From Alexandriicola marinus (GTDB lineage Bacteria; Pseudomonadota; Alphaproteobacteria; Rhodobacterales; Rhodobacteraceae): a DNA stretch of 64,000 bases. The stretch's first letter is position 1. Each line of letters begins with the position of its first letter. The DNA is taken from positions 682,001-746,000 of the forward strand of contig NZ_RBVZ01000001.1 of the NCBI RefSeq assembly GCF_004000435.1. Reading direction: 5' to 3'. Made by a program: the position numbers and the translations under genes. Shown one piece after another: positions 1 through 64,000 of the stretch. The notes below the pieces were generated by a model. The model saw only the letters and a program-made list of their open reading frames with translations. It searched no databases and was not told the DNA's origin.

Positions 1-418
1 TGTGACGTTCTTCGATCCAGACGGTAATCCGTCCGGCGTGACCGTGGGGTCTTTCACCTCTCTAAGCCTGGATCCGCCGCTGTGCCTGTTTTCACTGGGC
101 AAGGACAAGATCTCGAGCCAGTGGATCGAAGAGCATGGCGCATTCACGGTGAACGTTCTGGCCCGCGATCAGGGTGATCTGGCATGGCAATTCGCCACCC
201 CCAAGGACGACAAGTTCGAGGGTGTGAACTGGACCGAAGCCAGCAATGGCACGCCCCGGATCGAAGGGGCGGTGGCCCATTTCGAATGCGGTCTGTGGAA
301 GACCTATGACGGTGGCGACCATGTCATCGTGATCGGTCAGATCACCGAGATGGGATCGACAGATCGCGAACCGCTGATCTTTTGCCGGGGCAAGCTTGCC
401 TCTGTCTCCGAAGGCTAG
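1..418 (+). CDS. flavin reductase family protein (5' end outside window)
   Basis: The reading frame is open from the first base and encodes the C-terminal part of a flavin-reductase-like FMN-binding split-barrel protein. The visible N-terminus contains DGNPSGVTVGSFTSLSLDPP, the usual flavin-binding stretch of this family, followed by FTVNVLA. Family members are about 160-180 residues, so about 25-40 residues lie upstream; the GTG at position 2 is probably internal. Such proteins supply reduced FMN or FAD to two-component monooxygenases, and a luciferase-like monooxygenase that would need one lies at 3428-4534. The stop is three bases from the next gene, suggesting one operon. Confidence 0.85.
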   Translation, partial: VTFFDPDGNPSGVTVGSFTSLSLDPPLCLFSLGKDKISSQWIEEHGAFTVNVLARDQGDLAWQFATPKDDKFEGVNWTEASNGTPRIEGAVAHFECGLWKTYDGGDHVIVIGQITEMGSTDREPLIFCRGKLASVSEG

Positions 419-421
419 AAA

Positions 422-1006
422 TTGACAAATCTGCGCGTGCCCGACGCTGAGGCGGGGCCGCTGACGGATCGTCAGCGTGAAGTTATCGACCGTATCCGCA
501 ACGGGCCGCGCGGCGCCGTTCAGGGGCCGCTGCGGGTCTGGGTTCACAGCCCCGAACTGGCCGACCGAGCGCAGGCGCTGGGGGCCTTTGTTCGGTTCGA
601 CAGCAGCCTGACGCCGATCCAGTCGGAACTGGCGATCCTCGTGACCGCGCGGATCTGGTCGTCGGGTTTCGAATGGGCGCATCACGCGCCGATCGCCGCG
701 CGCGAAGGTCTGCCAGATGCGGTGATCGATGCCATCGCACAGGGCAGGCAGCCCAGTTTCGACAGGGCCGATTTGCAGGCAATCTTCGATTTCTCGGTCG
801 AATTGCACCGCGACCGTGCCGTCAGCGACGCCACATTCGAGGCGGCCATCGCCGAGGTCGGTCAGGTGGGAACGGTCGATCTGACAGGGATCTGCGGCTA
901 CTACACGCTGATCTCGATGACGATCAACGCCTTCGCCGTTCCCGACGGAGAGGGGCCGCGCCTGCCGCGCCTCGACATGGCGCCAGAGGCCATGTTCCGC
1001 GACTGA
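422..1006 (+). CDS. carboxymuconolactone decarboxylase (CMD/AhpD-fold) family protein
   Basis: This 194-residue protein has the alpha-helical CMD fold signature EWAHHAPIA about 80 residues in, resembling the 4-carboxymuconolactone decarboxylase branch. The CxxC redox pair of AhpD peroxidases is absent, so a peroxidase role is unlikely. The start is TTG, with GAAGG about ten bases upstream, three bases after the flavin reductase stop. Its position inside a set of oxygenase genes suggests action on a ring-cleavage product or lactone, but the substrate cannot be told from sequence. Confidence 0.8.
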   Translation: MTNLRVPDAEAGPLTDRQREVIDRIRNGPRGAVQGPLRVWVHSPELADRAQALGAFVRFDSSLTPIQSELAILVTARIWSSGFEWAHHAPIAAREGLPDAVIDAIAQGRQPSFDRADLQAIFDFSVELHRDRAVSDATFEAAIAEVGQVGTVDLTGICGYYTLISMTINAFAVPDGEGPRLPRLDMAPEAMFRD

Positions 1007-1055
1007 CACGCCCCGGTTGCTTAGACGGGGGCAAGTCGCTACGGTTGGTTTCAAG

Positions 1056-1071
1056 TCGGGCAAATACCCGA
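1056..1071. promoter_or_regulatory. inverted repeat upstream of the TetR gene
   Basis: A perfect inverted repeat, TCGGG-N6-CCCGA, lies 47 bases before the TetR-family start. TetR proteins commonly repress their own promoter through such sites, so this is a candidate operator. No second copy was seen in the divergent 4535-4687 promoter region. It could be chance. Confidence 0.35.
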
Positions 1072-1117
1072 TGTAGCCAACAGCAAGGGACCTCGCCAAG
1101 GTTCCTGACCGGGAGAT

Positions 1118-1765
1118 ATGACTGATATTGCCGCCCCATCATTGAGGCCGAAGCAGAAGCGTTTGAGTTCTGAGGAAAGGCGCCGGGACATCCTTGAAAA
1201 GGCGATCCGCTTTTTCGCGATAAACGGGATGGCCAGTTCGACGCGCGACCTTGCCCGGGAGCTGGGGATCACCCAGCCTCTTCTGTATCGGTACTTTCCC
1301 TCGAAGGACGCCTTGATCCAGGAAGTCTACGAGGCCGTCTATCTGGACCGCTGGAATCCCGAATGGGATGAAATCATCTGTGATCGGTCCAGGCCGTTGC
1401 GGGACCGGTTGATTGATTTCTATGGAAAATACACAGACGCCATCTTCGAACCCGAATGGCTTCGGATCTATCTTTATTCCGGTCTGATGGGCGAAGAGAT
1501 CAACCGCAACTATGTCAATTTCATCGGCCAGAAGATCCTCAACCGGATCGTGCGCGAATATCACATCGAGCGCGGACGTCGCGCCGACGGGGTCAGCGAC
1601 AAGGAGATGGAACTGGTCTGGAACATGCAGGGCGGCATCTTCTATTACGGCGTGCGCGAAGTGATCTTCAACGCGCACGTCCCGCTGGACAAGCACTCCG
1701 CCATCGCGACCGCTGTCGACACGTTCCTGATCGGACTCGACGCTCAGCTGCCAGAGGCATCCTGA
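1118..1765 (+). CDS. TetR/AcrR family transcriptional regulator
   Basis: A 215-residue regulator. The helix-turn-helix lies at about residues 25-70 (ILEKAIRFFAINGM, then STRDLARELGITQPLLYRYF, the classic TetR recognition helix ending in YRYF). The remainder is the helical ligand-binding domain. GGGAGA lies just upstream of the ATG. It sits between the flavin reductase/CMD genes and the converging deacetylase gene, whose 3' end it overlaps by 22 bases. It is the obvious candidate local repressor of the catabolic genes; the effector is unknown. Confidence 0.9.
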   Translation: MTDIAAPSLRPKQKRLSSEERRRDILEKAIRFFAINGMASSTRDLARELGITQPLLYRYFPSKDALIQEVYEAVYLDRWNPEWDEIICDRSRPLRDRLIDFYGKYTDAIFEPEWLRIYLYSGLMGEEINRNYVNFIGQKILNRIVREYHIERGRRADGVSDKEMELVWNMQGGIFYYGVREVIFNAHVPLDKHSAIATAVDTFLIGLDAQLPEAS

Positions 1766-2628
1766 AGCGCCGAGCGATACCAGTCGCCGATCTCGCTGGC
1801 CGTCATCCACGCCACGCCGTCATGACCCTTGATGTAGTCGAAGAGCGCCTCGAGATACTTGATGCGGTGCGGAACGCCGGTGATGTAGGGATGGATCGAG
1901 ATCGCCATGACGCGGGCATTCTCGGCGCCTTCCTCGTAGAGCCGGTCGAACTGGTCGCGGCCCCGGTTAAGGAATTCGTCCGAGGTATGGCCCTGAAGCG
2001 CATAGACGGTGATGTCGTTCGTCTCGACCGTATAGGGCACCGTCGTCACGCGGCCGTGGGGTGTCTCGATATCCTGCGGCAGATCGTCGATGACCCAGTC
2101 GGCCACGTATTCGATCCCGGCCTCCCGCAACAGATCGAGGGTCTCGTCCGTTTCCGTCAGGCCGGGGCTTTCCCATGACCGGGGCGCCGTGCCGGAAAAT
2201 TCGGTAATCGCCTCGACGGCATCCTGGATCGCCTTGCGCTGATCGTCCAGCTTGTGCATCGGGCCTTGCAGGAAGCCGTGGCCCATGAACTCCCATCCCG
2301 CATCCTTCGCGGCCTGCGCGATGCGCGGGTAGGATCGGCAGACATGGCCGTTGATCGCAAGCGTCGTGGGGATGTCGCGGTCGATCAGGGCCTTGTGATG
2401 GCGCCAGAAGCCGGACCGCATCCCGTATTCATGCCAGCTCCAGTTCGGAACATCGGGCAGCAGGGGCTGGCCCATCGGCGGCGGCAGCACGGTGCGGGGC
2501 ATCGGTTTCTCGATGCGCCACTCCTCGACGTTCAGGATCACCCAGACCGCGATCCGGGCATCGTCGGGCAGGTGCAGGCGCGGACGGTCCACGATGGCCT
2601 GATAGGGAACGCGGGACGTGAGGCTCAT
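1744..2628 (-). CDS. polysaccharide deacetylase family protein, PuuE/allantoinase-like
   Basis: A 294-residue NodB-fold (CE4) protein closest in layout to PuuE-type enzymes, which open cyclic amides rather than deacetylate sugars. Visible motifs are NVEEW at residues 33-37 (where classical CE4 enzymes carry a DD pair), GHGF with His117, SWESPG near 151 and SIHPYI with His246. The changed motif 1 suggests altered or absent metal binding, as reported for PuuE. The ATG overlaps the stop of the upstream hydrolase gene as ATGA, so the two are translationally coupled. I infer hydrolysis of an amide or imide bond in a ring-opened intermediate. Confidence 0.85.
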   Translation of the reverse strand: MSLTSRVPYQAIVDRPRLHLPDDARIAVWVILNVEEWRIEKPMPRTVLPPPMGQPLLPDVPNWSWHEYGMRSGFWRHHKALIDRDIPTTLAINGHVCRSYPRIAQAAKDAGWEFMGHGFLQGPMHKLDDQRKAIQDAVEAITEFSGTAPRSWESPGLTETDETLDLLREAGIEYVADWVIDDLPQDIETPHGRVTTVPYTVETNDITVYALQGHTSDEFLNRGRDQFDRLYEEGAENARVMAISIHPYITGVPHRIKYLEALFDYIKGHDGVAWMTASEIGDWYRSALQDASGS

Positions 2629-3431
2629 GTCGTGATCTCCAGGAATTCGGCCACGGCGGCGTTGTAGAGCGCGGGTTGGCCGGCGTTGACGATATGGCCC
2701 GCGTCGGGAACCTCGACAAAGCGTGAGCCGGGCGTCGTTTGGGCCATGCCGCGCATCACGTCGGGCGCGGCGCCAATGTCCTTTTCGCCTGCGATGAACA
2801 GGGTCGGCGTCGACACACCGCCCAGATGGCGCAGGTAATCGAGGGTCTTGAGCGCCTCGCAGCAGCCCGCATATCCATTGCTCGACGTGCGCATGAACGC
2901 CTCGCGGAACCGCTCGACCCGGCCGGGCTCGGCCTCGCGGAAGCCTTCGGTGAACCACATGCCCTGCGTCATCGCCCAAAGCCCCTCGAGCCCGTCCTCG
3001 GCAAGGATGCGCAGCCGGTTGTCCCAGTTCTGGACAAAGGGTTCCGGCGCGTCGGCGCGGCCGGCGGCACAGATCATGCGGCCGATCCTGTCCCCGTGGG
3101 CAAGTGCCACGCCAAGCCCGGTCATGCAGCCCAGCGACAGCCCCATGAAATCGGCGCGGTCGACACCATGGGTGTCGAGGACGCCGATCACATCCGCCAC
3201 GAGCCCGTCAAAGCTGTAGGGCCCCTCTGCCGGATCGGAACCGCCATGGCCGCGCGTATCATAGCGGATCACGCGGTAATGCGGCTCGAGCAGGGCAAGC
3301 TGTTCGTCCCACATGGTGTAATCGGCACCAAGCGAGTTCGACAGAACGATGGTGGGCGCGTCGGAATACTGGCCGCTCACATAGCTCGCCAGCCGGTATC
3401 CCTCCCGCTCGATCCAGATCGGCGCCGTCAT
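2625..3431 (-). CDS. alpha/beta hydrolase, enol-lactonase (PcaD)-like
   Basis: A 268-residue alpha/beta hydrolase. The nucleophile elbow is GLSLG with Ser99, the acid is probably Asp218 (GEKD) and the base His246 (DAGH). HGGSD near residue 62 is the usual oxyanion-side loop. Length and motifs fit 3-oxoadipate enol-lactonase and related carboxylic ester or amide hydrolases. The start codon overlaps the monooxygenase stop (ATGA) and its own stop overlaps the deacetylase start, giving a tightly coupled three-gene unit. An N-formyl amide hydrolase (NicD- or RutD-like) role is an alternative to lactone hydrolysis. Confidence 0.85.
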   Translation of the reverse strand: MTAPIWIEREGYRLASYVSGQYSDAPTIVLSNSLGADYTMWDEQLALLEPHYRVIRYDTRGHGGSDPAEGPYSFDGLVADVIGVLDTHGVDRADFMGLSLGCMTGLGVALAHGDRIGRMICAAGRADAPEPFVQNWDNRLRILAEDGLEGLWAMTQGMWFTEGFREAEPGRVERFREAFMRTSSNGYAGCCEALKTLDYLRHLGGVSTPTLFIAGEKDIGAAPDVMRGMAQTTPGSRFVEVPDAGHIVNAGQPALYNAAVAEFLEITT

Positions 3432-4534
3432 TCGGCGGCAGCAGAGCTGGCGCCGATGGCCGCGTTGACGATCGGCATGGATTTCTCGGCCAGAAGCGTC
3501 ATCGACTTGCGGCCCAGTTCCGGGTCTGCCCAGTCCTTGCCGGCGTACAGCAGCGTGCCGAAATCGCCCACTTCCTCGCGCAGGCCAAGGATGCCGTCGG
3601 CCACCTTGTCGGGCGTGCCCCAGATCACGCATTCCTCCATGACGCCATCGAGCGTCACCTCGTCGTCGGACATGTCCTGGTCGGGCTTGAAGAGGTTGGC
3701 GCGGCCATGTTTCTTCATCTTCGACAGAAGCTGGCTGTAGTAGAACCGGTAGGGGCTTTGTGGGCCGAGCGCATATTCACGCGCCGTATCCATGTCATCG
3801 GCGACAAAGACCGAACGGGCCACGCGCCAATTGGCGGGATCGGCCGGCCGACCGCCCTGCTCACAGCCCTCGACATAGCGGGGCCAGTGCGTCTTGACCC
3901 ATTTCTTGAGAAGGAAGTTCGCCGAGATCGGATCCCAGCCGCGTGCCGCGGCGGCCGTCACACCCTTGGAGAACGGGGCAACTGCCGTCACGACGATCGG
4001 CGGATGCGGGCGCTGCAGCGGCTTGGGCATGATGCCTTGGCCGATGTCTGTCATCTGCGTCCGCTCGGTCGAGATTTTCCAGTATTTGCCCTCGATGTTG
4101 TAGGGGGCTTCGCTCTCCCAGATCTTGAGGATCGTATCGATCCCTTCGAGGAACATGGCGTTGCGATCATTGTCGAGATTGCCGAACACCTCGGCATCCG
4201 AGGCCAGACCACCGGGCGAAATGCCGAAGTTGAACCGGCCGTCGAGCATGTGGTCGAGCATCGCGACCTGTGCGGCGGCCGCGGCGGGATGGGTGTTGGG
4301 CATGTTCACCGTGCCCGTTCCCAGCCGGATGTTCTTTGTCGCCGCGGCAAGCCAGGCGATGAAGGTGATGCAGTGGGTGATGTTCTCGGCTGCATCGGTC
4401 ACATGCTCGCCGACATAGGCTTCCTTGAAGCCCAGCTGATCGGCCAGAAGGAACGCTTCGCGATCCTCGGCCAGCGACACACGCCAATCCTTCCCGACAG
4501 GGTGGATCGGCATCGTGAAAAATCCCAGTTCCAT
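3428..4534 (-). CDS. LLM-class flavin-dependent monooxygenase
   Basis: A 368-residue bacterial luciferase-like TIM-barrel flavoprotein, of the group often labelled limonene 1,2-monooxygenase-like. The N-terminal MELGFFTMPIHP strand, EAYVGEH, RLGTGTVNMPN near residue 78, and GRFNFGISPGG fit the family. It would use reduced flavin from a partner reductase, plausibly the one at the left edge. I chose the ATG at 4534, preceded by GGAG, over a start eight residues upstream. It is the first gene of the minus-strand three-gene unit and is divergent from the cupin gene. Confidence 0.88.
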   Translation of the reverse strand: MELGFFTMPIHPVGKDWRVSLAEDREAFLLADQLGFKEAYVGEHVTDAAENITHCITFIAWLAAATKNIRLGTGTVNMPNTHPAAAAAQVAMLDHMLDGRFNFGISPGGLASDAEVFGNLDNDRNAMFLEGIDTILKIWESEAPYNIEGKYWKISTERTQMTDIGQGIMPKPLQRPHPPIVVTAVAPFSKGVTAAAARGWDPISANFLLKKWVKTHWPRYVEGCEQGGRPADPANWRVARSVFVADDMDTAREYALGPQSPYRFYYSQLLSKMKKHGRANLFKPDQDMSDDEVTLDGVMEECVIWGTPDKVADGILGLREEVGDFGTLLYAGKDWADPELGRKSMTLLAEKSMPIVNAAIGASSAAAE

Positions 4535-4687
4535 GGCGCACTCCATTCCAGATTGCACGAAAGGATAAGCCTCGGGGCCGGAACGTGAAATGAAGAATCC
4601 CGGACATGGCTATCGGACTTTGTGATTTGTAACTGCAGCGGCGGGTTGGGTAGGTTAGAAATGGATCCGAAGGAGGAGCTAGTCACG

Positions 4688-5146
4688 ATGCGCGACGACA
4701 TCAGAACATCCGATCACATAGGTCTGGAAACAGACCGCGCGGCCTTTGTCGATTGGCCGGCCGAGATCTATGAAGAACTGATCACGAGCATGGACAACGG
4801 AGTGGTCGGAACGACCCTCGTGTCCGAGACGGACAAGCTGCGGGTCTGGCACCTTGTGCTGGAACCCGGAACACGCTGTGCGTTCCACCGTCATGTGAAT
4901 CCCTATTTCTGGACGGCTTTGTCGGCCGGGTCGGCGCGGACCTATTTCGCGGACGGCCGGATCGTCGATATGGAGTATTTCAAGGGTCAGACGCAGCATT
5001 ATTACTATGACGAAGGTGAATACATGCTGCATTCGCTCGAAAATATCGGCGACACCGCTCTTGAATTCACCACTGTCGAGTTCATCGACGGGCCCAACGC
5101 GCCGCTCGATGTGCCCGATACCGTCCGGCTCGATCCGCCGGCCTGA
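4688..5146 (+). CDS. cupin-like small protein
   Basis: A 152-residue protein with a beta-rich, cupin-like pattern: LVLEPGTRCAFHRH near residues 55-69 followed by YFWTALSAG, and a late TVEF strand. The HRH pair fits the first half of a cupin metal site; a complete HxH(X)nE/H set is not obvious, so metal binding is uncertain. The start is fixed by a strong GAAGGAGGAG ribosome site nine bases upstream. It leads the plus-strand catabolic unit with the quinone oxidoreductase (21-base gap) and FAD monooxygenase, and may be a ring-cleavage dioxygenase, isomerase or binding protein. Confidence 0.75.
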   Translation: MRDDIRTSDHIGLETDRAAFVDWPAEIYEELITSMDNGVVGTTLVSETDKLRVWHLVLEPGTRCAFHRHVNPYFWTALSAGSARTYFADGRIVDMEYFKGQTQHYYYDEGEYMLHSLENIGDTALEFTTVEFIDGPNAPLDVPDTVRLDPPA

Positions 5147-5167
5147 CCAGCAAGACAAGGAACGCCC

Positions 5168-6139
5168 ATGGCGAAGCGTATCTGGCTGACCGAGCACGGC
5201 GGCCCCGAAGTGATGCAATTGCAGGATTTCGACCCGCCCGCGCCGGGGCCGGGGGAGGTTCTCGTCGAACAGACGGCCATCGGGCTGAACTACATCGACA
5301 TCTACCAGCGTCGCGGCTTCTATCCGCATCCCGTGCCCGGCGGTCTGGGGCTTGAGGCCGCGGGTCGGGTTGCGGCCGTGGGCGAGGGCGTGTCGAGCCT
5401 CTCGGTCGGGGATCGCGTTGCCTATTCCGGGCTGATGGGCGCCTATGCGACCCATCGGATCGCACCGGCCAACAGGCTTGTGCCGATCCCGGATGCGATC
5501 ACGGATCGTGATGCGGCAGCCCTGATGTTCAAGGGGCTGACAGTCGAATATCTGATGGAGCGGCTTTATCGCGTCCAGCCCGGCGAGGATGTCCTGTTCT
5601 ACGCCGCGTCCGGCGGTGTGGGCCAGATCGCGGGCCAATGGGGCCGCCATCTGGGCGCAAGGATGATCGGGGTCACCTCCGGACCCGAGAATTGCCAGAC
5701 GATCCGGGACTTGGGCTATGATGCCGCGATCGACCGGCTGTCGGAAGATATCGGCGCGCGGACCCGCGAACTGACCGACGGGCGCGGCGTGTCTGTCGTC
5801 TATGACAGCGCGGGCAAGGCCACGTTCGAAGCCTCGCTTGCCGCGCTCAAGCCCCGGGGCATGTTCGTCTCGTTCGGCTCGGCCACAGGCGATGCGCCCG
5901 ATGTGCCGCCTTCGCGGCTTCAGCACGCGGGCTCGCTCTTCTTTACGCGACCGATGCTGGCCCATTACATCGCCAGCGACGCTGAATACCATGCGGCGGC
6001 CGAGCGGGTCTTTGCCCTTGCCCAGGAGGGCGCGATCCGCGTCAACGTCAACCAGACCTTCGGTCTGTCGGGCGTGTCCGCCGCGCATGAGGCTCTCGCA
6101 TCCGGAGAGACGACTGGATCGACAGTGATCCTGCCTTAG
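5168..6139 (+). CDS. zinc-less medium-chain NADPH:quinone oxidoreductase
   Basis: A 323-residue medium-chain dehydrogenase/reductase of the quinone oxidoreductase type. The N-terminal GroES-like domain lacks the zinc-ligand cysteines; the Rossmann nucleotide motif AASGGVG is at residues 146-152. Family members reduce quinones or activated enones with NADPH. In this context it probably reduces an unsaturated or quinoid intermediate made by the neighbouring monooxygenases. An AAGGA-like ribosome site precedes the ATG. Confidence 0.92.
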   Translation: MAKRIWLTEHGGPEVMQLQDFDPPAPGPGEVLVEQTAIGLNYIDIYQRRGFYPHPVPGGLGLEAAGRVAAVGEGVSSLSVGDRVAYSGLMGAYATHRIAPANRLVPIPDAITDRDAAALMFKGLTVEYLMERLYRVQPGEDVLFYAASGGVGQIAGQWGRHLGARMIGVTSGPENCQTIRDLGYDAAIDRLSEDIGARTRELTDGRGVSVVYDSAGKATFEASLAALKPRGMFVSFGSATGDAPDVPPSRLQHAGSLFFTRPMLAHYIASDAEYHAAAERVFALAQEGAIRVNVNQTFGLSGVSAAHEALASGETTGSTVILP

Positions 6140-6178
6140 AATACTCCCCGAGGGGACAAAGGATCGAAGGGACATCGG

Positions 6179-7375
6179 GTGACAGGCACAGCAATCGTGG
6201 CGGGGGGCTCCATCGGCGGGCTTTTCGCGGCCAATGCCCTGCGGGCAAAGGGATGGGACGTCCGGCTTTACGAGCGCTCCCCGGTGGAGCTCGCCGGGCG
6301 CGGGGCCGGTATTGTCACCCATGACAAGCTGATTGCCGCGCTCGAGACGGTGGGCGCCTCGACCCGCGATATCGGCGTGGCGCTCGAGGACAGGGTGGCC
6401 TTTGCCAAGGACGGATCGGTCGCCCATCGCATCCACTTGCCGCAGATCGTGACCTCATGGGACCGGATGTATCAGGTGCTGCGTCGCAACTTCCCCGATG
6501 ACCGGCATCATCTGGGCCGCAGCGTCGAGAAGTTCACCCAGACGGCCGATGGCGTCCGCGTCGATTTTGCCGAAGGCGGCAGCGCCGAGGCCGACCTGCT
6601 GGTCGGTGCCGATGGGTTCCGCTCGAACGTCCGGGCGCAGATGCTGCCCGACGTGGTGCCGCAATTCTCGGGCTATGTGGTGTGGCGCGCGCTGGTGTCG
6701 GAGGCCGATTTTCCCGATGATCTGCGCGACAGCGTGTTCCCGCATTTCGGTTTCTTCCTGCCGCGCGGCAACCAGATCATCGCCTATCCGATCGCGGGGC
6801 CCGACAACGACCTGCGTCCGGGACACCGGCGCTACAATTTCGTGTGGTATTCCCGCGTGGCAGAGGCCGAACTGGCGCAGATGCTGACCGATGCCGACGG
6901 CGTTAGGCACAGCCTGACGATCCCCCCGCCCAAGGTTCGCGACGATCTTCTGGCGGCGATGTTCGCGGATGCCGAACGCGATCTGGCCGAGCCGTTCGTG
7001 CGCATCCTCGACAAGAGCGAACGCCCCTTCTTCACCCCGATCTATGATCACCACAGCCCGATCATGGGGCAGGGCAGGGTGGCGCTGTCAGGGGATGCGG
7101 CCTGTGTCGCGCGCCCCCATGTGGGGATGGGCGTGACCAAGGCCGCCGAAGACGCGGTCACGCTGGCCGAATGCGTGACCGAGCATGGTGTGATCGACGG
7201 TCTGGCCGCCTATTCCGAGATCCGTGTTCCCGCCTCGATGAAGGCGCACCAGCTGGCTCGCGATCTGGGTAAACAGATATTCGAGGCGGGCGAAGAGGGC
7301 AGCAACACCGATGGCCGCAGCCACCCGGCGTGGGAATGGGCGATGAAGACGACGGCCGTCTATCCCGAGGACTGA
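6179..7375 (+). CDS. FAD-dependent aromatic hydroxylase, 2,6-dihydroxypyridine 3-hydroxylase-like
   Basis: A 398-residue group A flavoprotein hydroxylase. The FAD-binding motif GGSIGG is at residues 9-14, the second FAD/NADPH motif is LLVGADGFRS near 145, and SGDAACVARPH near 304-314 contacts FAD. GYVVWRAL, IAYPIAGPDND and YNFVWY match the pattern I recall for 2,6-dihydroxypyridine 3-hydroxylase of Arthrobacter, a nicotine-pathway enzyme. Start is GTG with GAAGGGA upstream. This is the main pointer to a pyridine-like or other N-heterocyclic substrate, but family resemblance alone does not fix specificity. Confidence 0.88.
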   Translation: MTGTAIVAGGSIGGLFAANALRAKGWDVRLYERSPVELAGRGAGIVTHDKLIAALETVGASTRDIGVALEDRVAFAKDGSVAHRIHLPQIVTSWDRMYQVLRRNFPDDRHHLGRSVEKFTQTADGVRVDFAEGGSAEADLLVGADGFRSNVRAQMLPDVVPQFSGYVVWRALVSEADFPDDLRDSVFPHFGFFLPRGNQIIAYPIAGPDNDLRPGHRRYNFVWYSRVAEAELAQMLTDADGVRHSLTIPPPKVRDDLLAAMFADAERDLAEPFVRILDKSERPFFTPIYDHHSPIMGQGRVALSGDAACVARPHVGMGVTKAAEDAVTLAECVTEHGVIDGLAAYSEIRVPASMKAHQLARDLGKQIFEAGEEGSNTDGRSHPAWEWAMKTTAVYPED

Positions 7376-7379
7376 TCCC

Positions 7380-8012
7380 TCAGGTCCCGGTCCCCTGCAG
7401 AACCCCATGCTCCATCGCGTAGCGGGTCAGCCCCGCGGTGGAGGAGATATCGAGCTTGCGCTTGATGTTCTTGCGGTGGGTTTCGACGGTGCGGACGGAA
7501 ATGCCCAGCTCTTCGGCCACTTCGCGGTTCGACTGACCCCGGGCCAGCCGCAGCAGGATCGTCTGTTCGCGCGAGGTCAGCGGCTCGCGCCCGTCCGATG
7601 TCCTCGGCTTTAGGGATGTTCTGGCCCCGGTGCACAGATAGGTCTCGCCCTGCATGACCGCATCGATGGCCACCTTGATCTCATCGGTCGGAACGTCCTT
7701 CAGCAGATATCCCCGCGCCCCGTGGCTCAGCGCCGTCGAGATGTATTCGGGGCTGTCATGCATCGACAGGATCAGGATCCGCGTATCGGGCATCCGCTCG
7801 AGCATCATTTCGGTGGCCGAAATGCCGCCAAGGACCGGCATGTTGAGATCGAGCAGAACCACGTCGACCTCCAGCGTCTCGATCCGGTCGACCGCTTCCT
7901 GTCCGTTGCACAGCGTGCCCACGACTTCGATGTCGTCATAGGTTTCCAGAATGGATTGGATGCCTTCCGCGACCATTGGATGGTCGTCGACGATGAGCGC
8001 GCGGATCGGCAT
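7380..8012 (-). CDS. NarL/FixJ-family response regulator
   Basis: A 210-residue response regulator. The receiver domain (residues 1-120) has acidic residues D9 and D10, phospho-acceptor D55 (VVLLDLNMP) and the LLKD lysine near 105. The C-terminal LuxR-type helix-turn-helix has LTSREQTILLRLARGQSNREVA then SVRTVETHRKNI. It starts two bases after the kinase stop, so the two form one transcription unit. Its likely target is the divergent TRAP operon. Confidence 0.95.
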   Translation of the reverse strand: MPIRALIVDDHPMVAEGIQSILETYDDIEVVGTLCNGQEAVDRIETLEVDVVLLDLNMPVLGGISATEMMLERMPDTRILILSMHDSPEYISTALSHGARGYLLKDVPTDEIKVAIDAVMQGETYLCTGARTSLKPRTSDGREPLTSREQTILLRLARGQSNREVAEELGISVRTVETHRKNIKRKLDISSTAGLTRYAMEHGVLQGTGT

Positions 8013-8014
8013 TG

Positions 8015-9442
8015 TCAGGCACTTTCCCTGTTTTTCTGGGCCTCGGGTCTATCCGGCTTGAGCATGTGGCTCAAGGGGACTTGTGCCTCGACCACGGTTC
8101 CGGAGCCGGTGGCAAAAATCCGAAGCGTGCCGTCCAGCTGTTCGACCCGCTCGGCCATGTTGCGCAAACCAAGGCCACGGCCGGGCTGCTTTGCGGAATT
8201 CGTCTTGTCGATCCCCGCGCCATTGTCGCTGATCCTCAGCACGCCGCCGGCCCGGTTGCCCCGCAATGTCATCGTGACTTCGGTCGCCTCGGCATGGCGT
8301 TCGACATTGGTCAGCGCCTCCTGGGCGATGCGGTAGAGCGCGATCCGCGCCTCGTCGTCGAGCCGGTTGCGGAACACGACCGTCTCGAAGGTGACGTTGA
8401 TGCCCGTTCGGTTGCTGAAGTCATCGGCCAGCGCCTGAAGCGCGGGGCCAAGCCCCAGATCGTCAAGCGCGCCGGGCCGCAGGTCGCGGCTGATCCGCCG
8501 GACTTCCTGAATCGCGATGCCAAGGGAGTCGATCCCCCGCTGGAGGCTTTCCAGCGCGCGGACGTCGCCCTGTTCGACGCGCCTTCGCGTGACGTCGAGC
8601 GTGTATTTCACGCCAACGAGGATCTGGCTGATCCCGTCATGCAATTCCCGCGCCACCCGCCCGCGTTCTTCTTCCTGGGCATCGAAGACCCGTTGTGTCA
8701 GAGCCTTGAGCTTTGCATCGGCCAGCTTTCGTTCCCGGATGTTGAGGAACAGCCCCGGAAGGAAGACCATCATCAGGGCCGCGAAGGTGATGACCCCGAT
8801 ATAGAGGAACGTGCGCTGCGCTCGGGCCTCCACTTCGGCGCGCGACGCGGCCACGGAGGCGACCACGTCGTCGATGAACACGCCGGTGCCCACGACCCAG
8901 CGCCACGCCGGGAAAATGGTGACATAGCTGATCATCCGTGCCTCTTCGCCGGTGGTGGGCTTGGGCCACAGATGCTCGACATATCCCGAACCGGTCCGTG
9001 CGGTCTGGATGTATTCCTGCACGACAGGGGTGCCCTCGCTGTCGGTGTAATCGATCTGGTTGGTATTGATGAGCCAGGTCTGGCGGGGGCTGACGATGTT
9101 CTTGCCGTCGTAATCATAGACGAAGAAGAATCCTTCATCTCCGTAGATCATGGCCGACAGGATGCGTTGGACCCGGTCTTTGCGGTCGATGTCGTCGACG
9201 CGTGCATTGCCATAGAGAAAGAAGACGGCGTTTCGGGCCTGCGTCACATAATTCCGCAGCTCGCGTTTCTTGGCTTCGATCAGCTGGGTCTCGAGTTGCT
9301 CGAGTTCGCGCTCGGCCGAGGCACGCGACTGGATCGCGACGACCGCCGTGATCCCCGCGACGGCCAGTATCATTGGGACCGCCGCCAGGATGAACAGCTT
9401 TTGCGCATAGCCGAGCTGTAGGCGATTCCAAAGCGTCAACAT
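8015..9442 (-). CDS. Cache-domain sensor histidine kinase (NarL-partner, HisKA_3 type)
   Basis: A 475-residue membrane sensor kinase. A transmembrane helix (about 16-37) is followed by a periplasmic single-Cache domain (about 40-195; GDEGFFFVYDYDG and WRWVVGTGVF are typical). A second helix (about 211-233), the HisKA_3 dimer domain with phospho-accepting His268 (ARELHDG) and an ATPase domain (DNGAGI, GRGLGLRNM) follow. The organisation resembles MctS-type kinases that sense small organic acids. I use the ATG at 9442; an in-frame TTG at 9478 would add 12 residues, and neither has a clear ribosome site. Confidence 0.92.
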   Translation of the reverse strand: MLTLWNRLQLGYAQKLFILAAVPMILAVAGITAVVAIQSRASAERELEQLETQLIEAKKRELRNYVTQARNAVFFLYGNARVDDIDRKDRVQRILSAMIYGDEGFFFVYDYDGKNIVSPRQTWLINTNQIDYTDSEGTPVVQEYIQTARTGSGYVEHLWPKPTTGEEARMISYVTIFPAWRWVVGTGVFIDDVVASVAASRAEVEARAQRTFLYIGVITFAALMMVFLPGLFLNIRERKLADAKLKALTQRVFDAQEEERGRVARELHDGISQILVGVKYTLDVTRRRVEQGDVRALESLQRGIDSLGIAIQEVRRISRDLRPGALDDLGLGPALQALADDFSNRTGINVTFETVVFRNRLDDEARIALYRIAQEALTNVERHAEATEVTMTLRGNRAGGVLRISDNGAGIDKTNSAKQPGRGLGLRNMAERVEQLDGTLRIFATGSGTVVEAQVPLSHMLKPDRPEAQKNRESA

Positions 9443-9534
9443 GCGCGCAGTAATGCCCCAGGTGCGGGGGCGAATCAAAGAGCGATGACGCGATGGGCCG
9501 ACCGGGATGACGCAATGTCATGCGCTAACAGGTC

Positions 9535-9549
9535 ATTTTGTCGCAAAAT
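9535..9549. promoter_or_regulatory. inverted repeat between the kinase gene and the TRAP operon
   Basis: ATTTTG-TCG-CAAAAT, a perfect six-base inverted repeat, is AT-rich against a GC-rich background. It lies 93 bases upstream of the sensor gene and 122 bases before dctP. Position and symmetry suit a binding site for the neighbouring NarL-type regulator. Only one copy was seen. Confidence 0.4.
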
Positions 9550-9670
9550 CGGCTGGCTCCCTCCGTAGCTCTGGGTATTTCTTTGGTCAGAGCGCGGCAA
9601 TATGGTCTGCCGGACTAACCGATCCGTCCGGAGTAAGGGCTCCGGACTTCAGTTCCACGGGAGGATATAC

Positions 9671-10756
9671 ATGGATCGTCGTTCCTTTTTGCGCGCCTCG
9701 ACGGCAGGCGCCGGTGCTGCTGCCGCGACTGCGCTCGCGGCTCCTGCCTATGCGCAGGGCAACCGCACCCTGACCATGGTCACCTCGGTGCCCGATGGCT
9801 TCGCCATTTTCGATGATGCGGCCTCGCTGGCCGCCTCGATGATCACCGAAATGACCGATGGCCAGATCACCATCAACAAGATGCCCGCAGGCTCGCTCGT
9901 CGGCGCGTTCGAAGTGTTCGACGCCGTGTCGTCGGGCCAGGCCGACATGTATCACTCGGCCGAATACTACTTCCTCAACCAGCATCCGGCCTTTGCCTAC
10001 TTCACGGCCGTGCCCTTCGGCATGACCGGCGTGGAAATGCTGTCGTGGTACTACCACAAGGGCGGGATGGAGCTTCACCAGGAACTCGCCAGCCTGTTCA
10101 ACCTCAAGCCGTTCCTTGCCGGTAACACGGCGATGCAGCCCGGCGGATGGTTCAACAAGGAGATCACGTCCGCCGAAGACCTTCAGGGCCTGCGGTTCCG
10201 TATGCCGGGCCAGGGTGGCCAGGTTCTCGGTCGTCTGGGCGCCTCCGTCCAGAACATCCCGGGCGGCGAAATCTACCAGGCGCTGGCCTCCGGCCAGATC
10301 GACGGCGCCGAATGGATCGGCCCCTTCGCGGACGAACGCCTTGGCTTCCAGGAAGTCACCAACATCTACTACACCGCCGGCTTCCACGAGCCGGGCTCGG
10401 CGCTGGCCCTGTCGATGAACCTCGACGTGTTCGAGTCGCTGACACCCGCGCAGCAGCGCATCGTCGAAGTGGCTTGCGAAGCGACCCACGCCAACAACCT
10501 GGGCCTGTCCTGGGCCGAGAATGGCGCAGCACTTGCCCGTCTGCAGTCCGAGGGCGTGCAGGCTCGCGAATTCCCCGATGACGTCTGGGAAGCCTTTGGC
10601 CGCGCCGCCGCCGAAGTTCGTGAAGAGAACATGGGCGACGAGATCTACGCCAACATCGCCAACAGCTATTTCGCGGCGATGCAGGAAACCGCCGCCTGGT
10701 GGGAAATCGGCGATGGCGAATACATCCGCCAGCGCAACCGCGTGAACGCGGGCTGA
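9671..10756 (+). CDS. dctP: TRAP transporter solute-binding protein DctP (TakP-like)
   Basis: A 361-residue periplasmic binding protein. The N-terminus MDRRSFLRAS followed by an alanine-rich stretch ending AYAQ is a Tat-type signal. WFNKEITSAEDLQGLRFRMPG, then GGEIYQAL, DGAEWIGP and DERLGF match the DctP family, most like 2-oxoacid-binding TakP. The arginine in LRFRMP is the expected carboxylate ligand. An in-frame start 23 codons upstream is rejected because it precedes the signal peptide; GGGAGG lies before the chosen ATG. It feeds the DctQ and DctM subunits downstream. Confidence 0.93.
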   Translation: MDRRSFLRASTAGAGAAAATALAAPAYAQGNRTLTMVTSVPDGFAIFDDAASLAASMITEMTDGQITINKMPAGSLVGAFEVFDAVSSGQADMYHSAEYYFLNQHPAFAYFTAVPFGMTGVEMLSWYYHKGGMELHQELASLFNLKPFLAGNTAMQPGGWFNKEITSAEDLQGLRFRMPGQGGQVLGRLGASVQNIPGGEIYQALASGQIDGAEWIGPFADERLGFQEVTNIYYTAGFHEPGSALALSMNLDVFESLTPAQQRIVEVACEATHANNLGLSWAENGAALARLQSEGVQAREFPDDVWEAFGRAAAEVREENMGDEIYANIANSYFAAMQETAAWWEIGDGEYIRQRNRVNAG

Positions 10757-10774
10757 TCCCGACCTGAAAGATCG

Positions 10775-10808
10775 GGCCCGTCCGGATTGCTTGCGATCCG
10801 GGCGGGCC
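10775..10808 (+). other. intercistronic hairpin between dctP and dctQ
   Basis: GGCCCGTCCGGAT pairs with ATCCGGGCGGGCC (13 pairs, one of them G-U) around an eight-base loop, 18 bases after the dctP stop and 60 before dctQ. There is no following T-run, so it is probably a partial terminator or 3' stabiliser rather than a full stop. Such hairpins commonly raise binding-protein expression over the permease genes. Confidence 0.65.
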
Positions 10809-10868
10809 TTCGCGCATAGTTAACGCGACAGGGGCTCTGGGCCGGAGCCCCGAGAACGGGGGAGCAGC

Positions 10869-11780
10869 ATGATCGATTTCATCCTGTGGGTTCTTAAGAA
10901 TATCGCTCTGGCGCCGTACAATCTCGTGGTGGCTCTCGCCAACCCGGGGAGTTGGCTGGACTGGAGCAATCCCGAAGCCGTGATGCGCTTTATCTACTAT
11001 GGCGCCTCGGTCGAGCTGTTCTTCATCGTCTTTACGACCGTGCTCGTGATCACCCTTCTGGGCATGTTCTGGAACCGGGACATCCTGTGGCGGGGCGTGC
11101 GGATCCTCGAAGGGTTCGGCAACGGGGTCGGCCGCGCGGCCGCCTGGGCCGGTCTTCTGATGGTTCTGATCCAGGTGATGATCGTCTTTCTTCAGCGGAT
11201 TTTTCGCGTGGCGGAAATCCAGCTGGGACCGATGGGCACCGCACTTGCGATGGATCTCAGCTGGTGGGCCGAGGGGCTGAAATTCTACAACGCGCTCGTC
11301 GTGTGCCTGTGCGTCTCCTATACCTTCATTCAGGGCGGGCATGTCCGGGTCGATCTGGTCTATTCCGCCGTCAAGTTCCGCACAAAGCGCGTGATCGACA
11401 TGTTCGGCTGCCTGTTCTTCATGGTTCCGGCGATCACGATCACCTATCTCTACGCATGGTTCTTCATGTGGCGGCACCTGATGACGCCGGCGGTCACGGC
11501 CACGAGCGATCTTGACCGGATGCTGATGCAATCGCGGATCTTCCGCTGGAACGTGGAAACCATCGGATTCAGCCCGAACGGCTTCAACGCCTATTTCCTG
11601 TTCAAGGTCCTGCTCGTCCTGTTCTGCGTCATGGTCCTTGTTCAGGCGATCGCGTTCTTCTGGCGATCCTACCTCGAGTTCGTCGAGGGCGAAGAGAGCG
11701 ACGGCAAATACCGGGACATGGATTCGACCGGCGATCCCGCCGAACAGTTGGAACACGCCGCGCATTCGGGCTCTGCCTGA
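10869..11780 (+). CDS. dctQ: TRAP transporter small permease subunit DctQ (long form)
   Basis: A 303-residue inner-membrane protein with several hydrophobic helices (about residues 38-62, 88-112, 140-155, 180-205 and 245-265) and QGGHVRVDLVY, which matches the DctQ signature. Typical DctQ is 160-200 residues; the extra length is an N-terminal extension and a loop before the last helix. It is followed after 51 bases by DctM. It is probably structural or a helper in the TRAP membrane complex. Confidence 0.88.
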   Translation: MIDFILWVLKNIALAPYNLVVALANPGSWLDWSNPEAVMRFIYYGASVELFFIVFTTVLVITLLGMFWNRDILWRGVRILEGFGNGVGRAAAWAGLLMVLIQVMIVFLQRIFRVAEIQLGPMGTALAMDLSWWAEGLKFYNALVVCLCVSYTFIQGGHVRVDLVYSAVKFRTKRVIDMFGCLFFMVPAITITYLYAWFFMWRHLMTPAVTATSDLDRMLMQSRIFRWNVETIGFSPNGFNAYFLFKVLLVLFCVMVLVQAIAFFWRSYLEFVEGEESDGKYRDMDSTGDPAEQLEHAAHSGSA

Positions 11781-11831
11781 AACACGACTGAAACACGCCG
11801 CTGACGGCAAGAACCGAGGGGACATCAGGGG

Positions 11832-14186
11832 ATGTTGTTTGGTCTGGATGGGGTCGAGATCGGTCTGATCATCGTATTCCTGACGCTTTTCGCCGGGATC
11901 ATGACCGGCTTCCCGGTGGGCTTTGCCATCGGCGGGGCTGCGGTCATTTCCTTTGCAATCATCGCGGCCCTCGATTCCGCGGGGTTGTTGATCCATCAGG
12001 CCATCGACAGCGGTTCGGCGGAATATGCGGCCCTTCTGGCCGAAGGGGTCGCGCGCGACGCGATCTCGGTCTTCCGATACCCCGAATTGCCCCGCGTCGA
12101 AGAGGCGCTGTTCCCGGGCGGCTGGGAACAGGCGATGGAGCGCAACATCTCCTTCATCGTCAACCGGATGAACGAACGTGTCATCGCGGGCCAGTCGATC
12201 GAGACGCTGCTTGCCGTTCTGATGTTCGTGATGATGGGGATCACGCTGGAACGCTCGCGGATCGCGGAGGATCTTCTGACGACCATGGCGCGCGTCTTTG
12301 GCCCGCTTCCGGGCGGTCTGGCCGTGTCCATCGTTATCGTCGGCGCTTTCCTTGCCGCCTCGACCGGCATCGTTGGCGCAACGGTCGTGACCATGGGTCT
12401 GCTGGCGCTGCCCACCATGCTGCGCAACGGGTACTCGCCCAAACTCGCAACCGGCGTCATCGCGGCCTCGGGCACGCTGGGCCAGATCATCCCGCCCTCA
12501 ATCGTCATCGTTCTGCTGGGCACGCTGGTCGGGGATCTGTATGCCACCGGCCAGGAAACCCGCGCGCAGCTTGCCGGGTGCGGCGATGCGCTCACCTTCC
12601 TGGGCAAGCCTGCGGTCTTGTCGGTCGGCACGCTGTTCCAGGCCGCGCTTTTGCCGGGCCTGTTCCTCGCCGGCCTCTATGCGGCCTATGCCTTCGGCTT
12701 TGCCCTGTTCCGCCCCGAGGCTGCACCGCCGGTGCAGATCGACGGAGCCACGGGCGAGTCGATCACCCGGCAGGAAGCACTGACATGGTATCTCTTCGCG
12801 CCGGCCGGCCTGATCGCCGCTGTCGTGATCGCGGCATCGGTCGGGATCGTGGGAAGCCAGTCGATCACGGTTTCCGATTATGCCGAGCGCGCAGACGGGC
12901 CGGCCCTGCGGACCAACGTCTCCGAACAATGTCAGGCCTCGATGATCGAGCTGCATGGCCAGGAGGCCTGGGACGAGGCCGTGGCACAGCGCGCGGAGAT
13001 GACCGCGGCCGGAGACAGCGGCGCCGTCGTTGAACTCACCGAAGAGGAACGTGAAGCCGCGCTCTTGAATGCGCTGGAAACGGCGCCCGCGATCGGCAGC
13101 GGTGTCGCGGTGATCTTTACCCTTCTGGGGCTTGTCCTGATCATCGCGCGGGGCGTTTCGCCCACCTCCGAACCCTGGCCGCTGATCGTTGGCGGCGTCG
13201 GGGTCGCCCTGGCCTTCCTGTTCGACGTGCTTTTCATCTCGCCCCTGACCGGGTCGGGCGCGACCTTCATGATCCTTGCGGTGCCGATGGGTCTGGCGCT
13301 CTTCGGGTGCCGCTTCGCGATGGCGAGGCTGTCGCAGAACGAGCTTTTGCGCGTGGTCTTTCCGCCGCTGATCCTGATCGTCGCCGTTCTGGGCTCGATC
13401 CTCGGCGGGATCACCAACCCGACACCGGCTGCGGCACTCGGGGCGGCCGGTGCGATCATGCTCGCCGCCTACCGCAAGCTCAAGGAAGAGAACGGCACCG
13501 GCAAGATCATCATCTGGGCCTCGTTCGCGCTGGTGATCATGATCCTTGTCGGGGTGAATTTCGATCTGCGCGTCACCCGCGAGGTCGTGCCGCTTCAGGA
13601 CTGGATCGCCTATGTGATCGCGCAATTCGCCTATCACTTTGCCTTCTTCGGCCTGCTCTACGCCTGTTGGGTCCTGCTGCGGATGAGCATCCTCGGACCG
13701 GTCGTGCGCGAGACGGCCAAGGTGACGTCGATGGTCTTCACCATCCTGATCGGGTCGCAGCTTCTGAACCTTGTCCTGATCTCCTTCGGCGGGGAACATT
13801 ACATCCAGCAGTTCCTGCGGGCCTTCGACAATGAATGGACCGTGTTCCTTCTGGTGATGCTGATCCTCTTCATCCTCGGCTTCGTTCTCGACTTCCTCGA
13901 GATCATCTACATCGTCGTCCCGATCGTGGGGCCGGTGATCTATGGTGGCACGCTGGAGCCGACGTGGGTCACGATCATGATCGCGATCAACCTTCAGACT
14001 TCGTTCCTGACCCCGCCGTTCGGCTTTGCGCTGTTCTACCTGCGGGGGGTCGCGCCGCCGGGCGTGACGACAGGTGACATCTATCGCGGGGTTCTGCCGT
14101 TCGTGGCGATCCAGGTTCTGGGGCTCGTGATCCTCGCGCTGGCACCCGGGATCGTGACCATCGTGCCGAACCTGCTGGGCGGCTGA
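11832..14186 (+). CDS. dctM: TRAP transporter large permease subunit DctM (extended, 784 aa)
   Basis: The N-terminal third and last third carry the DctM core: FLTLFAGIMTGFPVGFAIGG at the start, ASTGIVGATVVTMGLLALP and ASGTLGQIIPPSIVIVLLG near 180-230, and TSFLTPPFGFALFYLRG near 730. Usual DctM length is about 430 residues. Here about 70 residues are inserted after the second helix and about 250 in the middle (roughly 300-550), including a soluble segment and extra helices. The frame is uninterrupted, so this is a genuine long variant. It drives Na+- or H+-coupled uptake with DctP and DctQ. Confidence 0.88.
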   Translation: MLFGLDGVEIGLIIVFLTLFAGIMTGFPVGFAIGGAAVISFAIIAALDSAGLLIHQAIDSGSAEYAALLAEGVARDAISVFRYPELPRVEEALFPGGWEQAMERNISFIVNRMNERVIAGQSIETLLAVLMFVMMGITLERSRIAEDLLTTMARVFGPLPGGLAVSIVIVGAFLAASTGIVGATVVTMGLLALPTMLRNGYSPKLATGVIAASGTLGQIIPPSIVIVLLGTLVGDLYATGQETRAQLAGCGDALTFLGKPAVLSVGTLFQAALLPGLFLAGLYAAYAFGFALFRPEAAPPVQIDGATGESITRQEALTWYLFAPAGLIAAVVIAASVGIVGSQSITVSDYAERADGPALRTNVSEQCQASMIELHGQEAWDEAVAQRAEMTAAGDSGAVVELTEEEREAALLNALETAPAIGSGVAVIFTLLGLVLIIARGVSPTSEPWPLIVGGVGVALAFLFDVLFISPLTGSGATFMILAVPMGLALFGCRFAMARLSQNELLRVVFPPLILIVAVLGSILGGITNPTPAAALGAAGAIMLAAYRKLKEENGTGKIIIWASFALVIMILVGVNFDLRVTREVVPLQDWIAYVIAQFAYHFAFFGLLYACWVLLRMSILGPVVRETAKVTSMVFTILIGSQLLNLVLISFGGEHYIQQFLRAFDNEWTVFLLVMLILFILGFVLDFLEIIYIVVPIVGPVIYGGTLEPTWVTIMIAINLQTSFLTPPFGFALFYLRGVAPPGVTTGDIYRGVLPFVAIQVLGLVILALAPGIVTIVPNLLGG

Positions 14187-14234
14187 CAAAGGGGGTAGGG
14201 CGGGTCCTGTGGCCCCGCTCTGTATCGCCTCCGT

Positions 14235-14615
14235 TCAGTAGCGCTCTATCAGATCCCAGCGATTGCCGAAGCGATCTCGGAAGACTGCGACAATGCCATA
14301 GCTTTCTTGCCTGGGCTGTTCCTCGAAGATGACGCCGGCCGCCGTCATCCGGGCATGATCTGCCGCGAAATCCGCGGTGGCGAGGAAGAATCCCACCCGC
14401 CCGCCGGTCTGGTTGCCGATCGCGCCGCGTTGCCGGTCGTCCGCCGCTTGCGCTAGAAGGAGAGCCGTCCCACCGCCCGGCGGTGCCACGGTTACCCAAC
14501 GTTTTCCTTCGCCAAGATCGATATCCGTCAGGAGGACAAAGCCCATCGTGCCCACATAAAACGCAATTCCCGCGTCATAGTCGGGCACGACGACGGCCAC
14601 CGCCTCGATATGCAT
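14235..14615 (-). CDS. VOC (glyoxalase-like) superfamily protein
   Basis: A 126-residue vicinal-oxygen-chelate protein: HIEAVAVVVPDYDAGIAFYVG at the start, GVIFEEQPRQESYGIVAVFRD, and the terminal FGNRWDLIE typical of this fold. No specific substrate can be assigned. The ATG overlaps the Bpt stop as TGATG, so it is translated from the same message. Confidence 0.85.
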   Translation of the reverse strand: MHIEAVAVVVPDYDAGIAFYVGTMGFVLLTDIDLGEGKRWVTVAPPGGGTALLLAQAADDRQRGAIGNQTGGRVGFFLATADFAADHARMTAAGVIFEEQPRQESYGIVAVFRDRFGNRWDLIERY

Positions 14616-15457
14616 CAGCGAGGGACAGGGTTCGTATCGGGAAGCCGGATGCGGGCAACCTGCTCAGCGATGGGATCCACCGACAACGGGTGCTTTTGCG
14701 CACTGTAGGCCTCGGGATCACGCAGCTTGTGCCAGTCGCGGTCGTGATAGACCTCAAGCCCTGAGAACCGCGCCTTGTATCCCATCTTGTCGCTGCCGGG
14801 CACCCAATAGCCCAGATAGACATAGGGCAGCCCCATCTCACGCGCGATGCGCACGTGATCGAGGATGATATAGGTGCCGAGAGAGGCCTTCTCGAAGTCG
14901 GGGTCGAAGAAGGAATAGACCATGCTCAGCCCGTCATCGAGCACATCGGTCAGGCACACGGCGCGCAACGCGCCGCCTTCGTCCTCGTGATTGTCATCCC
15001 GGGGGGAGCGGTATTCGATCAGCCGGGATCGGACCGGCGTCTCCTCGACCATGGCGGCGAATTCGAACACGTCCATATCGGCCATACCGCCATCCGAATG
15101 GCGCTGGTCGAGGTATTTGCGGAACAGTTCGTATTGATCGTCGGTGGCCCAGGGCGAGGTCGCACGCCGATGAATGTGCCGGTTGCGGCGCAAGACGCGT
15201 TTCTGGCTTTTCGACGGGCTGAAATCGTCGACCCGGATACGGGCCGACAGGCAGGCCGCGCAATCGGCGCAGGACGGGCGATACAGCACGTTCTGGGATC
15301 GGCGAAAGCCCTGTTTCGACAGGGCATCGTTCAACCGCTCGGCCTGATCGCCCTGCAGCGCGCAGAACAACTTCCTTTCCATCCGGCCCTCGAGATAAGG
15401 GCAGGGCTGGGGGGCCGTCACATAGAATTGCGGGGCGACAGGAAGGGTATGGCGCAT
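14615..15457 (-). CDS. bpt: aspartate/glutamate leucyltransferase (Bpt)
   Basis: A 280-residue arginyltransferase-family protein. The N-terminal cysteine cluster (CPYLEGR, then [16 protein letters not shown]) and the GNAT-like C-terminal half with [17 protein letters not shown] are diagnostic. Bacterial Bpt transfers leucine from Leu-tRNA to proteins with N-terminal Asp or Glu, marking them for ClpAP (N-degron pathway). It is preceded by a terminator for the upstream RDD gene and coupled to the VOC gene. Confidence 0.93.
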
Positions 15458-15505
15458 GGTTGTCCGTCGGTGAGATTACGATGACGTTAGCAAGCCCGAG
15501 GCCAT

Positions 15506-15540
15506 GAGAAAAGCCCCTGCCCGACATCCGGGGCAGGGGC
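15506..15540 (-). terminator. rho-independent terminator after the RDD gene
   Basis: A perfect ten-pair stem (GCCCCTGCCC and its complement, 15513-15540) with an eight-base loop is followed on the minus strand by CTTTTC. It lies 28 bases beyond the RDD stop and separates that gene from bpt. Confidence 0.8.
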
Positions 15541-15567
15541 GGCAACCCTGTGCTGAAGCGGGCGGTG

Positions 15568-16017
15568 TCAGGCCGGGCGATTGATCGCGGCGGTGCCGAG
15601 GATCGCGTCGCTGAGGCCCTGTTTGCGATCCGACATCAGCATCATGACGATCGACAGAAGCTGAAGCGGCGGCATCGCCACGCTGACGGTGTAGCCCAGC
15701 GTGTGAAAGAAGGCGGTCTCGTTGGTCAGGCGCCCGCCATCGGATTGCCGGATCTCGACAGCCATCAGCCGCATGCCCCAGGTGGCCGATCCCCCCGCCA
15801 GCGTGAACCAACGGTAGAAGAAGCCCACGACAAGCATCAGGGCGGGAAAGAAGAACAGCCCCGTAAAGGCGGTGAACGGTAGAACAAGAACACTGGCGAA
15901 CCCGATCAGGACCATGTCGGCAACCCAGGCCAAAAGCCGTTTGGTCGGAATGCCATCGTAGAACTGGGATAAATGATGGGGGTCGGGCAAACCGTTGAGA
16001 TGGGCGGCGGCGGGCAT
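15568..16017 (-). CDS. RDD family membrane protein
   Basis: A 149-residue protein with three hydrophobic helices and the family triad: KRLLAWVADM (Arg/Asp in helix 1) and GGSATWGMRLMAVEI. Function of RDD proteins is mostly unknown; some act in cation or small-molecule transport. The ATG at 16017, with AAAGGAC upstream, is preferred over an in-frame start 23 codons earlier. Confidence 0.88.
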   Translation of the reverse strand: MPAAAHLNGLPDPHHLSQFYDGIPTKRLLAWVADMVLIGFASVLVLPFTAFTGLFFFPALMLVVGFFYRWFTLAGGSATWGMRLMAVEIRQSDGGRLTNETAFFHTLGYTVSVAMPPLQLLSIVMMLMSDRKQGLSDAILGTAAINRPA

Positions 16018-16073
16018 CGGACTGTCCTTTCTGGCGCGCGAATGGGCTGTTTGGTCGAAGGTGGGAAAGGGGC

Positions 16074-16098
16074 CGGGCCCCCGCAAGGCGGGGACCCG
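16074..16098 (-). terminator. weak terminator-like hairpin after DUF2852 gene
   Basis: CGGG plus CCCCGC pairs with GCGGGG plus CCCG across one mismatch and a three-base loop, 12 bases beyond the DUF2852 stop. On the minus strand it is followed by CCCCTTTCCC, a poor T-run, so termination may be partial. Confidence 0.4.
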
Positions 16099-16109
16099 TT
16101 CCGGGCGTA

Positions 16110-16556
16110 TCAGGCCTGAGAGGCTGCGGCGTCGTCGGTGCCGGCGTCGGCCTTGCGGGCCCGGTCGTTCATGAACTGGTCGAACTCGGCCTTGTCCTTG
16201 GCCTCGCGCAGACGCTCGAGGAACTCTTCGAAGCTGCGCTGCTCGTCCTCAAGCCGGCGCAGGGTCTCGGTCTTGTAGGCGTCGAAGGCCGAGTTTCCCG
16301 AGGACCGCGTCGCGGTGCGGAAAGAGGAACGGGTCGAACGTGCGGTGCAATTCTTCGAAAACATCTGCTTGCTCCAGATCATATAGGCGAGAAGGGCGAG
16401 GCCGACGGGCCAGAAGGCGATGAAGCCAAGGACCATCGCGGCGATCCATGCACCCTTGCCGCGCTCGTCGAGCCAGGTTTCGGCCCGGGCGAACCAGTTG
16501 GGGCGGTCGACCCCGCGATGCATGGCATTGGGGGGCTGGATATCGGTGGTGGACAT
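16110..16556 (-). CDS. DUF2852 domain-containing membrane protein
   Basis: A 148-residue protein with one clear transmembrane segment (about residues 35-60: GAWIAAMVLGFIAFWPVGLA) and a charged coiled-coil-like C-terminal half (AYKTETLRRLEDEQRSFEEF). This fits alphaproteobacterial DUF2852 proteins of unknown function. AAGGAG precedes the ATG. Its upstream region carries two near-identical palindromes and a leader hairpin (listed separately), implying specific regulation. Confidence 0.85.
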   Translation of the reverse strand: MSTTDIQPPNAMHRGVDRPNWFARAETWLDERGKGAWIAAMVLGFIAFWPVGLALLAYMIWSKQMFSKNCTARSTRSSFRTATRSSGNSAFDAYKTETLRRLEDEQRSFEEFLERLREAKDKAEFDQFMNDRARKADAGTDDAAASQA

Positions 16557-16580
16557 GCGGGTCTCCTTGTTTGGTCGGGG

Positions 16581-16607
16581 CCGCGGGGTTTGGTGGCATC
16601 CCCGCGG
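16581..16607 (-). promoter_or_regulatory. 5' leader hairpin of DUF2852 mRNA
   Basis: CCGCGGGG and CCCCGCGG form a perfect eight-pair stem with an eleven-base loop, ending 25 bases upstream of the DUF2852 start and so close to the ribosome site. It would form in the 5' untranslated region and might affect translation or mRNA stability. Confidence 0.5.
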
Positions 16608-16613
16608 TGTTGA

Positions 16614-16632
16614 ATGTGAATGCCTTTCACAT
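16614..16632. promoter_or_regulatory. palindromic operator copy 1 upstream of DUF2852 gene
   Basis: The site reads ATGTGAATGCCTTTCACAT, with perfect outer arms ATGTGAA and TTCACAT. A near-identical second site starts 58 bases away at 16672. A duplicated dyad upstream of one gene is strong evidence of a specific regulator. The spacing (TGTGA-N7-TCACA) is one base longer than the Crp consensus. Confidence 0.65.
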
Positions 16633-16671
16633 CCTCGATATTGGCAACCGGACCCCGTGGATCAAGACGTG

Positions 16672-16690
16672 ATGTGAATGTTTTTTACAT
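16672..16690. promoter_or_regulatory. palindromic operator copy 2 upstream of DUF2852 gene
   Basis: The site reads ATGTGAATGTTTTTTACAT and matches copy 1 at 16 of 19 positions, including both outer arms. It touches the 3' end of the ybaK-like gene. With copy 1 it flanks the likely DUF2852 promoter, an arrangement suited to cooperative binding or looping. Confidence 0.6.
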
Positions 16691-17170
16691 TTATTTTAAT
16701 TTCGTAGTGAAATCAGATACTTGCGCGCCAGATATCTCGATAAGGCGCGTTGGTGCGATGCGGAAAACATGCCGTGGCGTGCCTGCAGCGGCCCAGATTT
16801 CCGCGAATTCGGTCAATCTCGGGTCGAAATAGACGGGCCCCGGCGTCAGGTGCCCGACAGGCGAGACCCCTCCGATGACAAAGCCTGTCCGCGCGCGGAC
16901 AAAGGCCGCGTCCGCCGCATCGAGCGCTTCGCCCGCGACCTGTTGGGCCAGACCGGGATCGACCCGATTGCCGCCGGCGGTGACGAAAAGGTGGACGGCA
17001 CCGCTGTCGGCCCCCCGGAAAATGATGGATTTCGCGATCTGATCCAGCAGGCAGCCGACAGCAGCGGCGGCTTGCGCGGCGGTGCGCGTCTCGTCCCCAG
17101 TCTCGACGGGTTCGATCTCGAGGCCGGCCCCCCGGAGGGCAGTGATCACGCGTTTGAGGCTCTTGCTCAT
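16691..17170 (-). CDS. YbaK/EbsC family aminoacyl-tRNA deacylase
   Basis: A 159-residue YbaK-fold protein: KSIIFRGADSGAVHLFVTAGGNRVD near 47-70, and FVIGGVSPVGH near 97, the family's conserved GG-SP-GH loop. Relatives hydrolyse mischarged Cys-tRNA(Pro) or Ala-tRNA(Pro). The precise substrate is not determined. It is divergent from glnE. Confidence 0.88.
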   Translation of the reverse strand: MSKSLKRVITALRGAGLEIEPVETGDETRTAAQAAAAVGCLLDQIAKSIIFRGADSGAVHLFVTAGGNRVDPGLAQQVAGEALDAADAAFVRARTGFVIGGVSPVGHLTPGPVYFDPRLTEFAEIWAAAGTPRHVFRIAPTRLIEISGAQVSDFTTKLK

Positions 17171-17283
17171 GGGCCTGTCTCCGACATCTCTTTTCCGGAT
17201 GGAGCTGGGCTGCTAGGTGAAGCTAGACCGTCCTGCGCCGTGACGGAACCCGAAACCGCCCCGTCTTTCAGGAGGCTACTCAC

Positions 17284-20070
17284 GTGGCAGATCACCGCCT
17301 CGTCACCCGCATCACCCGCCAGCCCCGGCCGTTCGATCCTGACCGCGCGGAGGAGGCGCGTGCCCTTGCGCCGTGGGCACAAGGCCCGGCGGCCGAGTTG
17401 ATCACGGGGGCCGGCGGATGCAGCCCCTACCTATTGTCGCTGATCGCGAAGGAGGCCGACTGGCTCGAACGCGCCTTCGACAACCCCGAAGCCGCCCGCG
17501 ATGAGACGCTGGCCGAGGCCGCGTCCCTCCCGCTCGATCAGTTGAAATCGGGCCTGCGCCGGGCGAAACGGCGGATCGCGCTTCTGGCGGGGCTTGCCGA
17601 TCTGGGCGGTGTCTGGCCACTGGAGGAGGTGACAGGCAGCCTGACCCGGCTGGCCGATATCGCCTGCCACCGGACACTGACCGAACTGTTGCGCCCCGAA
17701 CTCGCCCGTGGCCGCATCCCCGGCAAGACCGAGGCCGATGCCGAGGCGGGCGCGGGCTATGCGGTTCTGGCCATGGGAAAGATGGGCGCGTTCGAGCTGA
17801 ACTATTCCAGCGACATCGACCTGATCTGCCTGTTCGATGATACCCAGTTCTCCCTCGAGGACGTGGCCGAGGTGCGATCGGCCTTCGTCAAGATCACCCG
17901 CAAGCTCTGCGCGATCCTCGGCGACAATACCGGCGAAGGCTATGTCTTCCGCACCGATCTGCGCCTGCGGCCCGATGCGGCGGTGACGCCGGTCTGCCTG
18001 TCGATGTCGGCGGCCGAAAGCTATTATGAAGGCGTCGGCCGGACGTGGGAACGGGCGGCCTATATCAAGGCGCGTGCCTGCGCGGGCGACATTTCGGCGG
18101 GTGAGAGGTTTCTCGAAACGCTGACCCCCTTTGTCTGGCGGCGGCACCTTGATTTCGCGGCGATCCAGGATGCCCACGACATGCGCCTGCGCATTCGCGA
18201 TCACAAGGGGTTGCACGGCCCCCTGCGCCTGCCGCGCCATGACATGAAGCTGGGCCGGGGCGGCATTCGCGAGATCGAGTTCTTCACCCAGACCCGGCAG
18301 ATCATCGCAGGAGGGCGCGATCCGTCGCTGCGGGTGCGCGGCACGGTCGAGGGGCTGGCGCGTCTGGCCGAGGCGGGATGGCTCCCGGCCGAGACGGCCG
18401 CGACGCTGACCCGCCACTACCGCCTGCACCGCGAGGTCGAACATCGCCTCCAGATGATCGCCGACGCCCAGACACATGCGCTGCCCACCAATGACGAGGG
18501 CTTCGACAGGCTCGCCGCGTTCATGGGGCAGGATCGCGCGACATTCGAGGCCGACCTGACCGCCCGTCTGGAAGAGGTGCATGACCTGATCGAGGGCTTC
18601 TTTACCCCTGACGAGGCGCAGGGCGACGAGGGCGACGAGCAGGAATTCGGTGCCGAGATCACCGCCCGCTGGCCGGATTACCCGGCGTTGCGCTCGGCCC
18701 GCGCGGGCGAGCTGTTCCGCCGCCTGCGCCCCGAGATCCTCGGCGCCATGCAAGAGGCCGCCCGCCCGGAAGAGGCGCTGGTCAATTTCGACCGCTTCCT
18801 GTCTGGTCTGCCGGCAGGCGTCCAGCTGTTCTCGCTCTTCGATGCCAACCCGCAGCTGACCCGGCTGATCGTCGATATCGCCTCGACCGCGCCCGCGCTC
18901 GCGCAATACCTGTCGCGCAACGCCGGTGTGTTCGATGCGGTGATCGGGGGCGATTTCTTTGCGCCCTGGCCGGGGGTGGGTGTCCTGACGGAACAGCTTG
19001 CGGCACAGCTGGCCGCAACCGAGGATTACGAGGCACGGCTCGATGCCACTCGTCGCTGGGCCAAGGAATGGCATTTCCGGGTGGGCGTGCACCACCTGCG
19101 GGGCCTGATCTCGGCCACCGATGCCGGCGCGCAATATGCCGATCTGGCCGAAGCGGCGGTGGCCGGTCTCTGGCCCCATGTGGTGGATGATTTCTCGGCC
19201 AAGCACGGGGCGCCCCCGGGGCGCGGCGCGGTGGTTCTGGCGATGGGGTCACTGGGCGCGCAGCGGCTGAACGCGGCCTCGGACCTTGACCTGATCGTGA
19301 TCTATGACGGGCAGGGGGTCGAGGCGTCCGAGGGCAGACGCCCGCTTGCCACGCGCAGCTATTTCTCGCGCCTGACACAGGCCCTGGTCACCGCGATGAC
19401 CGCGCCCACGGCCGAGGGGCGCCTCTACGAGGTCGACATGCGGCTCAGGCCGTCGGGGCGGCAGGGGCCGGTGGCCACGTCATGGGATGCGTTTCGCACC
19501 TATCAGCGCGACGAGGCCTGGACATGGGAGCATCTGGCCCTGACCCGTGCCCGCCCCATCGCAGGAGACGCGTCGTTCCGCGACGAGGCCGAAGCCTTCC
19601 GGCAGAGCCTGCTGGCCGAGAAATCGACGGGTGCGGGCATCGTGATCGAGGTGGCCGACATGCGCCGCCGCATCGCCGAGGCCAAGCCGCCGCAGGGTGA
19701 CTGGGATGCCAAGATCGGCCCCGGCAGGCTTCAGGATGCCGAGCTTGCCGCGCAGACGCTGGCGCTTTTGTCGGGATCGGAGGCGCGGCAACCCTTGGCG
19801 CAGGTCGAGGCCGGGGCGGCCGCGGGACTGGTGTCTGCCGATCAGGCCCATGCGCTGCGTCGGTCCCTGACCTTGTTCTGGCAGTTGCAGGCCACGGCGC
19901 GGCTTCTGACCGGTGGTATGCTGGTGCCGGACGAATTGGGCGAGGGTGGCCGCCGGATGGTGCTGCGCGAAACCGGGCAGGACGATATGGAAACGCTCGG
20001 CCGTGCCATGAAAGAGACGGCCTCGCGCGCCGACGATGTGATTGCCAGCTTGCTGAAAGGGACGACATGA
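17284..20070 (+). CDS. glnE: glutamine synthetase adenylyltransferase/deadenylase GlnE
   Basis: A 928-residue bifunctional enzyme that adds and removes AMP on glutamine synthetase in response to PII. It has two nucleotidyltransferase domains: the N-terminal one with LNYSSDIDLICLFDD near 177-191, and the C-terminal one with LNAASDLDLIVIYDG near 662-676. Conserved KLGRGGIREIEFFTQ follows the first domain. Start is GTG with a strong AGGAGG. The stop overlaps the next gene as ATGA. Confidence 0.96.
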   Translation: MADHRLVTRITRQPRPFDPDRAEEARALAPWAQGPAAELITGAGGCSPYLLSLIAKEADWLERAFDNPEAARDETLAEAASLPLDQLKSGLRRAKRRIALLAGLADLGGVWPLEEVTGSLTRLADIACHRTLTELLRPELARGRIPGKTEADAEAGAGYAVLAMGKMGAFELNYSSDIDLICLFDDTQFSLEDVAEVRSAFVKITRKLCAILGDNTGEGYVFRTDLRLRPDAAVTPVCLSMSAAESYYEGVGRTWERAAYIKARACAGDISAGERFLETLTPFVWRRHLDFAAIQDAHDMRLRIRDHKGLHGPLRLPRHDMKLGRGGIREIEFFTQTRQIIAGGRDPSLRVRGTVEGLARLAEAGWLPAETAATLTRHYRLHREVEHRLQMIADAQTHALPTNDEGFDRLAAFMGQDRATFEADLTARLEEVHDLIEGFFTPDEAQGDEGDEQEFGAEITARWPDYPALRSARAGELFRRLRPEILGAMQEAARPEEALVNFDRFLSGLPAGVQLFSLFDANPQLTRLIVDIASTAPALAQYLSRNAGVFDAVIGGDFFAPWPGVGVLTEQLAAQLAATEDYEARLDATRRWAKEWHFRVGVHHLRGLISATDAGAQYADLAEAAVAGLWPHVVDDFSAKHGAPPGRGAVVLAMGSLGAQRLNAASDLDLIVIYDGQGVEASEGRRPLATRSYFSRLTQALVTAMTAPTAEGRLYEVDMRLRPSGRQGPVATSWDAFRTYQRDEAWTWEHLALTRARPIAGDASFRDEAEAFRQSLLAEKSTGAGIVIEVADMRRRIAEAKPPQGDWDAKIGPGRLQDAELAAQTLALLSGSEARQPLAQVEAGAAAGLVSADQAHALRRSLTLFWQLQATARLLTGGMLVPDELGEGGRRMVLRETGQDDMETLGRAMKETASRADDVIASLLKGTT

Positions 20071-20345
20071 AGGGAACGCCCGAAGACCCGCGCGGTCTGA
20101 TACAGGAAGCCTACAGGATGGTAGGGATATCAGCGCCCGAATGCCGGTCGATCTTTCTGGACTGGGCGCTTGGTGTGCCGCCTGATCGCGAGACCAAGAC
20201 CGAGGTGCGCCGGCTCCTCAACCGTTATGCCGAGGCCAATCCCGGCCACCCGATGACGCAGACGCTGATCGAAGCGCTGGACGAACCCGCCAGCGCCCGC
20301 CGGCGCGGCGGGCGCGCCGGTCGGCTGCGTGACACGAACACTTAG
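20067..20345 (+). CDS. small conserved hypothetical protein downstream of glnE
   Basis: A 92-residue soluble protein with no recognised domain: helical (LIQEAYRMVG, CRSIFLDWALGVP, VRRLLNRYAEANP) with a basic Arg/Gly-rich tail. It is translationally coupled to glnE (ATGA overlap) and its last bases overlap the convergent eda gene by four. Coupling suggests a nitrogen-regulation link, but that is only context. Confidence 0.7.
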   Translation: MKGTPEDPRGLIQEAYRMVGISAPECRSIFLDWALGVPPDRETKTEVRRLLNRYAEANPGHPMTQTLIEALDEPASARRRGGRAGRLRDTNT

Positions 20346-20983
20346 CGGGGAAGGGCCGCGGCCCCGCGGGCGAGCTGTTCGATCCCGGCCCAGTCGCCCG
20401 AGGCGATCAGTTCCTTGGGGGCGACCCAGCTTCCGCCGACGCACACAACATTGGGCAGCGACAGGTAATCGCGCGCATTGGCAAGGCTCACACCGCCCGT
20501 TGGGCAGAAGCTGACCTGCGGGATCGGCGCGCCGATCGCCTTGAGCGCGGGTGCCCCGCCCGAGGCTTCGGCCGGGAAGAACTTCTGAACGCTGTAGCCC
20601 CGCTCCAGAAGCCGCATCGCCTCTGTCGCGCTGGACGACCCGGCCAGAAGCGGCAGGTCGTTGGCCTCGCAGGCATCGAGAAGTCGGTCCGTCGAACCGG
20701 GCGAGACCCCGAAATTCGCGCCGGCCTCCTTGGCGGCCTCGACATCGGCCTCGGTCAGGAGCGTGCCGGCCCCCACCACGCCGCCTTCGACGCCCGCCAT
20801 CTCGCGGATCGCATCGAGTGCGGCCGGGGTGCGCAGCGTCACTTCGAGCACGGGGAGCCCGCCGGCCACGAGCGCCCGCGCCAGATCGGCGGCGGAGCCT
20901 GCATCCTCGAGCACGAGAACAGGAATGACGGGGGCCAGTCCGCAAAGATCGGCGTTGAGTTTGCTGGCTTGTTCAGGGGTCAT
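20342..20983 (-). CDS. eda: KDPG aldolase (Eda)
   Basis: A 213-residue class I aldolase that splits 2-keto-3-deoxy-6-phosphogluconate to pyruvate and glyceraldehyde-3-phosphate in the Entner-Doudoroff pathway; it may also act on 4-hydroxy-2-oxoglutarate. Visible motifs are VIPVLVLED at the start, VLEVTLRTP, VGAGTLLT, and VQKFFPAEASGG with the Schiff-base lysine. It lies 44 bases downstream of edd and is evidently co-transcribed. Confidence 0.95.
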   Translation of the reverse strand: MTPEQASKLNADLCGLAPVIPVLVLEDAGSAADLARALVAGGLPVLEVTLRTPAALDAIREMAGVEGGVVGAGTLLTEADVEAAKEAGANFGVSPGSTDRLLDACEANDLPLLAGSSSATEAMRLLERGYSVQKFFPAEASGGAPALKAIGAPIPQVSFCPTGGVSLANARDYLSLPNVVCVGGSWVAPKELIASGDWAGIEQLARGAAALPR

Positions 20984-21027
20984 GGCTACTTTCCCGGTAT
21001 GTGACTGGTGACGGGCGGTGCGCAGGG

Positions 21028-22830
21028 TCAGACGACCACGCCCGCGCCTTCGGCGGCAAGGCCGACATTGCGGCGGAACACCTCGAACAGCTCGCGGCCG
21101 ACGCCGTTTCCGTTGCCGCTCAGATCTGCCACGGCCGGGGTGCGGCCCGACAGGTCCTCGAGGCAGGTCAGCGTGCCGGTCGTCGCATCGAGCCTGAGCA
21201 TATCACCGTCGCGCAGAAGCGCGATCGGCCCGCCATCGGCGGCCTCGGGGCAGACATGGATCGCGGCGGGCACCTTGCCGCTCGCGCCCGACATGCGCCC
21301 GTCGGTGACAAGTGCGACCTTGAGCCCACGATCCTGCAACACGGCAAGGGTGGGCGTCAGGGAATGCAGTTCCGGCATCCCGTTCGATTTCGGCCCCTGA
21401 AAGCGGACGACGACGATCGTATCGGACGTGATCTCGCCGTTCTGGAAGGCTGTCTTCACATCGCCCTGATCGTGAAAAATCCGGGCCGGCGCTTCGATCA
21501 CGTGGCGTTCGGGGGCGACGGCGGAGGTCTTGATCACCGCGCGGCCGAGGTTCCCGGCCAGCTGGACCAGACCGCCGGTGGACTGGAACGGATCAGACGC
21601 GGGACGCAGAATCTTGTCGTTGAGTGTCTCGCCCGCGCCTGCGGCATAGACGACCTTGCCATCTTCGAGCTTGGGTTCCTGAGTATAAAGTGACAGCCCG
21701 TCGCCCGCGACCGTGGTCACATCCTCGTGCAGAAGGCCCGCATCGAGAAGCTGCCCGATCATGTAGCCGAGGCCGCCGGCTGCGTGGAAATGGTTCACGT
21801 CGGCCAGGCCATTGGGATAGACCTTGGCCATCAGCGGCGTCACCGACGAGATGTCGGAGAAGTCCTGCAGGTCAAGCTGGATGCCCGCGGCCTTGGCCAT
21901 CGCGGGAAGGTGCATCACGAGGTTGGTCGAGCCGCCCGTGGCCATCAGGCCCACGATCCCGTTCACGAAGGCCTTTTCATCGAGAATCTCGTAGACCGGG
22001 CGGAAATCGTTGCCGAGCGCGGTGATCGAGGCCGCCCGTTCGGTGCCCGCGACCGTCAGCGCCTCGCGCAGGGGGGTGCCGGGATTGACGAAACTTGCGC
22101 CCGGCAGGTGCAGGCCCATGAACTCCATCAGCATCTGGTTGGAATTGGCCGTCCCATAGAAGGTGCAGGTGCCCGGCCCGTGGTAGGAGGCCATCTCGGC
22201 CGCCATCAGCGCGTCGCGCCCGACCTCGCCATTGGCGAATTGCTGGCGGACCTTGGCTTTTTCGTCATTGGGCAGGCCGCTTGTCATCGGGCCTGCCGGC
22301 AGAAAGATCGACGGGATATAGCCGAAGGTCGCCGCGGCCATCACCAGCCCCGGCACGATCTTGTCGCAGACGCCAAGATAGATGGCCGCGTCGAATGTGT
22401 TGTGGCTCAGGCCGACGCCGGCTGCCAGCGCGATCACATCGCGCGAAAAGAGAGACAGCTCCATCCCCGTCTGGCCCTGGGTCACCCCGTCGCACATGGC
22501 CGGAACGCCGCCTGCCACCTGCGCGGTTGCACCGGCGGCACGGGCCGCGCTGCGGATCAGGTCGGGATAGGTCTCGAACGGCTGATGCGCGGAGAGCATG
22601 TCGTTATAGGCGGTGATGATCCCGATATTGGGCGCACGCGCCTCGATCAGCGCGTCCTTGTCCGCGCCCATCGCGGCATAGGCATGGGCCTGGTTGCCGC
22701 AGGTCAGGTGGGCGCGGCGTGGCCCATCGGCCGCGGCGGCACGCATTGTTTCCAGATAGCGACCCCGGCTTTGGGCGCTGCGTTCGATGATGCGGTCTGT
22801 CACTTCGGCAATTACGCGATCAAGCGGCAT
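21028..22830 (-). CDS. edd: phosphogluconate dehydratase (Edd)
   Basis: A 600-residue IlvD/Edd-family iron-sulfur dehydratase converting 6-phosphogluconate to KDPG. Cluster and active-site motifs include ACGNQAHAY-like LTCGNQ near 43, [20 protein letters not shown] near 145-164, and [18 protein letters not shown] near 220. [10 protein letters not shown] near 510 is the C-terminal signature. The promoter region carries a LacI-type operator. Confidence 0.96.
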
Positions 22831-22884
22831 GGGGCCTCCTTTAACCTGGGTGCGGGACCGGCGCCCGCAGCGTTCGATGGCCGG

Positions 22885-22913
22885 ATATCATCTTCCGTTA
22901 GCGCTAACAACAG
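22885..22913 (-). promoter_or_regulatory. putative edd-eda promoter
   Basis: On the minus strand CTGTTG (-35-like) and TGATAT (-10-like) are separated by 17 bases, about 55-83 bases before the edd start. The matches to consensus are moderate. The operator at 22897-22908 lies in the spacer. Confidence 0.45.
22897..22908. promoter_or_regulatory. LacI-family-type operator of edd-eda
   Basis: GTTAGCGCTAAC is a perfect 12-base palindrome with the central CG typical of LacI/GalR-family operators. It lies in the putative promoter spacer, the classic repressor position. The regulator is not encoded in this window; sugar-pathway LacI-type regulators of alphaproteobacteria are the likely class. Confidence 0.75.
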
Positions 22914-22920
22914 GGGATTC

Positions 22921-22945
22921 CGTCTGCTTTGCAGCGGTGCAGACG
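22921..22945. repeat. inverted repeat upstream of the edd promoter
   Basis: CGTCTGC and GCAGACG form a perfect seven-base inverted repeat with an eleven-base spacer, about 14 bases beyond the LacI-type operator and 126 before the lipoprotein start. It may be a second regulator site or a hairpin; there is no T-run. Confidence 0.3.
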
Positions 22946-23070
22946 CCTGAGAGCCTGCAATTCAACTCAAATTTGCACCTAAGTCTCCTCATTTCGGCCC
23001 CGTTCGGCGGCTACGACCAAACAAAGGCCCGGTAATGGAAACAATCGCCGGGTCAGCCAAGGAGATTGTC

Positions 23071-23670
23071 ATGACCCTGCGTCTGATTGCCGCCCTCATC
23101 CTCGCCACGGGCCTGTCGGCCTGCGCCACGACCGAGACCGTGTCCCGGAACGTGCCGCTCGAAGCTCAGGGCCTGACCGCGCCGGAACAGCAGATCATCC
23201 GCGACTACAACGTCACCTCGATCATGGTGAACGTGCCGCGCGATCTGCGCGTGTCCGAGAACAACAGCTATTATCCCAACGCCGATATCGTCTGGCGCGG
23301 CGACCCGGTCGGTGACCGCCACGCCCAGATCGAGGAAATCTTCCGCACGGCGACGACACAGGCGGCCGAGGACATCGATGGATCGCGCGACGTGATCGCG
23401 GTGGTCGATGTCGTCCGCTTCCACGGTGTCACGGAACGCACACGCTATTCGGTAGGCGGTGTCTACAACATGGTCTTCAACCTCGGCATCTATGATGGCG
23501 AGACGGGTCTGGTCATCGAAACCCCGCGTCAGTTGGCGGCGAACCTGCCGGCCCCGGGTGGACAGGCGGCCGTTCAGCTTGAACAGGCGGGCCAGACCGA
23601 AAAGGTGCGGGTTCTGAACTACCTCACCTTCTTCATTCAGCAGGAGCTTTCGACGCCTGCGGGCGTCTGA
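23071..23670 (+). CDS. lipoprotein of unknown function
   Basis: A 199-residue protein with a lipoprotein signal: hydrophobic residues 4-14 and lipobox LSAC at 15-18, so Cys18 would be lipidated. The mature part has alternating strands (VTSIMVNVPRDLRVSE, DVIAVVDVVRFHGVTER, YNMVFNLGIYD). No enzymatic motif is seen; it resembles a Rhodobacterales-specific conserved lipoprotein family. The ATG after AAGGAG is preferred over a start 12 codons earlier. Confidence 0.75.
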   Translation: MTLRLIAALILATGLSACATTETVSRNVPLEAQGLTAPEQQIIRDYNVTSIMVNVPRDLRVSENNSYYPNADIVWRGDPVGDRHAQIEEIFRTATTQAAEDIDGSRDVIAVVDVVRFHGVTERTRYSVGGVYNMVFNLGIYDGETGLVIETPRQLAANLPAPGGQAAVQLEQAGQTEKVRVLNYLTFFIQQELSTPAGV

Positions 23671-23708
23671 GGCTTCCCACTTCATTTCAATCACGCTAGG
23701 AGGACGGC

Positions 23709-24923
23709 ATGTCGCTGTCCTCCCATTCCGTTGTAACGGACCGCCCCGTCATCCGGTTGCTGCCCAAGGCAGAGGCCCGCGCCATCCGGCACGGGTTTCC
23801 CTGGGTCTATGCCAACGAACTGGTCATGGATCGGCGCACGCGCGCGATTGTTCCGGGCAGTTTCGCCACCCTCGAAGACAACGACCGGCGGCCTTTGGCG
23901 ACGGTTACGTTCAACCCGCAGTCGCGCATTGCCGCCCGGGTGATGGACGCCGACCCCGACGCGGCGATCGACCGCGCCTGGATCGAGGCGCGACTGACCC
24001 GCGCGCTCGACCTTCGGGACCGGCTGTACGATCAGCCGTTCTACCGGCTTGTCCATGCCGAGGCCGATGGCCTGCCCGGTGTCGTGATCGACCGGTTCGG
24101 CGATCATGCCGTCGTCCAACCCAACACGGCGTGGTCCGAGGCGATGATCGAGGATATCGCGGAGGCGCTGGTCGCGGTCTGTGGCCTCTCGACGATCATC
24201 CGCAACGGCACCGGCCGGGCCCGACAGCTCGAAGGTCTTCCCGAAGAGATGTCGATCGTGCGTGGCGCGGCGCCCGAGGCGCCGGTCCAGGTTGTGATGA
24301 ACGGTGCCACCTATCTGGCCGACCTCATGGGCGGGCAGAAGACGGGGCTGTTCTATGATCAGCGCCCCAATCATGCCTTTGCCGCGGGGCTTGCCCGCGA
24401 TGTCCGCGTGCTCGATGTCTTTTCGCATGTGGGGGGCTTTGCGCTGGCTGCCCTTGCCTCCGGCGCACGCGAGGCGCTTTGCGTCGACGGCTCGGCCCCG
24501 GCGCTGGAGCTGGCCGAAGGCGGCGCGCGCGCCATGGGCATGCGGGACAGGCTTAGCACGCGCAAGGGCGACGCCTTCGCCACGCTCGAGGCGCTGGCCG
24601 GGGAGGGTGCGCAGTTCGACCTCGTAATCTGCGACCCGCCAGCCTTCGCGCCGTCGAAAAACGCGCTCGATGCGGGGCTGCGCGCCTATGAAAAGGTCGC
24701 CCGTCTTGCCGCGCCGCTGGTGGCCGAGGGCGGTGTCCTGATCCTGTGTTCCTGTTCGCACGCCGCCGATCTGGCAAAGTTCCGGGCGGCCTGTGCCCGC
24801 GGCATCGGGCGGGGCGGCCGACGCGGGCCGATCCTTTACACCGGGTTTGCCGGCCCCGACCACCCGGTCCTGCCGCATCTGGCCGAAAGCGGATATCTCA
24901 AGGCGCTGGCGTTCCGGCTGTGA
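23709..24923 (+). CDS. SAM-dependent rRNA methyltransferase, RlmI-like (RSP_2647 family)
   Basis: A 404-residue protein with an N-terminal PUA-like domain (IRHGFPWVYANELV) and a class I methyltransferase domain (VRVLDVFSHVGGFAL near 230, catalytic-loop VICDPPAFAPSK near 305). It closely fits the RlmI/RlmK-type 23S cytosine-5 methyltransferase-like group. CSCSH near 345 resembles the family's late cysteine motif. The GTG start of the following PIN gene overlaps its stop as GTGA. Confidence 0.88.
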   Translation: MSLSSHSVVTDRPVIRLLPKAEARAIRHGFPWVYANELVMDRRTRAIVPGSFATLEDNDRRPLATVTFNPQSRIAARVMDADPDAAIDRAWIEARLTRALDLRDRLYDQPFYRLVHAEADGLPGVVIDRFGDHAVVQPNTAWSEAMIEDIAEALVAVCGLSTIIRNGTGRARQLEGLPEEMSIVRGAAPEAPVQVVMNGATYLADLMGGQKTGLFYDQRPNHAFAAGLARDVRVLDVFSHVGGFALAALASGAREALCVDGSAPALELAEGGARAMGMRDRLSTRKGDAFATLEALAGEGAQFDLVICDPPAFAPSKNALDAGLRAYEKVARLAAPLVAEGGVLILCSCSHAADLAKFRAACARGIGRGGRRGPILYTGFAGPDHPVLPHLAESGYLKALAFRL

Positions 24924-25483
24924 CGCGCGCGACCCCGCCTCGCGTCGTTCTGGATGCCTGCGTCATCTTTCCCACCGTGACGCGAGAGATGCTTCTCGGC
25001 GCCGCGCGTGAGGGGTTCTTTACCCCCCGCTGGTCGGACAGGATCACCGAGGAATGGGTGCGGGCTGCCGCCAAGCTCGGCCCGGAGGGAGAGATTCTGG
25101 CACGCGGCGAGGCCGCCCGGCTCGACGCGCTCTGGCCCGATGCCGCGATCCCGCGCCACGAGGGTCTCGAGGCGCGGCTCTGGCTGCCCGATCCGGCGGA
25201 TGTGCATGTTCTGGCAGCCGCGATCGCGGGCTCCTGCGACGGGATCGTCACCGTGAATGCCAAGGATTTTCCCCGCAACATCCTTGCCGAGGAGGGGCTG
25301 TTCAGGGCTGATCCGGATGCGTTTCTTCTGGGGTTCCGGAAGGCCGATCCCGCGCGGATGGGGCAGGTCGCGGACAGGGTTCTGGCTCAGGCGCGCCGCC
25401 TGTCGGGAGACGACTGGTCGATACGGGCCCTGATGAAGAAGGCGCGCCTGCCGCGTCTGGGAAAAGCGCTGGATCAGGCCTGA
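24920..25483 (+). CDS. PIN domain protein (RSP_2648 family)
   Basis: A 187-residue PIN-fold protein: VVLDACVIFPTVTREML at the start and DPADVHVLAAAIAGSCDGIVTVNAKDFP near 88-115 give the acidic residues of a metal-dependent ribonuclease. No antitoxin gene lies beside it, so a toxin-antitoxin module is unlikely. Overlap with the rRNA methyltransferase implies joint expression and a possible RNA-processing role. The GTG at 24920 is the only start that keeps the PIN strand at the N-terminus. Confidence 0.82.
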   Translation: MTRATPPRVVLDACVIFPTVTREMLLGAAREGFFTPRWSDRITEEWVRAAAKLGPEGEILARGEAARLDALWPDAAIPRHEGLEARLWLPDPADVHVLAAAIAGSCDGIVTVNAKDFPRNILAEEGLFRADPDAFLLGFRKADPARMGQVADRVLAQARRLSGDDWSIRALMKKARLPRLGKALDQA

Positions 25484-25493
25484 CGGCGCGGTT

Positions 25494-26183
25494 TCAGGTC
25501 GACCACTTCGCCTCGTTGGCCTCGATCGCCTTGATCCGCTCACCCGTCTTGGGATGGCTCAGAAGCCATGCGGGCATCGCCGCGCCATGCGCGCCGGTCA
25601 GATGTTCGAGCTTTTGAAACAGCGATTTCTGCGGCTCTGTCCCGATCCCGGCCTTGACCAGTAGGGCCGAGGCATAGGCATCGGCCTCGTATTCGTCGTT
25701 GCGCGACAGCCGCGCGGACAACAGCGTCATCAGCCCGTTGGCGACCATCGGCCCGACGCCGGGCAGGAACCGGTTCAGGATCATGGCGAGCGCGGTGCGC
25801 AGGGCATTCTGGCCCGAAAAATCGATCATCCGGCGGCGCGAATGGCCAAGGGCCACGTGGCCCAGCTCATGCGCGATGACGGTGGCCATCTCTTCTGCCG
25901 AGACTTCGCCCGCGCGATACTTGTTGTAGAAACCGCGCGTGATGAAGATGCGCCCGTCCGGCGCCGCCAATCCGTTGACCTGCTCGATCTCGTAGACGTT
26001 GACGCGGATCCGCTCGATCTCGAGCGCGCGGGCCATCCGGCTCATCAACTCGCGCAGGCGCGCATCGGCAAGCTCGGTCGATTTCGCGTCCAGCTCGCGC
26101 GCGGTGCGCCATGCCGAAAAGCGATACATCGCATAGCCATAGAGAAGGGCCAGAAGGATCGGGGTGAATTTTATCATGGGCAT
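25494..26183 (-). CDS. M48 family zinc metalloprotease, membrane-anchored
   Basis: A 229-residue protease with an N-terminal membrane segment (residues 4-22), zinc motif HELGH at 105-109 and the third ligand in DEYEADAYA near 165. GLAAPDGRIFITRGF precedes the zinc motif, as in HtpX/BepA relatives. It is short for an HtpX and lacks the second helix pair. Likely role is envelope protein quality control. It is last in a minus-strand gene run. Confidence 0.9.
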   Translation of the reverse strand: MPMIKFTPILLALLYGYAMYRFSAWRTARELDAKSTELADARLRELMSRMARALEIERIRVNVYEIEQVNGLAAPDGRIFITRGFYNKYRAGEVSAEEMATVIAHELGHVALGHSRRRMIDFSGQNALRTALAMILNRFLPGVGPMVANGLMTLLSARLSRNDEYEADAYASALLVKAGIGTEPQKSLFQKLEHLTGAHGAAMPAWLLSHPKTGERIKAIEANEAKWST

Positions 26184-26214
26184 GATATGGGGCCGCCGGG
26201 CCCGCTCTCAATAG

Positions 26215-26859
26215 CTAGGGTGTCGCAGAGGCATCACGACCTGCACGAACCAGAAGGCGATGGGCGGGAATTCGGGCAAGGGCGGCCAGGATCGCAGGGT
26301 CCGTCAGGCCCGTTCTGCTGGCGGCAAGGCAGGCCGCCATCGTCACTTCGGGGCCGTCTGCATAGGGCAGGAGCCTCGCGGCATCGCCCGCGCGCACGGG
26401 GCCCGGTGACAGAACCCGCGCATAGGCGCCGGAATGACCCTCATCGAAGAAGCGTTTCACGAAGCCCGGGTCGTCCATGACGCGGGCAAGCGTGATGCAG
26501 GGGATGCGGGGGGCGGTCAGCTCCAGCAGGACGTCGCCAATGGCGATCCGGTCACCGATTGCGGCCGTGGCGCTTGTCCAGCCGTCGATCACGATGTTCT
26601 CGCCAAAGCTGCCCGGGGGCAGATCCCGCCCGAGGCAGCGCGCCCAATGCGCGTAATCGCCTGACCCCATGAGATAGACGGCCTGATCTGGGCCGCCGTG
26701 ATTGTCTGTGTCGACGATCGTATCGCCTTCAAGGCCCCGGGGGCCGATCTCCACCACGCCCTTCCGGGGCCTCTTGAAGAACCCGGTCCACCCTGATTTC
26801 GTGTCGATCGGCTCAGCCGCGCCGGTCAGAACGGCCCGGATCGTCAGCCTAGCGTCCAT
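26215..26859 (-). CDS. MOSC domain-containing protein
   Basis: A 214-residue MOSC protein. Motifs include GLEGDTIVDTDNHGGPDQAVYL near 47-68 and SFGENIVIDG, followed by RIPCITLARVM with the conserved cysteine that binds sulfur. MOSC domains carry sulfur or molybdenum cofactor chemistry (for example YiiM, MOCOS). The ATG at 26859 is preferred over a TTG eight codons upstream. It overlaps the DedA gene by 11 bases. Confidence 0.88.
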   Translation of the reverse strand: MDARLTIRAVLTGAAEPIDTKSGWTGFFKRPRKGVVEIGPRGLEGDTIVDTDNHGGPDQAVYLMGSGDYAHWARCLGRDLPPGSFGENIVIDGWTSATAAIGDRIAIGDVLLELTAPRIPCITLARVMDDPGFVKRFFDEGHSGAYARVLSPGPVRAGDAARLLPYADGPEVTMAACLAASRTGLTDPAILAALARIPAHRLLVRAGRDASATP

Positions 26860-27439
26860 TGCGCAGAACCCTGAGCAGAACAAGGGCGCCGAGCGTCAGG
26901 ACGGCCACCGCGATCACCCATGACCACCGAGCCGCCGCCGCGATCACCGCGTCGATATTGCCGGCGAAATGGAACCCGATCAGCGTATAGCCCCCGACCC
27001 AGATCGCCCGGCCCGCGAAATGACCAAGGTGGAATTGGCGCCACGACACCTCGGCCGCGCCGGCCAGAAGGTTGATCGCAGGACCCGCCTGCGCCGCGAA
27101 GGACGATCCCAGAAAGATCGCGGCCCCGCCCCATCGGTCGTGGCGCGCGCGGGCCGAGGCGATCAGCTTGCCCCAGCCGCGCCGCGTTTCCATCCGCGCG
27201 ACCGCCGCCGCGCCATAGCGGCGGCCAAGGGCGAAAACCACGATCCCGGGCACAAGCGCGCCCGCGTAGCCAAGGATCAGGTAGGGGGCGAGCGGCACGC
27301 CAGCCGTCGCCACCCAGGCCCCCGCGATGATCATCACGACAAGCGCCGGGATCGGAAACCCGAGACACGACAGGAAGTTGATCACCATCACACCCGCCGG
27401 GCCGTAGCTTTCGATCAGCGGGGTCCAGTCGCCGTCCAT
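26849..27439 (-). CDS. DedA/VTT family membrane protein
   Basis: A 196-residue protein with four or five hydrophobic helices, the N-terminal pattern FLSCLGFPIPALVVMIIAGAW and the later GSSFAAQAGPAINLLAGAAEVSWRQFHLGHFAGRAIW, matching the DedA core (usually FxRFxPxxR, here degenerate). DedA proteins flip undecaprenyl phosphate or phospholipids. Its start overlaps the VWA stop (TGATG). Confidence 0.85.
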   Translation of the reverse strand: MDGDWTPLIESYGPAGVMVINFLSCLGFPIPALVVMIIAGAWVATAGVPLAPYLILGYAGALVPGIVVFALGRRYGAAAVARMETRRGWGKLIASARARHDRWGGAAIFLGSSFAAQAGPAINLLAGAAEVSWRQFHLGHFAGRAIWVGGYTLIGFHFAGNIDAVIAAAARWSWVIAVAVLTLGALVLLRVLRNGR

Positions 27440-28626
27440 CAGCCCAGACGCCTCATGCCCGCCGTCAGCCCCTCCAGCGTCATCGGGACCATGCGGGCCG
27501 GATCGTCGAGGATGTCGCGGATCATCCGGGTCGATTCGGTATATTGCCAGTGGCGCTCGGGCAGGGGGTTGAGCCAGATCGTATCGGGCCAGTGTTCGAA
27601 GGCGCGCCGCAACCAGACCTCGCCCGCCTCACGGTTCCAGTACTCGTTGGCCCCGCCCGGCATCGCGATTTCATAGGGGCTCATCGAGGCATCGCCCACG
27701 AAGATGCATTTCCAGTCCGACCCGTAGGTCCGCAGCACATCCCATGTGGGCATCACGTCGGCGTGGCGGCGGCGGTTGTCCCGCCAGACCCCCTCGTAGA
27801 GGCAGTTGTGGAAATAGTAATGTTCGAGGTTCTTGAATTCGGCGCGCGCGGCCGAGAACAGCTCTTCGACCACGCGCACATGCGCGTCCATCGAGCCCCC
27901 CACGTCGAGAAACAGCAGCACCTTGACCGCGTTGCGCCGTTCGGGCCGGGTCTTGACGTCGAGATAGCCATGCTCGGCGGTGGCGCGGATCGTGCCGTCG
28001 AGGTCGAGTTCCTCATGTGCGCCATCGCGGGCCCAGTTGCGCAGGCGTTTGAGCGCAACCTTGATGTTGCGGGTCCCGATCTCGACACTGTCGTCGAGAT
28101 TGCGGAACTCCCGCTTGTCCCAGACCTTGACGGCGCGCTGGTGGCGGCTTTCGTCCTGCCCGATGCGCGCGCCTTCGGGATTGTATCCATGCGCGCCGAA
28201 AGGCGAGGTGCCGCCGGTGCCGATCCATTTCGATCCGCCCTGATGCCGGCCCTTCTGTTCCTCGAGTCGCTTTTTCAGCGTCTCCATCAGCGCGTCAAAG
28301 CCGCCAAGCGCCTCGATCTCGGCCTTTTCCGCGTCGGTCAGGAATCTCTCCGCCTGCTTGCGCAGCCAGTCCTCGGGCAGGTCGAGCGCGCCCAGAACCT
28401 CCTCCGGGCCGATCTGTTCCAGCCCGTCGAACGTCGCGGCGAAGGCGCGGTCGAAACGGTCGATGTGGCGTTCGTCCTTCACCATTGCGGCGCGCGCGAG
28501 GTAATAGAACCCCTCGACATCGTAGATGACGATCCCGGCCTTCATGGCCTCGAGAAATGTCAGGAACTCGCGCAGCGTGACGGGCACGCCTTCGCGCCGC
28601 ATATGATCGAGGAAGGGCAGGAACAT
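27439..28626 (-). CDS. VWA domain (CoxE-like) protein
   Basis: A 395-residue protein whose C-terminal half is a von Willebrand A domain. The MIDAS motif is degenerate: VLLFLDVGGSMDAHV has DVGGS rather than DxSxS. The N-terminus MFLPFLDHMRREGVPVTLREF is the usual CoxE-like start, so I reject a start 30 codons upstream. CoxE-like proteins pair with MoxR AAA+ ATPases, and one is encoded 2.3 kb upstream on the same strand. Together they may act as a chelatase-type or protein-remodelling module. Confidence 0.88.
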   Translation of the reverse strand: MFLPFLDHMRREGVPVTLREFLTFLEAMKAGIVIYDVEGFYYLARAAMVKDERHIDRFDRAFAATFDGLEQIGPEEVLGALDLPEDWLRKQAERFLTDAEKAEIEALGGFDALMETLKKRLEEQKGRHQGGSKWIGTGGTSPFGAHGYNPEGARIGQDESRHQRAVKVWDKREFRNLDDSVEIGTRNIKVALKRLRNWARDGAHEELDLDGTIRATAEHGYLDVKTRPERRNAVKVLLFLDVGGSMDAHVRVVEELFSAARAEFKNLEHYYFHNCLYEGVWRDNRRRHADVMPTWDVLRTYGSDWKCIFVGDASMSPYEIAMPGGANEYWNREAGEVWLRRAFEHWPDTIWLNPLPERHWQYTESTRMIRDILDDPARMVPMTLEGLTAGMRRLG

Positions 28627-28637
28627 GCCCTGCGCCC

Positions 28638-28808
28638 TCAGACCATCGAGCGTTCGATGAAGATCAGCACGAACAGGCCGACCAGCCCGAAGATGATCGC
28701 GAAAACGGCGCTCCATTGCGCGATATCAAGGCCCTTGCCGCCATTCATCTTCGCCCGGATGGCGCCGAGGATCGCACCGATAAGCAGGCCACCAAGCGGA
28801 TAGATCAT
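28638..28808 (-). CDS. small membrane protein (56 aa)
   Basis: ATG at 28808 to TGA at 28638 encodes 56 residues with two hydrophobic segments (IYPLGGLLIGAILGAI and VFAIIFGLVGLFVLIFIE) joined by a charged, glycine-rich loop. It lies between DUF2927 and VWA genes with 17- and 11-base gaps, filling an otherwise empty space in the run. Function unknown; similar short proteins in Rhodobacterales have been mislabelled apolipoprotein acyltransferase. Confidence 0.72.
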   Translation of the reverse strand: MIYPLGGLLIGAILGAIRAKMNGGKGLDIAQWSAVFAIIFGLVGLFVLIFIERSMV

Positions 28809-28825
28809 GAAGGCTCAACCCCTTG

Positions 28826-30184
28826 TCAGGTCCGCCCGCCCGGATTGAGAGATGCGATCTCGGCCAGCCGGGCACGGACATTGTATTCGGAACCCAGTCC
28901 GTAACGTGCCCAGCCAAGGCTGTCCAGACGCACCGCCTCTGCCTCATTGACGCGGCCCTGAAGGTCGAGAGCCTCGGCCTTGAACATCATGAGCGTCGCC
29001 AGAAGCGCCGCGTTCTCGGCGCGCGACGCGACCGGGATCGCCCCATCGACCAGCCGCAACGTGGTCTCGGCATCCCCGGAGCTGAGCGCAAAGGCCGCAA
29101 GCTGCACCGCGACATGCGCCTCGTGGATGCGCGCCTCGGGCGCGGTCCGGAATTCGCGGGCGGCCTGATCGAACGCCGCGCGGGCGAGGTCGGGATCGTT
29201 CGAGATCTGGAGCCTGCCATAGGCGTAATAGGCAAACCCGGGCCGGGTGCCCCGCCATCCGAAGGCGCGGGCCAGGTTGATGGCGTCTTCGGCGGCGCGG
29301 CGCCGCACGAAAGGCGATCCGCCGGGGGACAGCGCTGTTTCCATCGCCTCGATCCAGTCCCGCGACGTGTCGTTGACCGAACGGCGCGGGACGGATTGGC
29401 CGGCGGGATTCAGCTGTGCGAGGATGCCGGGCAGGCGGGCTGCCACCTCGCCACGGGACATGCCGCTGCGCAGTTGGGGGGAGTAATAGGCCCGCAGAAC
29501 AAGCATGTCGAACCCGGTCAGGACGGCATGGATATTGTCATCGTTGAAGACGCTGTCGGGCAGGCGGTAAAGGTCGTTCAGCGGACCCAGTGCCTGGGCG
29601 AGTTCCTCGTGCAGACAATCCCGGATTTCCTGTGGCGCCACGTCGGCGGGCACAAAGATCGTGGCACGGTCGCGACGTGTCAGCGTCGTCCAGTCGACCT
29701 GAGGGGTGCGACGTGCGCGCAGGAATTCCTGCCAGCCGGACACCCGGGGCACGACGAAACAGGCCGCGCGCGGCACGGTGCGCTGCAATTCGCTGCGCGG
29801 GATCGCCTCGATGGTGATGCTGGCCGATGGCGCGCCGGTCAGCGCGATGTCGATCCCCGCCTCGCTGCGCAGCCGCGCGAGAAGCCCGCGGAGATCGCTG
29901 ATCAGCGAGGGCGGCGCCATGCCCGTCACCCGGACGGAGACCGGCTGCTCGAACCTTGTCATCACGGGCACGGCCCGTCCGCTTTCCATCCGGAAAGTCA
30001 GGTCGAGGAAGTCGTTCGCGATGTCGGCATTGGATCTCGTGGGCCGGGTCGCGGGCGCGGCCGAGAAGCTGCGCATCGGGGGCAGGGCCTCGGCGAACGC
30101 GCTGGCGCGCGTGGGTACGGGTTGCTGCGGCGCGGGCGCGCAGGAGGCCAGACAGGTCAGGGCGGCAAGGACGATCCGCTTCAT
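28826..30184 (-). CDS. DUF2927 lipoprotein
   Basis: A 452-residue protein with lipobox LASC (Cys15). The DUF2927 region spans about 50-260, including QEIRDCLHEELAQALGPLNDLYRLPDSVFNDD, a putative zincin-like HEELAQ motif. The C-terminal part (about 290-440) is alpha-helical and repeat-like. The 'HEExxQ' element hints at a metallopeptidase fold, but activity is unproven. The 3' end of the GNAT gene overlaps its start (ATGA). Confidence 0.85.
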   Translation of the reverse strand: MKRIVLAALTCLASCAPAPQQPVPTRASAFAEALPPMRSFSAAPATRPTRSNADIANDFLDLTFRMESGRAVPVMTRFEQPVSVRVTGMAPPSLISDLRGLLARLRSEAGIDIALTGAPSASITIEAIPRSELQRTVPRAACFVVPRVSGWQEFLRARRTPQVDWTTLTRRDRATIFVPADVAPQEIRDCLHEELAQALGPLNDLYRLPDSVFNDDNIHAVLTGFDMLVLRAYYSPQLRSGMSRGEVAARLPGILAQLNPAGQSVPRRSVNDTSRDWIEAMETALSPGGSPFVRRRAAEDAINLARAFGWRGTRPGFAYYAYGRLQISNDPDLARAAFDQAAREFRTAPEARIHEAHVAVQLAAFALSSGDAETTLRLVDGAIPVASRAENAALLATLMMFKAEALDLQGRVNEAEAVRLDSLGWARYGLGSEYNVRARLAEIASLNPGGRT

Positions 30185-30642
30185 GCCGGCCTCTGATACT
30201 TGATAAAGGGTGTCAGGGTGCCGATCCGGTCATAAAGTCGGCGGGCCGTCGCGTTGAAATCCTGTGTCGTCCAGTAGACCGATGGCGCGCCCATCGCGTC
30301 GGCCGCGGCATAGACGGCCTCGATCAGCGCGCGCCCCACGCCATGGCCGCGGGCGTCGGGAGCGGCATAGAGATCCTGAAGGTAGCAGACATCCTCGATC
30401 TTCCAGCCATGGCGGTGAAACAGGTAATGGGCAAGGCCCACGGGTTTGCCGTCCAGCTCGGCGATCATGCCGTGAAGATCGCGGGGATCATCGCCCAGAA
30501 GCCGCTCGAACTGGCTGGCATAAATCTCTTCGGGCAGAGAGGTTTCATAGAACGCGAGGTAGCCACGCCAGAGTTGGCGCCAGACGTCCCGGTCTGTCCG
30601 CGCCAGAGGGCGGATATGGACGCGCACAGATGGATCGGCCAA
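30181..30642 (-). CDS. GNAT family N-acetyltransferase
   Basis: A 153-residue GNAT protein: VCYLQDLYAAPDARGHGVGRALIEAVY near 85-112 contains the acetyl-CoA loop, with an R/Q-x-x-G-x-G/A variant RGHGVG. Start is TTG with GAGGAGA eleven bases upstream. Substrate unknown. It is coupled to the DUF2927 gene. Confidence 0.88.
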   Translation of the reverse strand: MADPSVRVHIRPLARTDRDVWRQLWRGYLAFYETSLPEEIYASQFERLLGDDPRDLHGMIAELDGKPVGLAHYLFHRHGWKIEDVCYLQDLYAAPDARGHGVGRALIEAVYAAADAMGAPSVYWTTQDFNATARRLYDRIGTLTPFIKYQRPA

Positions 30643-30897
30643 GACCGATGTCTCCTCTCATCCATGGCGCGAAAGACCAACGGGCCGGATCCGATGATCC
30701 CGCCGCATCGCGCGCTATTCGCAACCAAGCGCCCCCACCTGGTCCGACGATCTAGCGATGAGTTTGAGGTGAAATCATCTCTAATTCGTGGTTAATTCAG
30801 GGAAATCAGGGCCACAGTGGCCGCTATGCCGCAGATGCGTAGTGCTTGCTTGTGGGGCAGCCGCAAGATGTGGATTTCGCCTGAATATATGGCTCTG

Positions 30898-31737
30898 TCA
30901 GCGCCGCGAACGCGCCATGAAGGCGAGACGTTCGAACAGGTGCACATCCTGTTCGTTCTTCAGAAGCGCACCGTGCAGCCGTGGCAGGGCATCTTTCGGA
31001 TCGCCCTGAAGATCGCTTGCCGTCAGGTCCTCGGCCAGAAGAAGGCGCAGCCAGTCGAGGACCTCGGATGTCGAGGGCTTCTTTTTCAGGCCCGGCGTCT
31101 CGCGGATCGCGTAGAATTGGGTCAGCGCCGCGGTCAGGAGGGCCTCCTTGATGCCCGGGTGATGGACCTCGACGATCTGTTTCAGAACCTCGGCCTCGGG
31201 AAAGCGGATGTAGTGAAAGAAGCAGCGGCGCAGGAACGCGTCGGGCAGCTCCTTTTCGTTGTTCGAGGTGATGATCACGATCGGGCGCACCTGCGCCTTG
31301 ACCGTCTCGCCGGTTTCGTAGACGTGAAATTCCATCCGGTCGAGTTCCTGAAGCAGGTCGTTCGGAAACTCGATATCGGCCTTGTCGATCTCGTCGATCA
31401 GAAGGACGACCTTGTCGCTGGCCGAGAACGCCTCCCACAGTTTGCCGCGACGGATATAGTTGCGCACGTCATTGACCCGCTCGTCGCCCAGCTGGCTGTC
31501 GCGCAAGCGGCTGACGGCATCGTATTCATACAGGCCCTGCTGGGCGCGGGTGGTCGATTTGACATGCCATTCGATGATCGGAAGCCCCAGAGATTGCGCC
31601 ACCTGGCGGGCAAGTTCGGTCTTGCCGGTGCCGGGCTCCCCCTTGACCAGAAGCGGCCGCTCCAGCGTGACGGCGGCATTGACGGCGACGCGCAGGTCAT
31701 CCGTGGCGACATAGGTTTCCGTGCCGTCGAACCGCAT
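30898..31737 (-). CDS. MoxR family AAA+ ATPase
   Basis: A 279-residue AAA+ protein. Walker A is GEPGTGKT (near 37-44), Walker B VVLLIDEIDKAD (near 112), sensor 1 ITSNNEKELPDAFLRRC. Partner genes of MoxR usually encode VWA proteins; the one at 27439-28626 fits. The ATG at 31737 has GAAGGG upstream; another start lies nine codons earlier. It is the first gene of the long minus-strand run. Confidence 0.92.
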   Translation of the reverse strand: MRFDGTETYVATDDLRVAVNAAVTLERPLLVKGEPGTGKTELARQVAQSLGLPIIEWHVKSTTRAQQGLYEYDAVSRLRDSQLGDERVNDVRNYIRRGKLWEAFSASDKVVLLIDEIDKADIEFPNDLLQELDRMEFHVYETGETVKAQVRPIVIITSNNEKELPDAFLRRCFFHYIRFPEAEVLKQIVEVHHPGIKEALLTAALTQFYAIRETPGLKKKPSTSEVLDWLRLLLAEDLTASDLQGDPKDALPRLHGALLKNEQDVHLFERLAFMARSRR

Positions 31738-31837
31738 TCCGGTGCGCCCTTCTCTGGTTTGCATCCGCGGCAATCTAGCATGCCGGGAGCCCGCCACAAC
31801 CATGCCGTCTTCTCCTGACAATGTGACGTTTCGGGGG

Positions 31838-31866
31838 GTGACAGCCACCCGCCGCCACTGTAATGG
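31838..31866 (+). promoter_or_regulatory. putative dksA promoter
   Basis: GTGACA (-35-like) and TAATGG (-10-like) with a 17-base spacer lie about 80 bases before the dksA start. The match is reasonable for a sigma-70-type promoter, but other arrangements are possible. Confidence 0.4.
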
Positions 31867-31944
31867 GAAGCCAAGGATCTGAGGGGTGTGCCGATGTCTG
31901 GTGAAGCGAGTGGGCTGGAAGTCGGCGCTTCGAAAGGAGCAGAA

Positions 31945-32367
31945 ATGAAAGCGGAAACTTTTCTGCCGGAGGATTACCGCCCGGCCGAGGATGAACCATT
32001 CATGAATGACCGGCAGCTTGAGTATTTTCGCCGCAAGCTGTTGAACTGGCGGGCCGACCTTCTGGCTGACAGCCGCGATACGATTTCCGGCATGAAGGAC
32101 CAGACCCGGAACATCCCCGACATCGCCGACCGCGCCAGCGAAGAAACGGACCGGGCACTGGAATTGCGCACCCGGGATCGCCAGCGCAAGCTGGTCAGCA
32201 AGATCGACGCGGCCCTGCGCCGCATCGAAGAGGGCGAATACGGCTATTGCGAAATCACCGGCGAGCCGATCTCTCTCAAGCGGCTTGATGCGCGGCCCAT
32301 CGCCACGATGAGCCTCGAGGCGCAGGAACGTCACGAACGCCGGGAAAAGGTCCATCGCGACGACTGA
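31945..32367 (+). CDS. dksA: RNA polymerase-binding regulator DksA (single-cysteine, zinc-independent type)
   Basis: A 140-residue DksA. Coiled-coil tip residues D59, D62 and A64 (DIADRA) are the DxxDxA motif that reaches the polymerase active site with ppGpp. The zinc-finger positions read C102, T105, S123, A126, so only one cysteine remains and zinc cannot be held. This type is known from Rhodobacter sphaeroides. AAAGGAG sets the ATG; an in-frame ATG 19 codons upstream is less likely. Confidence 0.93.
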   Translation: MKAETFLPEDYRPAEDEPFMNDRQLEYFRRKLLNWRADLLADSRDTISGMKDQTRNIPDIADRASEETDRALELRTRDRQRKLVSKIDAALRRIEEGEYGYCEITGEPISLKRLDARPIATMSLEAQERHERREKVHRDD

Positions 32368-32383
32368 GGCGTTCGGCCCGCAT

Positions 32384-33532
32384 CTGACGGGACGGCAGAT
32401 CACGGTCATCGGCGCCGGGATCGGCGGGCTTGCCTGTGCCGGAGCAATGGCGCAGGCGGGTGCGAACGTTACCGTTCTGGAACAGGCCGCCGAATTGCGC
32501 GAGGTGGGCGCAGGCCTTCAGGTCACACCCAATGGCGCACGGGTGATCCGCGCGCTTGGGCTGGGCGCGGACTATGACGCGGGCGGCCTTGCCGCTGCTG
32601 CCGTCTCGCCCACGGATGCCCTGACGGGCCGCGTTCTGGCCCGGTTCGATCTGGGCCACACCGATCCCGCCTACAGGTTCTTTCATCGCGCGACCCTGCA
32701 ACGACTTCTGGCCGACGGCGCAGTGGCGCAGGGCGCCGCGATCCGCACCGGCATCCGTGTCGACAGGCTGGCGCGCGGTGGCAGGATCATGACGGACGAG
32801 GGCGCGCGGGAGGCCGATCTTGTGATCGGCGCCGACGGCATTCATTCCGTGGCACGCCGTTTTTGCGAACCGGATGCGCGCCCGGCCGAATTCACGGGGC
32901 AGGTGGCGTGGCGGGCCGTCGTGTCCTGCTCGGACGTCCCGCCCGTCGCCCGCATCTGGATGGCCCCCGGACGTCACGTCGTGACCTATCCCCTTTCGGC
33001 AGAGCGGATGAATATCGTGGCCGTTCAGGAACGCACGGAATGGGCCGAGGAGGGCTGGCATCATCCCGACGACCCCGAGAACCTTCGCACAGCCTTTGCC
33101 GATTGCGGCCCCGATCTCCGGGCAATCCTCGACCGGGTCGAGGAGGCGCGGCTTTGGGGGCTGTTCCGCCACCCTGTCGCCCGGCACTGGCACAACGACA
33201 GGGTCGCGATCCTCGGCGATGCGGCACATCCGACGCTGCCGTTCCTTGCGCAGGGGGCCAATCTCGCGCTTGAGGATGCCTTCGTTCTGGCGCGCTGCTG
33301 TGCCGGTTTGCCGCTGGACAAGGCATTGCCGCGCTATCAGGCGCTGCGCCGCGACCGGGTCAGCCGCGCGATCGACGCGGCCAATGCCAATGCACGGAAC
33401 TATCATCTGAGCGGCGCCGGGCGTCGGGTCGCGCATCTGGGGCTTGGCCTGATGGACAGGCTCGCCCCCGCGCTGTTTCTGGGCAGGTTCGGCTGGCTTT
33501 ACGATTATGATCCGGCGGCCGTGACGCCCTGA
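32384..33532 (+). CDS. FAD-dependent monooxygenase (group A), probable CTG start
   Basis: A salicylate-hydroxylase-like flavoprotein. The Rossmann motif GAGIGG is encoded at 32411-32428, before the first ATG of the frame (32447), so that ATG cannot be the true start. No ATG, GTG or TTG exists in frame further upstream; the CTG at 32384 gives LTGRQITVIGAGIGGLA and a 382-residue protein of family length. Later motifs are IGADGIHSVARR and GDAAHPTLPFLAQGAN. It lies 16 bases after dksA. Substrate unknown. Confidence 0.8.
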   Translation: MTGRQITVIGAGIGGLACAGAMAQAGANVTVLEQAAELREVGAGLQVTPNGARVIRALGLGADYDAGGLAAAAVSPTDALTGRVLARFDLGHTDPAYRFFHRATLQRLLADGAVAQGAAIRTGIRVDRLARGGRIMTDEGAREADLVIGADGIHSVARRFCEPDARPAEFTGQVAWRAVVSCSDVPPVARIWMAPGRHVVTYPLSAERMNIVAVQERTEWAEEGWHHPDDPENLRTAFADCGPDLRAILDRVEEARLWGLFRHPVARHWHNDRVAILGDAAHPTLPFLAQGANLALEDAFVLARCCAGLPLDKALPRYQALRRDRVSRAIDAANANARNYHLSGAGRRVAHLGLGLMDRLAPALFLGRFGWLYDYDPAAVTP

Positions 33533-33538
33533 GCGGTC

Positions 33539-34318
33539 TCAGGCGTCGAGGTCGATCCAGACAGGCACGTGATCGGATGGCTTTTCGCCGCCGCGCACTG
33601 CTGCCTCGATCCAGCAATCGCGCATGATGTCGGCCGCCTGCGGGGTAAGCAGCATGTGATCGATGCGAATGCCGTCATTCCTGTCCCATGCGCCGGCCTG
33701 ATAATCCCAGTAGGAATAATGGCCCGGACCCTGTTTGCAGGCGCGGAATGCCTCGGTGAAGCCGAGGTTGACGATCCGGCGGAATGCCGCCCGCGATTCG
33801 GGCAGGAACAGCGCATCTTTGGTCCATGCGTCGGGGCGGGCCGCATCCTCCGCCATGGGAATGATGTTGTAATCGCCGGCCATGATCGCGGGCTCTTCGG
33901 CCTCCAGCAGATCGGCCGCGCGCGATTTCAGCCGCTCCATCCACGCAAGTTTGTAGTCGTATTTCGGCCCCGGCGCCGGGTTGCCGTTGGGCAGGTAGAG
34001 GCAACACAGCCGCACGGCCCGATCGCCCACTACCGTGGCCTCGATCCAGCGGGCCTGCACGTCCTCGTCATCGCCGGGCAAGCCCCGGCTCACATCCTCG
34101 AGCGGCAGTTTCGACAGGATCGCAACCCCGTTGAAGCCCTTCTGCCCATGGGTTTCGACGTTATAGCCCCGGTCTTCGAACATCTCGCGGGGGAACGCCT
34201 CGTCGACGGACTTAATCTCCTGAAGGAGCGCCACGTCGGGGGCGGAATTATCCAGCCAGTCGGTCAAGGCCCCGATCCGGGCCTTGACCCCATTGATGTT
34301 GAACGTCGCGATCTTCAT
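33539..34318 (-). CDS. xth: exodeoxyribonuclease III / AP endonuclease (Xth)
   Basis: A 259-residue ExoIII-type enzyme of base excision repair. Motifs: ATFNINGV (residues 4-11), LLQEIKS with the metal Glu, CLYLPNGNP, MAGDYNIIP (catalytic Asp/Asn), DGIRIDHML and SDHVPVW with the catalytic His. Downstream of the FKBP gene on the same strand with a 63-base gap. Confidence 0.95.
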   Translation of the reverse strand: MKIATFNINGVKARIGALTDWLDNSAPDVALLQEIKSVDEAFPREMFEDRGYNVETHGQKGFNGVAILSKLPLEDVSRGLPGDDEDVQARWIEATVVGDRAVRLCCLYLPNGNPAPGPKYDYKLAWMERLKSRAADLLEAEEPAIMAGDYNIIPMAEDAARPDAWTKDALFLPESRAAFRRIVNLGFTEAFRACKQGPGHYSYWDYQAGAWDRNDGIRIDHMLLTPQAADIMRDCWIEAAVRGGEKPSDHVPVWIDLDA

Positions 34319-34381
34319 GGCCGTCTCCCGTTTTGCGGCAGACTAGCCGTTCGCGGCCCGGGCACAAGCGGCCCGGTGTGA

Positions 34382-34810
34382 TCAGGCGATTTCGACCAAC
34401 TCGACGTTGAAGGTTAGGTCCTTGCCGGCCAGCGGATGGTTGGCGTCAAGCACGACCTTGTCCTCGGTCACCTCGGCCACCGTCACGGCCATGGCGCGTC
34501 CTGTCTGGTCCTGCACCTGAAGCGCGGTTCCCAGATCGAGCGGGATGTGGTCGGGGATTTGCGCCCGCTCGACCGTTTGCATGGCTTCGGGGTTCACCGG
34601 GCCATAGGCTTCGTCACAGGGGACGGTCACGGTCTTGCTTTCGCCGACCTGCATCCCGGGCATCGCCTTGTCGAGGCCGGGGATGATGTCACCCGAGCCC
34701 ACGGTGAATTCGAGCGGGTCACGGCCCTGCGAACTGTCAAAGGTCGTTCCGTCACTCAGGGTGCCGGTATAGTGAATACGTACGGTGTCTCCCGCTTTGG
34801 CTGCGGTCAT
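34382..34810 (-). CDS. FKBP-type peptidyl-prolyl isomerase (SlyD-like)
   Basis: A 142-residue cytosolic FKBP: DTVRIHYTGTLSDGTTFDSS at the start, PGLDKAMPGMQVGESKTV, and the inserted flap domain (about 70-120) of SlyD proteins. It lacks the histidine-rich SlyD tail. Likely folding helper. Lies between erpA and xth. Confidence 0.92.
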   Translation of the reverse strand: MTAAKAGDTVRIHYTGTLSDGTTFDSSQGRDPLEFTVGSGDIIPGLDKAMPGMQVGESKTVTVPCDEAYGPVNPEAMQTVERAQIPDHIPLDLGTALQVQDQTGRAMAVTVAEVTEDKVVLDANHPLAGKDLTFNVELVEIA

Positions 34811-34943
34811 ATGTCTCTCCGAATATCAGGGGGGTGAATTTCGAGGCCGCGTTCAGCGCGGGTTCTCGGTGATAGCCCATAGTAACGCGCTCAGACGCGC
34901 TGTCTACCGGGCAGGGGCGGGCTGCGGTAGTCGCGCCCGTCGA

Positions 34944-35270
34944 TCAGATGGAAAACGACGTGCCGCAGCCGCAAGAACTGGTCGCGTTGGGATTGTCGAT
35001 CACGAATCGCGCGCCGATCAGCTCTTGCGTGAAGTCGATCGTCGCATTGGCCAGGAAGGGCAGGGACACGCTGTCGATCACGACCTTTTCGCCCGCGCCT
35101 TCGAGCACGAGATCGTCGTCCTTGGGCTGGTCAAGGTCGATTTCATACTGAAAACCGGAACAGCCGCCGCCTTCGACGGCCACGCGCAGCACTTTGCCAT
35201 CGGCAGAGGCGCCGATTTCAGCCAGTCGGGCGAATGCCCGGTCAGTCACCTTGGGGGGGAGCGTCAACAT
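34944..35270 (-). CDS. erpA: iron-sulfur cluster insertion protein (ErpA/IscA type)
   Basis: A 108-residue HesB/IscA-family carrier. Cysteines C37 (GGGCSGF), C100 and C102 (SSCGCG) have the canonical spacing and bind the cluster delivered to apo-proteins. The start at 35270 follows a G-rich ribosome site; a longer frame upstream is unconserved in character. Divergent from dgt. Confidence 0.92.
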   Translation of the reverse strand: MLTLPPKVTDRAFARLAEIGASADGKVLRVAVEGGGCSGFQYEIDLDQPKDDDLVLEGAGEKVVIDSVSLPFLANATIDFTQELIGARFVIDNPNATSSCGCGTSFSI

Positions 35271-35301
35271 GGATCGGCCCTTACCGTTTTGGTTCAGTTC
35301 A

Positions 35302-35330
35302 CATATAGGAAAGTCAGGCTGATCCGACAA
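35302..35330 (-). promoter_or_regulatory. putative erpA promoter
   Basis: On the minus strand TTGTCG and TATATG are separated by 17 bases, 32 to 60 bases upstream of the erpA ATG. A good sigma-70-type arrangement in the divergent erpA/dgt gap. Confidence 0.55.
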
Positions 35331-35376
35331 GCGTCGCAAAAGACGCGGGACAAGAAACCAAAGGCGAGGCAACGCC

Positions 35377-36549
35377 ATGACAGCGGTCTATGCATGTGAC
35401 CCGGGCTCGGCCCGGGGCCGGCTTCATCCCGAGCAGGAAAGCCGATTTCGGTCTCCGTTTCAAAGGGATCGCGACCGGATCATCCATGCGAGCGCCTTTC
35501 GCAGGCTCAAGCACAAAACGCAGGTCTTCATCGAACACGAGGGCGATTATTTCCGCACGCGTCTGACCCATTCCATCGAGGTGGCGCAGGTCGCACGCAC
35601 GGTAGCCGCAGCCCTTGGCCTCAATGTCGAACTGACCGAAGCCGTGGCGCTGGCCCATGATCTGGGCCATCCGCCCTTCGGCCATACCGGAGAAGAGGCG
35701 CTCAATGCCCTGATGCGCCCCTATGGCGGGTTCGATCACAACGCGCAGGCGATCCGCATCGTCACCTCGCTTGAACGCCATTACGCCGATTTTGACGGAT
35801 TGAACCTCACGTGGGAAACGCTCGAAGGCATCGCCAAGCACAATGGCCCGGTGCCCGAGCCGATCCCCTATGCGCTGGCCGATTACAACGCGCGCCACGA
35901 TCTGGAACTTCACACCCATGCCAGCGCCGAGGCGCAGGTCGCGGCCCTGTCGGATGACATCGCCTACAATCACCATGATCTGCATGACGGGCTGAGGGCC
36001 GAGTTGTTCTCGACCGATGAACTGGCCGATCTGCCGGTTCTGAAAGGCTGCTTTGCCGAGGTCGACAGGATCTATCCCGGCCTGAACTACTATCGCCGCC
36101 GGCACGAGGCGCTGCGCCGGTTCTTCGGCATCCTTGTCGAGGACGTGATCGACCTTGCGCAGGAGCGTTTCGCGCGCGCGGCCCCGGAATCCGTCGATGA
36201 TGTGCGTCACGCCGGACATATGATGATCAGGTTTTCCGATGGGTTATGGGCCGATCTTAAAGTGATCCGCGAGTTTCTGTTCTACCGCATGTACCGTGCC
36301 CCGGTGGTCGTCACGATGCGCGAACAGGTGACCGAGATCGTCGAGGACCTGTTCCCCCTGTTCATGGAACGGCCCGAGGAATTGCCTAAGCAATGGCGCA
36401 AGGACGTGGCCGACGCGACCAGCGATCTCGCGCTTGCGCGGATCGTGGCGGATTACATCGCGGGCATGACCGACCGCTTTGCCATTCAGGAGCACACCCG
36501 TCTGTGCGGTGGCCGGATCACCGCCAAGGGAATACTCGACGGCGGGTGA
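35377..36549 (+). CDS. dgt: deoxyguanosinetriphosphate triphosphohydrolase-like protein (Dgt)
   Basis: A 390-residue HD-domain dNTPase: RLTHSIEVAQVART near 62-75 holds the first His, LAHDLGHPPFGHTGE near 92-106 the HD pair, and ALSDDIAYNHHD near 190 a further Asp. It cleaves dNTPs to nucleosides and triphosphate, tuning the pool. RSPFQRDRDRIIHASAFRRLKHKTQV is the type-2 dGTPase signature. Confidence 0.94.
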   Translation: MTAVYACDPGSARGRLHPEQESRFRSPFQRDRDRIIHASAFRRLKHKTQVFIEHEGDYFRTRLTHSIEVAQVARTVAAALGLNVELTEAVALAHDLGHPPFGHTGEEALNALMRPYGGFDHNAQAIRIVTSLERHYADFDGLNLTWETLEGIAKHNGPVPEPIPYALADYNARHDLELHTHASAEAQVAALSDDIAYNHHDLHDGLRAELFSTDELADLPVLKGCFAEVDRIYPGLNYYRRRHEALRRFFGILVEDVIDLAQERFARAAPESVDDVRHAGHMMIRFSDGLWADLKVIREFLFYRMYRAPVVVTMREQVTEIVEDLFPLFMERPEELPKQWRKDVADATSDLALARIVADYIAGMTDRFAIQEHTRLCGGRITAKGILDGG

Positions 36550-36584
36550 GGCGCGGTCCGGGCCAATTGCGCCAATCGGACCGG

Positions 36585-37586
36585 TCAGGACCCGCTGTCA
36601 TCCTCTGCCACACGGCCCGGGCGATCGGTCCGCCGCCACCTGATCGCGACGAGGCCCGCCAGTGTCAGAACGGCGATCGCGACGCCCGCGCCGGTGCGCA
36701 ATTGTGTGCCCCGGGCGAGCGCCGCCCGTATCTCGGCAAAGTTCGTCGGCATCGCGTCCGAGCGGAACTGGTCGAAGACCGGCGCCATGCCCGGGGTCAG
36801 ATAGGCCATCGCCCCGAGGATCAGCACCGCGTGAAGCCATTGGATCTGTGCCGCGATCCGGGGACGGCGTCGATGTGCCGCCAGCATCAGAAGCGGCAGG
36901 GCCACGAAGGCGGGCCGCAGGTCGATGCGCTGTCCGGCATCGGCGGCCAGAAGGCCAAGGCCCGTCAGGGTCGCCACGATGGCCGCGATCGCATAGGCGC
37001 CGCCCGGTTGTTCGGCCTCTGCCATCTGAAGCGCCAGCATCAGCAACACGATCAGCGCGGGCAGGGTCAGAAGCGACAGGGCCGCGATCTCGCCCGTCGC
37101 GGCGGCCGTGGCCAGCAGCACAAGCGTCGCGGCGGTGGTGATGCGGACAAGCCACCTGTCGGGTGTGCTGTCTTCGCGGGCAAAAAGGCAGGCTGCCCCG
37201 ATCAGTGCGAGGCCAAGGAAACTGCCCAGCCGCAGAAACGGCAGGTTGCCGCGCAGGGCGTCAAAGGGGTCAACAAGGCCCTCGGGCACAAGCCCCGTCA
37301 CGCGCGGATCGAGTGTTGCGGCGGCAAGCGCGAGGCACAGAACCGAAAGCCCGATACCCAGCGCCGCGAAACCCGGCCGACCCGCCACGGCGAAAATCCA
37401 TGCCACGGCCATCAGCGCCATCGCTGCCCCGGTCTGGGTGTTGCCCCATCCCAGCGCCAGATCGACCGCCCAGCCCATCTGATCCAGATCGGGCAGATCA
37501 AGGCGGGGCAGGGCCAGGGCCGCAAGGCTTGTCGCGCCCCACAAGAGCGCAAAAAGCCAGAAGAGGAGGGAGCTGAGGGTCGTCAA
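36585..37586 (-). CDS. multi-pass membrane protein of unknown function
   Basis: A 333-residue protein with about nine hydrophobic helices spaced over the full length, interrupted by short polar loops (for example DLPDLDQMG and LDPRVTGLVPEGLVDPFD). No transporter or enzyme motif was recognised. The start used is TTG, because it includes the first helix; the next in-frame ATG would delete it. It converges on dgt and is divergent from argS, a conserved neighbourhood that gives no functional hint. Confidence 0.68.
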   Translation of the reverse strand: MTTLSSLLFWLFALLWGATSLAALALPRLDLPDLDQMGWAVDLALGWGNTQTGAAMALMAVAWIFAVAGRPGFAALGIGLSVLCLALAAATLDPRVTGLVPEGLVDPFDALRGNLPFLRLGSFLGLALIGAACLFAREDSTPDRWLVRITTAATLVLLATAAATGEIAALSLLTLPALIVLLMLALQMAEAEQPGGAYAIAAIVATLTGLGLLAADAGQRIDLRPAFVALPLLMLAAHRRRPRIAAQIQWLHAVLILGAMAYLTPGMAPVFDQFRSDAMPTNFAEIRAALARGTQLRTGAGVAIAVLTLAGLVAIRWRRTDRPGRVAEDDSGS

Positions 37587-37610
37587 GGGTCGAATACTCC
37601 GAGGGTCGCA

Positions 37611-37638
37611 TTGACCTAGCCCGCGCGCATGTTAAACG
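37611..37638 (+). promoter_or_regulatory. putative argS promoter
   Basis: TTGACC and TAAACG with a 16-base spacer lie about 48-75 bases upstream of the argS ATG at 37686. The upstream in-frame ATG at 37629 lies inside this promoter, which supports the later start. Confidence 0.5.
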
Positions 37639-37685
37639 CAAATCTCAGTCCGAAAACAGCCCAGAGCGGCAAGGGAACCCCGATC

Positions 37686-39428
37686 ATGAACCTCTTTGCA
37701 GATATCCGCGATCTTGTCCTCGATTGTCTCGACGGGCTGGTGCGCGACGGTCGTCTGCCCGAGGGGCTCGAGACGGGCAATGTCGCGGTCGAGCCGCCCC
37801 GCGATCCGGGCCACGGTGACATGGCCACGAATGCCGCGATGGTTCTGGCCAAGCCCGCGGGCATGAAGCCGCGCGATATCGCCGACATGCTGGCCGAGGC
37901 GCTGCGCGCCGATCCCCGCATCACCGAGGCGACGGTCGCGGGGCCCGGCTTTCTGAACCTGAGGCTGGATGCCGCCCGCTGGCAGGACGTCGTGCGCGCC
38001 GCGCTGAGCGATCCGACCTATGGCCGGTCCTCCATGGGGGCCGGGCAGAAGGTTAATGTCGAATATGTCTCGGCCAACCCGACGGGGCCGCTGCATGTGG
38101 GCCATACGCGTGGTGCCGTCTTCGGCGATGCGCTGGCCTCGCTTCTGGATTACGCGGGCCATGACGTCACGCGCGAATATTACATCAACGACGGCGGCGC
38201 GCAGGTCGATGTTCTCGCGCGGTCCGTCTATCTGCGCTACCTTGAGGCGCATGGCCACGAGGTCGAGTTTCCCGACGGCACCTATCCCGGCGACTACCTC
38301 ATCGAAGTGGGCGAGGCGCTGAAGGCCAAGGTCGGCGATGCCTATCTGGGCAAGGACGAAGACGAGTGGCTGATCCCCGTCCGCGAATTCGCCACCGAGG
38401 CGATGATGGACCTGATCCGCGGCGATCTGGCCGCACTCGGTGTCGAGATGGATGTCTTCTATTCGGAAAAGTCGCTTTACGGCACCGGCCGGATCGAGGC
38501 CGCGATCGACGATCTGCGGTCCAAGGGCTTGATCTACAAGGGCACGCTCGAGCCGCCGAAGGGCAAGATGCCCGAGGATTGGGAGCCGCGGGAGCAGACG
38601 CTCTTCCGCTCCACCGCGCATGGCGACGACGTGGACAGGCCGATCATGAAATCCGATGGCGCCTGGACCTATTTCGCCCCGGATATCGCCTATCATTACG
38701 ACAAGATCAGCCGGGGTTTCGATCAGCTGATCGACATCTTCGGCGCCGATCACGGCGGCTATGTCAAGCGGATGAAGGCCGCCGTCTCTGCGCTGTCGGA
38801 CGGAAAGACGCCGCTCGACATCAAGCTGACCCAGCTTGTGCGCCTGTTCCGCGACGGAGAGCCGTTCAAGATGTCCAAGCGGGCGGGCAATTTCGTGACG
38901 CTGCGCGACGTGGTCGATCAGGTGGGCTCCGACGTGACCCGGTTCCACATGCTGACCCGCAAGAACGACGCACCTCTGGATTTCGATTTCGCCAAGGTGA
39001 CCGAGCAGTCCAAGGACAACCCGGTTTTCTATGTGCAATATGCCCATGCGCGGGTGCAATCGGTGCTGCGCAAGGCGGTCGAGGCCGGGATCGCGGTTGA
39101 TGAGGCGACGCTGGCCTCGGCGCAACTTGGCCGGCTGGATCACGAGGCGGAACTGAACCTGATGAAGGTTCTTGCCGAATGGCCCCGTCTGGTCGAGATC
39201 GCGGCCCGCACCCATGAGCCGCACAGAATCGCCTTCTATCTTTATGATCTTGCATCGAATTTCCACGCCTTGTGGAACCGCGGCAACGAAGAACCCGGCC
39301 TGCGGTTCCTGCAGGAAGGTGACTCGGATGCCACACAGGCGAAAATCGCGCTCGCGCGGGCCACTGCCGTTGTGATTTCGCACGGTTTGGGTATCCTTGG
39401 CGTCACTCCGGTCGACGAGATGCGCTGA
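37686..39428 (+). CDS. argS: arginyl-tRNA synthetase
   Basis: A 580-residue class I synthetase. Motifs: [23 protein letters not shown] near 120-142 with HVGH for the HIGH signature, the KMSKRAGNF loop near 395-403, and C-terminal DALR-type anticodon-binding domain. AAGGGA precedes the ATG. It charges tRNA-Arg. Confidence 0.96.
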
Positions 39429-39524
39429 AGCGCACGATCGGGCTTTTGCCCGGACCGGACATAGAGGCAAGGCAAGAGACCCCGGCGCGGGGCAATCTCG
39501 CGTGGTCGGGGCAGTGAGGCAGAC

Positions 39525-40595
39525 ATGGCAGAAGTGACGCAAGAACCCGCATACGGGTCCGGCGCCACGTCCGGAACCGCGATCGGCTCCCGGGCGGGTA
39601 TGGCTGTGCAGGTAACGGGTGCGGTGATGTCCCTGGCGCTCCTGGCCGGGATGGGTGTCTGGGGATACAAGCTCGTGATGCGTGACGTGAACGGCATCCC
39701 CGTGGTTCGCGCGATGGACGGCCCGATGCGGCAGGCGCCAGAGAACCCCGGCGGAGAGCTGGCGCTTCATACCGGGCTTGCGGTGAACGAAGTCGCCGCG
39801 CAGGGCGAGGCCGCCCCGCCCGAGGAAACACTGGTTCTGGCGCCCGCGACGCCGGATCTGACCGAAGAAGACCTACTTGTGCAACCCACTGCCGAGGCCG
39901 GCGAATACCTGCCGGAGGATTTGGATCTGGCGGGGACCGCACCCATCGCGGAGGAGCCCCAGCCGATCATACTGGCACGCCCCGAAGATGCGGTCATGAG
40001 CACCGAAGACATCCTTGCTCTGGCCGATCAGATCGCCGCCGGGGCGGAACCGCTGACGGATCTGTCCTCTGACCCGGTCGTGGCCGAGACCGCACCGGCC
40101 GAAAATCCATTGGCCGATGCTGTCAGTGCGGCCGTGGCCGAACTCGTCCCCGAGGCGCCGGAGCCCGAGCCGCAGGACACCGAGCTTGCGGTGGCAGATG
40201 TGCCCGATCCGGGCGAGGGTCTGGCCCGTGCGCTGCGCCCGCCATCCCGCCCGGCCGGTCTGACGTCGACCTCTGCCGCGACGCCCGCGGGCGAACCGGC
40301 GCAGGCCTCGCAATCCTTTGCGGTATCGACCGACGAGATCCCCGAAGGCACCGTTCTGGTCCAGCTGGGCGCCTTCGACAGCGTCGATCTTGCGGGCGGC
40401 GAATGGGTCGATCTGGCGGACCGGTTCGAGGATTTCATGGACGGACGGGACCGGCTGATCCAGGTCGCGACGAGTGGCGGACGCGACTTCTATCGCCTCA
40501 GGGCCACCGGTTTCGCCGATCTCGACGATGCGCGGCGGTTCTGTTCGGCGCTGGTCGCCGAGGACGCGCCCTGCATTCCGGTCGTGGTCCGGTAA
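39525..40595 (+). CDS. SPOR domain-containing membrane protein
   Basis: A 356-residue bitopic protein: one transmembrane helix (about residues 27-48, AVQVTGAVMSLALLAGMG), a long acidic, proline/alanine-rich periplasmic linker, and a C-terminal SPOR domain (about 270-356: VLVQLGAFDS, and RDFYRLRATGFADLDDARRFC). SPOR domains bind denuded peptidoglycan at division sites. Its stop overlaps the nagZ start (TAATG). Confidence 0.9.
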   Translation: MAEVTQEPAYGSGATSGTAIGSRAGMAVQVTGAVMSLALLAGMGVWGYKLVMRDVNGIPVVRAMDGPMRQAPENPGGELALHTGLAVNEVAAQGEAAPPEETLVLAPATPDLTEEDLLVQPTAEAGEYLPEDLDLAGTAPIAEEPQPIILARPEDAVMSTEDILALADQIAAGAEPLTDLSSDPVVAETAPAENPLADAVSAAVAELVPEAPEPEPQDTELAVADVPDPGEGLARALRPPSRPAGLTSTSAATPAGEPAQASQSFAVSTDEIPEGTVLVQLGAFDSVDLAGGEWVDLADRFEDFMDGRDRLIQVATSGGRDFYRLRATGFADLDDARRFCSALVAEDAPCIPVVVR

Positions 40596-41599
40596 TGACG
40601 GCGCAGGCCGCCGCGATCCTCGGCGTGTCCGGGCCCGAACTATTGGCCCGGGAGCGGGAGTTTCTGCGCGCGGCCGATCCGTGGGGCTTCATCCTGTTTG
40701 CGCGCAACGTCTCGGAGCCCGGGCAGCTGCGTGCCTTGTGCGCGGACCTGCGGGAGGCCGTAGGCCGCGACGCCCCGATCATGATCGATCAGGAAGGTGG
40801 CCGTGTGCAGCGGATGCGCGCGCCCCATTGGCGGGAATTTCTGCCCGCGCTGGACCAGATGGCGCGGGCCCGCGATCCGATGCGGGCGCATTGGGTCCGC
40901 AACCGGCTGATCGCGCATGAGCTGCACCAGGTTGGCATCGACGTGAATGCGGCCCCGCTGGCCGATCTGGTCGAGGAGGCGACCCATCCCGTTCTTCTCA
41001 ACCGGCTTTACGGGCGCGACATCTCAACGGTGGTCGAGGCCGCGCGCAGCTGCGCCGCGGCCTTTCTCGATGGGGGCGTCCTGCCGGTTCTCAAGCATAT
41101 TCCCGGTTATGGCCGGGCCTCGGTCGACAGCCACCTCGATCTGCCGCGCGTCAGCGCCGGTCGCGCGGAACTGGCGGCCCGGGACTTTGCCCCCTTTCAC
41201 GCCCTGCGTGACATGGCGATGGGAATGACCGCCCATATCGTGATGGAGGCCATCGACCCGGATCGCCCGGCCACCGTCTCCCCGTTCGTGATGCAGGTCA
41301 TCCGCGAGGAGATCGGCTTTGACGGGCTGATCATGACCGACGACATCTCGATGGAGGCGCTGTCGGGAACCGTCGCGGACCGGACGGCCGACGCCATCAC
41401 CGCAGGCTGCGATATCGTCCTGCACTGCAACGGCAAACTGGCCGAGATGGAGACAGTGATCGATTCCGCAGGGGCTCTGTCCGATGCCGCGCAAGGCCGG
41501 GCCGACCGCGCCCTGACCGAGCGGCGCGCCCCGCGCGCCGTTGACATCGCGGCGCTGGACGCCGAACTTGAGGCGCTTGTGACCGCGGATGTGACATGA
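40595..41599 (+). CDS. nagZ: beta-N-acetylhexosaminidase NagZ
   Basis: A 334-residue family 3 glycosidase of muropeptide recycling. Motifs: IMIDQEGGRVQRM near 64-76, VLPVLKHIPGYGRASVDSHLD near 165-185 (KH and SHLD), and LIMTDDISMEAL near 245 with the catalytic Asp. The ATG is the first after the SPOR stop. Stop overlaps scpA (ATGA). Confidence 0.94.
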   Translation: MTAQAAAILGVSGPELLAREREFLRAADPWGFILFARNVSEPGQLRALCADLREAVGRDAPIMIDQEGGRVQRMRAPHWREFLPALDQMARARDPMRAHWVRNRLIAHELHQVGIDVNAAPLADLVEEATHPVLLNRLYGRDISTVVEAARSCAAAFLDGGVLPVLKHIPGYGRASVDSHLDLPRVSAGRAELAARDFAPFHALRDMAMGMTAHIVMEAIDPDRPATVSPFVMQVIREEIGFDGLIMTDDISMEALSGTVADRTADAITAGCDIVLHCNGKLAEMETVIDSAGALSDAAQGRADRALTERRAPRAVDIAALDAELEALVTADVT

Positions 41600-42393
41600 C
41601 CGACGCCGATGGGTTCGACCAGACCCCGACCAGCCTGACCGAGCGCCTTGCCGCAGAGGCGCTGATCGTCGATGTCGACGGCTTCGAAGGTCCGCTTGAC
41701 CTGTTGCTGACGCTGGGCCGGACGCAGAAGGTCGATCTGCGCCAGATCTCCATCCTGCAACTGGCCGAACAATACCTGTCCTTCGTCGAAGAGGCCCGGT
41801 CGCTGAGGATCGAGCTGGCGGCGGATTACCTCGTCATGGCGGCATGGCTCGCCTTTCTGAAATCGCGTCTTCTGCTGCCGCCCGACCCCGAAGAGGAGGG
41901 CCCCTCGGGCGAAGAACTGGCCGCGCATCTGGCCTTTCAGCTGGAACGGCTGTCGGCGATGCGGGAATCGGCGGCCAAGCTGATGGCGCGCGACCAGAAG
42001 GGCCGGGATTTCTTTGCCCGTGGCGTGACCGAAGACGTCGCCAGCGTGCGGCGCATCAGCTACACGGCCTCGCTTCTCGACCTGATGCAGGCCTATGCCC
42101 GGCTGCGCACCAAGGACGATTTCCGCCCCTACGTGATGGACCGGGTCGAGGTGATGACCCTCGAACAGGCGCTGGAGCGGATGCGGGGCCTTATCGGATA
42201 TGCGGGCGACTGGATCGATATCTCGTCCTACATGCCGGAAGGCTGGGGCGCGACCGGCACGCGCCGCCGCTCGGCCACTGCGGCGAACTTCGCGGCCAGC
42301 CTGGAATTGGTCAAGGAAGGCCGCGCCGAGATTCGGCAGGGCGACATCTTTGCCCCGATCTACATCCGAAAGAAGGCACGCGACGATGGCTGA
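41596..42393 (+). CDS. scpA: segregation and condensation protein A (kleisin)
   Basis: A 265-residue kleisin subunit of the SMC-ScpAB complex. VDGFEGPLDLLLTL near 28-41, then QKVDLRQISILQLAEQYLSF, is the ScpA N-terminal signature, followed by ADYLVMAAWLAFLKSRLLLP. Overlaps nagZ by four bases and scpB by eight. Confidence 0.94.
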   Translation: MTDADGFDQTPTSLTERLAAEALIVDVDGFEGPLDLLLTLGRTQKVDLRQISILQLAEQYLSFVEEARSLRIELAADYLVMAAWLAFLKSRLLLPPDPEEEGPSGEELAAHLAFQLERLSAMRESAAKLMARDQKGRDFFARGVTEDVASVRRISYTASLLDLMQAYARLRTKDDFRPYVMDRVEVMTLEQALERMRGLIGYAGDWIDISSYMPEGWGATGTRRRSATAANFAASLELVKEGRAEIRQGDIFAPIYIRKKARDDG

Positions 42394-43039
42394 GGATCAG
42401 GAGCCACAGGAAGAAAGCCTCTTCACCGCGCCGCCCATGGCCGAACAGGAACGCATGGTCGAGGCGATCCTGTTCGCCACCGCGGAGCCGGTGACGATCC
42501 GCGAGCTGACCGGGCGGATGCCCCATGGCTGCGACCCGGCCGAGGCGCTGGTCCATCTGCGCAAACGATATGAGGGCCGCGGGGTCAGCGTGATGAAGAT
42601 CGGGGACGCCTGGGCGATCCGCACGGCGCCCGATCTGGGCTTCCTGATGCAACGCGAAAAGGTCGAGACCCGCAAGCTCAGCCGTGCCGCGATCGAGACG
42701 CTGGCCATCATCGCCTATCACCAGCCCGTCACCCGCGCCGAGATCGAAGAGATTCGCGGCGTCAGCGTGAGCCGGGGCACGATCGACCAATTGCTTGAAA
42801 TGGAATGGATCCGCTTTGGCCGGCGCAAGATGACGCCCGGCCGGCCCGTGACCTTTGTCGTCACCGAAGGGTTCCTCGATCATTTCGGTCTCGAGACGGC
42901 CCGCGATCTGCCCGGGCTCAAGGAACTGCGCTCGGCCGGGCTTCTGGACAACAGGCCACCGCCCGGACACGGGCTCGACGATGACGAGGGGGATGAAGAC
43001 AGTGATGGGAGCCAGCCGCCGCTCTTTGACGAGGATTAG
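42386..43039 (+). CDS. scpB: segregation and condensation protein B
   Basis: A 217-residue double winged-helix partner of ScpA. MVEAILFATAEPVTIRELTGRM near 24-45 and RAAIETLAIIAYHQPVTRAEIEEIRGV near 100-126 are characteristic. The C-terminus is an acidic tail (DDDEGDEDSDG). Start at 42386 lies inside scpA (ATGGCTGA overlap). Confidence 0.94.
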   Translation: MAEDQEPQEESLFTAPPMAEQERMVEAILFATAEPVTIRELTGRMPHGCDPAEALVHLRKRYEGRGVSVMKIGDAWAIRTAPDLGFLMQREKVETRKLSRAAIETLAIIAYHQPVTRAEIEEIRGVSVSRGTIDQLLEMEWIRFGRRKMTPGRPVTFVVTEGFLDHFGLETARDLPGLKELRSAGLLDNRPPPGHGLDDDEGDEDSDGSQPPLFDED

Positions 43040-43041
43040 CG

Positions 43042-43197
43042 ATGCTGAAATTCTTTCTGACCTTCATCGCCCGGCTTCTGGCCCGGTTCCTGTGGATCGG
43101 GGTCGGCTTTGCCGTCGTCGCGATCTTTGGGCGGGGGCAGCGGGCGCGGCAGATCAAGACCTCGCTGATGGTGCTGCGCAAGCTGGGCCGGTTCTAG
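43042..43197 (+). CDS. small basic membrane-associated protein (51 aa)
   Basis: ATG two bases after the scpB stop encodes 51 residues: a hydrophobic N-terminal half (LKFFLTFIARLLARFLWIGVGFAVVAIF, positions 2-29) and an arginine-lysine-rich end (RGQRARQIKTSLMVLRKLGRF). The spacing implies co-expression with scpAB. Function unknown. In relatives, tat genes often follow scpB; none is present here. Confidence 0.7.
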   Translation: MLKFFLTFIARLLARFLWIGVGFAVVAIFGRGQRARQIKTSLMVLRKLGRF

Positions 43198-43205
43198 ACC
43201 CGCGT

Positions 43206-44282
43206 TCAGGGTGCCCTGAAATGCTTTGACAGCTTGAGCCCCTGTCCCTGGTAGTTGGACTTGATCTCACGCCCGTAAAGCAGGTCGGGCACCTCGGCCA
43301 TGCGTTCATAGACCAGCCGGCCCACGATCTGCCCGTGTTCCAGAACGAAGGGCGCCTCGTGGCAGCGCACCTCGAGCACGCCGCGCGATCCCTGACCGCC
43401 CGCCATGTCATGGCCAAAGCCCGGATCGAAGAAGCCTGCGTAATGCACCCGGAATTCGCCCACCATGGCAAGATAGGGGGCCATTTCGGCAGCATGGGTC
43501 GGCGGGATCGTCACGGCTTCGCGGCTGACAAGGATATAGAACGCGCCGGGATCGAGGATGATCTGCCGATCGGCGCTGTGGATCGGCTCCCAGAACTCTG
43601 CCGGAGGATAATGATCGATCCGGTCGAGGTCGATCACGCCTGTATGGGGCTTGGCGCGGTAGCCCACGAGCGTGCCCTCCTTCGGCGCGAGATCGACCGA
43701 AAAGCCCAGCCCGTCGCTGATCACGGGCGGCGTATCGACCAGCGGATCGCTGGCATGAAGCGCGCGCAATTCATCGTCCGTCAGAACCGCCTGACCCTGC
43801 CGGAACCGGATCTGGTTGAGCCGCTGGCCCGGGCGCACCAGAACCGAGAAGGAGCGCGGACAGATCTCGGCCCAGAGCGGGCCGGAATAGCCCGCGGGGA
43901 TTCGGTCGAATTCGACCCCGCCATCGGTGATCGTCCGGGTCAGAAGATCGAGCCTGCCGGTCGAGCTCTTGGCATTGGCGATCGCCTGAACCTCAGGTGG
44001 CAGATCAAGCCGCTCCATCAGGGGCACGACGTAGACGCAGCCCTTTTCCAGGACCGCGCCGTCGGTCAGGTCGATCCGGTGCATCTCGAATTCGGGGAGC
44101 CTCTCGCGCACGCTGCGCCCGGCGCCCGCAAGGAACGAGGCGCGCACGCGGTAGGCTTCGGTGCCAAGCCGCAGGTCGAGGCTGGAGGGCTGGATCTGTT
44201 CCTCGGCCACGGGCGGATCGGCGGCGATCGCGCCGCTGTCGATCATCTTGCGCAGTTTCTGGCTGGGCAGAACCCCGATCAT
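43206..44282 (-). CDS. dcd: 2'-deoxycytidine 5'-triphosphate deaminase, long form
   Basis: A 358-residue protein, almost twice the length of classical Dcd (about 190). It appears to consist of two related halves: SSLDLRLGTEAYRV (about 32-45) and PAGYSGPLWAEICPRSF in the first, and FDPGFGHDMAGGQGSRGVLEVR in the second, which carries the putative catalytic Glu. This long form is usual in alphaproteobacteria. It makes dUTP for dTTP synthesis. It converges on the scpB unit. Confidence 0.88.
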   Translation of the reverse strand: MIGVLPSQKLRKMIDSGAIAADPPVAEEQIQPSSLDLRLGTEAYRVRASFLAGAGRSVRERLPEFEMHRIDLTDGAVLEKGCVYVVPLMERLDLPPEVQAIANAKSSTGRLDLLTRTITDGGVEFDRIPAGYSGPLWAEICPRSFSVLVRPGQRLNQIRFRQGQAVLTDDELRALHASDPLVDTPPVISDGLGFSVDLAPKEGTLVGYRAKPHTGVIDLDRIDHYPPAEFWEPIHSADRQIILDPGAFYILVSREAVTIPPTHAAEMAPYLAMVGEFRVHYAGFFDPGFGHDMAGGQGSRGVLEVRCHEAPFVLEHGQIVGRLVYERMAEVPDLLYGREIKSNYQGQGLKLSKHFRAP

Positions 44283-44311
44283 GTCGACCTCCCTCGTGGC
44301 ACGCGGCCAAC

Positions 44312-44348
44312 AAAAACGCCCGCACCGGGAACCGGGCGGGCGGTTTTT
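44312..44348. terminator. bidirectional terminator between tRNA-Pro and dcd
   Basis: CGCCCGC pairs with GCGGGCG and CCGG with CCGG around a GAA loop (one bulged A), flanked by AAAAA on the left and TTTTT on the right. It will end the tRNA transcript on the minus strand and could work in both directions. Confidence 0.8.
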
Positions 44349-44424
44349 GGTCGGGCTAGCAGGACTTGAACCTGCGACCTTCCGTCCCCCAGACGGACGC
44401 GCTACCAGGCTGCGCTATAGCCCG
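44348..44424 (-). tRNA. tRNA-Pro (anticodon GGG)
   Basis: A 77-base tRNA including an encoded CCA. Acceptor arms CGGGCTA/TAGCCCG pair perfectly; the D arm is GCGC...GCGC. The anticodon stem TCCGT/ACGGA has a seven-base loop CTGGGGG, giving anticodon GGG; the T arm is GCAGG TTCAAGT CCTGC. It lies downstream of merR and is followed immediately by a terminator. Confidence 0.95.
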
Positions 44425-44481
44425 ACGTGATCGCCTTCTTACCAATATCGCCGACAAGGGCAACCCCCGTATTTCGCCGTT

Positions 44482-45282
44482 TCACGAGCCTGCCGCATTG
44501 ATCCGCACGGCAAGGTCGTGCAGGCGGGCAGCAAGGGGAGCGATCTGGCTTGACTGACGCGCAAGCTCTGCCGGGTTGGCGCGCAGAACACGGCTCAGGG
44601 CGCCGGGCCGGCCCCCGATCGCGTCTTCGTCGGGCAGGGGGGGCGGCGGCGGCAGGCTTGGCCGCGAAAAGGGCAGGACGTCCGCCTCGGGGCCGGGGGG
44701 TGGCATCGTGGCGGCCTCGGCCCGTTTGCGCACGAAAGGCAGGGAGACCTCTTCCCGGACGGGTGGGTCCTCGGCCGCATCCTTCGCAGACAGGGGCTCC
44801 GGCTCCACTAGGGGTTCCGGGTCCGGTTCGGGCGGTGGCGCAGGCTCCGCGGCAGCGGGGACCGGATCGGCGGGCCATGGGTCTTCGGGGTCCCATTCGA
44901 CCGGATTGATCTTCGGCGCAGGCTCCGCCTCGACAGGGGCCTCGGCCTCGACGACTTCCTGTGCGTCGCCGTCAATCAGCTCACCGGCCTCGGCCTCTGA
45001 CGTGGCGCGCGGATCGGCACCAAGGGCCGAGACGTATTTCACGCCCTTTTCGCGCAGAAGTTTCTGCGCGCCCTTGATCGTCAGACCCTGATCATGAAGC
45101 AGCGTCTTGATCCCGGCCAGAAGCGCCATGTCGTCGGGGCGGTAATACCTGCGACCGCCCGCGCGTTTCACGGGCTTGATCTGACTGAACTTGCTTTCCC
45201 AGAATCGCAGGACATGTGCCGGTGTATCCAGCCAGTCGGAGACTTCGCTAATCGTGCGAAATGCGTCCCGGGATTTTGCCAT
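44482..45282 (-). CDS. MerR family regulator with long acidic-proline tail
   Basis: A 266-residue protein. The N-terminal winged helix (about 8-80: [32 protein letters not shown]) is a MerR DNA-binding domain; no effector domain follows. The rest is low-complexity, rich in Glu, Pro and Ala. Conserved placement next to ihfA in alphaproteobacteria. The gap to ihfA is ten bases, so they are co-transcribed. Confidence 0.87.
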
Positions 45283-45292
45283 GTGCCCGACC

Positions 45293-45595
45293 TCAGCGTC
45301 GGTTTCCGGCAGCGACCCGTTCCTTCATCAGGTGCGATGCCCGGAAGGACAAAACGCGCCTCGGGTGGATCGGCACTTCTTCGCCGGTCTTGGGGTTGCG
45401 TCCGATCCGCGCGGATTTCTCACGCACGGAAAACGTCCCGAAGGAAGAGATCTTCACGGTCTCCCCGTCGACCAGCGCATCCGAAATGTGGCGCAGAACG
45501 GCCTCGACAAGATCAGCACTATCATTACGCGACAAACCAACTTCGCTATGGACAGCCTCGGCTAGGTCCATCCGGGTCAGGGTCTTCTCGGCCAT
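45293..45595 (-). CDS. ihfA: integration host factor alpha subunit
   Basis: A 100-residue HU/IHF protein: [22 protein letters not shown] at the start, [17 protein letters not shown] and [13 protein letters not shown] in the DNA-binding arm. With IhfB it bends DNA at specific sites. It has its own promoter upstream. Confidence 0.95.
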
Positions 45596-45616
45596 GTCTG
45601 TCTCCCTGTTTCCGAG

Positions 45617-45646
45617 ACATTAGTGCCGGTCGCAATTTAGAGTCAA
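45617..45646 (-). promoter_or_regulatory. putative ihfA promoter
   Basis: On the minus strand TTGACT and TAATGT are separated by 18 bases, 22 to 51 bases before the ihfA start. A good sigma-70 match within the 94-base fabH-ihfA gap. Confidence 0.6.
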
Positions 45647-45689
45647 TATCAAGGGCTTGCGCAGCAGGGCTGAGAGGCCGGGAGACAGG

Positions 45690-46661
45690 CTACCAGCGCA
45701 GCACGACAGAGCCCCACGCAAGGCCGCCGCCGATTGCCTCTGTGACCAGCAGATCGCCCTGCCGAATCTGCCCGCGCTCGACGCCCACCGACAGGGCCAG
45801 CGGGATCGAGGCGGCCGATGTATTGCCATGATCCTGAACGGTCAGAATCACCCGGCTCAGCGGGACGCCCAGTTTCTTGGCGGTGGATTTGATGATGCGG
45901 ATGTTGGCCTGATGCGGCACGACCCAGTCGACGTCATCGGCGCCGAGGCCCACGCTTTCCAGCGCGTGATGCGCGGTTTGGGCCAGCTTCTCGACGGCAT
46001 GGCGAAACACCTCCGGCCCCTGCATCCGCAAGAAACCGTTCGTCCCGGTCGAGATGCCACCATCGACATAAAGCAGGTCGCGATAGCGGCCGTCGGAATG
46101 CAGATCGGTGGCGAGGATACCCCGATCGTCCGAGGTGCCCGCGCCTTCCTCCGCCTCGAGCACAAGCGCGCCGGCCCCGTCTCCGAACAGGACGCAGGTG
46201 GAGCGGTCGGTCCAGTCCATGATCCGGCTGAAGGTTTCCGCACCGATCACGAGGACCCGTTTCGCCTGGCCCGACAGGATCAGCGCATTGGCATTCGACA
46301 GCGCATAGACGAACCCCGCGCAGACGGCCTGCACATCGAAGGCAAATCCTGTCGTCATGCCGATTTCGCTCTGCACCATGGTCGCGGCCGAGGGAAACGT
46401 CAGATCAGCGGTCGAGGTCGCAAGGATCACCGCGTCGATGTCGGACCCTTTCAGCCCCGCAGAGGCCAGTGCGGCACGCGCGGCGTGGGTGGCCAGATCG
46501 GAGGTGTTCTCGTTGTCCGCGGCGAAATGGCGCCTCTCGATCCCGGAACGGGAGCGGATCCATTCGTCGCTCGTGTCGAGGGTCTTCTCGAATTCAGAAT
46601 TCGGGACCACCCGCTCGGGCAGATAATGCCCGACGCCCCGGACGACCGCACGTAGTGTCAT
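45690..46661 (-). CDS. fabH: beta-ketoacyl-ACP synthase III
   Basis: A 323-residue thiolase-fold enzyme that starts fatty acid synthesis from acetyl-CoA and malonyl-ACP. Catalytic Cys114 (DVQAVCAGF), His in VVPHQANIRI and Asn in HGNTSAAS are present. It starts two bases after the plsX stop. Confidence 0.96.
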   Translation of the reverse strand: MTLRAVVRGVGHYLPERVVPNSEFEKTLDTSDEWIRSRSGIERRHFAADNENTSDLATHAARAALASAGLKGSDIDAVILATSTADLTFPSAATMVQSEIGMTTGFAFDVQAVCAGFVYALSNANALILSGQAKRVLVIGAETFSRIMDWTDRSTCVLFGDGAGALVLEAEEGAGTSDDRGILATDLHSDGRYRDLLYVDGGISTGTNGFLRMQGPEVFRHAVEKLAQTAHHALESVGLGADDVDWVVPHQANIRIIKSTAKKLGVPLSRVILTVQDHGNTSAASIPLALSVGVERGQIRQGDLLVTEAIGGGLAWGSVVLRW

Positions 46662-46663
46662 TG

Positions 46664-47818
46664 TCAGTCTTTCCTTGCCCCCGCACTGGCGCGTGCCCCG
46701 GTCTGTTCCGGGATCTCGCCAACTGCCCTCCCGCTTTGCGGCGCATCTTGTGCAAGCGCCGCCGCAGATGCAACCCGCGCCGCCAGCCTGTCGGAAAAGC
46801 CCGATTTCCCAAGATCATAAGACAGAACCAGCGCCGCCGCGACGCCCGTTTCATCCGCCGAACCATGGCTTTTGACAACCGTGCCGTTCAGGCCAAGGAA
46901 CACGCCGCCGTTGACCCGCCTGGGATCGATCCGCTTGCGCAGCCGGCTGAGCGATCCGCGCGCCAGAAGCGCCGCAACGGTGCTGAGCAGGGTCTTGCGA
47001 AACGCTTCGCGCAGGAAATCGGCGATGATATTGGCCGTGCCTTCCCCGGTCTTGAGCGCGACATTGCCCGTAAAGCCGTCCGTCACGATCACATCGACAC
47101 GATCCGATGGCAGATCGCCGCCTTCGACGAAGCCCACATAGGCGAATTCGCCCTTGTCGGCGGCCGCCGAGATCAGCTCGTTCGCGACCTTCAGTTCGGC
47201 CCGGCCCTTGTGCTCCTCGACGCCGACATTCAAGAGCCCGACCCGCGGCTGCGTGATGCCCAGCCCGTTGCGCGCATAGGAGGCGCCCATCAGGGCATAG
47301 GCCAGCAGATCGTCCTGATCGGCCCGGATATCGGCACCCGCGTCCAGCATCACGTTGAAGCCTGACGGGTTGCGCGATGGCCAGAGGCAGGCGATGGCCG
47401 GCCTGTTCACGCCATCGACCTTGCGCAGGCGCAGCATCGACACGGCCATCAATGCCCCGGTGTTGCCGCAGCTGACGCAAACCGAGGCCTCGCCGTCGCG
47501 CACGGCATCGATCGCCGACCACATCGAGGTGGATTTGCCATTGCGCATGACCTGGCTCGGTTTGTCCGACATCGCCACGACATCGGGCGCATGCACGACG
47601 GTCACCCGCGCGCCGAGGCCGCGTCTGGCGACCAGCGGATCGAGCGTGTCTTTCGGCCCGTGCAGAAGGACATGGGCGTCGGGCGCGGATTTCAGGAAAT
47701 GCGAAAGGCCCGCGACAACCGTCGCAGGCCCGGAATCACCGCCCATCGCATCGACTGACAGGATTACCCGGCCGGTCCCGACTGCCTTGTCAGGAGATGC
47801 TCCCGCGGCGTCCGACAT
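46664..47818 (-). CDS. plsX: phosphate acyltransferase PlsX
   Basis: A 384-residue enzyme making acyl-phosphate from acyl-ACP for phospholipid synthesis. VILSVDAMGGDSGPATVVAG near 19-38, VSCGNTGALMA near 100, and VDVIVTDGFTGNVALK near 238 are diagnostic. It has an unusually long Ala/Arg-rich C-terminal tail. Follows rpmF after 23 bases. Confidence 0.95.
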   Translation of the reverse strand: MSDAAGASPDKAVGTGRVILSVDAMGGDSGPATVVAGLSHFLKSAPDAHVLLHGPKDTLDPLVARRGLGARVTVVHAPDVVAMSDKPSQVMRNGKSTSMWSAIDAVRDGEASVCVSCGNTGALMAVSMLRLRKVDGVNRPAIACLWPSRNPSGFNVMLDAGADIRADQDDLLAYALMGASYARNGLGITQPRVGLLNVGVEEHKGRAELKVANELISAAADKGEFAYVGFVEGGDLPSDRVDVIVTDGFTGNVALKTGEGTANIIADFLREAFRKTLLSTVAALLARGSLSRLRKRIDPRRVNGGVFLGLNGTVVKSHGSADETGVAAALVLSYDLGKSGFSDRLAARVASAAALAQDAPQSGRAVGEIPEQTGARASAGARKD

Positions 47819-47841
47819 TCCAGGCGGTCCGATAGCCGGCC

Positions 47842-48048
47842 TCAGGCCGCGTCGTCGTCGAGATCGATCTCGTCGGCCTGTGCGATCACTTCGCGATCAG
47901 CATAGGAGCCGCAGGACGGGCAGATGTGGTGCGGGCGCTTCAGCTCGCCACAGCTGGGGCATTCGTTCGGGTTCGCAGCAACGAGCGCATCGTGCGACCG
48001 ACGCATGTTGCGGCGGGATTTGGAAATTTTATTCTGTGGGACAGCCAT
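47842..48048 (-). CDS. rpmF: 50S ribosomal protein L32
   Basis: A 68-residue L32: [19 protein letters not shown] at the start and a CPSC...ICPSC zinc ribbon ([21 protein letters not shown]). First gene of the rpmF-plsX-fabH unit. Confidence 0.96.
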
Positions 48049-48188
48049 GTCTCAACCTCGGTTCGTTCGGGCCCGTCCGGCCCCTGTGTCAGGATATATC
48101 CGCCAGTCTTTGGACCTGAGCAGCGTCATTCGGGCGCGTCTTACAGATGAATGGTTCCCCTGTCGAGGCGCGATATCAAAGAGGCCGC

Positions 48189-48217
48189 ATACATACTGCC
48201 CCGCTACGAAAGAGCAA
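48189..48217 (-). promoter_or_regulatory. putative rpmF promoter
   Basis: On the minus strand TTGCTC and TATGTAT are 16 bases apart, about 140-170 bases before the rpmF start, in the 207-base gap between the YceD and L32 genes. It fits alphaproteobacterial promoters with a CTTGC-type -35. The leader is long (about 130 bases). Confidence 0.5.
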
Positions 48218-48255
48218 GCGTTTTCTGGCCGGTTTTCGCGGGATCGGCCAAGGCC

Positions 48256-48828
48256 TCAATGGTCGTCGCCGCTGTCGCCGCTCAGCTTGTCGCGGAGCGC
48301 CTCGAGCCCGGCAAAGGGTTTAAGATCGGCATCCCTCAACGGCGCCGCCCCGGGTTCCGTTACGACGACCTCGCCCAATTCGGCCTCGGCCTTGCGCGGA
48401 AAGGGCGGCAGGGCAAGCGACAGGGCTTCGATCATGACGGCCGCCAGATCGATTTCCCGGGGCAGGGCCTCGACCGTGTCGTCCTCGGGCATCTCGACCT
48501 CGCCGGCCTCGAGCTCGGATATATCCGACAGGTAGCGCCGGGTGACATCCTCGTCGATTCGGGTGGTCACCGGGTCAAGCGTGACGACGCATTCCTGCGC
48601 GACCGTGGCGCCCAGATGCGCGTCAAGGCGCCAGTCGTGGCTGCCTTCGGCGGTGATCCGGCCTTCGAATCGCAGTTTGCGCAGAGACAGGATCGACAGC
48701 TCTTCCGCGATCCGGGCACGCCATTGCGCATCGGGCTCGATCAGGAAATCCCGACCCGCCTTCGCATTCAGGTCTGCAACACGGATGATCTGTGACGGCG
48801 ATCTCCCGCCGGTCTGGTCAGGGGTCAT
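48256..48828 (-). CDS. YceD family (DUF177) protein
   Basis: A 190-residue protein of the YceD family, usually upstream of rpmF and linked to 23S rRNA/ribosome assembly. VAQECVVTLDPVTTRIDEDVTRRYL near 75-100 is the conserved core, and an acidic stretch follows. The ATG at 48828 has AAAGGA upstream; a longer frame of 30 codons is rejected. Confidence 0.88.
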   Translation of the reverse strand: MTPDQTGGRSPSQIIRVADLNAKAGRDFLIEPDAQWRARIAEELSILSLRKLRFEGRITAEGSHDWRLDAHLGATVAQECVVTLDPVTTRIDEDVTRRYLSDISELEAGEVEMPEDDTVEALPREIDLAAVMIEALSLALPPFPRKAEAELGEVVVTEPGAAPLRDADLKPFAGLEALRDKLSGDSGDDH

Positions 48829-48968
48829 CCTGTCATCCTTTCTTGAACAGGGCGGTTCCATTGATATAGACCCCGATAAAAGGCACGCGCCACCCGGGAC
48901 AAGGGGGTGCGACGACAAAAGGGCGGATGATGGCGGCGCGACAGGTGGAAATATCGGGCACCCGACCG

Positions 48969-49424
48969 ATGCGGAGCAGGGGCCGCATGGTCATTCTCGC
49001 CGGCGCACTGTCGATTGCGACTGCCTGTGCCCCAACATTTCAGAACCACGGCTATATTCCGTTCGAGGAGGACCTGGCCCAGATCGCCGTCGGTGTGGAC
49101 ACACGCGAAAGCGTGGTGGCCGCCGTCGGATCGCCGACCTCGACCGGGGTCAGCGGGTCGGACGCCTTCTACTACGTGTCCAGCCGGTTCCGGCATTTCG
49201 CCTTCTTCGCGCCCGAAGAGATCAACCGCGAGGTTCTGGCGATCTCCTTCACCGAGGCGGGCGTCGTGCGCAATATCGAACGCTTCGGCCTCGAGGACGG
49301 GCGCGTCGTCGTCCTGTCGCGCAGGGTCACAGACGACAACCTGCCGGATACGACCTTCCTCGGGCAACTTCTGGACAATATCGGTAATTTCGACCCGACC
49401 ACCCTGATCCCCGAAGGGATCTGA
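48969..49424 (+). CDS. bamE: outer membrane protein assembly factor BamE (SmpA/OmlA)-like lipoprotein
   Basis: A protein of about 151 residues with a hydrophobic signal ending in a weak lipobox (ATAC), and the BamE fold: QIAVGVDTRESVVAAVGSPTSTG near 37-59 and DAFYYVSSRF. It likely acts in the BAM complex. The start is uncertain among 48927, 48969 and 48987; I chose the middle one. It is divergent from the YceD gene. Confidence 0.82.
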   Translation: MRSRGRMVILAGALSIATACAPTFQNHGYIPFEEDLAQIAVGVDTRESVVAAVGSPTSTGVSGSDAFYYVSSRFRHFAFFAPEEINREVLAISFTEAGVVRNIERFGLEDGRVVVLSRRVTDDNLPDTTFLGQLLDNIGNFDPTTLIPEGI

Positions 49425-49454
49425 GCGGCCGGCGACGAATGCGTCGAGCCCGGC

Positions 49455-49847
49455 CTATTCTTCGGGTTCGAAGGTCAGAGCCACGCCGTTGATGCAGTAG
49501 CGCAGGCCCGTGGGCTGCGGGCCATCGGGAAAGACATGGCCCAGATGCGCATCGCAGCGATTACAATGCACCTCGGTGCGGCGCATGAAAAAGCTGCGAT
49601 CTTCCTTCTCGCCGACCATCTCGGGATCGAGGGGCTGGTAGAACGACGGCCATCCGGTTCCACTTTCGAATTTTGCCCCCTGATCGAACAGGGGCGCTCC
49701 GCAGCAGACACACATGTAGGTGCCCGGCTCTTTCGGAAAATCCTCATGGGTTCCGGCCCGCTCCGTTCCGTGTTTGCGTGTCACCTTGTAGGCTAGGTCG
49801 GACAGCTGTTCGCGCCATTCCGCTTCTGACTTAACGATCTTGTCCAT
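49455..49847 (-). CDS. msrB: peptide-methionine (R)-S-oxide reductase MsrB
   Basis: A 130-residue methionine-R-sulfoxide reductase. Zinc-type cysteines in MCVCCG and CNRCDAHLGHVFPDGP, and GLRYCINGVAL with the catalytic Cys, are present. ESGTGWPSFYQP is diagnostic. Repairs oxidised protein methionine. Confidence 0.96.
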   Translation of the reverse strand: MDKIVKSEAEWREQLSDLAYKVTRKHGTERAGTHEDFPKEPGTYMCVCCGAPLFDQGAKFESGTGWPSFYQPLDPEMVGEKEDRSFFMRRTEVHCNRCDAHLGHVFPDGPQPTGLRYCINGVALTFEPEE

Positions 49848-49915
49848 CTGCTGTTATCCTCTTGCCATCTGCCTCGTATCTAGGTCGGATCGCATCTGTC
49901 GCCAACAGGGCCAGC

Positions 49916-50680
49916 ATGACCGAACATCTCGAAAAGGGACGCTACCGGGCCAGATGGGCCAATACCGCCGCCGAGATCGAGGCGGCGATGCGCCTGCGGC
50001 ATCTGTGTTTCATGGCCTCGGGCGGAGGGCAGGGCCGCGACGACGGGCTCGACCGCGACGATTTCGACGACCGGTGCCGCCATCTGCTGATCGAGGAGAT
50101 CGACGGAGGGCGGCTGGTCGGATGTTGCAGGCTGATGCTGCTGCGCGACGGGACCGAGATCGGATCAAGCTATTCGGCGCAGTATTACGAATTGTCGCGG
50201 CTGTCGGGCTATGGCGCCCCGATGCTGGAACTGGGGCGCTTCTGCATTCACCCCGGGATCCTCGATCCCGATATCCTGCGGATGGCCTGGGCCGCGCTGA
50301 CGCGGCTTGTCGATGCCGAGGGCGTCGAGCTGATCTTTGGTTGTTCGTCCTTCGCCGGAACTGAAACGGACCGCTATCTCGATGCCTTCGGATTGCTGAG
50401 CGATCGCCACGTCGCGCCGCGCCGCTGGTTGCCGCGGGTCAAGGCGCCGCGGGTGTTCCGCTTTGCCGAAACCCTGCGCCGCGCACATCATGAGACCGAC
50501 CGGAAATCCGGCCTGCAACGGATGCCGCCACTTCTGCGGTCCTACCTCGCGATGGGCGGCTGGGTCAGCGATCACGCGGTCGTGGATACCGATCTGAACA
50601 CGCTCCACGTGTTCACCGGGCTCGAGATCCGGTCGATCCCGGAGGCGCGGGCCCGCGCGCTCAGGCTCGTGGCGACATAG
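49916..50680 (+). CDS. olsB: ornithine N-acyltransferase OlsB-like (GNAT fold)
   Basis: A 254-residue protein of the OlsB/hemolysin-type acyl-ACP acyltransferase group. MRLRHLCFMASGG, LLIEEIDGGRLVGCCRLMLL near 57-76, YYELSRLSGYGAPMLELGRFCIHP near 87-110, and GCSSFAGTETDRY fit. OlsB makes lyso-ornithine lipid; olsA is not adjacent. Alternatively a related acyl-homoserine-type acyltransferase. The start at 49916 gives the usual N-terminus. Confidence 0.75.
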   Translation: MTEHLEKGRYRARWANTAAEIEAAMRLRHLCFMASGGGQGRDDGLDRDDFDDRCRHLLIEEIDGGRLVGCCRLMLLRDGTEIGSSYSAQYYELSRLSGYGAPMLELGRFCIHPGILDPDILRMAWAALTRLVDAEGVELIFGCSSFAGTETDRYLDAFGLLSDRHVAPRRWLPRVKAPRVFRFAETLRRAHHETDRKSGLQRMPPLLRSYLAMGGWVSDHAVVDTDLNTLHVFTGLEIRSIPEARARALRLVAT

Positions 50681-50721
50681 CCCACCTTGCGCCCGGCGCC
50701 TGCGCGGTCTAGCTCCCGGTC

Positions 50722-52536
50722 ATGGCACGCGCACCCCTTCTTCAACTGACCGACATTTCCCTGACCTTCGGCGGGGATCCCGTATTCGATGACCTGTCCC
50801 TCGCCGTCCAGAGCGGAGAGAGGATCGCGCTTGTCGGGCGAAATGGTTCTGGCAAATCCACGCTGATGAAGGTGATGGCCGGTCTGGTCGAGCCTGACCG
50901 CGGCACGCGGGTCGTCTCGCCGGGGACGGGCGTGGGCTACATGGAACAGGATCCCGACATGTCGGGATCGGTGACCCTGGGCGATTTCGCGGCCCGCGAT
51001 CTTGATCCCGGGGAGGCCTACAAGATCGAGATCGCGGCCGAGGGCCTGAAATTCGACCCTTCCCGCGAGGTTTCCGTCGCCTCCGGCGGAGAGCGTCGCC
51101 GCGCGGCATTGGCGCGGCTGATGGCGCAGGCGCCCGATCTGATGCTGCTGGACGAGCCGACGAACCACCTCGATATCGAGGCGATCGGCTGGCTCGAGGG
51201 GCAATTGTCGGAAACCCGCGCGGCCTTTGTCCTGATCAGCCACGACAGGGCGTTCCTGCGGGCGCTGACGCGCAGCACGCTCTGGATCGATCGTGGCGCG
51301 GTGCGCCGGCGGGATGCCGGGTTCGACGGGTTCGAGGAGTGGCGCGACAAGGTCTGGGAAGACGAGGATACCGCCCGCCACAAGCTGAACCGCAAGATCA
51401 AGGCCGAGGCCCGCTGGGCCGTCGAAGGCATCAGCGCCCGGCGCAAGCGCAACATGGGCCGGGTGCGGGCGCTGCACGAGCTGCGCGCTGAACGCGCCGC
51501 CCAGATCAAGCGGCAGGGTGCGGCGGCGCTGAGCTTCGAGGCCGGTCAGAAATCGGGCCGCAAGGTGATCGAGGCCAAGGGCCTTTCCAAGACTTTCGGC
51601 GGGCAGAAGATCGTAACCGATTTCACGCTGACCGTGCAGCGCGGCGACCGGGTGGCCTTTGTCGGCCCCAACGGCGTCGGCAAGACGACGCTGATCCGAA
51701 TGCTGCTGGGCCAGCTGGAGCCCGACGCGGGGCAGGTGACCCACGGCACCAACCTCGATATCGCGGTGTTCGATCAGTCGCGCAGCGCGCTCGACCCGGA
51801 GATGAGCCTGTGGGATTCGCTCGTGGGCGATCCGGCGATGCGGGTGTCGGGCAAGGCCGATCAGGTCATGGTGCGGGGCACGCCGCGCCACGTGGTGGGC
51901 TATCTGAAGGATTTCCTGTTTGACGAATCGCGTGCCCGTGCGCCCGTGCGGTCGCTCTCGGGCGGTGAAAAGGCGCGGCTCCTGCTGGCGCGGCTGATGG
52001 CGCAGCCATCGAACCTTCTGGTTCTCGACGAACCGACCAACGATCTGGATATCGAAACGCTCGATCTGTTGCAGGACATCCTCGGGGAATATGACGGGAC
52101 GGTGCTTCTGGTCAGCCACGACCGGGATTTCCTCGACCGCACGGCGACCACGACGGTCGCGATGGAGGGCAATGGCCGCGCCGTTGTCTATGCAGGGGGC
52201 TGGTCTGACTACCGTACGCAGCGCGGCGAGGTTGAGGAAAAACCTGAAGAACGCCCCGCAAGTCATTCACCAAAAACGGAAAAATATACATCTAAGGTCG
52301 AGAAAAAGCCCTCCCTCAGCTTTACGGAAAAGCACCGCCTGGCCGCCTTGCCCGACGAGATCGCCCGTCTCGAGGCCGAGATTGCAAAGCTTGGTGACCT
52401 GCTTTCCGATCCCCAATTGTTCTCGCGTGAGCCGGTCAAGTTCAAGAAGGCCACCGAGGCGCTGACCGAGCGGCAGGCAAAACTTGCCGCCGCCGAAGAG
52501 GAGTGGCTCCTTCTCGAGGAAAAGGCCGAAGGCTGA
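50722..52536 (+). CDS. ABC-F family ATPase (Uup-like)
   Basis: A 604-residue protein with two ABC domains: Walker A GRNGSGKST (near 38-46) and GPNGVGKTT (near 315), signature SGGERRR and SGGEKAR, and Walker B LLDEPTNHLD and VLDEPTNDLD. A linker (about 230-290) is charged; the C-terminus carries a coiled-coil-like tail (LEAEIAKLGDLL). ABC-F proteins act on the ribosome; Uup-type members also affect transposon excision. The 3' tail is AT-richer than its surroundings. Confidence 0.9.
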   Translation: MARAPLLQLTDISLTFGGDPVFDDLSLAVQSGERIALVGRNGSGKSTLMKVMAGLVEPDRGTRVVSPGTGVGYMEQDPDMSGSVTLGDFAARDLDPGEAYKIEIAAEGLKFDPSREVSVASGGERRRAALARLMAQAPDLMLLDEPTNHLDIEAIGWLEGQLSETRAAFVLISHDRAFLRALTRSTLWIDRGAVRRRDAGFDGFEEWRDKVWEDEDTARHKLNRKIKAEARWAVEGISARRKRNMGRVRALHELRAERAAQIKRQGAAALSFEAGQKSGRKVIEAKGLSKTFGGQKIVTDFTLTVQRGDRVAFVGPNGVGKTTLIRMLLGQLEPDAGQVTHGTNLDIAVFDQSRSALDPEMSLWDSLVGDPAMRVSGKADQVMVRGTPRHVVGYLKDFLFDESRARAPVRSLSGGEKARLLLARLMAQPSNLLVLDEPTNDLDIETLDLLQDILGEYDGTVLLVSHDRDFLDRTATTTVAMEGNGRAVVYAGGWSDYRTQRGEVEEKPEERPASHSPKTEKYTSKVEKKPSLSFTEKHRLAALPDEIARLEAEIAKLGDLLSDPQLFSREPVKFKKATEALTERQAKLAAAEEEWLLLEEKAEG

Positions 52537-52566
52537 TCCAGCCTCCGGCCCTTTGGGTTCTCACGC

Positions 52567-52583
52567 AGGCCGGCGACCGGCCT
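52567..52583. other. short perfect hairpin between abc-f and fbpA genes
   Basis: AGGCCGG-CGA-CCGGCCT is a perfect seven-pair stem touching the fbpA stop in the convergent gap. No T-run follows on either strand, so it is at most a weak terminator. Confidence 0.35.
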
Positions 52584-53587
52584 CAGCCGTCGAAATTCAC
52601 CTCTTCCATGATCCGCAGCGCCACGCCGCGCTGATCGGCAATCTCGGCCAGATCGGCTGTGTCGGGCTCGAAGCTGCCCCATCCGGCCACGATGTCCGAC
52701 ACTTCGGCCTCTTCGAGGACGGGATACTCATAGTTCTCTTGCGCATAGATCTCCTGCGCCTCGGGCGAGACGAGAAATTCCATCAACTGCAGCGCCTCGT
52801 CGCGGTTCGGCGCGGCCTTGGTCATCGCGATGCCCGAGACATTCACATGGGTTCCGCCGTTCTCGAACGTCGGAAAGACGATGCGCACGGAATTCGCCCA
52901 TTCCGTCTGTTCCGGATCCTCGAGCATCTGGCCCATGTAATAGGTGTTGCCGAGCGAGATATCGCATTCCCCGGCCCAGATCGCGCGCACTTGCGCGCGG
53001 TCGTTGCCTTCGGGCTTGCGGGCAAGGTTCTCGCGCACGCCGGCGGCCCACTCGCGGGCATAATCCTCGCCGTGATGCGCGACCATCGCGCCCAGAAGGG
53101 CAAGGTTGTAGTTGTGAACGCCCGAGCGGGTGCAGATCCGGCCGTCCCAAGTGTCGGAGGCCAGATCCTCATAAGTCGTGACCTCGCCTTCGGCCACGCG
53201 ATCTTTCGAGGCATAAACGATCCGCGCCCGTTCCGTCAGCGCGAACCACAGGTTGTCTGGGCTGCGCAGCTCGGCCGGGACGGCAGCGGTCAGAACCGCG
53301 CTCTCGACGGGCTGGATCACATCCGCCTCGACGATCTGGCGCAGGTTGGCGATATCCACTGTCATGACCAGATCGGCGGGGGAGCGGGCCCCTTCGGCGC
53401 GCAAACGCTCGACGATGCCGCCATCGACAAAGGCCAGGTTCACCGCGATGCCGGTGGCCTCGGTGAAGGCATCCATCACCGGCTGAACCAGCTCGGGCTG
53501 ACGGGTCGTATAGATGTTGACGTCGGCCGTGGCGGGGGCGGCGGCGCAGAGGGCGGTGCCTGCAAGAAGGGCGAGGCTCGGTTTCAT
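52583..53587 (-). CDS. iron(III) ABC transporter solute-binding protein (FbpA-like)
   Basis: A 334-residue periplasmic binding protein with a signal peptide (MKPSLALLAGTALCAAAPATAD). VNIYTTRQPELVQPVMDAFTEATGI, DLVMTVDIANL and CDISLGNTYYMGQM near 210 (adjacent tyrosines coordinate iron) match FbpA/FutA-type proteins. No permease or ATPase gene is adjacent, so it must work with a distant partner. Promoter and candidate operator are listed separately. Confidence 0.88.
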   Translation of the reverse strand: MKPSLALLAGTALCAAAPATADVNIYTTRQPELVQPVMDAFTEATGIAVNLAFVDGGIVERLRAEGARSPADLVMTVDIANLRQIVEADVIQPVESAVLTAAVPAELRSPDNLWFALTERARIVYASKDRVAEGEVTTYEDLASDTWDGRICTRSGVHNYNLALLGAMVAHHGEDYAREWAAGVRENLARKPEGNDRAQVRAIWAGECDISLGNTYYMGQMLEDPEQTEWANSVRIVFPTFENGGTHVNVSGIAMTKAAPNRDEALQLMEFLVSPEAQEIYAQENYEYPVLEEAEVSDIVAGWGSFEPDTADLAEIADQRGVALRIMEEVNFDG

Positions 53588-53622
53588 GGATTGCTCCGTT
53601 GAACGTGTTGCGAGTATCATGG

Positions 53623-53651
53623 GATAAATCTGAGTATTTTTGTCAGGTCAA
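53623..53651 (-). promoter_or_regulatory. putative fbpA promoter
   Basis: On the minus strand TTGACC and TTTATC are separated by exactly 17 bases, starting 37 bases upstream of the fbpA ATG. The -35 element matches consensus at five of six. Confidence 0.55.
53631..53645. promoter_or_regulatory. TGA-N9-TCA element, candidate iron-responsive operator
   Basis: TGA-N9-TCA (TGAGTATTTTTGTCA on the plus strand) fills the spacer of the putative fbpA promoter. The form equals the RirA IRO-box described in rhizobia. Rhodobacterales use related iron-responsive elements (a so-called iron-rhodo box). The repeat is short, so chance is not excluded, but gene function and position fit. Confidence 0.5.
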
Positions 53652-53666
53652 TGATCGATTTCGTCG

Positions 53667-54512
53667 TCAGGCCTTTCGATCCGCCTTGTCGAGGGCGCGT
53701 GCGGCGTTCCAGATTGCGTCCATCTCGGCCAGATCGCTTTGCGCCGGAGTTTTGCCGCGCTTGCCAAGTTCGCGCTCTATATACCTGAAACGGCGTGTGA
53801 ATTTTGCGTTTGCGGCGCGCAAGGCCGCCTCGGGTTCGACGCCGAGATGCCGTGCGAGGTTCGCCACGACGAACAGCAGATCGCCCATCTCCTCGAAGAT
53901 GGCGTCCGCGTCGCCGGTCTCACGGGCGTCGGCGATTTCGCGCGCTTCTTCGGTCACCTTGTCGAGCACCTGATCGATCTCGGGCCAGTCAAAGCCGACC
54001 CGCGCCGCCCGTTTCTGAAGCTTGTGCGCCCGCAACAGGGCCGGAAGGCCGATCGCCACCCCGTCGAGCACGCCAGCCTGATCCTTGCCCGCGCGTTCCG
54101 CGGCCTTGATCGCCTCCCAGTCGCGGGTCTGCTGTTCGGCGCTTTTCTCGCGGCTTTTCGATCCAAAGACATGCGGATGCCGGGACACCATCTTGTCGGA
54201 TATGGCGCGGGCCACACTGGCAAAGCTGAAATGCCCGGCCTCTTCGCCCATCTGCGTGTGATAGACGGTCTGGAGCAGCAGATCGCCCAACTCGCCCTCA
54301 AGTTCGGGCCAGTCCTCGCGTTCGATCGCATCGGCCACCTCGTAGGCCTCTTCGATCGTATAGGGCGCGATGGAGCGGAAATCCTGTTCGATGTCCCACG
54401 GGCAGCCGGTCTCGGGGTCGCGCAGGCAGGCCATGATGTGGCGCAGCCGCGCCATCTGGACCTCGGCGTCGTCTGAGGTGTCGTGGATCAGGGGGGCGGT
54501 CGGGTCGGACAT
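53667..54512 (-). CDS. mazG: nucleoside triphosphate pyrophosphohydrolase MazG
   Basis: A 281-residue tandem MazG enzyme that hydrolyses NTPs to NMP and pyrophosphate. CPWDIEQDFRSIAPYTIEEAYEVADAIE near 38-65 and EELGDLLLQTVYH, with the second half EIADARETGDADAIFEEMGDLLFVVANLARHL, are diagnostic. Confidence 0.95.
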   Translation of the reverse strand: MSDPTAPLIHDTSDDAEVQMARLRHIMACLRDPETGCPWDIEQDFRSIAPYTIEEAYEVADAIEREDWPELEGELGDLLLQTVYHTQMGEEAGHFSFASVARAISDKMVSRHPHVFGSKSREKSAEQQTRDWEAIKAAERAGKDQAGVLDGVAIGLPALLRAHKLQKRAARVGFDWPEIDQVLDKVTEEAREIADARETGDADAIFEEMGDLLFVVANLARHLGVEPEAALRAANAKFTRRFRYIERELGKRGKTPAQSDLAEMDAIWNAARALDKADRKA

Positions 54513-54574
54513 GGCACTTGCTCTCGGCTTTGGTCGGGTGCAAGCCTGACCCCCGTCCGAAGGGGAGTCCAGCC

Positions 54575-55732
54575 ATGCCCGTGATCAATTCCATCGCCGC
54601 CCAGTCGGCCGAACTCGCCCATTGGCGCCGCGACATGCATCGCTGGCCCGAGATCGGCCATGAGTGCCACCAGACCGCGCGTTTCGTGGCCGCGCGGCTG
54701 CGCGAATTCGGGGTCGACGAGATTCGCGAAGGGATCGCCGGGACGGGGATCGTGGCGCTGATCCACGGGCATGATGCCGGGCCCGCCATCGGTCTGCGGG
54801 CGGATATGGACGCGCTGCCCATGGACGAAGAAACGGGTCTGGAACATGCCTCGCAGGTGCCCGGCGCGATGCATGGCTGTGGCCATGACGGGCATAGCGT
54901 GATGCTTCTGGGTGCGGCCCGGTATCTGGCGCAGACGCGCAATTTCGCGGGCACGGCCGTCCTGATCTTTCAGCCCGCCGAAGAAGAGGGGACGGGCGCT
55001 GCCGCGATGCTGGCCTCTGGCGTGTTCGACGATATCGACCTGCGCGAGATCTATGCGCTGCACAACTTTCCGGGCATGCCCGCCGGTCATTTCTCGACGA
55101 CGAAAGGGCCGATCATGGCGGCGGTCGACACGTTCGAAATCCATGTCGACGGGCAGGGCGGTCACGGGGCCAAGCCGCACGAGACGACCGATCCGGTCAT
55201 TGCCGCCTGCGCGATCGTGCAGGCGCTGCAAACCATCGTGAGCCGCAATATCCACGCGCTCGAAAAGGTGGTGCTGTCGGTCACGCAGATCCACAGTGGC
55301 AGCGCCGACAACGTGATCCCGTCACATGCATGGATCAACGGCACCGTGCGCAGCTTCGACAGGGGCGTGCAGGAGACGGTGCGGCGCAGGATGGCCGAGG
55401 TCGTGGCCGGGCAGGCGGCGAGTTTCGGCGTCACGGCGCGGCTCGACTATGTTCCTGGCGAGCCCGCGGCAATCAACGACCCCGACTGCGCGACCTTCGC
55501 GGCCCATGTCGCGGCCCAGGTCGGGCAGGCCGAGATTCGCGAGGCGCCCGAGATGTGGGGCGAGGATTTCTCTCATTTTCTCGATCGTATTCCCGGCGCC
55601 TTTGTCTTTGTCGGCAATGGCGACAGCGCAGCGCTGCATCATCCAAGCTATGATTTCAACGACGAGACAGCGCCTTTCGGCGCCTCGTTCTTTGCCCGGA
55701 TGATCGAAGAGACCCTGCCGTTGCGCGGCTGA
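54575..55732 (+). CDS. M20 family amidohydrolase (aminoacylase/hippurate hydrolase-like)
   Basis: A 385-residue M20D metallohydrolase. Metal ligands appear in MHGCGHDGHSVM near 104-115, and the catalytic Glu in FQPAEEEGTGAAAML near 133. A later His lies in GEDFSHFLDRIPG near 330. Family members remove acyl groups from N-acyl amino acids or auxin-type conjugates. RBS AAGGGG. It starts a three-gene amine-metabolism set. Confidence 0.92.
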   Translation: MPVINSIAAQSAELAHWRRDMHRWPEIGHECHQTARFVAARLREFGVDEIREGIAGTGIVALIHGHDAGPAIGLRADMDALPMDEETGLEHASQVPGAMHGCGHDGHSVMLLGAARYLAQTRNFAGTAVLIFQPAEEEGTGAAAMLASGVFDDIDLREIYALHNFPGMPAGHFSTTKGPIMAAVDTFEIHVDGQGGHGAKPHETTDPVIAACAIVQALQTIVSRNIHALEKVVLSVTQIHSGSADNVIPSHAWINGTVRSFDRGVQETVRRRMAEVVAGQAASFGVTARLDYVPGEPAAINDPDCATFAAHVAAQVGQAEIREAPEMWGEDFSHFLDRIPGAFVFVGNGDSAALHHPSYDFNDETAPFGASFFARMIEETLPLRG

Positions 55733-55772
55733 CCGCTTGACCTTGGCCGGCGACGGGGGCCATCTGGCGCAC

Positions 55773-57146
55773 ATGACTAATCTTCCACTGTCGCGCCTCG
55801 ATCAGGCGCATGCGCTTCACCCCTGGACCCATTTCGACAGCTTCACCCGTGACGGCCCAAAGGTCATCGTTCGGGGCGAAGGATGCTGGCTGTGGGACGA
55901 GGGGGGCGACCGCTATCTTGATGCGGTGGGCGGCCTGTGGTGCACCAATATCGGGCTGGGCCGCGACGAGATGGCCGAGGCCATCGCCGATCAGGCGCGG
56001 CAACTCGCCTTCAGTTCGACCTTCGTCGATCTGTCGAACGATCCCGCCGCGCGGCTGGCCGCGAAGCTGGCCGAACTGGCGCCCGGCGATCTGAACCGGG
56101 TGCATTTCACCACCGGCGGATCGACGGCCATAGATTCGGCCTACAGGCTGGCCCAGTACGTTCAGGCGGCACGGGGCTTCGAGGGGCGCACCCATGTGAT
56201 CGCGCGGGATAATTCCTATCACGGCTCGACCTTCATCTCGATGTCGATCGGGCTGCGCGACGGCGACCGGGTGCCGGGTTTCACCTATGAGGACGACACG
56301 ATCCACCACCTCAGCGCGCCGAGCCTCTATCGCAGGCCGCAGGGCATGGAAGGGGGCGATCTGACCGCCCATCTGGTGGCCGAGTTCGAGGCGAAGATCG
56401 CCGAGATCGGGGCAGAGCGGATCGCGGCCTTCTTTGCCGAGCCGATCCAGGCCTCGGGCGGGGTTCTGGTGCCGCCGCCTGCCTACCTGGCTGCGATGGC
56501 CGCGGTGTGCCGGCGGCACGGCATCCTCTTCGTCGCAGACGAGGTCGTGACGGGCTTTGGTCGTCTGGGCCACTGGTTCGCGAGTGAGGATGTCTATGGC
56601 GTCGTGCCCGACATCATCTGCTGCGCCAAGGGGTTGAGCTCTGGCTATCAACCCATTGGCGCAGTACTGTTTTCCGATCAGATCTGGTCCGATATGCAGG
56701 GGCAGGAGTGGTTCACCTCCGGGTTCACCTATTCGGGCCACCCGGTCGCCTGTGCGGCGGCGCTGAAGAACATCGAGATCATCGAACGCGAGGATATCCT
56801 TGCCCGCGCCATCCGGGCCGGCCGCCGCTTTCAGGAGGGGCTGGCGACCCTGTCGGACCTGCCCATCGTGGGCGACGTCAGGGGCCATACTCTGATCGGC
56901 TGCGTCGAGAACGTTGCCGACAAGGCGACGGGCAGGCCCTTCGGCGACGATGTCGATATCGGCAAGCGCGTCTCCGATGCGGCCGAGGCGCGCGGCGTCA
57001 TGGTGCGGCCGCTTGGCGCGCTGAATGTGATGTCGCCGGCCCTTGTGATTTCGGATGAAGAGATAGATCTGATCGTGACGGGGTTGCGCGGTGCGATCCG
57101 GGATGTGACCGATGCGCTGGTGCGTGACGGGGTAAGGATCGGCTGA
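55773..57146 (+). CDS. class III (omega-amino acid) aminotransferase
   Basis: A 457-residue PLP enzyme of the class III family. The PLP-binding Lys286 is in IICCAKGLSSG, with ADEVVTGFGRLG at 255-266 and TTGGSTAID near 113-121. This branch includes beta-alanine- and gamma-aminobutyrate-type transaminases; the donor is unknown. The start at 55773 is preferred over one 12 codons earlier. It is followed by a TGATG overlap with the ureohydrolase gene. Confidence 0.92.
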   Translation: MTNLPLSRLDQAHALHPWTHFDSFTRDGPKVIVRGEGCWLWDEGGDRYLDAVGGLWCTNIGLGRDEMAEAIADQARQLAFSSTFVDLSNDPAARLAAKLAELAPGDLNRVHFTTGGSTAIDSAYRLAQYVQAARGFEGRTHVIARDNSYHGSTFISMSIGLRDGDRVPGFTYEDDTIHHLSAPSLYRRPQGMEGGDLTAHLVAEFEAKIAEIGAERIAAFFAEPIQASGGVLVPPPAYLAAMAAVCRRHGILFVADEVVTGFGRLGHWFASEDVYGVVPDIICCAKGLSSGYQPIGAVLFSDQIWSDMQGQEWFTSGFTYSGHPVACAAALKNIEIIEREDILARAIRAGRRFQEGLATLSDLPIVGDVRGHTLIGCVENVADKATGRPFGDDVDIGKRVSDAAEARGVMVRPLGALNVMSPALVISDEEIDLIVTGLRGAIRDVTDALVRDGVRIG

Positions 57147-58105
57147 TGGCTCTGGAAGATGCGAAAGCGCAGGTCGATCAGGCCTTTACGCGCGATGACC
57201 TGAAGGGGCTCTCGTTCGAGAACACCTTCGGAGGGGCGACCTCCTTTCTTCGGCGGCGATATTCCAAGGATCTCGCCGGGGTCGATCTTGTCGTGACCGG
57301 CGTGCCCTTCGATCAGGCCGTGACGAACCGTCCCGGAACGCGCTTCGGCCCCCGCGCGATCCGCGAGGCCAGCGCGCTTCAGACGTATGATCCGCCCTAT
57401 GGCTGGGGCTTCGATCCGCTGTCCGATTTCGCGATCGTCGACTACGGCGATCTGGCCTTCGACTATGCCGATGTCGCGGCGTTTCCCGCGACGCTCGAGG
57501 CGCATATCGCGGGGATCATCGGGGCAGGCCCGGGGACGATCACGCTGGGGGGCGATCACTCGATCACCCTTCCGATCCTGAAGGCCTATGCCGCGAAGTT
57601 CGGGCCGCTGGGTGTTGTCCAGTTCGACGCGCATTCCGACCTCTGGCCCGATGACGACATGAACCGGATCGATCACGGCACCTTCATGTACAAGGCGGTG
57701 AAGCTGGGTCTGGTCGATCCCGCGCGATCGGTTCAGGTGGGCATCCGCACCGAATGCGCCGATTACCTTGGCGTCGAATTCATCGACGCGCGCACCGTTC
57801 ACGAACAGGGCCCGGGATGGACAGGTGCCCGCATCCGCGAGATCGCGGGCGACGGGCCCAGCTATCTGACGTTCGATATCGACTGCCTCGATCCGGCCTT
57901 TGCGCCGGGGACCGGGACGCCGGTCTGGGGCGGTCTGGCCTCATGGCAGGCCGCCGCGATCCTGCGCGATATCGCGGTCATCAACCTTGTCGGAGGTGAC
58001 GTGGTCGAGGTCTCTCCGCCTTACGACACCACCGGTGCCACCGCCATTGCCGGGGCGCATGTCGCCACCGAAATCCTGTGTCTCTACTGCTGGAACAATC
58101 GATGA
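57146..58105 (+). CDS. speB: agmatinase-family ureohydrolase
   Basis: A 319-residue manganese ureohydrolase: GGDHSITLP, QFDAHSDLWPD and LTFDIDCLDPAFAPGTGTP carry the metal ligands. Members hydrolyse agmatine, guanidinobutyrate or guanidinopropionate to urea plus an amine. Its coupling to an omega-aminotransferase favours a guanidino acid rather than agmatine itself. ATG overlaps both neighbours. Confidence 0.9.
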   Translation: MALEDAKAQVDQAFTRDDLKGLSFENTFGGATSFLRRRYSKDLAGVDLVVTGVPFDQAVTNRPGTRFGPRAIREASALQTYDPPYGWGFDPLSDFAIVDYGDLAFDYADVAAFPATLEAHIAGIIGAGPGTITLGGDHSITLPILKAYAAKFGPLGVVQFDAHSDLWPDDDMNRIDHGTFMYKAVKLGLVDPARSVQVGIRTECADYLGVEFIDARTVHEQGPGWTGARIREIAGDGPSYLTFDIDCLDPAFAPGTGTPVWGGLASWQAAAILRDIAVINLVGGDVVEVSPPYDTTGATAIAGAHVATEILCLYCWNNR

Positions 58106-58572
58106 AAACTCTTGGTATCATTATCCTGTTGATCATTGTTGTGACCTTGGCGATGGCATTGTGGTTCAGGCTTGCCCCGTCGCGCGAGGCAGAGTGGCAC
58201 GTGGATGTGGCGGCCCCGGGGTTCCAGCCGGGCGAGAGATGGGCAGCCTTCTGCCCCGCACCCGGCAGCCGTTGGGCCACGAGCGGCGAGCCCGATCTTG
58301 AACGGATGCGTCAGATCGCGATGGACTGGCCCCGCACCGAATTGGCCTTCGGGCAGCCGGAAACGGAATTGATGACCTTCATCACGCGGTCCCGCCTTAT
58401 GGGGTTTCCCGATTACACGACCGTGGGTATCCGCGACGGCCAGCTGTGCATGGTGGCGCGGCAGCGGTTCGGGCTCGAAGACCTCGGCGTGAATGCCGCG
58501 CGTCTGAGCGCATGGTCCAAGGCCTATCTCGGCACCGAAGAGGCGCCCGATCTGGGCTGGCCCGAGACTTGA
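58102..58572 (+). CDS. DUF1499 family membrane-anchored protein
   Basis: A 156-residue protein with an N-terminal transmembrane helix (residues 3-24) and a DUF1499-like soluble domain ([20 protein letters not shown] near 97-116). Function unknown. Translationally coupled to the ureohydrolase gene (ATGA). Confidence 0.83.
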
Positions 58573-58603
58573 CGCGGGGCCGGGCCTGCGCGAAGGCAAG
58601 GTC

Positions 58604-59659
58604 ATGATACAGGACGCCACGCTCGATCAGATCATCCAGAGGTTTCAATACCTCGAGGCCAAGCTCTCCGGCGGTGTGCCCGGGAACGAGATCGCAGGCA
58701 TCACCCGCGAATATTCCGATCTGCGCCCCGTGGTCGAGACGATCGGCAACTTTCGGTCGCTGGTCGACGAGGTGGCCGAGACCGAGGCGATGCTCTCCGA
58801 CCCCGAGATGCGGGGGCTGGCCGAAGAAGAGCTTCCCGATCTGCGCGACAGGCTGCGGGCAGCGGAGGCCGCGCTGAAGCTGGCGCTTCTGCCCCGCGAC
58901 GAGGCTGATGCCCGTCCCGCCATCATCGAGATCAGGCCGGGCACGGGCGGCGACGAGGCCGCCCTGTTCGCCTCGGATCTCCTGCGCATGTATCAGCGCT
59001 ATTGCGAGGCCCGCGGCTGGCAGTTCGACGTGATCGAGGAGCAATGGACAGAGCTTGGCGGGCTCAAGGAAGTGATCGCCCGCATCTCGGGAGACAACGT
59101 CTTCGCGCGGCTGAAATTCGAATCCGGTGTCCACCGGGTTCAGCGCGTGCCCGAGACGGAATCGGGCGGGCGCATCCACACGTCCGCCGCGACCGTCGCG
59201 GTTCTGCCCGAGGCCGAGAATGTCGATATCGACATCCCCGCAAGCGACATTCGCATCGACACGATGCGATCCTCGGGCGCGGGGGGCCAGCACGTGAACA
59301 CGACCGATTCCGCCGTGCGCATCACCCATATTCCGACCGGTATCGTCGTCACCTCCAGCCAGAAAAGCCAGCATCGCAACCGCGAACTGGCGATGGATGT
59401 GCTCAAGTCGCGGCTCTACGATCTCGAGCGGAGCCGAATCGACGGCGAACGCTCTGCCGACCGGCGCGCTCAGGTGGGGTCGGGCGACCGGTCCGAGCGG
59501 GTCCGCACCTACAATTTCCCGCAAGGCCGGATGACGGATCACAGGATCAATCTGACGCTTTATAAACTCGATGCGATCCTGCAAGGTGATCTCGACGAAA
59601 TCATCGATGCGCTTCAGACCGAGGCGCAGGCCCGGCAACTCGCGGAGATGGAAGCATGA
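58604..59659 (+). CDS. prfA: peptide chain release factor 1
   Basis: A 351-residue class I release factor reading UAA/UAG. GGQ is in [20 protein letters not shown] near 223-242, where its glutamine is methylated by Prm[21 protein letters not shown] is the family's domain 2 start. Overlaps prmC (ATGA). Confidence 0.97.
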
Positions 59660-60504
59660 ACCTGACAGCGAATGTCGCCCTGGCGGAGGCCACGCAAAGA
59701 TTGCTCGCGGCAGGCGTTCCCGATGCCGCGCGCGATGCGCGCAGGCTGCTGTCCCATGCCGTGGGGGTGGAGCCTGGGCGCCTGACGCTCCTGCTGTCGG
59801 AACCCGTCGATCCGGACGCGCTCGCCAGTTTTCGCGGACTGATCGATCTGCGGGCCGAACGGCGCCCGGTGTCACATCTGATCGGGCACCGGTCCTTCTA
59901 TGGCCGTGATTTCCTCGTGACGCCGGACGTGCTCGATCCGCGCCCCGAGACCGAGATCCTAATCGAGGCCGCGCTGGCCGTGCCTTTTGGTCACGTGCTC
60001 GACCTTGGGACAGGCTCGGGCTGTATCCTGCTGACTTTGCTGGACGAGATGCCCGATTCCGAAGGAACCGGGGTCGACATCTCCCCCCATGCCATCGGCG
60101 TGACCGAGGCCAATGCCCGGGCGCTGGGGCTGGAGGATCGCTGCCACGCGATCGTGTCAGACTGGGTGTCCGAGATCGAGGGCGTGTTCGACCTGATCGT
60201 CGCCAATCCGCCCTATATCTCGCGCGCCGAGATGGAGGAGCTGGAACCCGAAGTCCGCGACTTCGAGCCGCGACTGGCCCTGACCGACGAGGCCGATGGG
60301 CTCGCCTGCTATCGCACCATCTTTTCCTCGATCGGGCCGCACCTGACCGAAACCGGCCGCGTCATCGTCGAGATCGGCCCCGATCAGGCCGATGATGTCA
60401 CCGCGATCGCCGCGATCCGGGGCTTTGACGTCATCGCCGTGATTCCCGATCTCGATGGCCGTGACCGGGTCATCGTCGCAAGCTGGAGCGACATTCCCTT
60501 CTAG
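59656..60504 (+). CDS. prmC: release factor glutamine methyltransferase
   Basis: A 282-residue SAM enzyme: [17 protein letters not shown] near 114-130 binds SAM, and [10 protein letters not shown] near 180 is the catalytic NPPY. It methylates the GGQ glutamine of release factors. Coupled to prfA. Confidence 0.96.
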
Positions 60505-60777
60505 GGTCTGCGGCTTCGGGGTTGCAGCCCCGCCATGGCGTGACAATTCAAGGGAATTTTTGCTTGCCCTCGGGGCAGAGCCGTGATTAGTCATTATCAG
60601 CCAAAGGGGCGAGGGCGCTTTTTGCTCCCCCAGGTATGCCGCCAGATCACAGCTAGATCGACGACGAAACAGAGCACGCGTATGGCGTGCCCGAAATGGC
60701 AAAGCAGGGACGCAGCCATCATCCCGATGTGACCGATGTCACCGGGCAGCAATCTTCAAAACTGGACAGACAGTTAC
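60505..60777 (+). other. 273-base gene-free region upstream of DUF4167, possible structured leader
   Basis: No protein gene was found here. It contains several short hairpins: CGGGG/CCCCG at about 60517-60532, TGCCC-TCG-GGGCA at about 60567-60579, the perfect GCACGC-N5-GCGTGC at 60674-60690 and GTGAC-N4-GTCAC at 60729-60742. The start of DUF4167 has no Shine-Dalgarno-like sequence. This may be a regulated leader or small RNA; neither is shown. Confidence 0.35.
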
Positions 60778-61458
60778 ATGAGATCATCCAAGTCACGGTC
60801 GCGGAACAAGAACCGCAACAACCGCCCCTCGGGCGGCAATATCATCAACCGGGTTTTCGACAGTTCCGGTCCCGAGGGCAAAGTGCGCGGCACGCCTCAG
60901 CAAATCATCGAGAAATACAATCAGCTGCATCGTGACGCGCAGCTGTCGGGTGATCGCGTGAATGCCGAGAACTATGCCCAGCATGCCGAGCATTACACCC
61001 GCCTTCTGGCCAGCGCCCAGAAAGAGGTCGAACGCCAGCGCCTTGATCAGGAGCAGGCCAACCGCGACCGCCAGGCAGAGCGTGACCGCGAACGTCAGGC
61101 CCGTCTGAAGACGCAGGAAGAGGTCGCCAATGGCGGGGAGGACAACGCGCCTCACCGCGACGAAGAACCCCAACCTGCCCAGTCCGAGCAGGAACAGAAG
61201 CCCGCGCCGCAGAAACGCGCGCGCAAACCCCGCCGCCAGCCAGAGCCTCAGCCCGATCCGGGCTCCTCTGAGCAGCCGGATGTCGATCTGGGTATCAGCT
61301 CGGTCGGCTTCCTTCAGGCCGATGACGGCGACAGCGGTCTGGTCGAGACGCCCGAGGAAAAGGCCGCCGAAGCGGAGCGCAAGCCCCGCAAACCGCGTGC
61401 CCGCAAGCCAAAGGCCGACAGCGCCGCCGATGAAGGACCGGCCGAGGCCGCCGAATAG
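60778..61458 (+). CDS. DUF4167 domain-containing protein
   Basis: A 226-residue protein whose N-terminal DUF4167 region (RSSKSRSRNKNRNNRPSGGN, then VFDSSGPEGKVRGTPQQIIEKY) is strongly basic, RNA-binding-like. The remainder is charged and repeat-like (RDRQAERDRERQARLK, then basic-proline and acidic segments), probably disordered. Alphaproteobacterial DUF4167 function is unknown. No clear ribosome site precedes the ATG. Confidence 0.85.
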   Translation: MRSSKSRSRNKNRNNRPSGGNIINRVFDSSGPEGKVRGTPQQIIEKYNQLHRDAQLSGDRVNAENYAQHAEHYTRLLASAQKEVERQRLDQEQANRDRQAERDRERQARLKTQEEVANGGEDNAPHRDEEPQPAQSEQEQKPAPQKRARKPRRQPEPQPDPGSSEQPDVDLGISSVGFLQADDGDSGLVETPEEKAAEAERKPRKPRARKPKADSAADEGPAEAAE

Positions 61459-61462
61459 GCGC

Positions 61463-62314
61463 CTAGCCGTCCATTTCCTGTCGCAGTGACCGGGCGAGGG
61501 CGCAAAATCCCTCCAGAGGCACGCGTTCGGCGCGCTCGGTCGGCGCGATGCCCACAGCATTGAGATGCGCCTCGATATCGGGGCTCAGCCCCTTCAGCGC
61601 CGCGCGCAGCATCTTGCGGCGCTGGTTGAAAGCCGTCGCCACCACATGTGACAGCGTGGCCGCATCCGCAGGGAACCTCGGTTCGGAAAGCGCCGTCAGG
61701 TGCACCACCGCGGACGAGACCTTGGGCGGCGGCGAAAATGCCTCCGGCCCCAGTGTCATGACGATGCGGGCCTCGGCGCGCCATTGTGCGAGGATCGCGA
61801 GCCGTCCATAGGCCTTGGAACCTGGCTCTGCCACGATCCGTTCGGCGACTTCCTTTTGAAACATCAGCGTGAGGCTGTCCCAGAAGGGCGGCCAATCCGC
61901 CGGCGTCAGCCAGCGCACCAGAAGCTCGGTCCCGATATTGTAGGGCAGGTTGGCGGCCACCCGGATCGGCGGGGTCAGGTGGGCCAGCGGATCGACCTCA
62001 AGCGCATCACCTTCCACGATCTCGAGGCGGCCGGGATAGGCCGCAGCGATCTGTTCGAGCGCCGGAATGCAGCGGCGATCCTTTTCGATAGCCAGAACCT
62101 TGCGCGCCCCTTCGGCCAGCAGACCGCGGGTCAGGCCGCCCGGTCCGGGACCGATCTCCAGCACGTCGCATTGGCTCAGATCGCCGGCCGATCTGGCAAT
62201 GCGGGCCGTCAGGTTCAGGTCCAGCAGGAAGTTCTGGCCCAACGCCTTGCGGGCCGAAAGCCCGTGCTCGGCGATGACCGCGCGCAGAGGGGGAAGATTG
62301 TCGATCGCGCTCAT
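61463..62314 (-). CDS. rsmA: 16S rRNA dimethyladenosine transferase (RsmA/KsgA)
   Basis: A 283-residue enzyme that dimethylates A1518 and A1519 of 16S r[25 protein letters not shown] near 23-44, [16 protein letters not shown] near 51-66 and [18 protein letters not shown] near 118-135 (NLPY) are diagnostic. Overlaps pdxA (ATGA). Confidence 0.96.
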
Positions 62315-63279
62315 GCCCGGGCCCGCGCGGCGCCCATCCGGGCCGCCATCCGGATCGCCGCGATCATCGAGGTCGGATCGGCCAGCCCCTTGCCCGCGAT
62401 GTCGAAGGCGGTGCCGTGATCGGGTGAGGTGCGCACGAAGGGCAGGCCCAATGTCACGTTGACGCCGCCCGCGAAATCGATGGTCTTGATCGGGATCAGC
62501 GCCTGGTCGTGATACATGGCGATGGCCGCGTCATAGCCCGCCCGCGCGCCTGCGTGAAACATCGTGTCGGCCGACAGCGGACCGATCAGGTCGAGCCCGT
62601 CCCGCCTGAGCGCCTCGAGCACGGGTGTGATCATCTCGATCTCCTCCCGGCCCATCTTGCCGTCTTCGCCCGCATGGGGGTTGAGGCCCGCGATGGCGAT
62701 GCGGGGCGCGGCGATGCCGAAATCCCGGCGCAGGGCGGCATCTGTCACGCGGATTGTTCGGGCAAGGCCCTCCGCGGTCAGTTGGCGGGGCACCTCGGAC
62801 AGGGGGATGTGGATGGTCGCGGGCACCACGCGCAGCGCGTCGCAGGCCAGCATCATGACCACATGGGCCCCGCCCGCCAGCGCGGCAAGGTATTCGGTAT
62901 GGCCGGGATAGGGGAAATCCGCCCCGTCGATCAGTGCGGCCTTGTGGATGGGTGCGGTGCAGAGCGCCTGTGCGTCTCCTGCGCGGACGATCGTCACGGC
63001 GTCGGCAATGGCGTCGATCACGCCCTGCGCATGGGTGGGATCGGGCTTGCCCGGCATGGCCGGGCTGCCGAAATCGCGCGCCAGAACGGGCAGAGCACGG
63101 CGCGAGATGGCGGCGGCGTCCGACGCATGGTCCACCGCCTGCCAGTCTGCCCCCTCGGGCAGGTGTCGCGGATCCCCGATCCAGACAAGATCGATGTCAT
63201 CGCGCAGTGACTGCCAGGCCCTGTAGGCGATCTCCGGCCCGATCCCGGCCGGTTCCCCGCAGGTCAGGACAATGGTCAT
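62311..63279 (-). CDS. pdxA: 4-hydroxythreonine-4-phosphate dehydrogenase
   Basis: A 322-residue enzyme of vitamin B6 synthesis. [17 protein letters not shown] near 6-22, the metal-binding [11 protein letters not shown] near 122-132 and [16 protein letters not shown] near 255 (second His) are characteristic. Forms the usual surA-pdxA-rsmA cluster. Confidence 0.96.
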
Positions 63280-63285
63280 CGCGGT

Positions 63286-64000
63286 TCAATACCGGACGAT
63301 CGTGGCCGCGGCCCGTTCATCGGCAAGAAGCGCATCGGCGAAACCGGCCAGCTGCTGGCTGACCAGCTGGGTGCGGATCGTTTCCCGGTCGATCTCTTCG
63401 CCGCCCGCGGGTATCCGGTCGCAGAGCATCAAAAAGACGAGTGTCTGTCCGTCTGCCCGCGTAAGCGCGGTCGACACCTCGCCGCGATCCAGCTTGGCCA
63501 GTTCGAGCGCCACGTCCTGGGGGATCTCCGACAGCGGGAGCGTGTCACGGTCCAGAACCTCGGGCGACTGGTCCTGCGCGACGCCGTAGAGGTCGTCACA
63601 ATGATCGACACGGTTCCGCACCGCTTCGGCCGCACGCAGACCGGCTTCGCTGCGTCCGCCTGCGATGTAATAGGCCGCGTATTCCAGCGCGGCGGGCGGT
63701 TCGGCCGCGCGGCTGACCTCGCGAATGCCACGCAGCTGGAACAGCGCGATGCCATTCGGGATGGCGATGGGCGCGGTCACCTCGCCGGTGCCGAGGCCAA
63801 GGATGAGTTGCCGCAGACTGGCCGGGAAATTGTTCACCGGGACCCAGTCGAGCCGCCCGCCATCCTCGCGCGAGGGCAGGGCCGACACGCGCCGCGCCTC
63901 TGCGGAAAAGGCGGCGGTCGAGGTGAGCCGAGAAATCCGTTCCGCCGTCACGCGCGCCTCAGCAGCCTCGGGCGGAGGGGCCGGGATGATGATCTCGGAC
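63286..64000 (-). CDS. periplasmic peptidyl-prolyl isomerase SurA-like (N-terminus outside window)
   Basis: The visible C-terminal 237 residues match a parvulin-type chaperone: SEIIIPAPPPE at the edge, GGRLDWVPVNNFPASLRQLIL with the parvulin strand, and IPNGIALFQLRGI. The frame stays open to position 64000, so the GTG at 63951 is internal. SurA folds outer-membrane proteins, and it is adjacent to pdxA as in most Proteobacteria. The stop is six bases before the pdxA start. Confidence 0.88.
   Translation of the reverse strand, partial: SEIIIPAPPPEAAEARVTAERISRLTSTAAFSAEARRVSALPSREDGGRLDWVPVNNFPASLRQLILGLGTGEVTAPIAIPNGIALFQLRGIREVSRAAEPPAALEYAAYYIAGGRSEAGLRAAEAVRNRVDHCDDLYGVAQDQSPEVLDRDTLPLSEIPQDVALELAKLDRGEVSTALTRADGQTLVFLMLCDRIPAGGEEIDRETIRTQLVSQQLAGFADALLADERAAATIVRY

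Follow-up and report, generated by a model that had tools for sequence, protein, structure and literature searches.

Genetic organization of the DUF2852 locus

The window, i.e. the whole 64,000-nucleotide stretch that was analysed, carries on its reverse strand a gene encoding a DUF2852 protein, with a gene for a YbaK/ProX-like aminoacyl-tRNA editing protein upstream (Table 1). The DUF2852 product has a predicted membrane helix and a helical tail. Its AlphaFold model is all-helical and of low confidence (pLDDT 60), and was set aside as a fold-search query. The mentions of DUF2852 found in the literature do not concern its regulation, and the same search returned nothing relevant on the regulator or the motif described below. 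In Bradyrhizobium, bll7160 (DUF2852) appears in a table of microoxia-regulated proteins beside GroEL and Hsp20 (PMC6515984), while BR2114 (DUF2852) of Brucella was reduced in a mapB mutant (PMC6377625). Both data sets are compatible with an envelope or stress role of the protein, without specificity. A second, diverged DUF2852 match lies near the first copy in three genomes (G018, G032 and G050). The 10-mer CGACCAAACA is present in three exact copies in the window (0.06 expected), at 16048-16057 (-), 16568-16577 (-) and 23014-23023 (+); it is placed just upstream of both DUF2852 and an RDD gene, plus once more.

Table 1. Position of the genes and predicted control elements at the DUF2852 locus (window coordinates).
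Feature	Position	Strand	Remarks
DUF2852 gene (PF11014, 148 aa)	16110..16556	(-)	profile match E 3.7e-46
Leader hairpin, eight pairs	16581..16607	(-)	stable fold; particular to this genome
Proximal operator (predicted)	16614..16632	(-)	ATGTGAATGCCTTTCACAT; 0 mismatches to ATGTGAA-N5-TTCACAT
Predicted -10 element CCAATAT (consensus CCVATNT), RpoH-like	16638..16644	(-)	alignment of 73 loci
Predicted -35 element CTTG (TTG at -36 to -34)	16663..16666	(-)	alignment of 73 loci
Distal operator (predicted)	16672..16690	(-)	ATGTGAATGTTTTTTACAT; 1 mismatch to ATGTGAA-N5-TTCACAT
YbaK/ProX-like aminoacyl-tRNA editing protein gene, upstream	16691..17170	(-)	stop codon abuts distal operator

The DUF2852 gene is preceded by the twin palindromes that an earlier note on this DNA had described, both at the positions it gave and 58 bp apart from start to start. 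On the coding strand, the proximal site reads ATGTGAAAGGCATTCACAT and spans -3 to +16 of the predicted start, and the distal site reads ATGTAAAAAACATTCACAT and spans -61 to -43. When up to 3 mismatches were allowed, the window contained 4 matches to the palindrome against 0.9 expected, a number reached in none of 100 shuffles. Across the 4.6-Mb genome of the window (hereafter G000), the strict pattern ATGTRAA-N5-TTYACAT matched the two DUF2852 sites only, and a reversed control pattern gave 0 matches. A third site in G000 (C35:80758), located inside an ABC-transporter permease-like reading frame, was taken as chance.

The TGTGA and TCACA arms are separated by N7, which makes the dyad odd; the even dyads of Crp or FNR sites (TGTGA-N6-TCACA or TTGAT-N4-ATCAA) were not found in either palindrome. 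On this geometry and the absence of other genomic sites, Crp, FNR and PpsR were rejected as the regulator, in agreement with the earlier note, which had set the dyad apart from the sites of all three.

The twin sites are conserved in Rhodobacteraceae

Both sites were found in 77 of 80 DUF2852 loci from public Rhodobacteraceae genomes, the 80 being the best matches to the window protein and hence a sample of close relatives; a family sample with one genome per genus, used below, is free of that bias. Of the exceptions, L025 and L070 run into a contig end, and L029 retains just a degenerate proximal site. The distal operator is the same or nearly the same in 77 of the 80 orthologous loci. The coding-strand consensus is ATGTAAAAAACATTCACAT for the distal and ATGTGAAAGRCATTCACAT for the proximal site, with outer arms that are almost invariant in both. 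The spacing, the window counted, is 58 bp in 50 loci, 59 in 22, 57 in 1 and 68-70 in 5. The argument from helical phasing (58 bp corresponding to 5.5 turns, 68-70 bp to about 6.5) was given up, since loci spaced at 68-70 bp have a longer, partly composite proximal site that makes the measure ambiguous. The pair was thus kept upstream of orthologues, a check on which the earlier note had made its proposal depend, and its view of the pair as a specific control element of DUF2852 is borne out, as far as sequence can tell. Lone extra strict sites away from DUF2852 were seen in a few genomes (G044:C69:203764, G013:C1:1887699, G027:C55:54778, G038:C2:141319, G031:C57:49593 and G147:C161:3036); they are possibly additional targets or chance matches.

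A putative RpoH-type promoter lies between the operators

The region between the two palindromes could be aligned in 73 loci. The TTG of the -35 element is present in 73/73 and C-37 in 69/73, and the gap between CTTG and the distal site is nearly constant at 6 bp. Downstream comes the CCVATNT element, its A 24 bp away from the first T of TTG, with C-15 in 68 loci, C-14 in 68, A-12 in 63, T-11 in 66 and T-9 in 67. TTG at -36 to -34, C-14, A-12, T-11 and T-9 at fixed spacing are the marks of RpoH-dependent promoters, and this arrangement was found across the 73 loci. The conserved bases of RpoHI/RpoHII promoters of Rhodobacter sphaeroides fall at coinciding positions (PMC3441632): CTTG at -37 to -34 and the distances of C-14, A-12, T-11 and T-9 are alike, whereas the DUF2852 promoter is sandwiched by operators of a predicted dedicated repressor. 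From this consensus, the promoter appears to be of the RpoH (heat-shock sigma, sigma-32-type) kind; the region also allows a weak sigma-70 reading. The predicted start, at about 16629, falls within the proximal operator, and the distal operator stops just upstream of the -35 element.

The earlier note had also assigned a control role to a leader hairpin. Its eight pairs do fold (-17 kcal/mol locally), and the 82-nt leader including the palindrome has a folding z of -2.97. The role itself found no support: the locus alignment revealed almost no conservation of the leader after the proximal operator, an Rfam search of the leader matched no family, and the hairpin is probably not part of the control. 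The same observations bear on the idea that the palindrome works in RNA, as a leader stem-loop with the second hairpin acting through attenuation or mRNA stability. The proximal palindrome and the hairpin can each fold single-stranded, as this idea needs, but the distal palindrome is located before the promoter, the hairpin lacks both conservation and an Rfam family, and in the palindromes the bases themselves are conserved, beyond pairing. We give an RNA mechanism practically no chance.

A TetR/AcrR protein is the candidate regulator

In other alphaproteobacterial families, a TetR/AcrR gene (TetR_N + TetR_C_33) was found directly upstream of DUF2852, and the products of these genes are 55-72% identical to the first of ten. 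Among the 16 TetR-bearing genomes of the class sample (142 genomes), tetR is adjacent to DUF2852 on the same strand in 13. In 10 of these 13 loci, the same 19-bp motif lies over the tetR start codon, and in 11 a 25-bp composite, ATGTNAATGT-N5-ACATTNACAT, precedes DUF2852. Two 19-bp sites, offset by 6 bp and hence overlapping, can be read in the 25-mer. In whole-genome scans of the 13 adjacent-locus genomes and G000, 11 genomes had a single 25-mer each, in front of DUF2852, and no other 25-mer turned up (at most 1 mismatch); the 19-mer was confined in the 14 genomes to tetR and DUF2852, plus one further strict hit. These scans suggest a regulon that is essentially tetR + DUF2852.

The G000 ortholog is encoded at G000:C1:1065624-1066241 (54% identity, E 2.8e-67), downstream of ppk2 and about 367 kb from DUF2852. 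It has both the TetR_N domain (PF00440, 43.8 bits; gathering cut-off 24) and the TetR-type C-terminal ligand-binding domain (TetR_C_33, PF13305, 54.4 bits; cut-off 26.8) that mark the TetR/AcrR family. Where its reading frame starts is uncertain (the mechanical ORF list gives TTG), and no motif site was found at its own start, so that autoregulation is not seen in this genome.

The two genes also occur together. In the class sample, DUF2852 is present in 21 genomes and TetR in 16 (counted above 150 bits, a line drawn after the scores were seen); the family sample, 61 genomes, has DUF2852 in 54 and TetR in 55. All 16 TetR genomes of the class sample are among the 21 with DUF2852 (p = 4e-17) and 54/54 DUF2852 genomes of the family sample have TetR (p = 1.3e-7), both p values treating genomes as independent, which is true only roughly. 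No TetR above 150 bits was found in the 121 class-sample genomes without DUF2852, the next-best such score being close (147.7 bits). In the family sample, 6 of the 7 genomes without DUF2852 are also without TetR, and all 6 TetR-less genomes are without DUF2852; G019 (91% complete) has TetR without a DUF2852 hit. The operator follows the same pattern. With at most 1 of 12 positions wrong, it was found at 15/15 DUF2852 loci in tetR+ genomes versus 0/5 in tetR- genomes, where at least 2 of the 12 positions are wrong. The class-level DUF2852 genomes without TetR and operator are G069, G140, G151, G177 and G183. Because these five have DUF2852 without TetR, the gene can also be controlled otherwise. 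From their distribution, regulator and target appear to have been gained and lost together.

Co-occurrence, synteny, the autoregulatory site and the negative-control genomes thus single out the protein at G000:C1:1065624-1066241 as almost certainly the regulator of the palindromes, where the earlier note had left the regulator unnamed. An unlinked global regulator (Crp/Fnr-like, LysR-type or two-component) could bind the palindromes instead, with the TetR co-occurrence incidental; the arms do resemble the Crp half site TGTGA, and tetR is unlinked in G000. Such a regulator predicts many sites, however, and in nearly every genome the strict ones are at DUF2852 only. Operator and TetR are moreover present or absent together, the motif also stands at the adjacent tetR start, and the odd dyad is not Crp-like. 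We consider this alternative very improbable.

A further question is the sign of the control. The same TetR might be an activator or mixed regulator acting from the distal site, the proximal one only tuning its effect: activators can touch the polymerase from the distal position, and the 6 bp to the -35 element are fixed in most loci. Against this, three features are typical of repression: the predicted start site lies under the proximal site, the adjacent families have their only DUF2852 operator near the beginning of the gene, and the site at tetR overlaps that gene's start codon. Repression is favoured for these three reasons, and activation seems unlikely.

Evolution of the operator, the recognition helix and the linkage

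Of the 54 DUF2852 genomes in the family sample, 44 have twin sites; G049 is included on its count alone, and the proximal site of G011 is partly composite. The other 10 have a single operator, in most cases the 25-mer. One of these ten, G015, has the composite together with a degenerate distal 19-mer, an apparent intermediate. In the ten, tetR is adjacent (G008, G023, G057, G059), 1-4 kb off (G001, G004, G015), about 10 kb away (G014) or on another contig (G037, G017). Genomes with a single operator have S-x-x-A-P in the recognition helix, except G004 (TPAAL) and G017 (SPSAM); the 42 twin genomes examined all have T-P-x-A-V. Helix type agrees with operator type in 65/65 genomes (23 single, 42 twin); the helix was unread in three of the 54 (G022, G028 and G034), G022 and G028 having broken or partial copies. 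The TetR tree places a single change of the helix (S..AP to T..AV) and a single change of the operator (single to split-twin), both on one weakly supported branch (SH-aLRT 77). This covariation is consistent with co-evolution, but it is one event, and as a single coincident change it was downgraded from independent proof.

tetR follows ppk2 in 38 of 48 scored Rhodobacteraceae loci (ppk2-tetR loci: L135 502-2118; L167-L195, L217-L238). Because it does so in the near-linked genomes G001, G015 and G057 too, the gene order suggests ppk2-tetR-DUF2852 as the ancestral arrangement in the family. In the Rhodobacteraceae, the composite would then have given way to two separate 19-bp sites, the autoregulatory site would have been lost and tetR unlinked from DUF2852. 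ppk2 encodes polyphosphate kinase 2, and if TetR is linked to polyphosphate or nucleotide state, this might be a clue to its signal.

Proposed mechanism and relation to known systems

The sites, their conservation, that of the promoter, the co-occurrence, the synteny and the shared motif are established by sequence. Taken together, they make it very probable that the palindromes flank an RpoH-type promoter of DUF2852 as two operators of a dedicated TetR/AcrR repressor that is released by a ligand. One TetR homodimer would sit on each operator; with the distal operator next to the -35 region and the proximal one over the start site, bound repressor would exclude RNA polymerase. A ligand on the TetR_C_33 domain would free TetR from the operators, and DUF2852 would be made only with the ligand present and the stress sigma factor active. 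In most other Alphaproteobacteria with both genes, where tetR is directly upstream of DUF2852, TetR would use the 19-bp site at the tetR start codon to repress itself and the 25-bp composite operator to repress DUF2852. Binding, repression, ligand release and RpoH use are the steps that we infer. A broader account falls a little short of being probable: a class-wide, essentially one-target pair of TetR repressor and target whose ancestral 25-bp composite was resolved into an operator on each side of an RpoH-type promoter while two residues of the recognition helix changed, the autoregulatory site disappeared and the regulator moved away; DUF2852 would be a stress inner-membrane protein under the joint control of sigma factor and ligand.

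TetR, SimR and DesT are local repressors that bind as a dimer on one palindrome, with 15-17 bp operators (PMC4150764). They resemble the present system in TetR_N, in an odd palindrome of similar size, in an operator over the start and, for the adjacent families, in the autoregulatory site. The target here is a DUF2852 membrane protein instead of an efflux or lipid gene, the regulator is about 367 kb from it, and two separate operators surround one promoter. QacR/CprB-type TetR repressors have long operators of 22-32 bp, bound as a pair of dimers (PMC4150764). By analogy, the 25-bp operator of the adjacent families, two palindromes overlapping by a 6-bp shift, may accommodate two dimers, whereas the Rhodobacteraceae sites are 58-59 bp apart without overlap, those of the window being separate 19-mers. 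The control of one gene by a TetR protein is known; the TetR-DUF2852 pair with its unusual operator rearrangement is new. The earlier note had found such specific control unusual. One small gene under a TetR is in fact common, and it is the split operator pair and the relocated regulator that are unusual.

A membrane protein that is uncharacterised yet widespread in Alphaproteobacteria (BR2114 in Brucella and bll7160 in Bradyrhizobium are examples) thereby gains a candidate regulator, and this in turn offers a route to the inducing signal and hence to the function of DUF2852. The series of natural intermediates may show by what steps a local repressor and its operator become rewired once regulator and target separate, and the nearly one-target regulon would make a clean test system.
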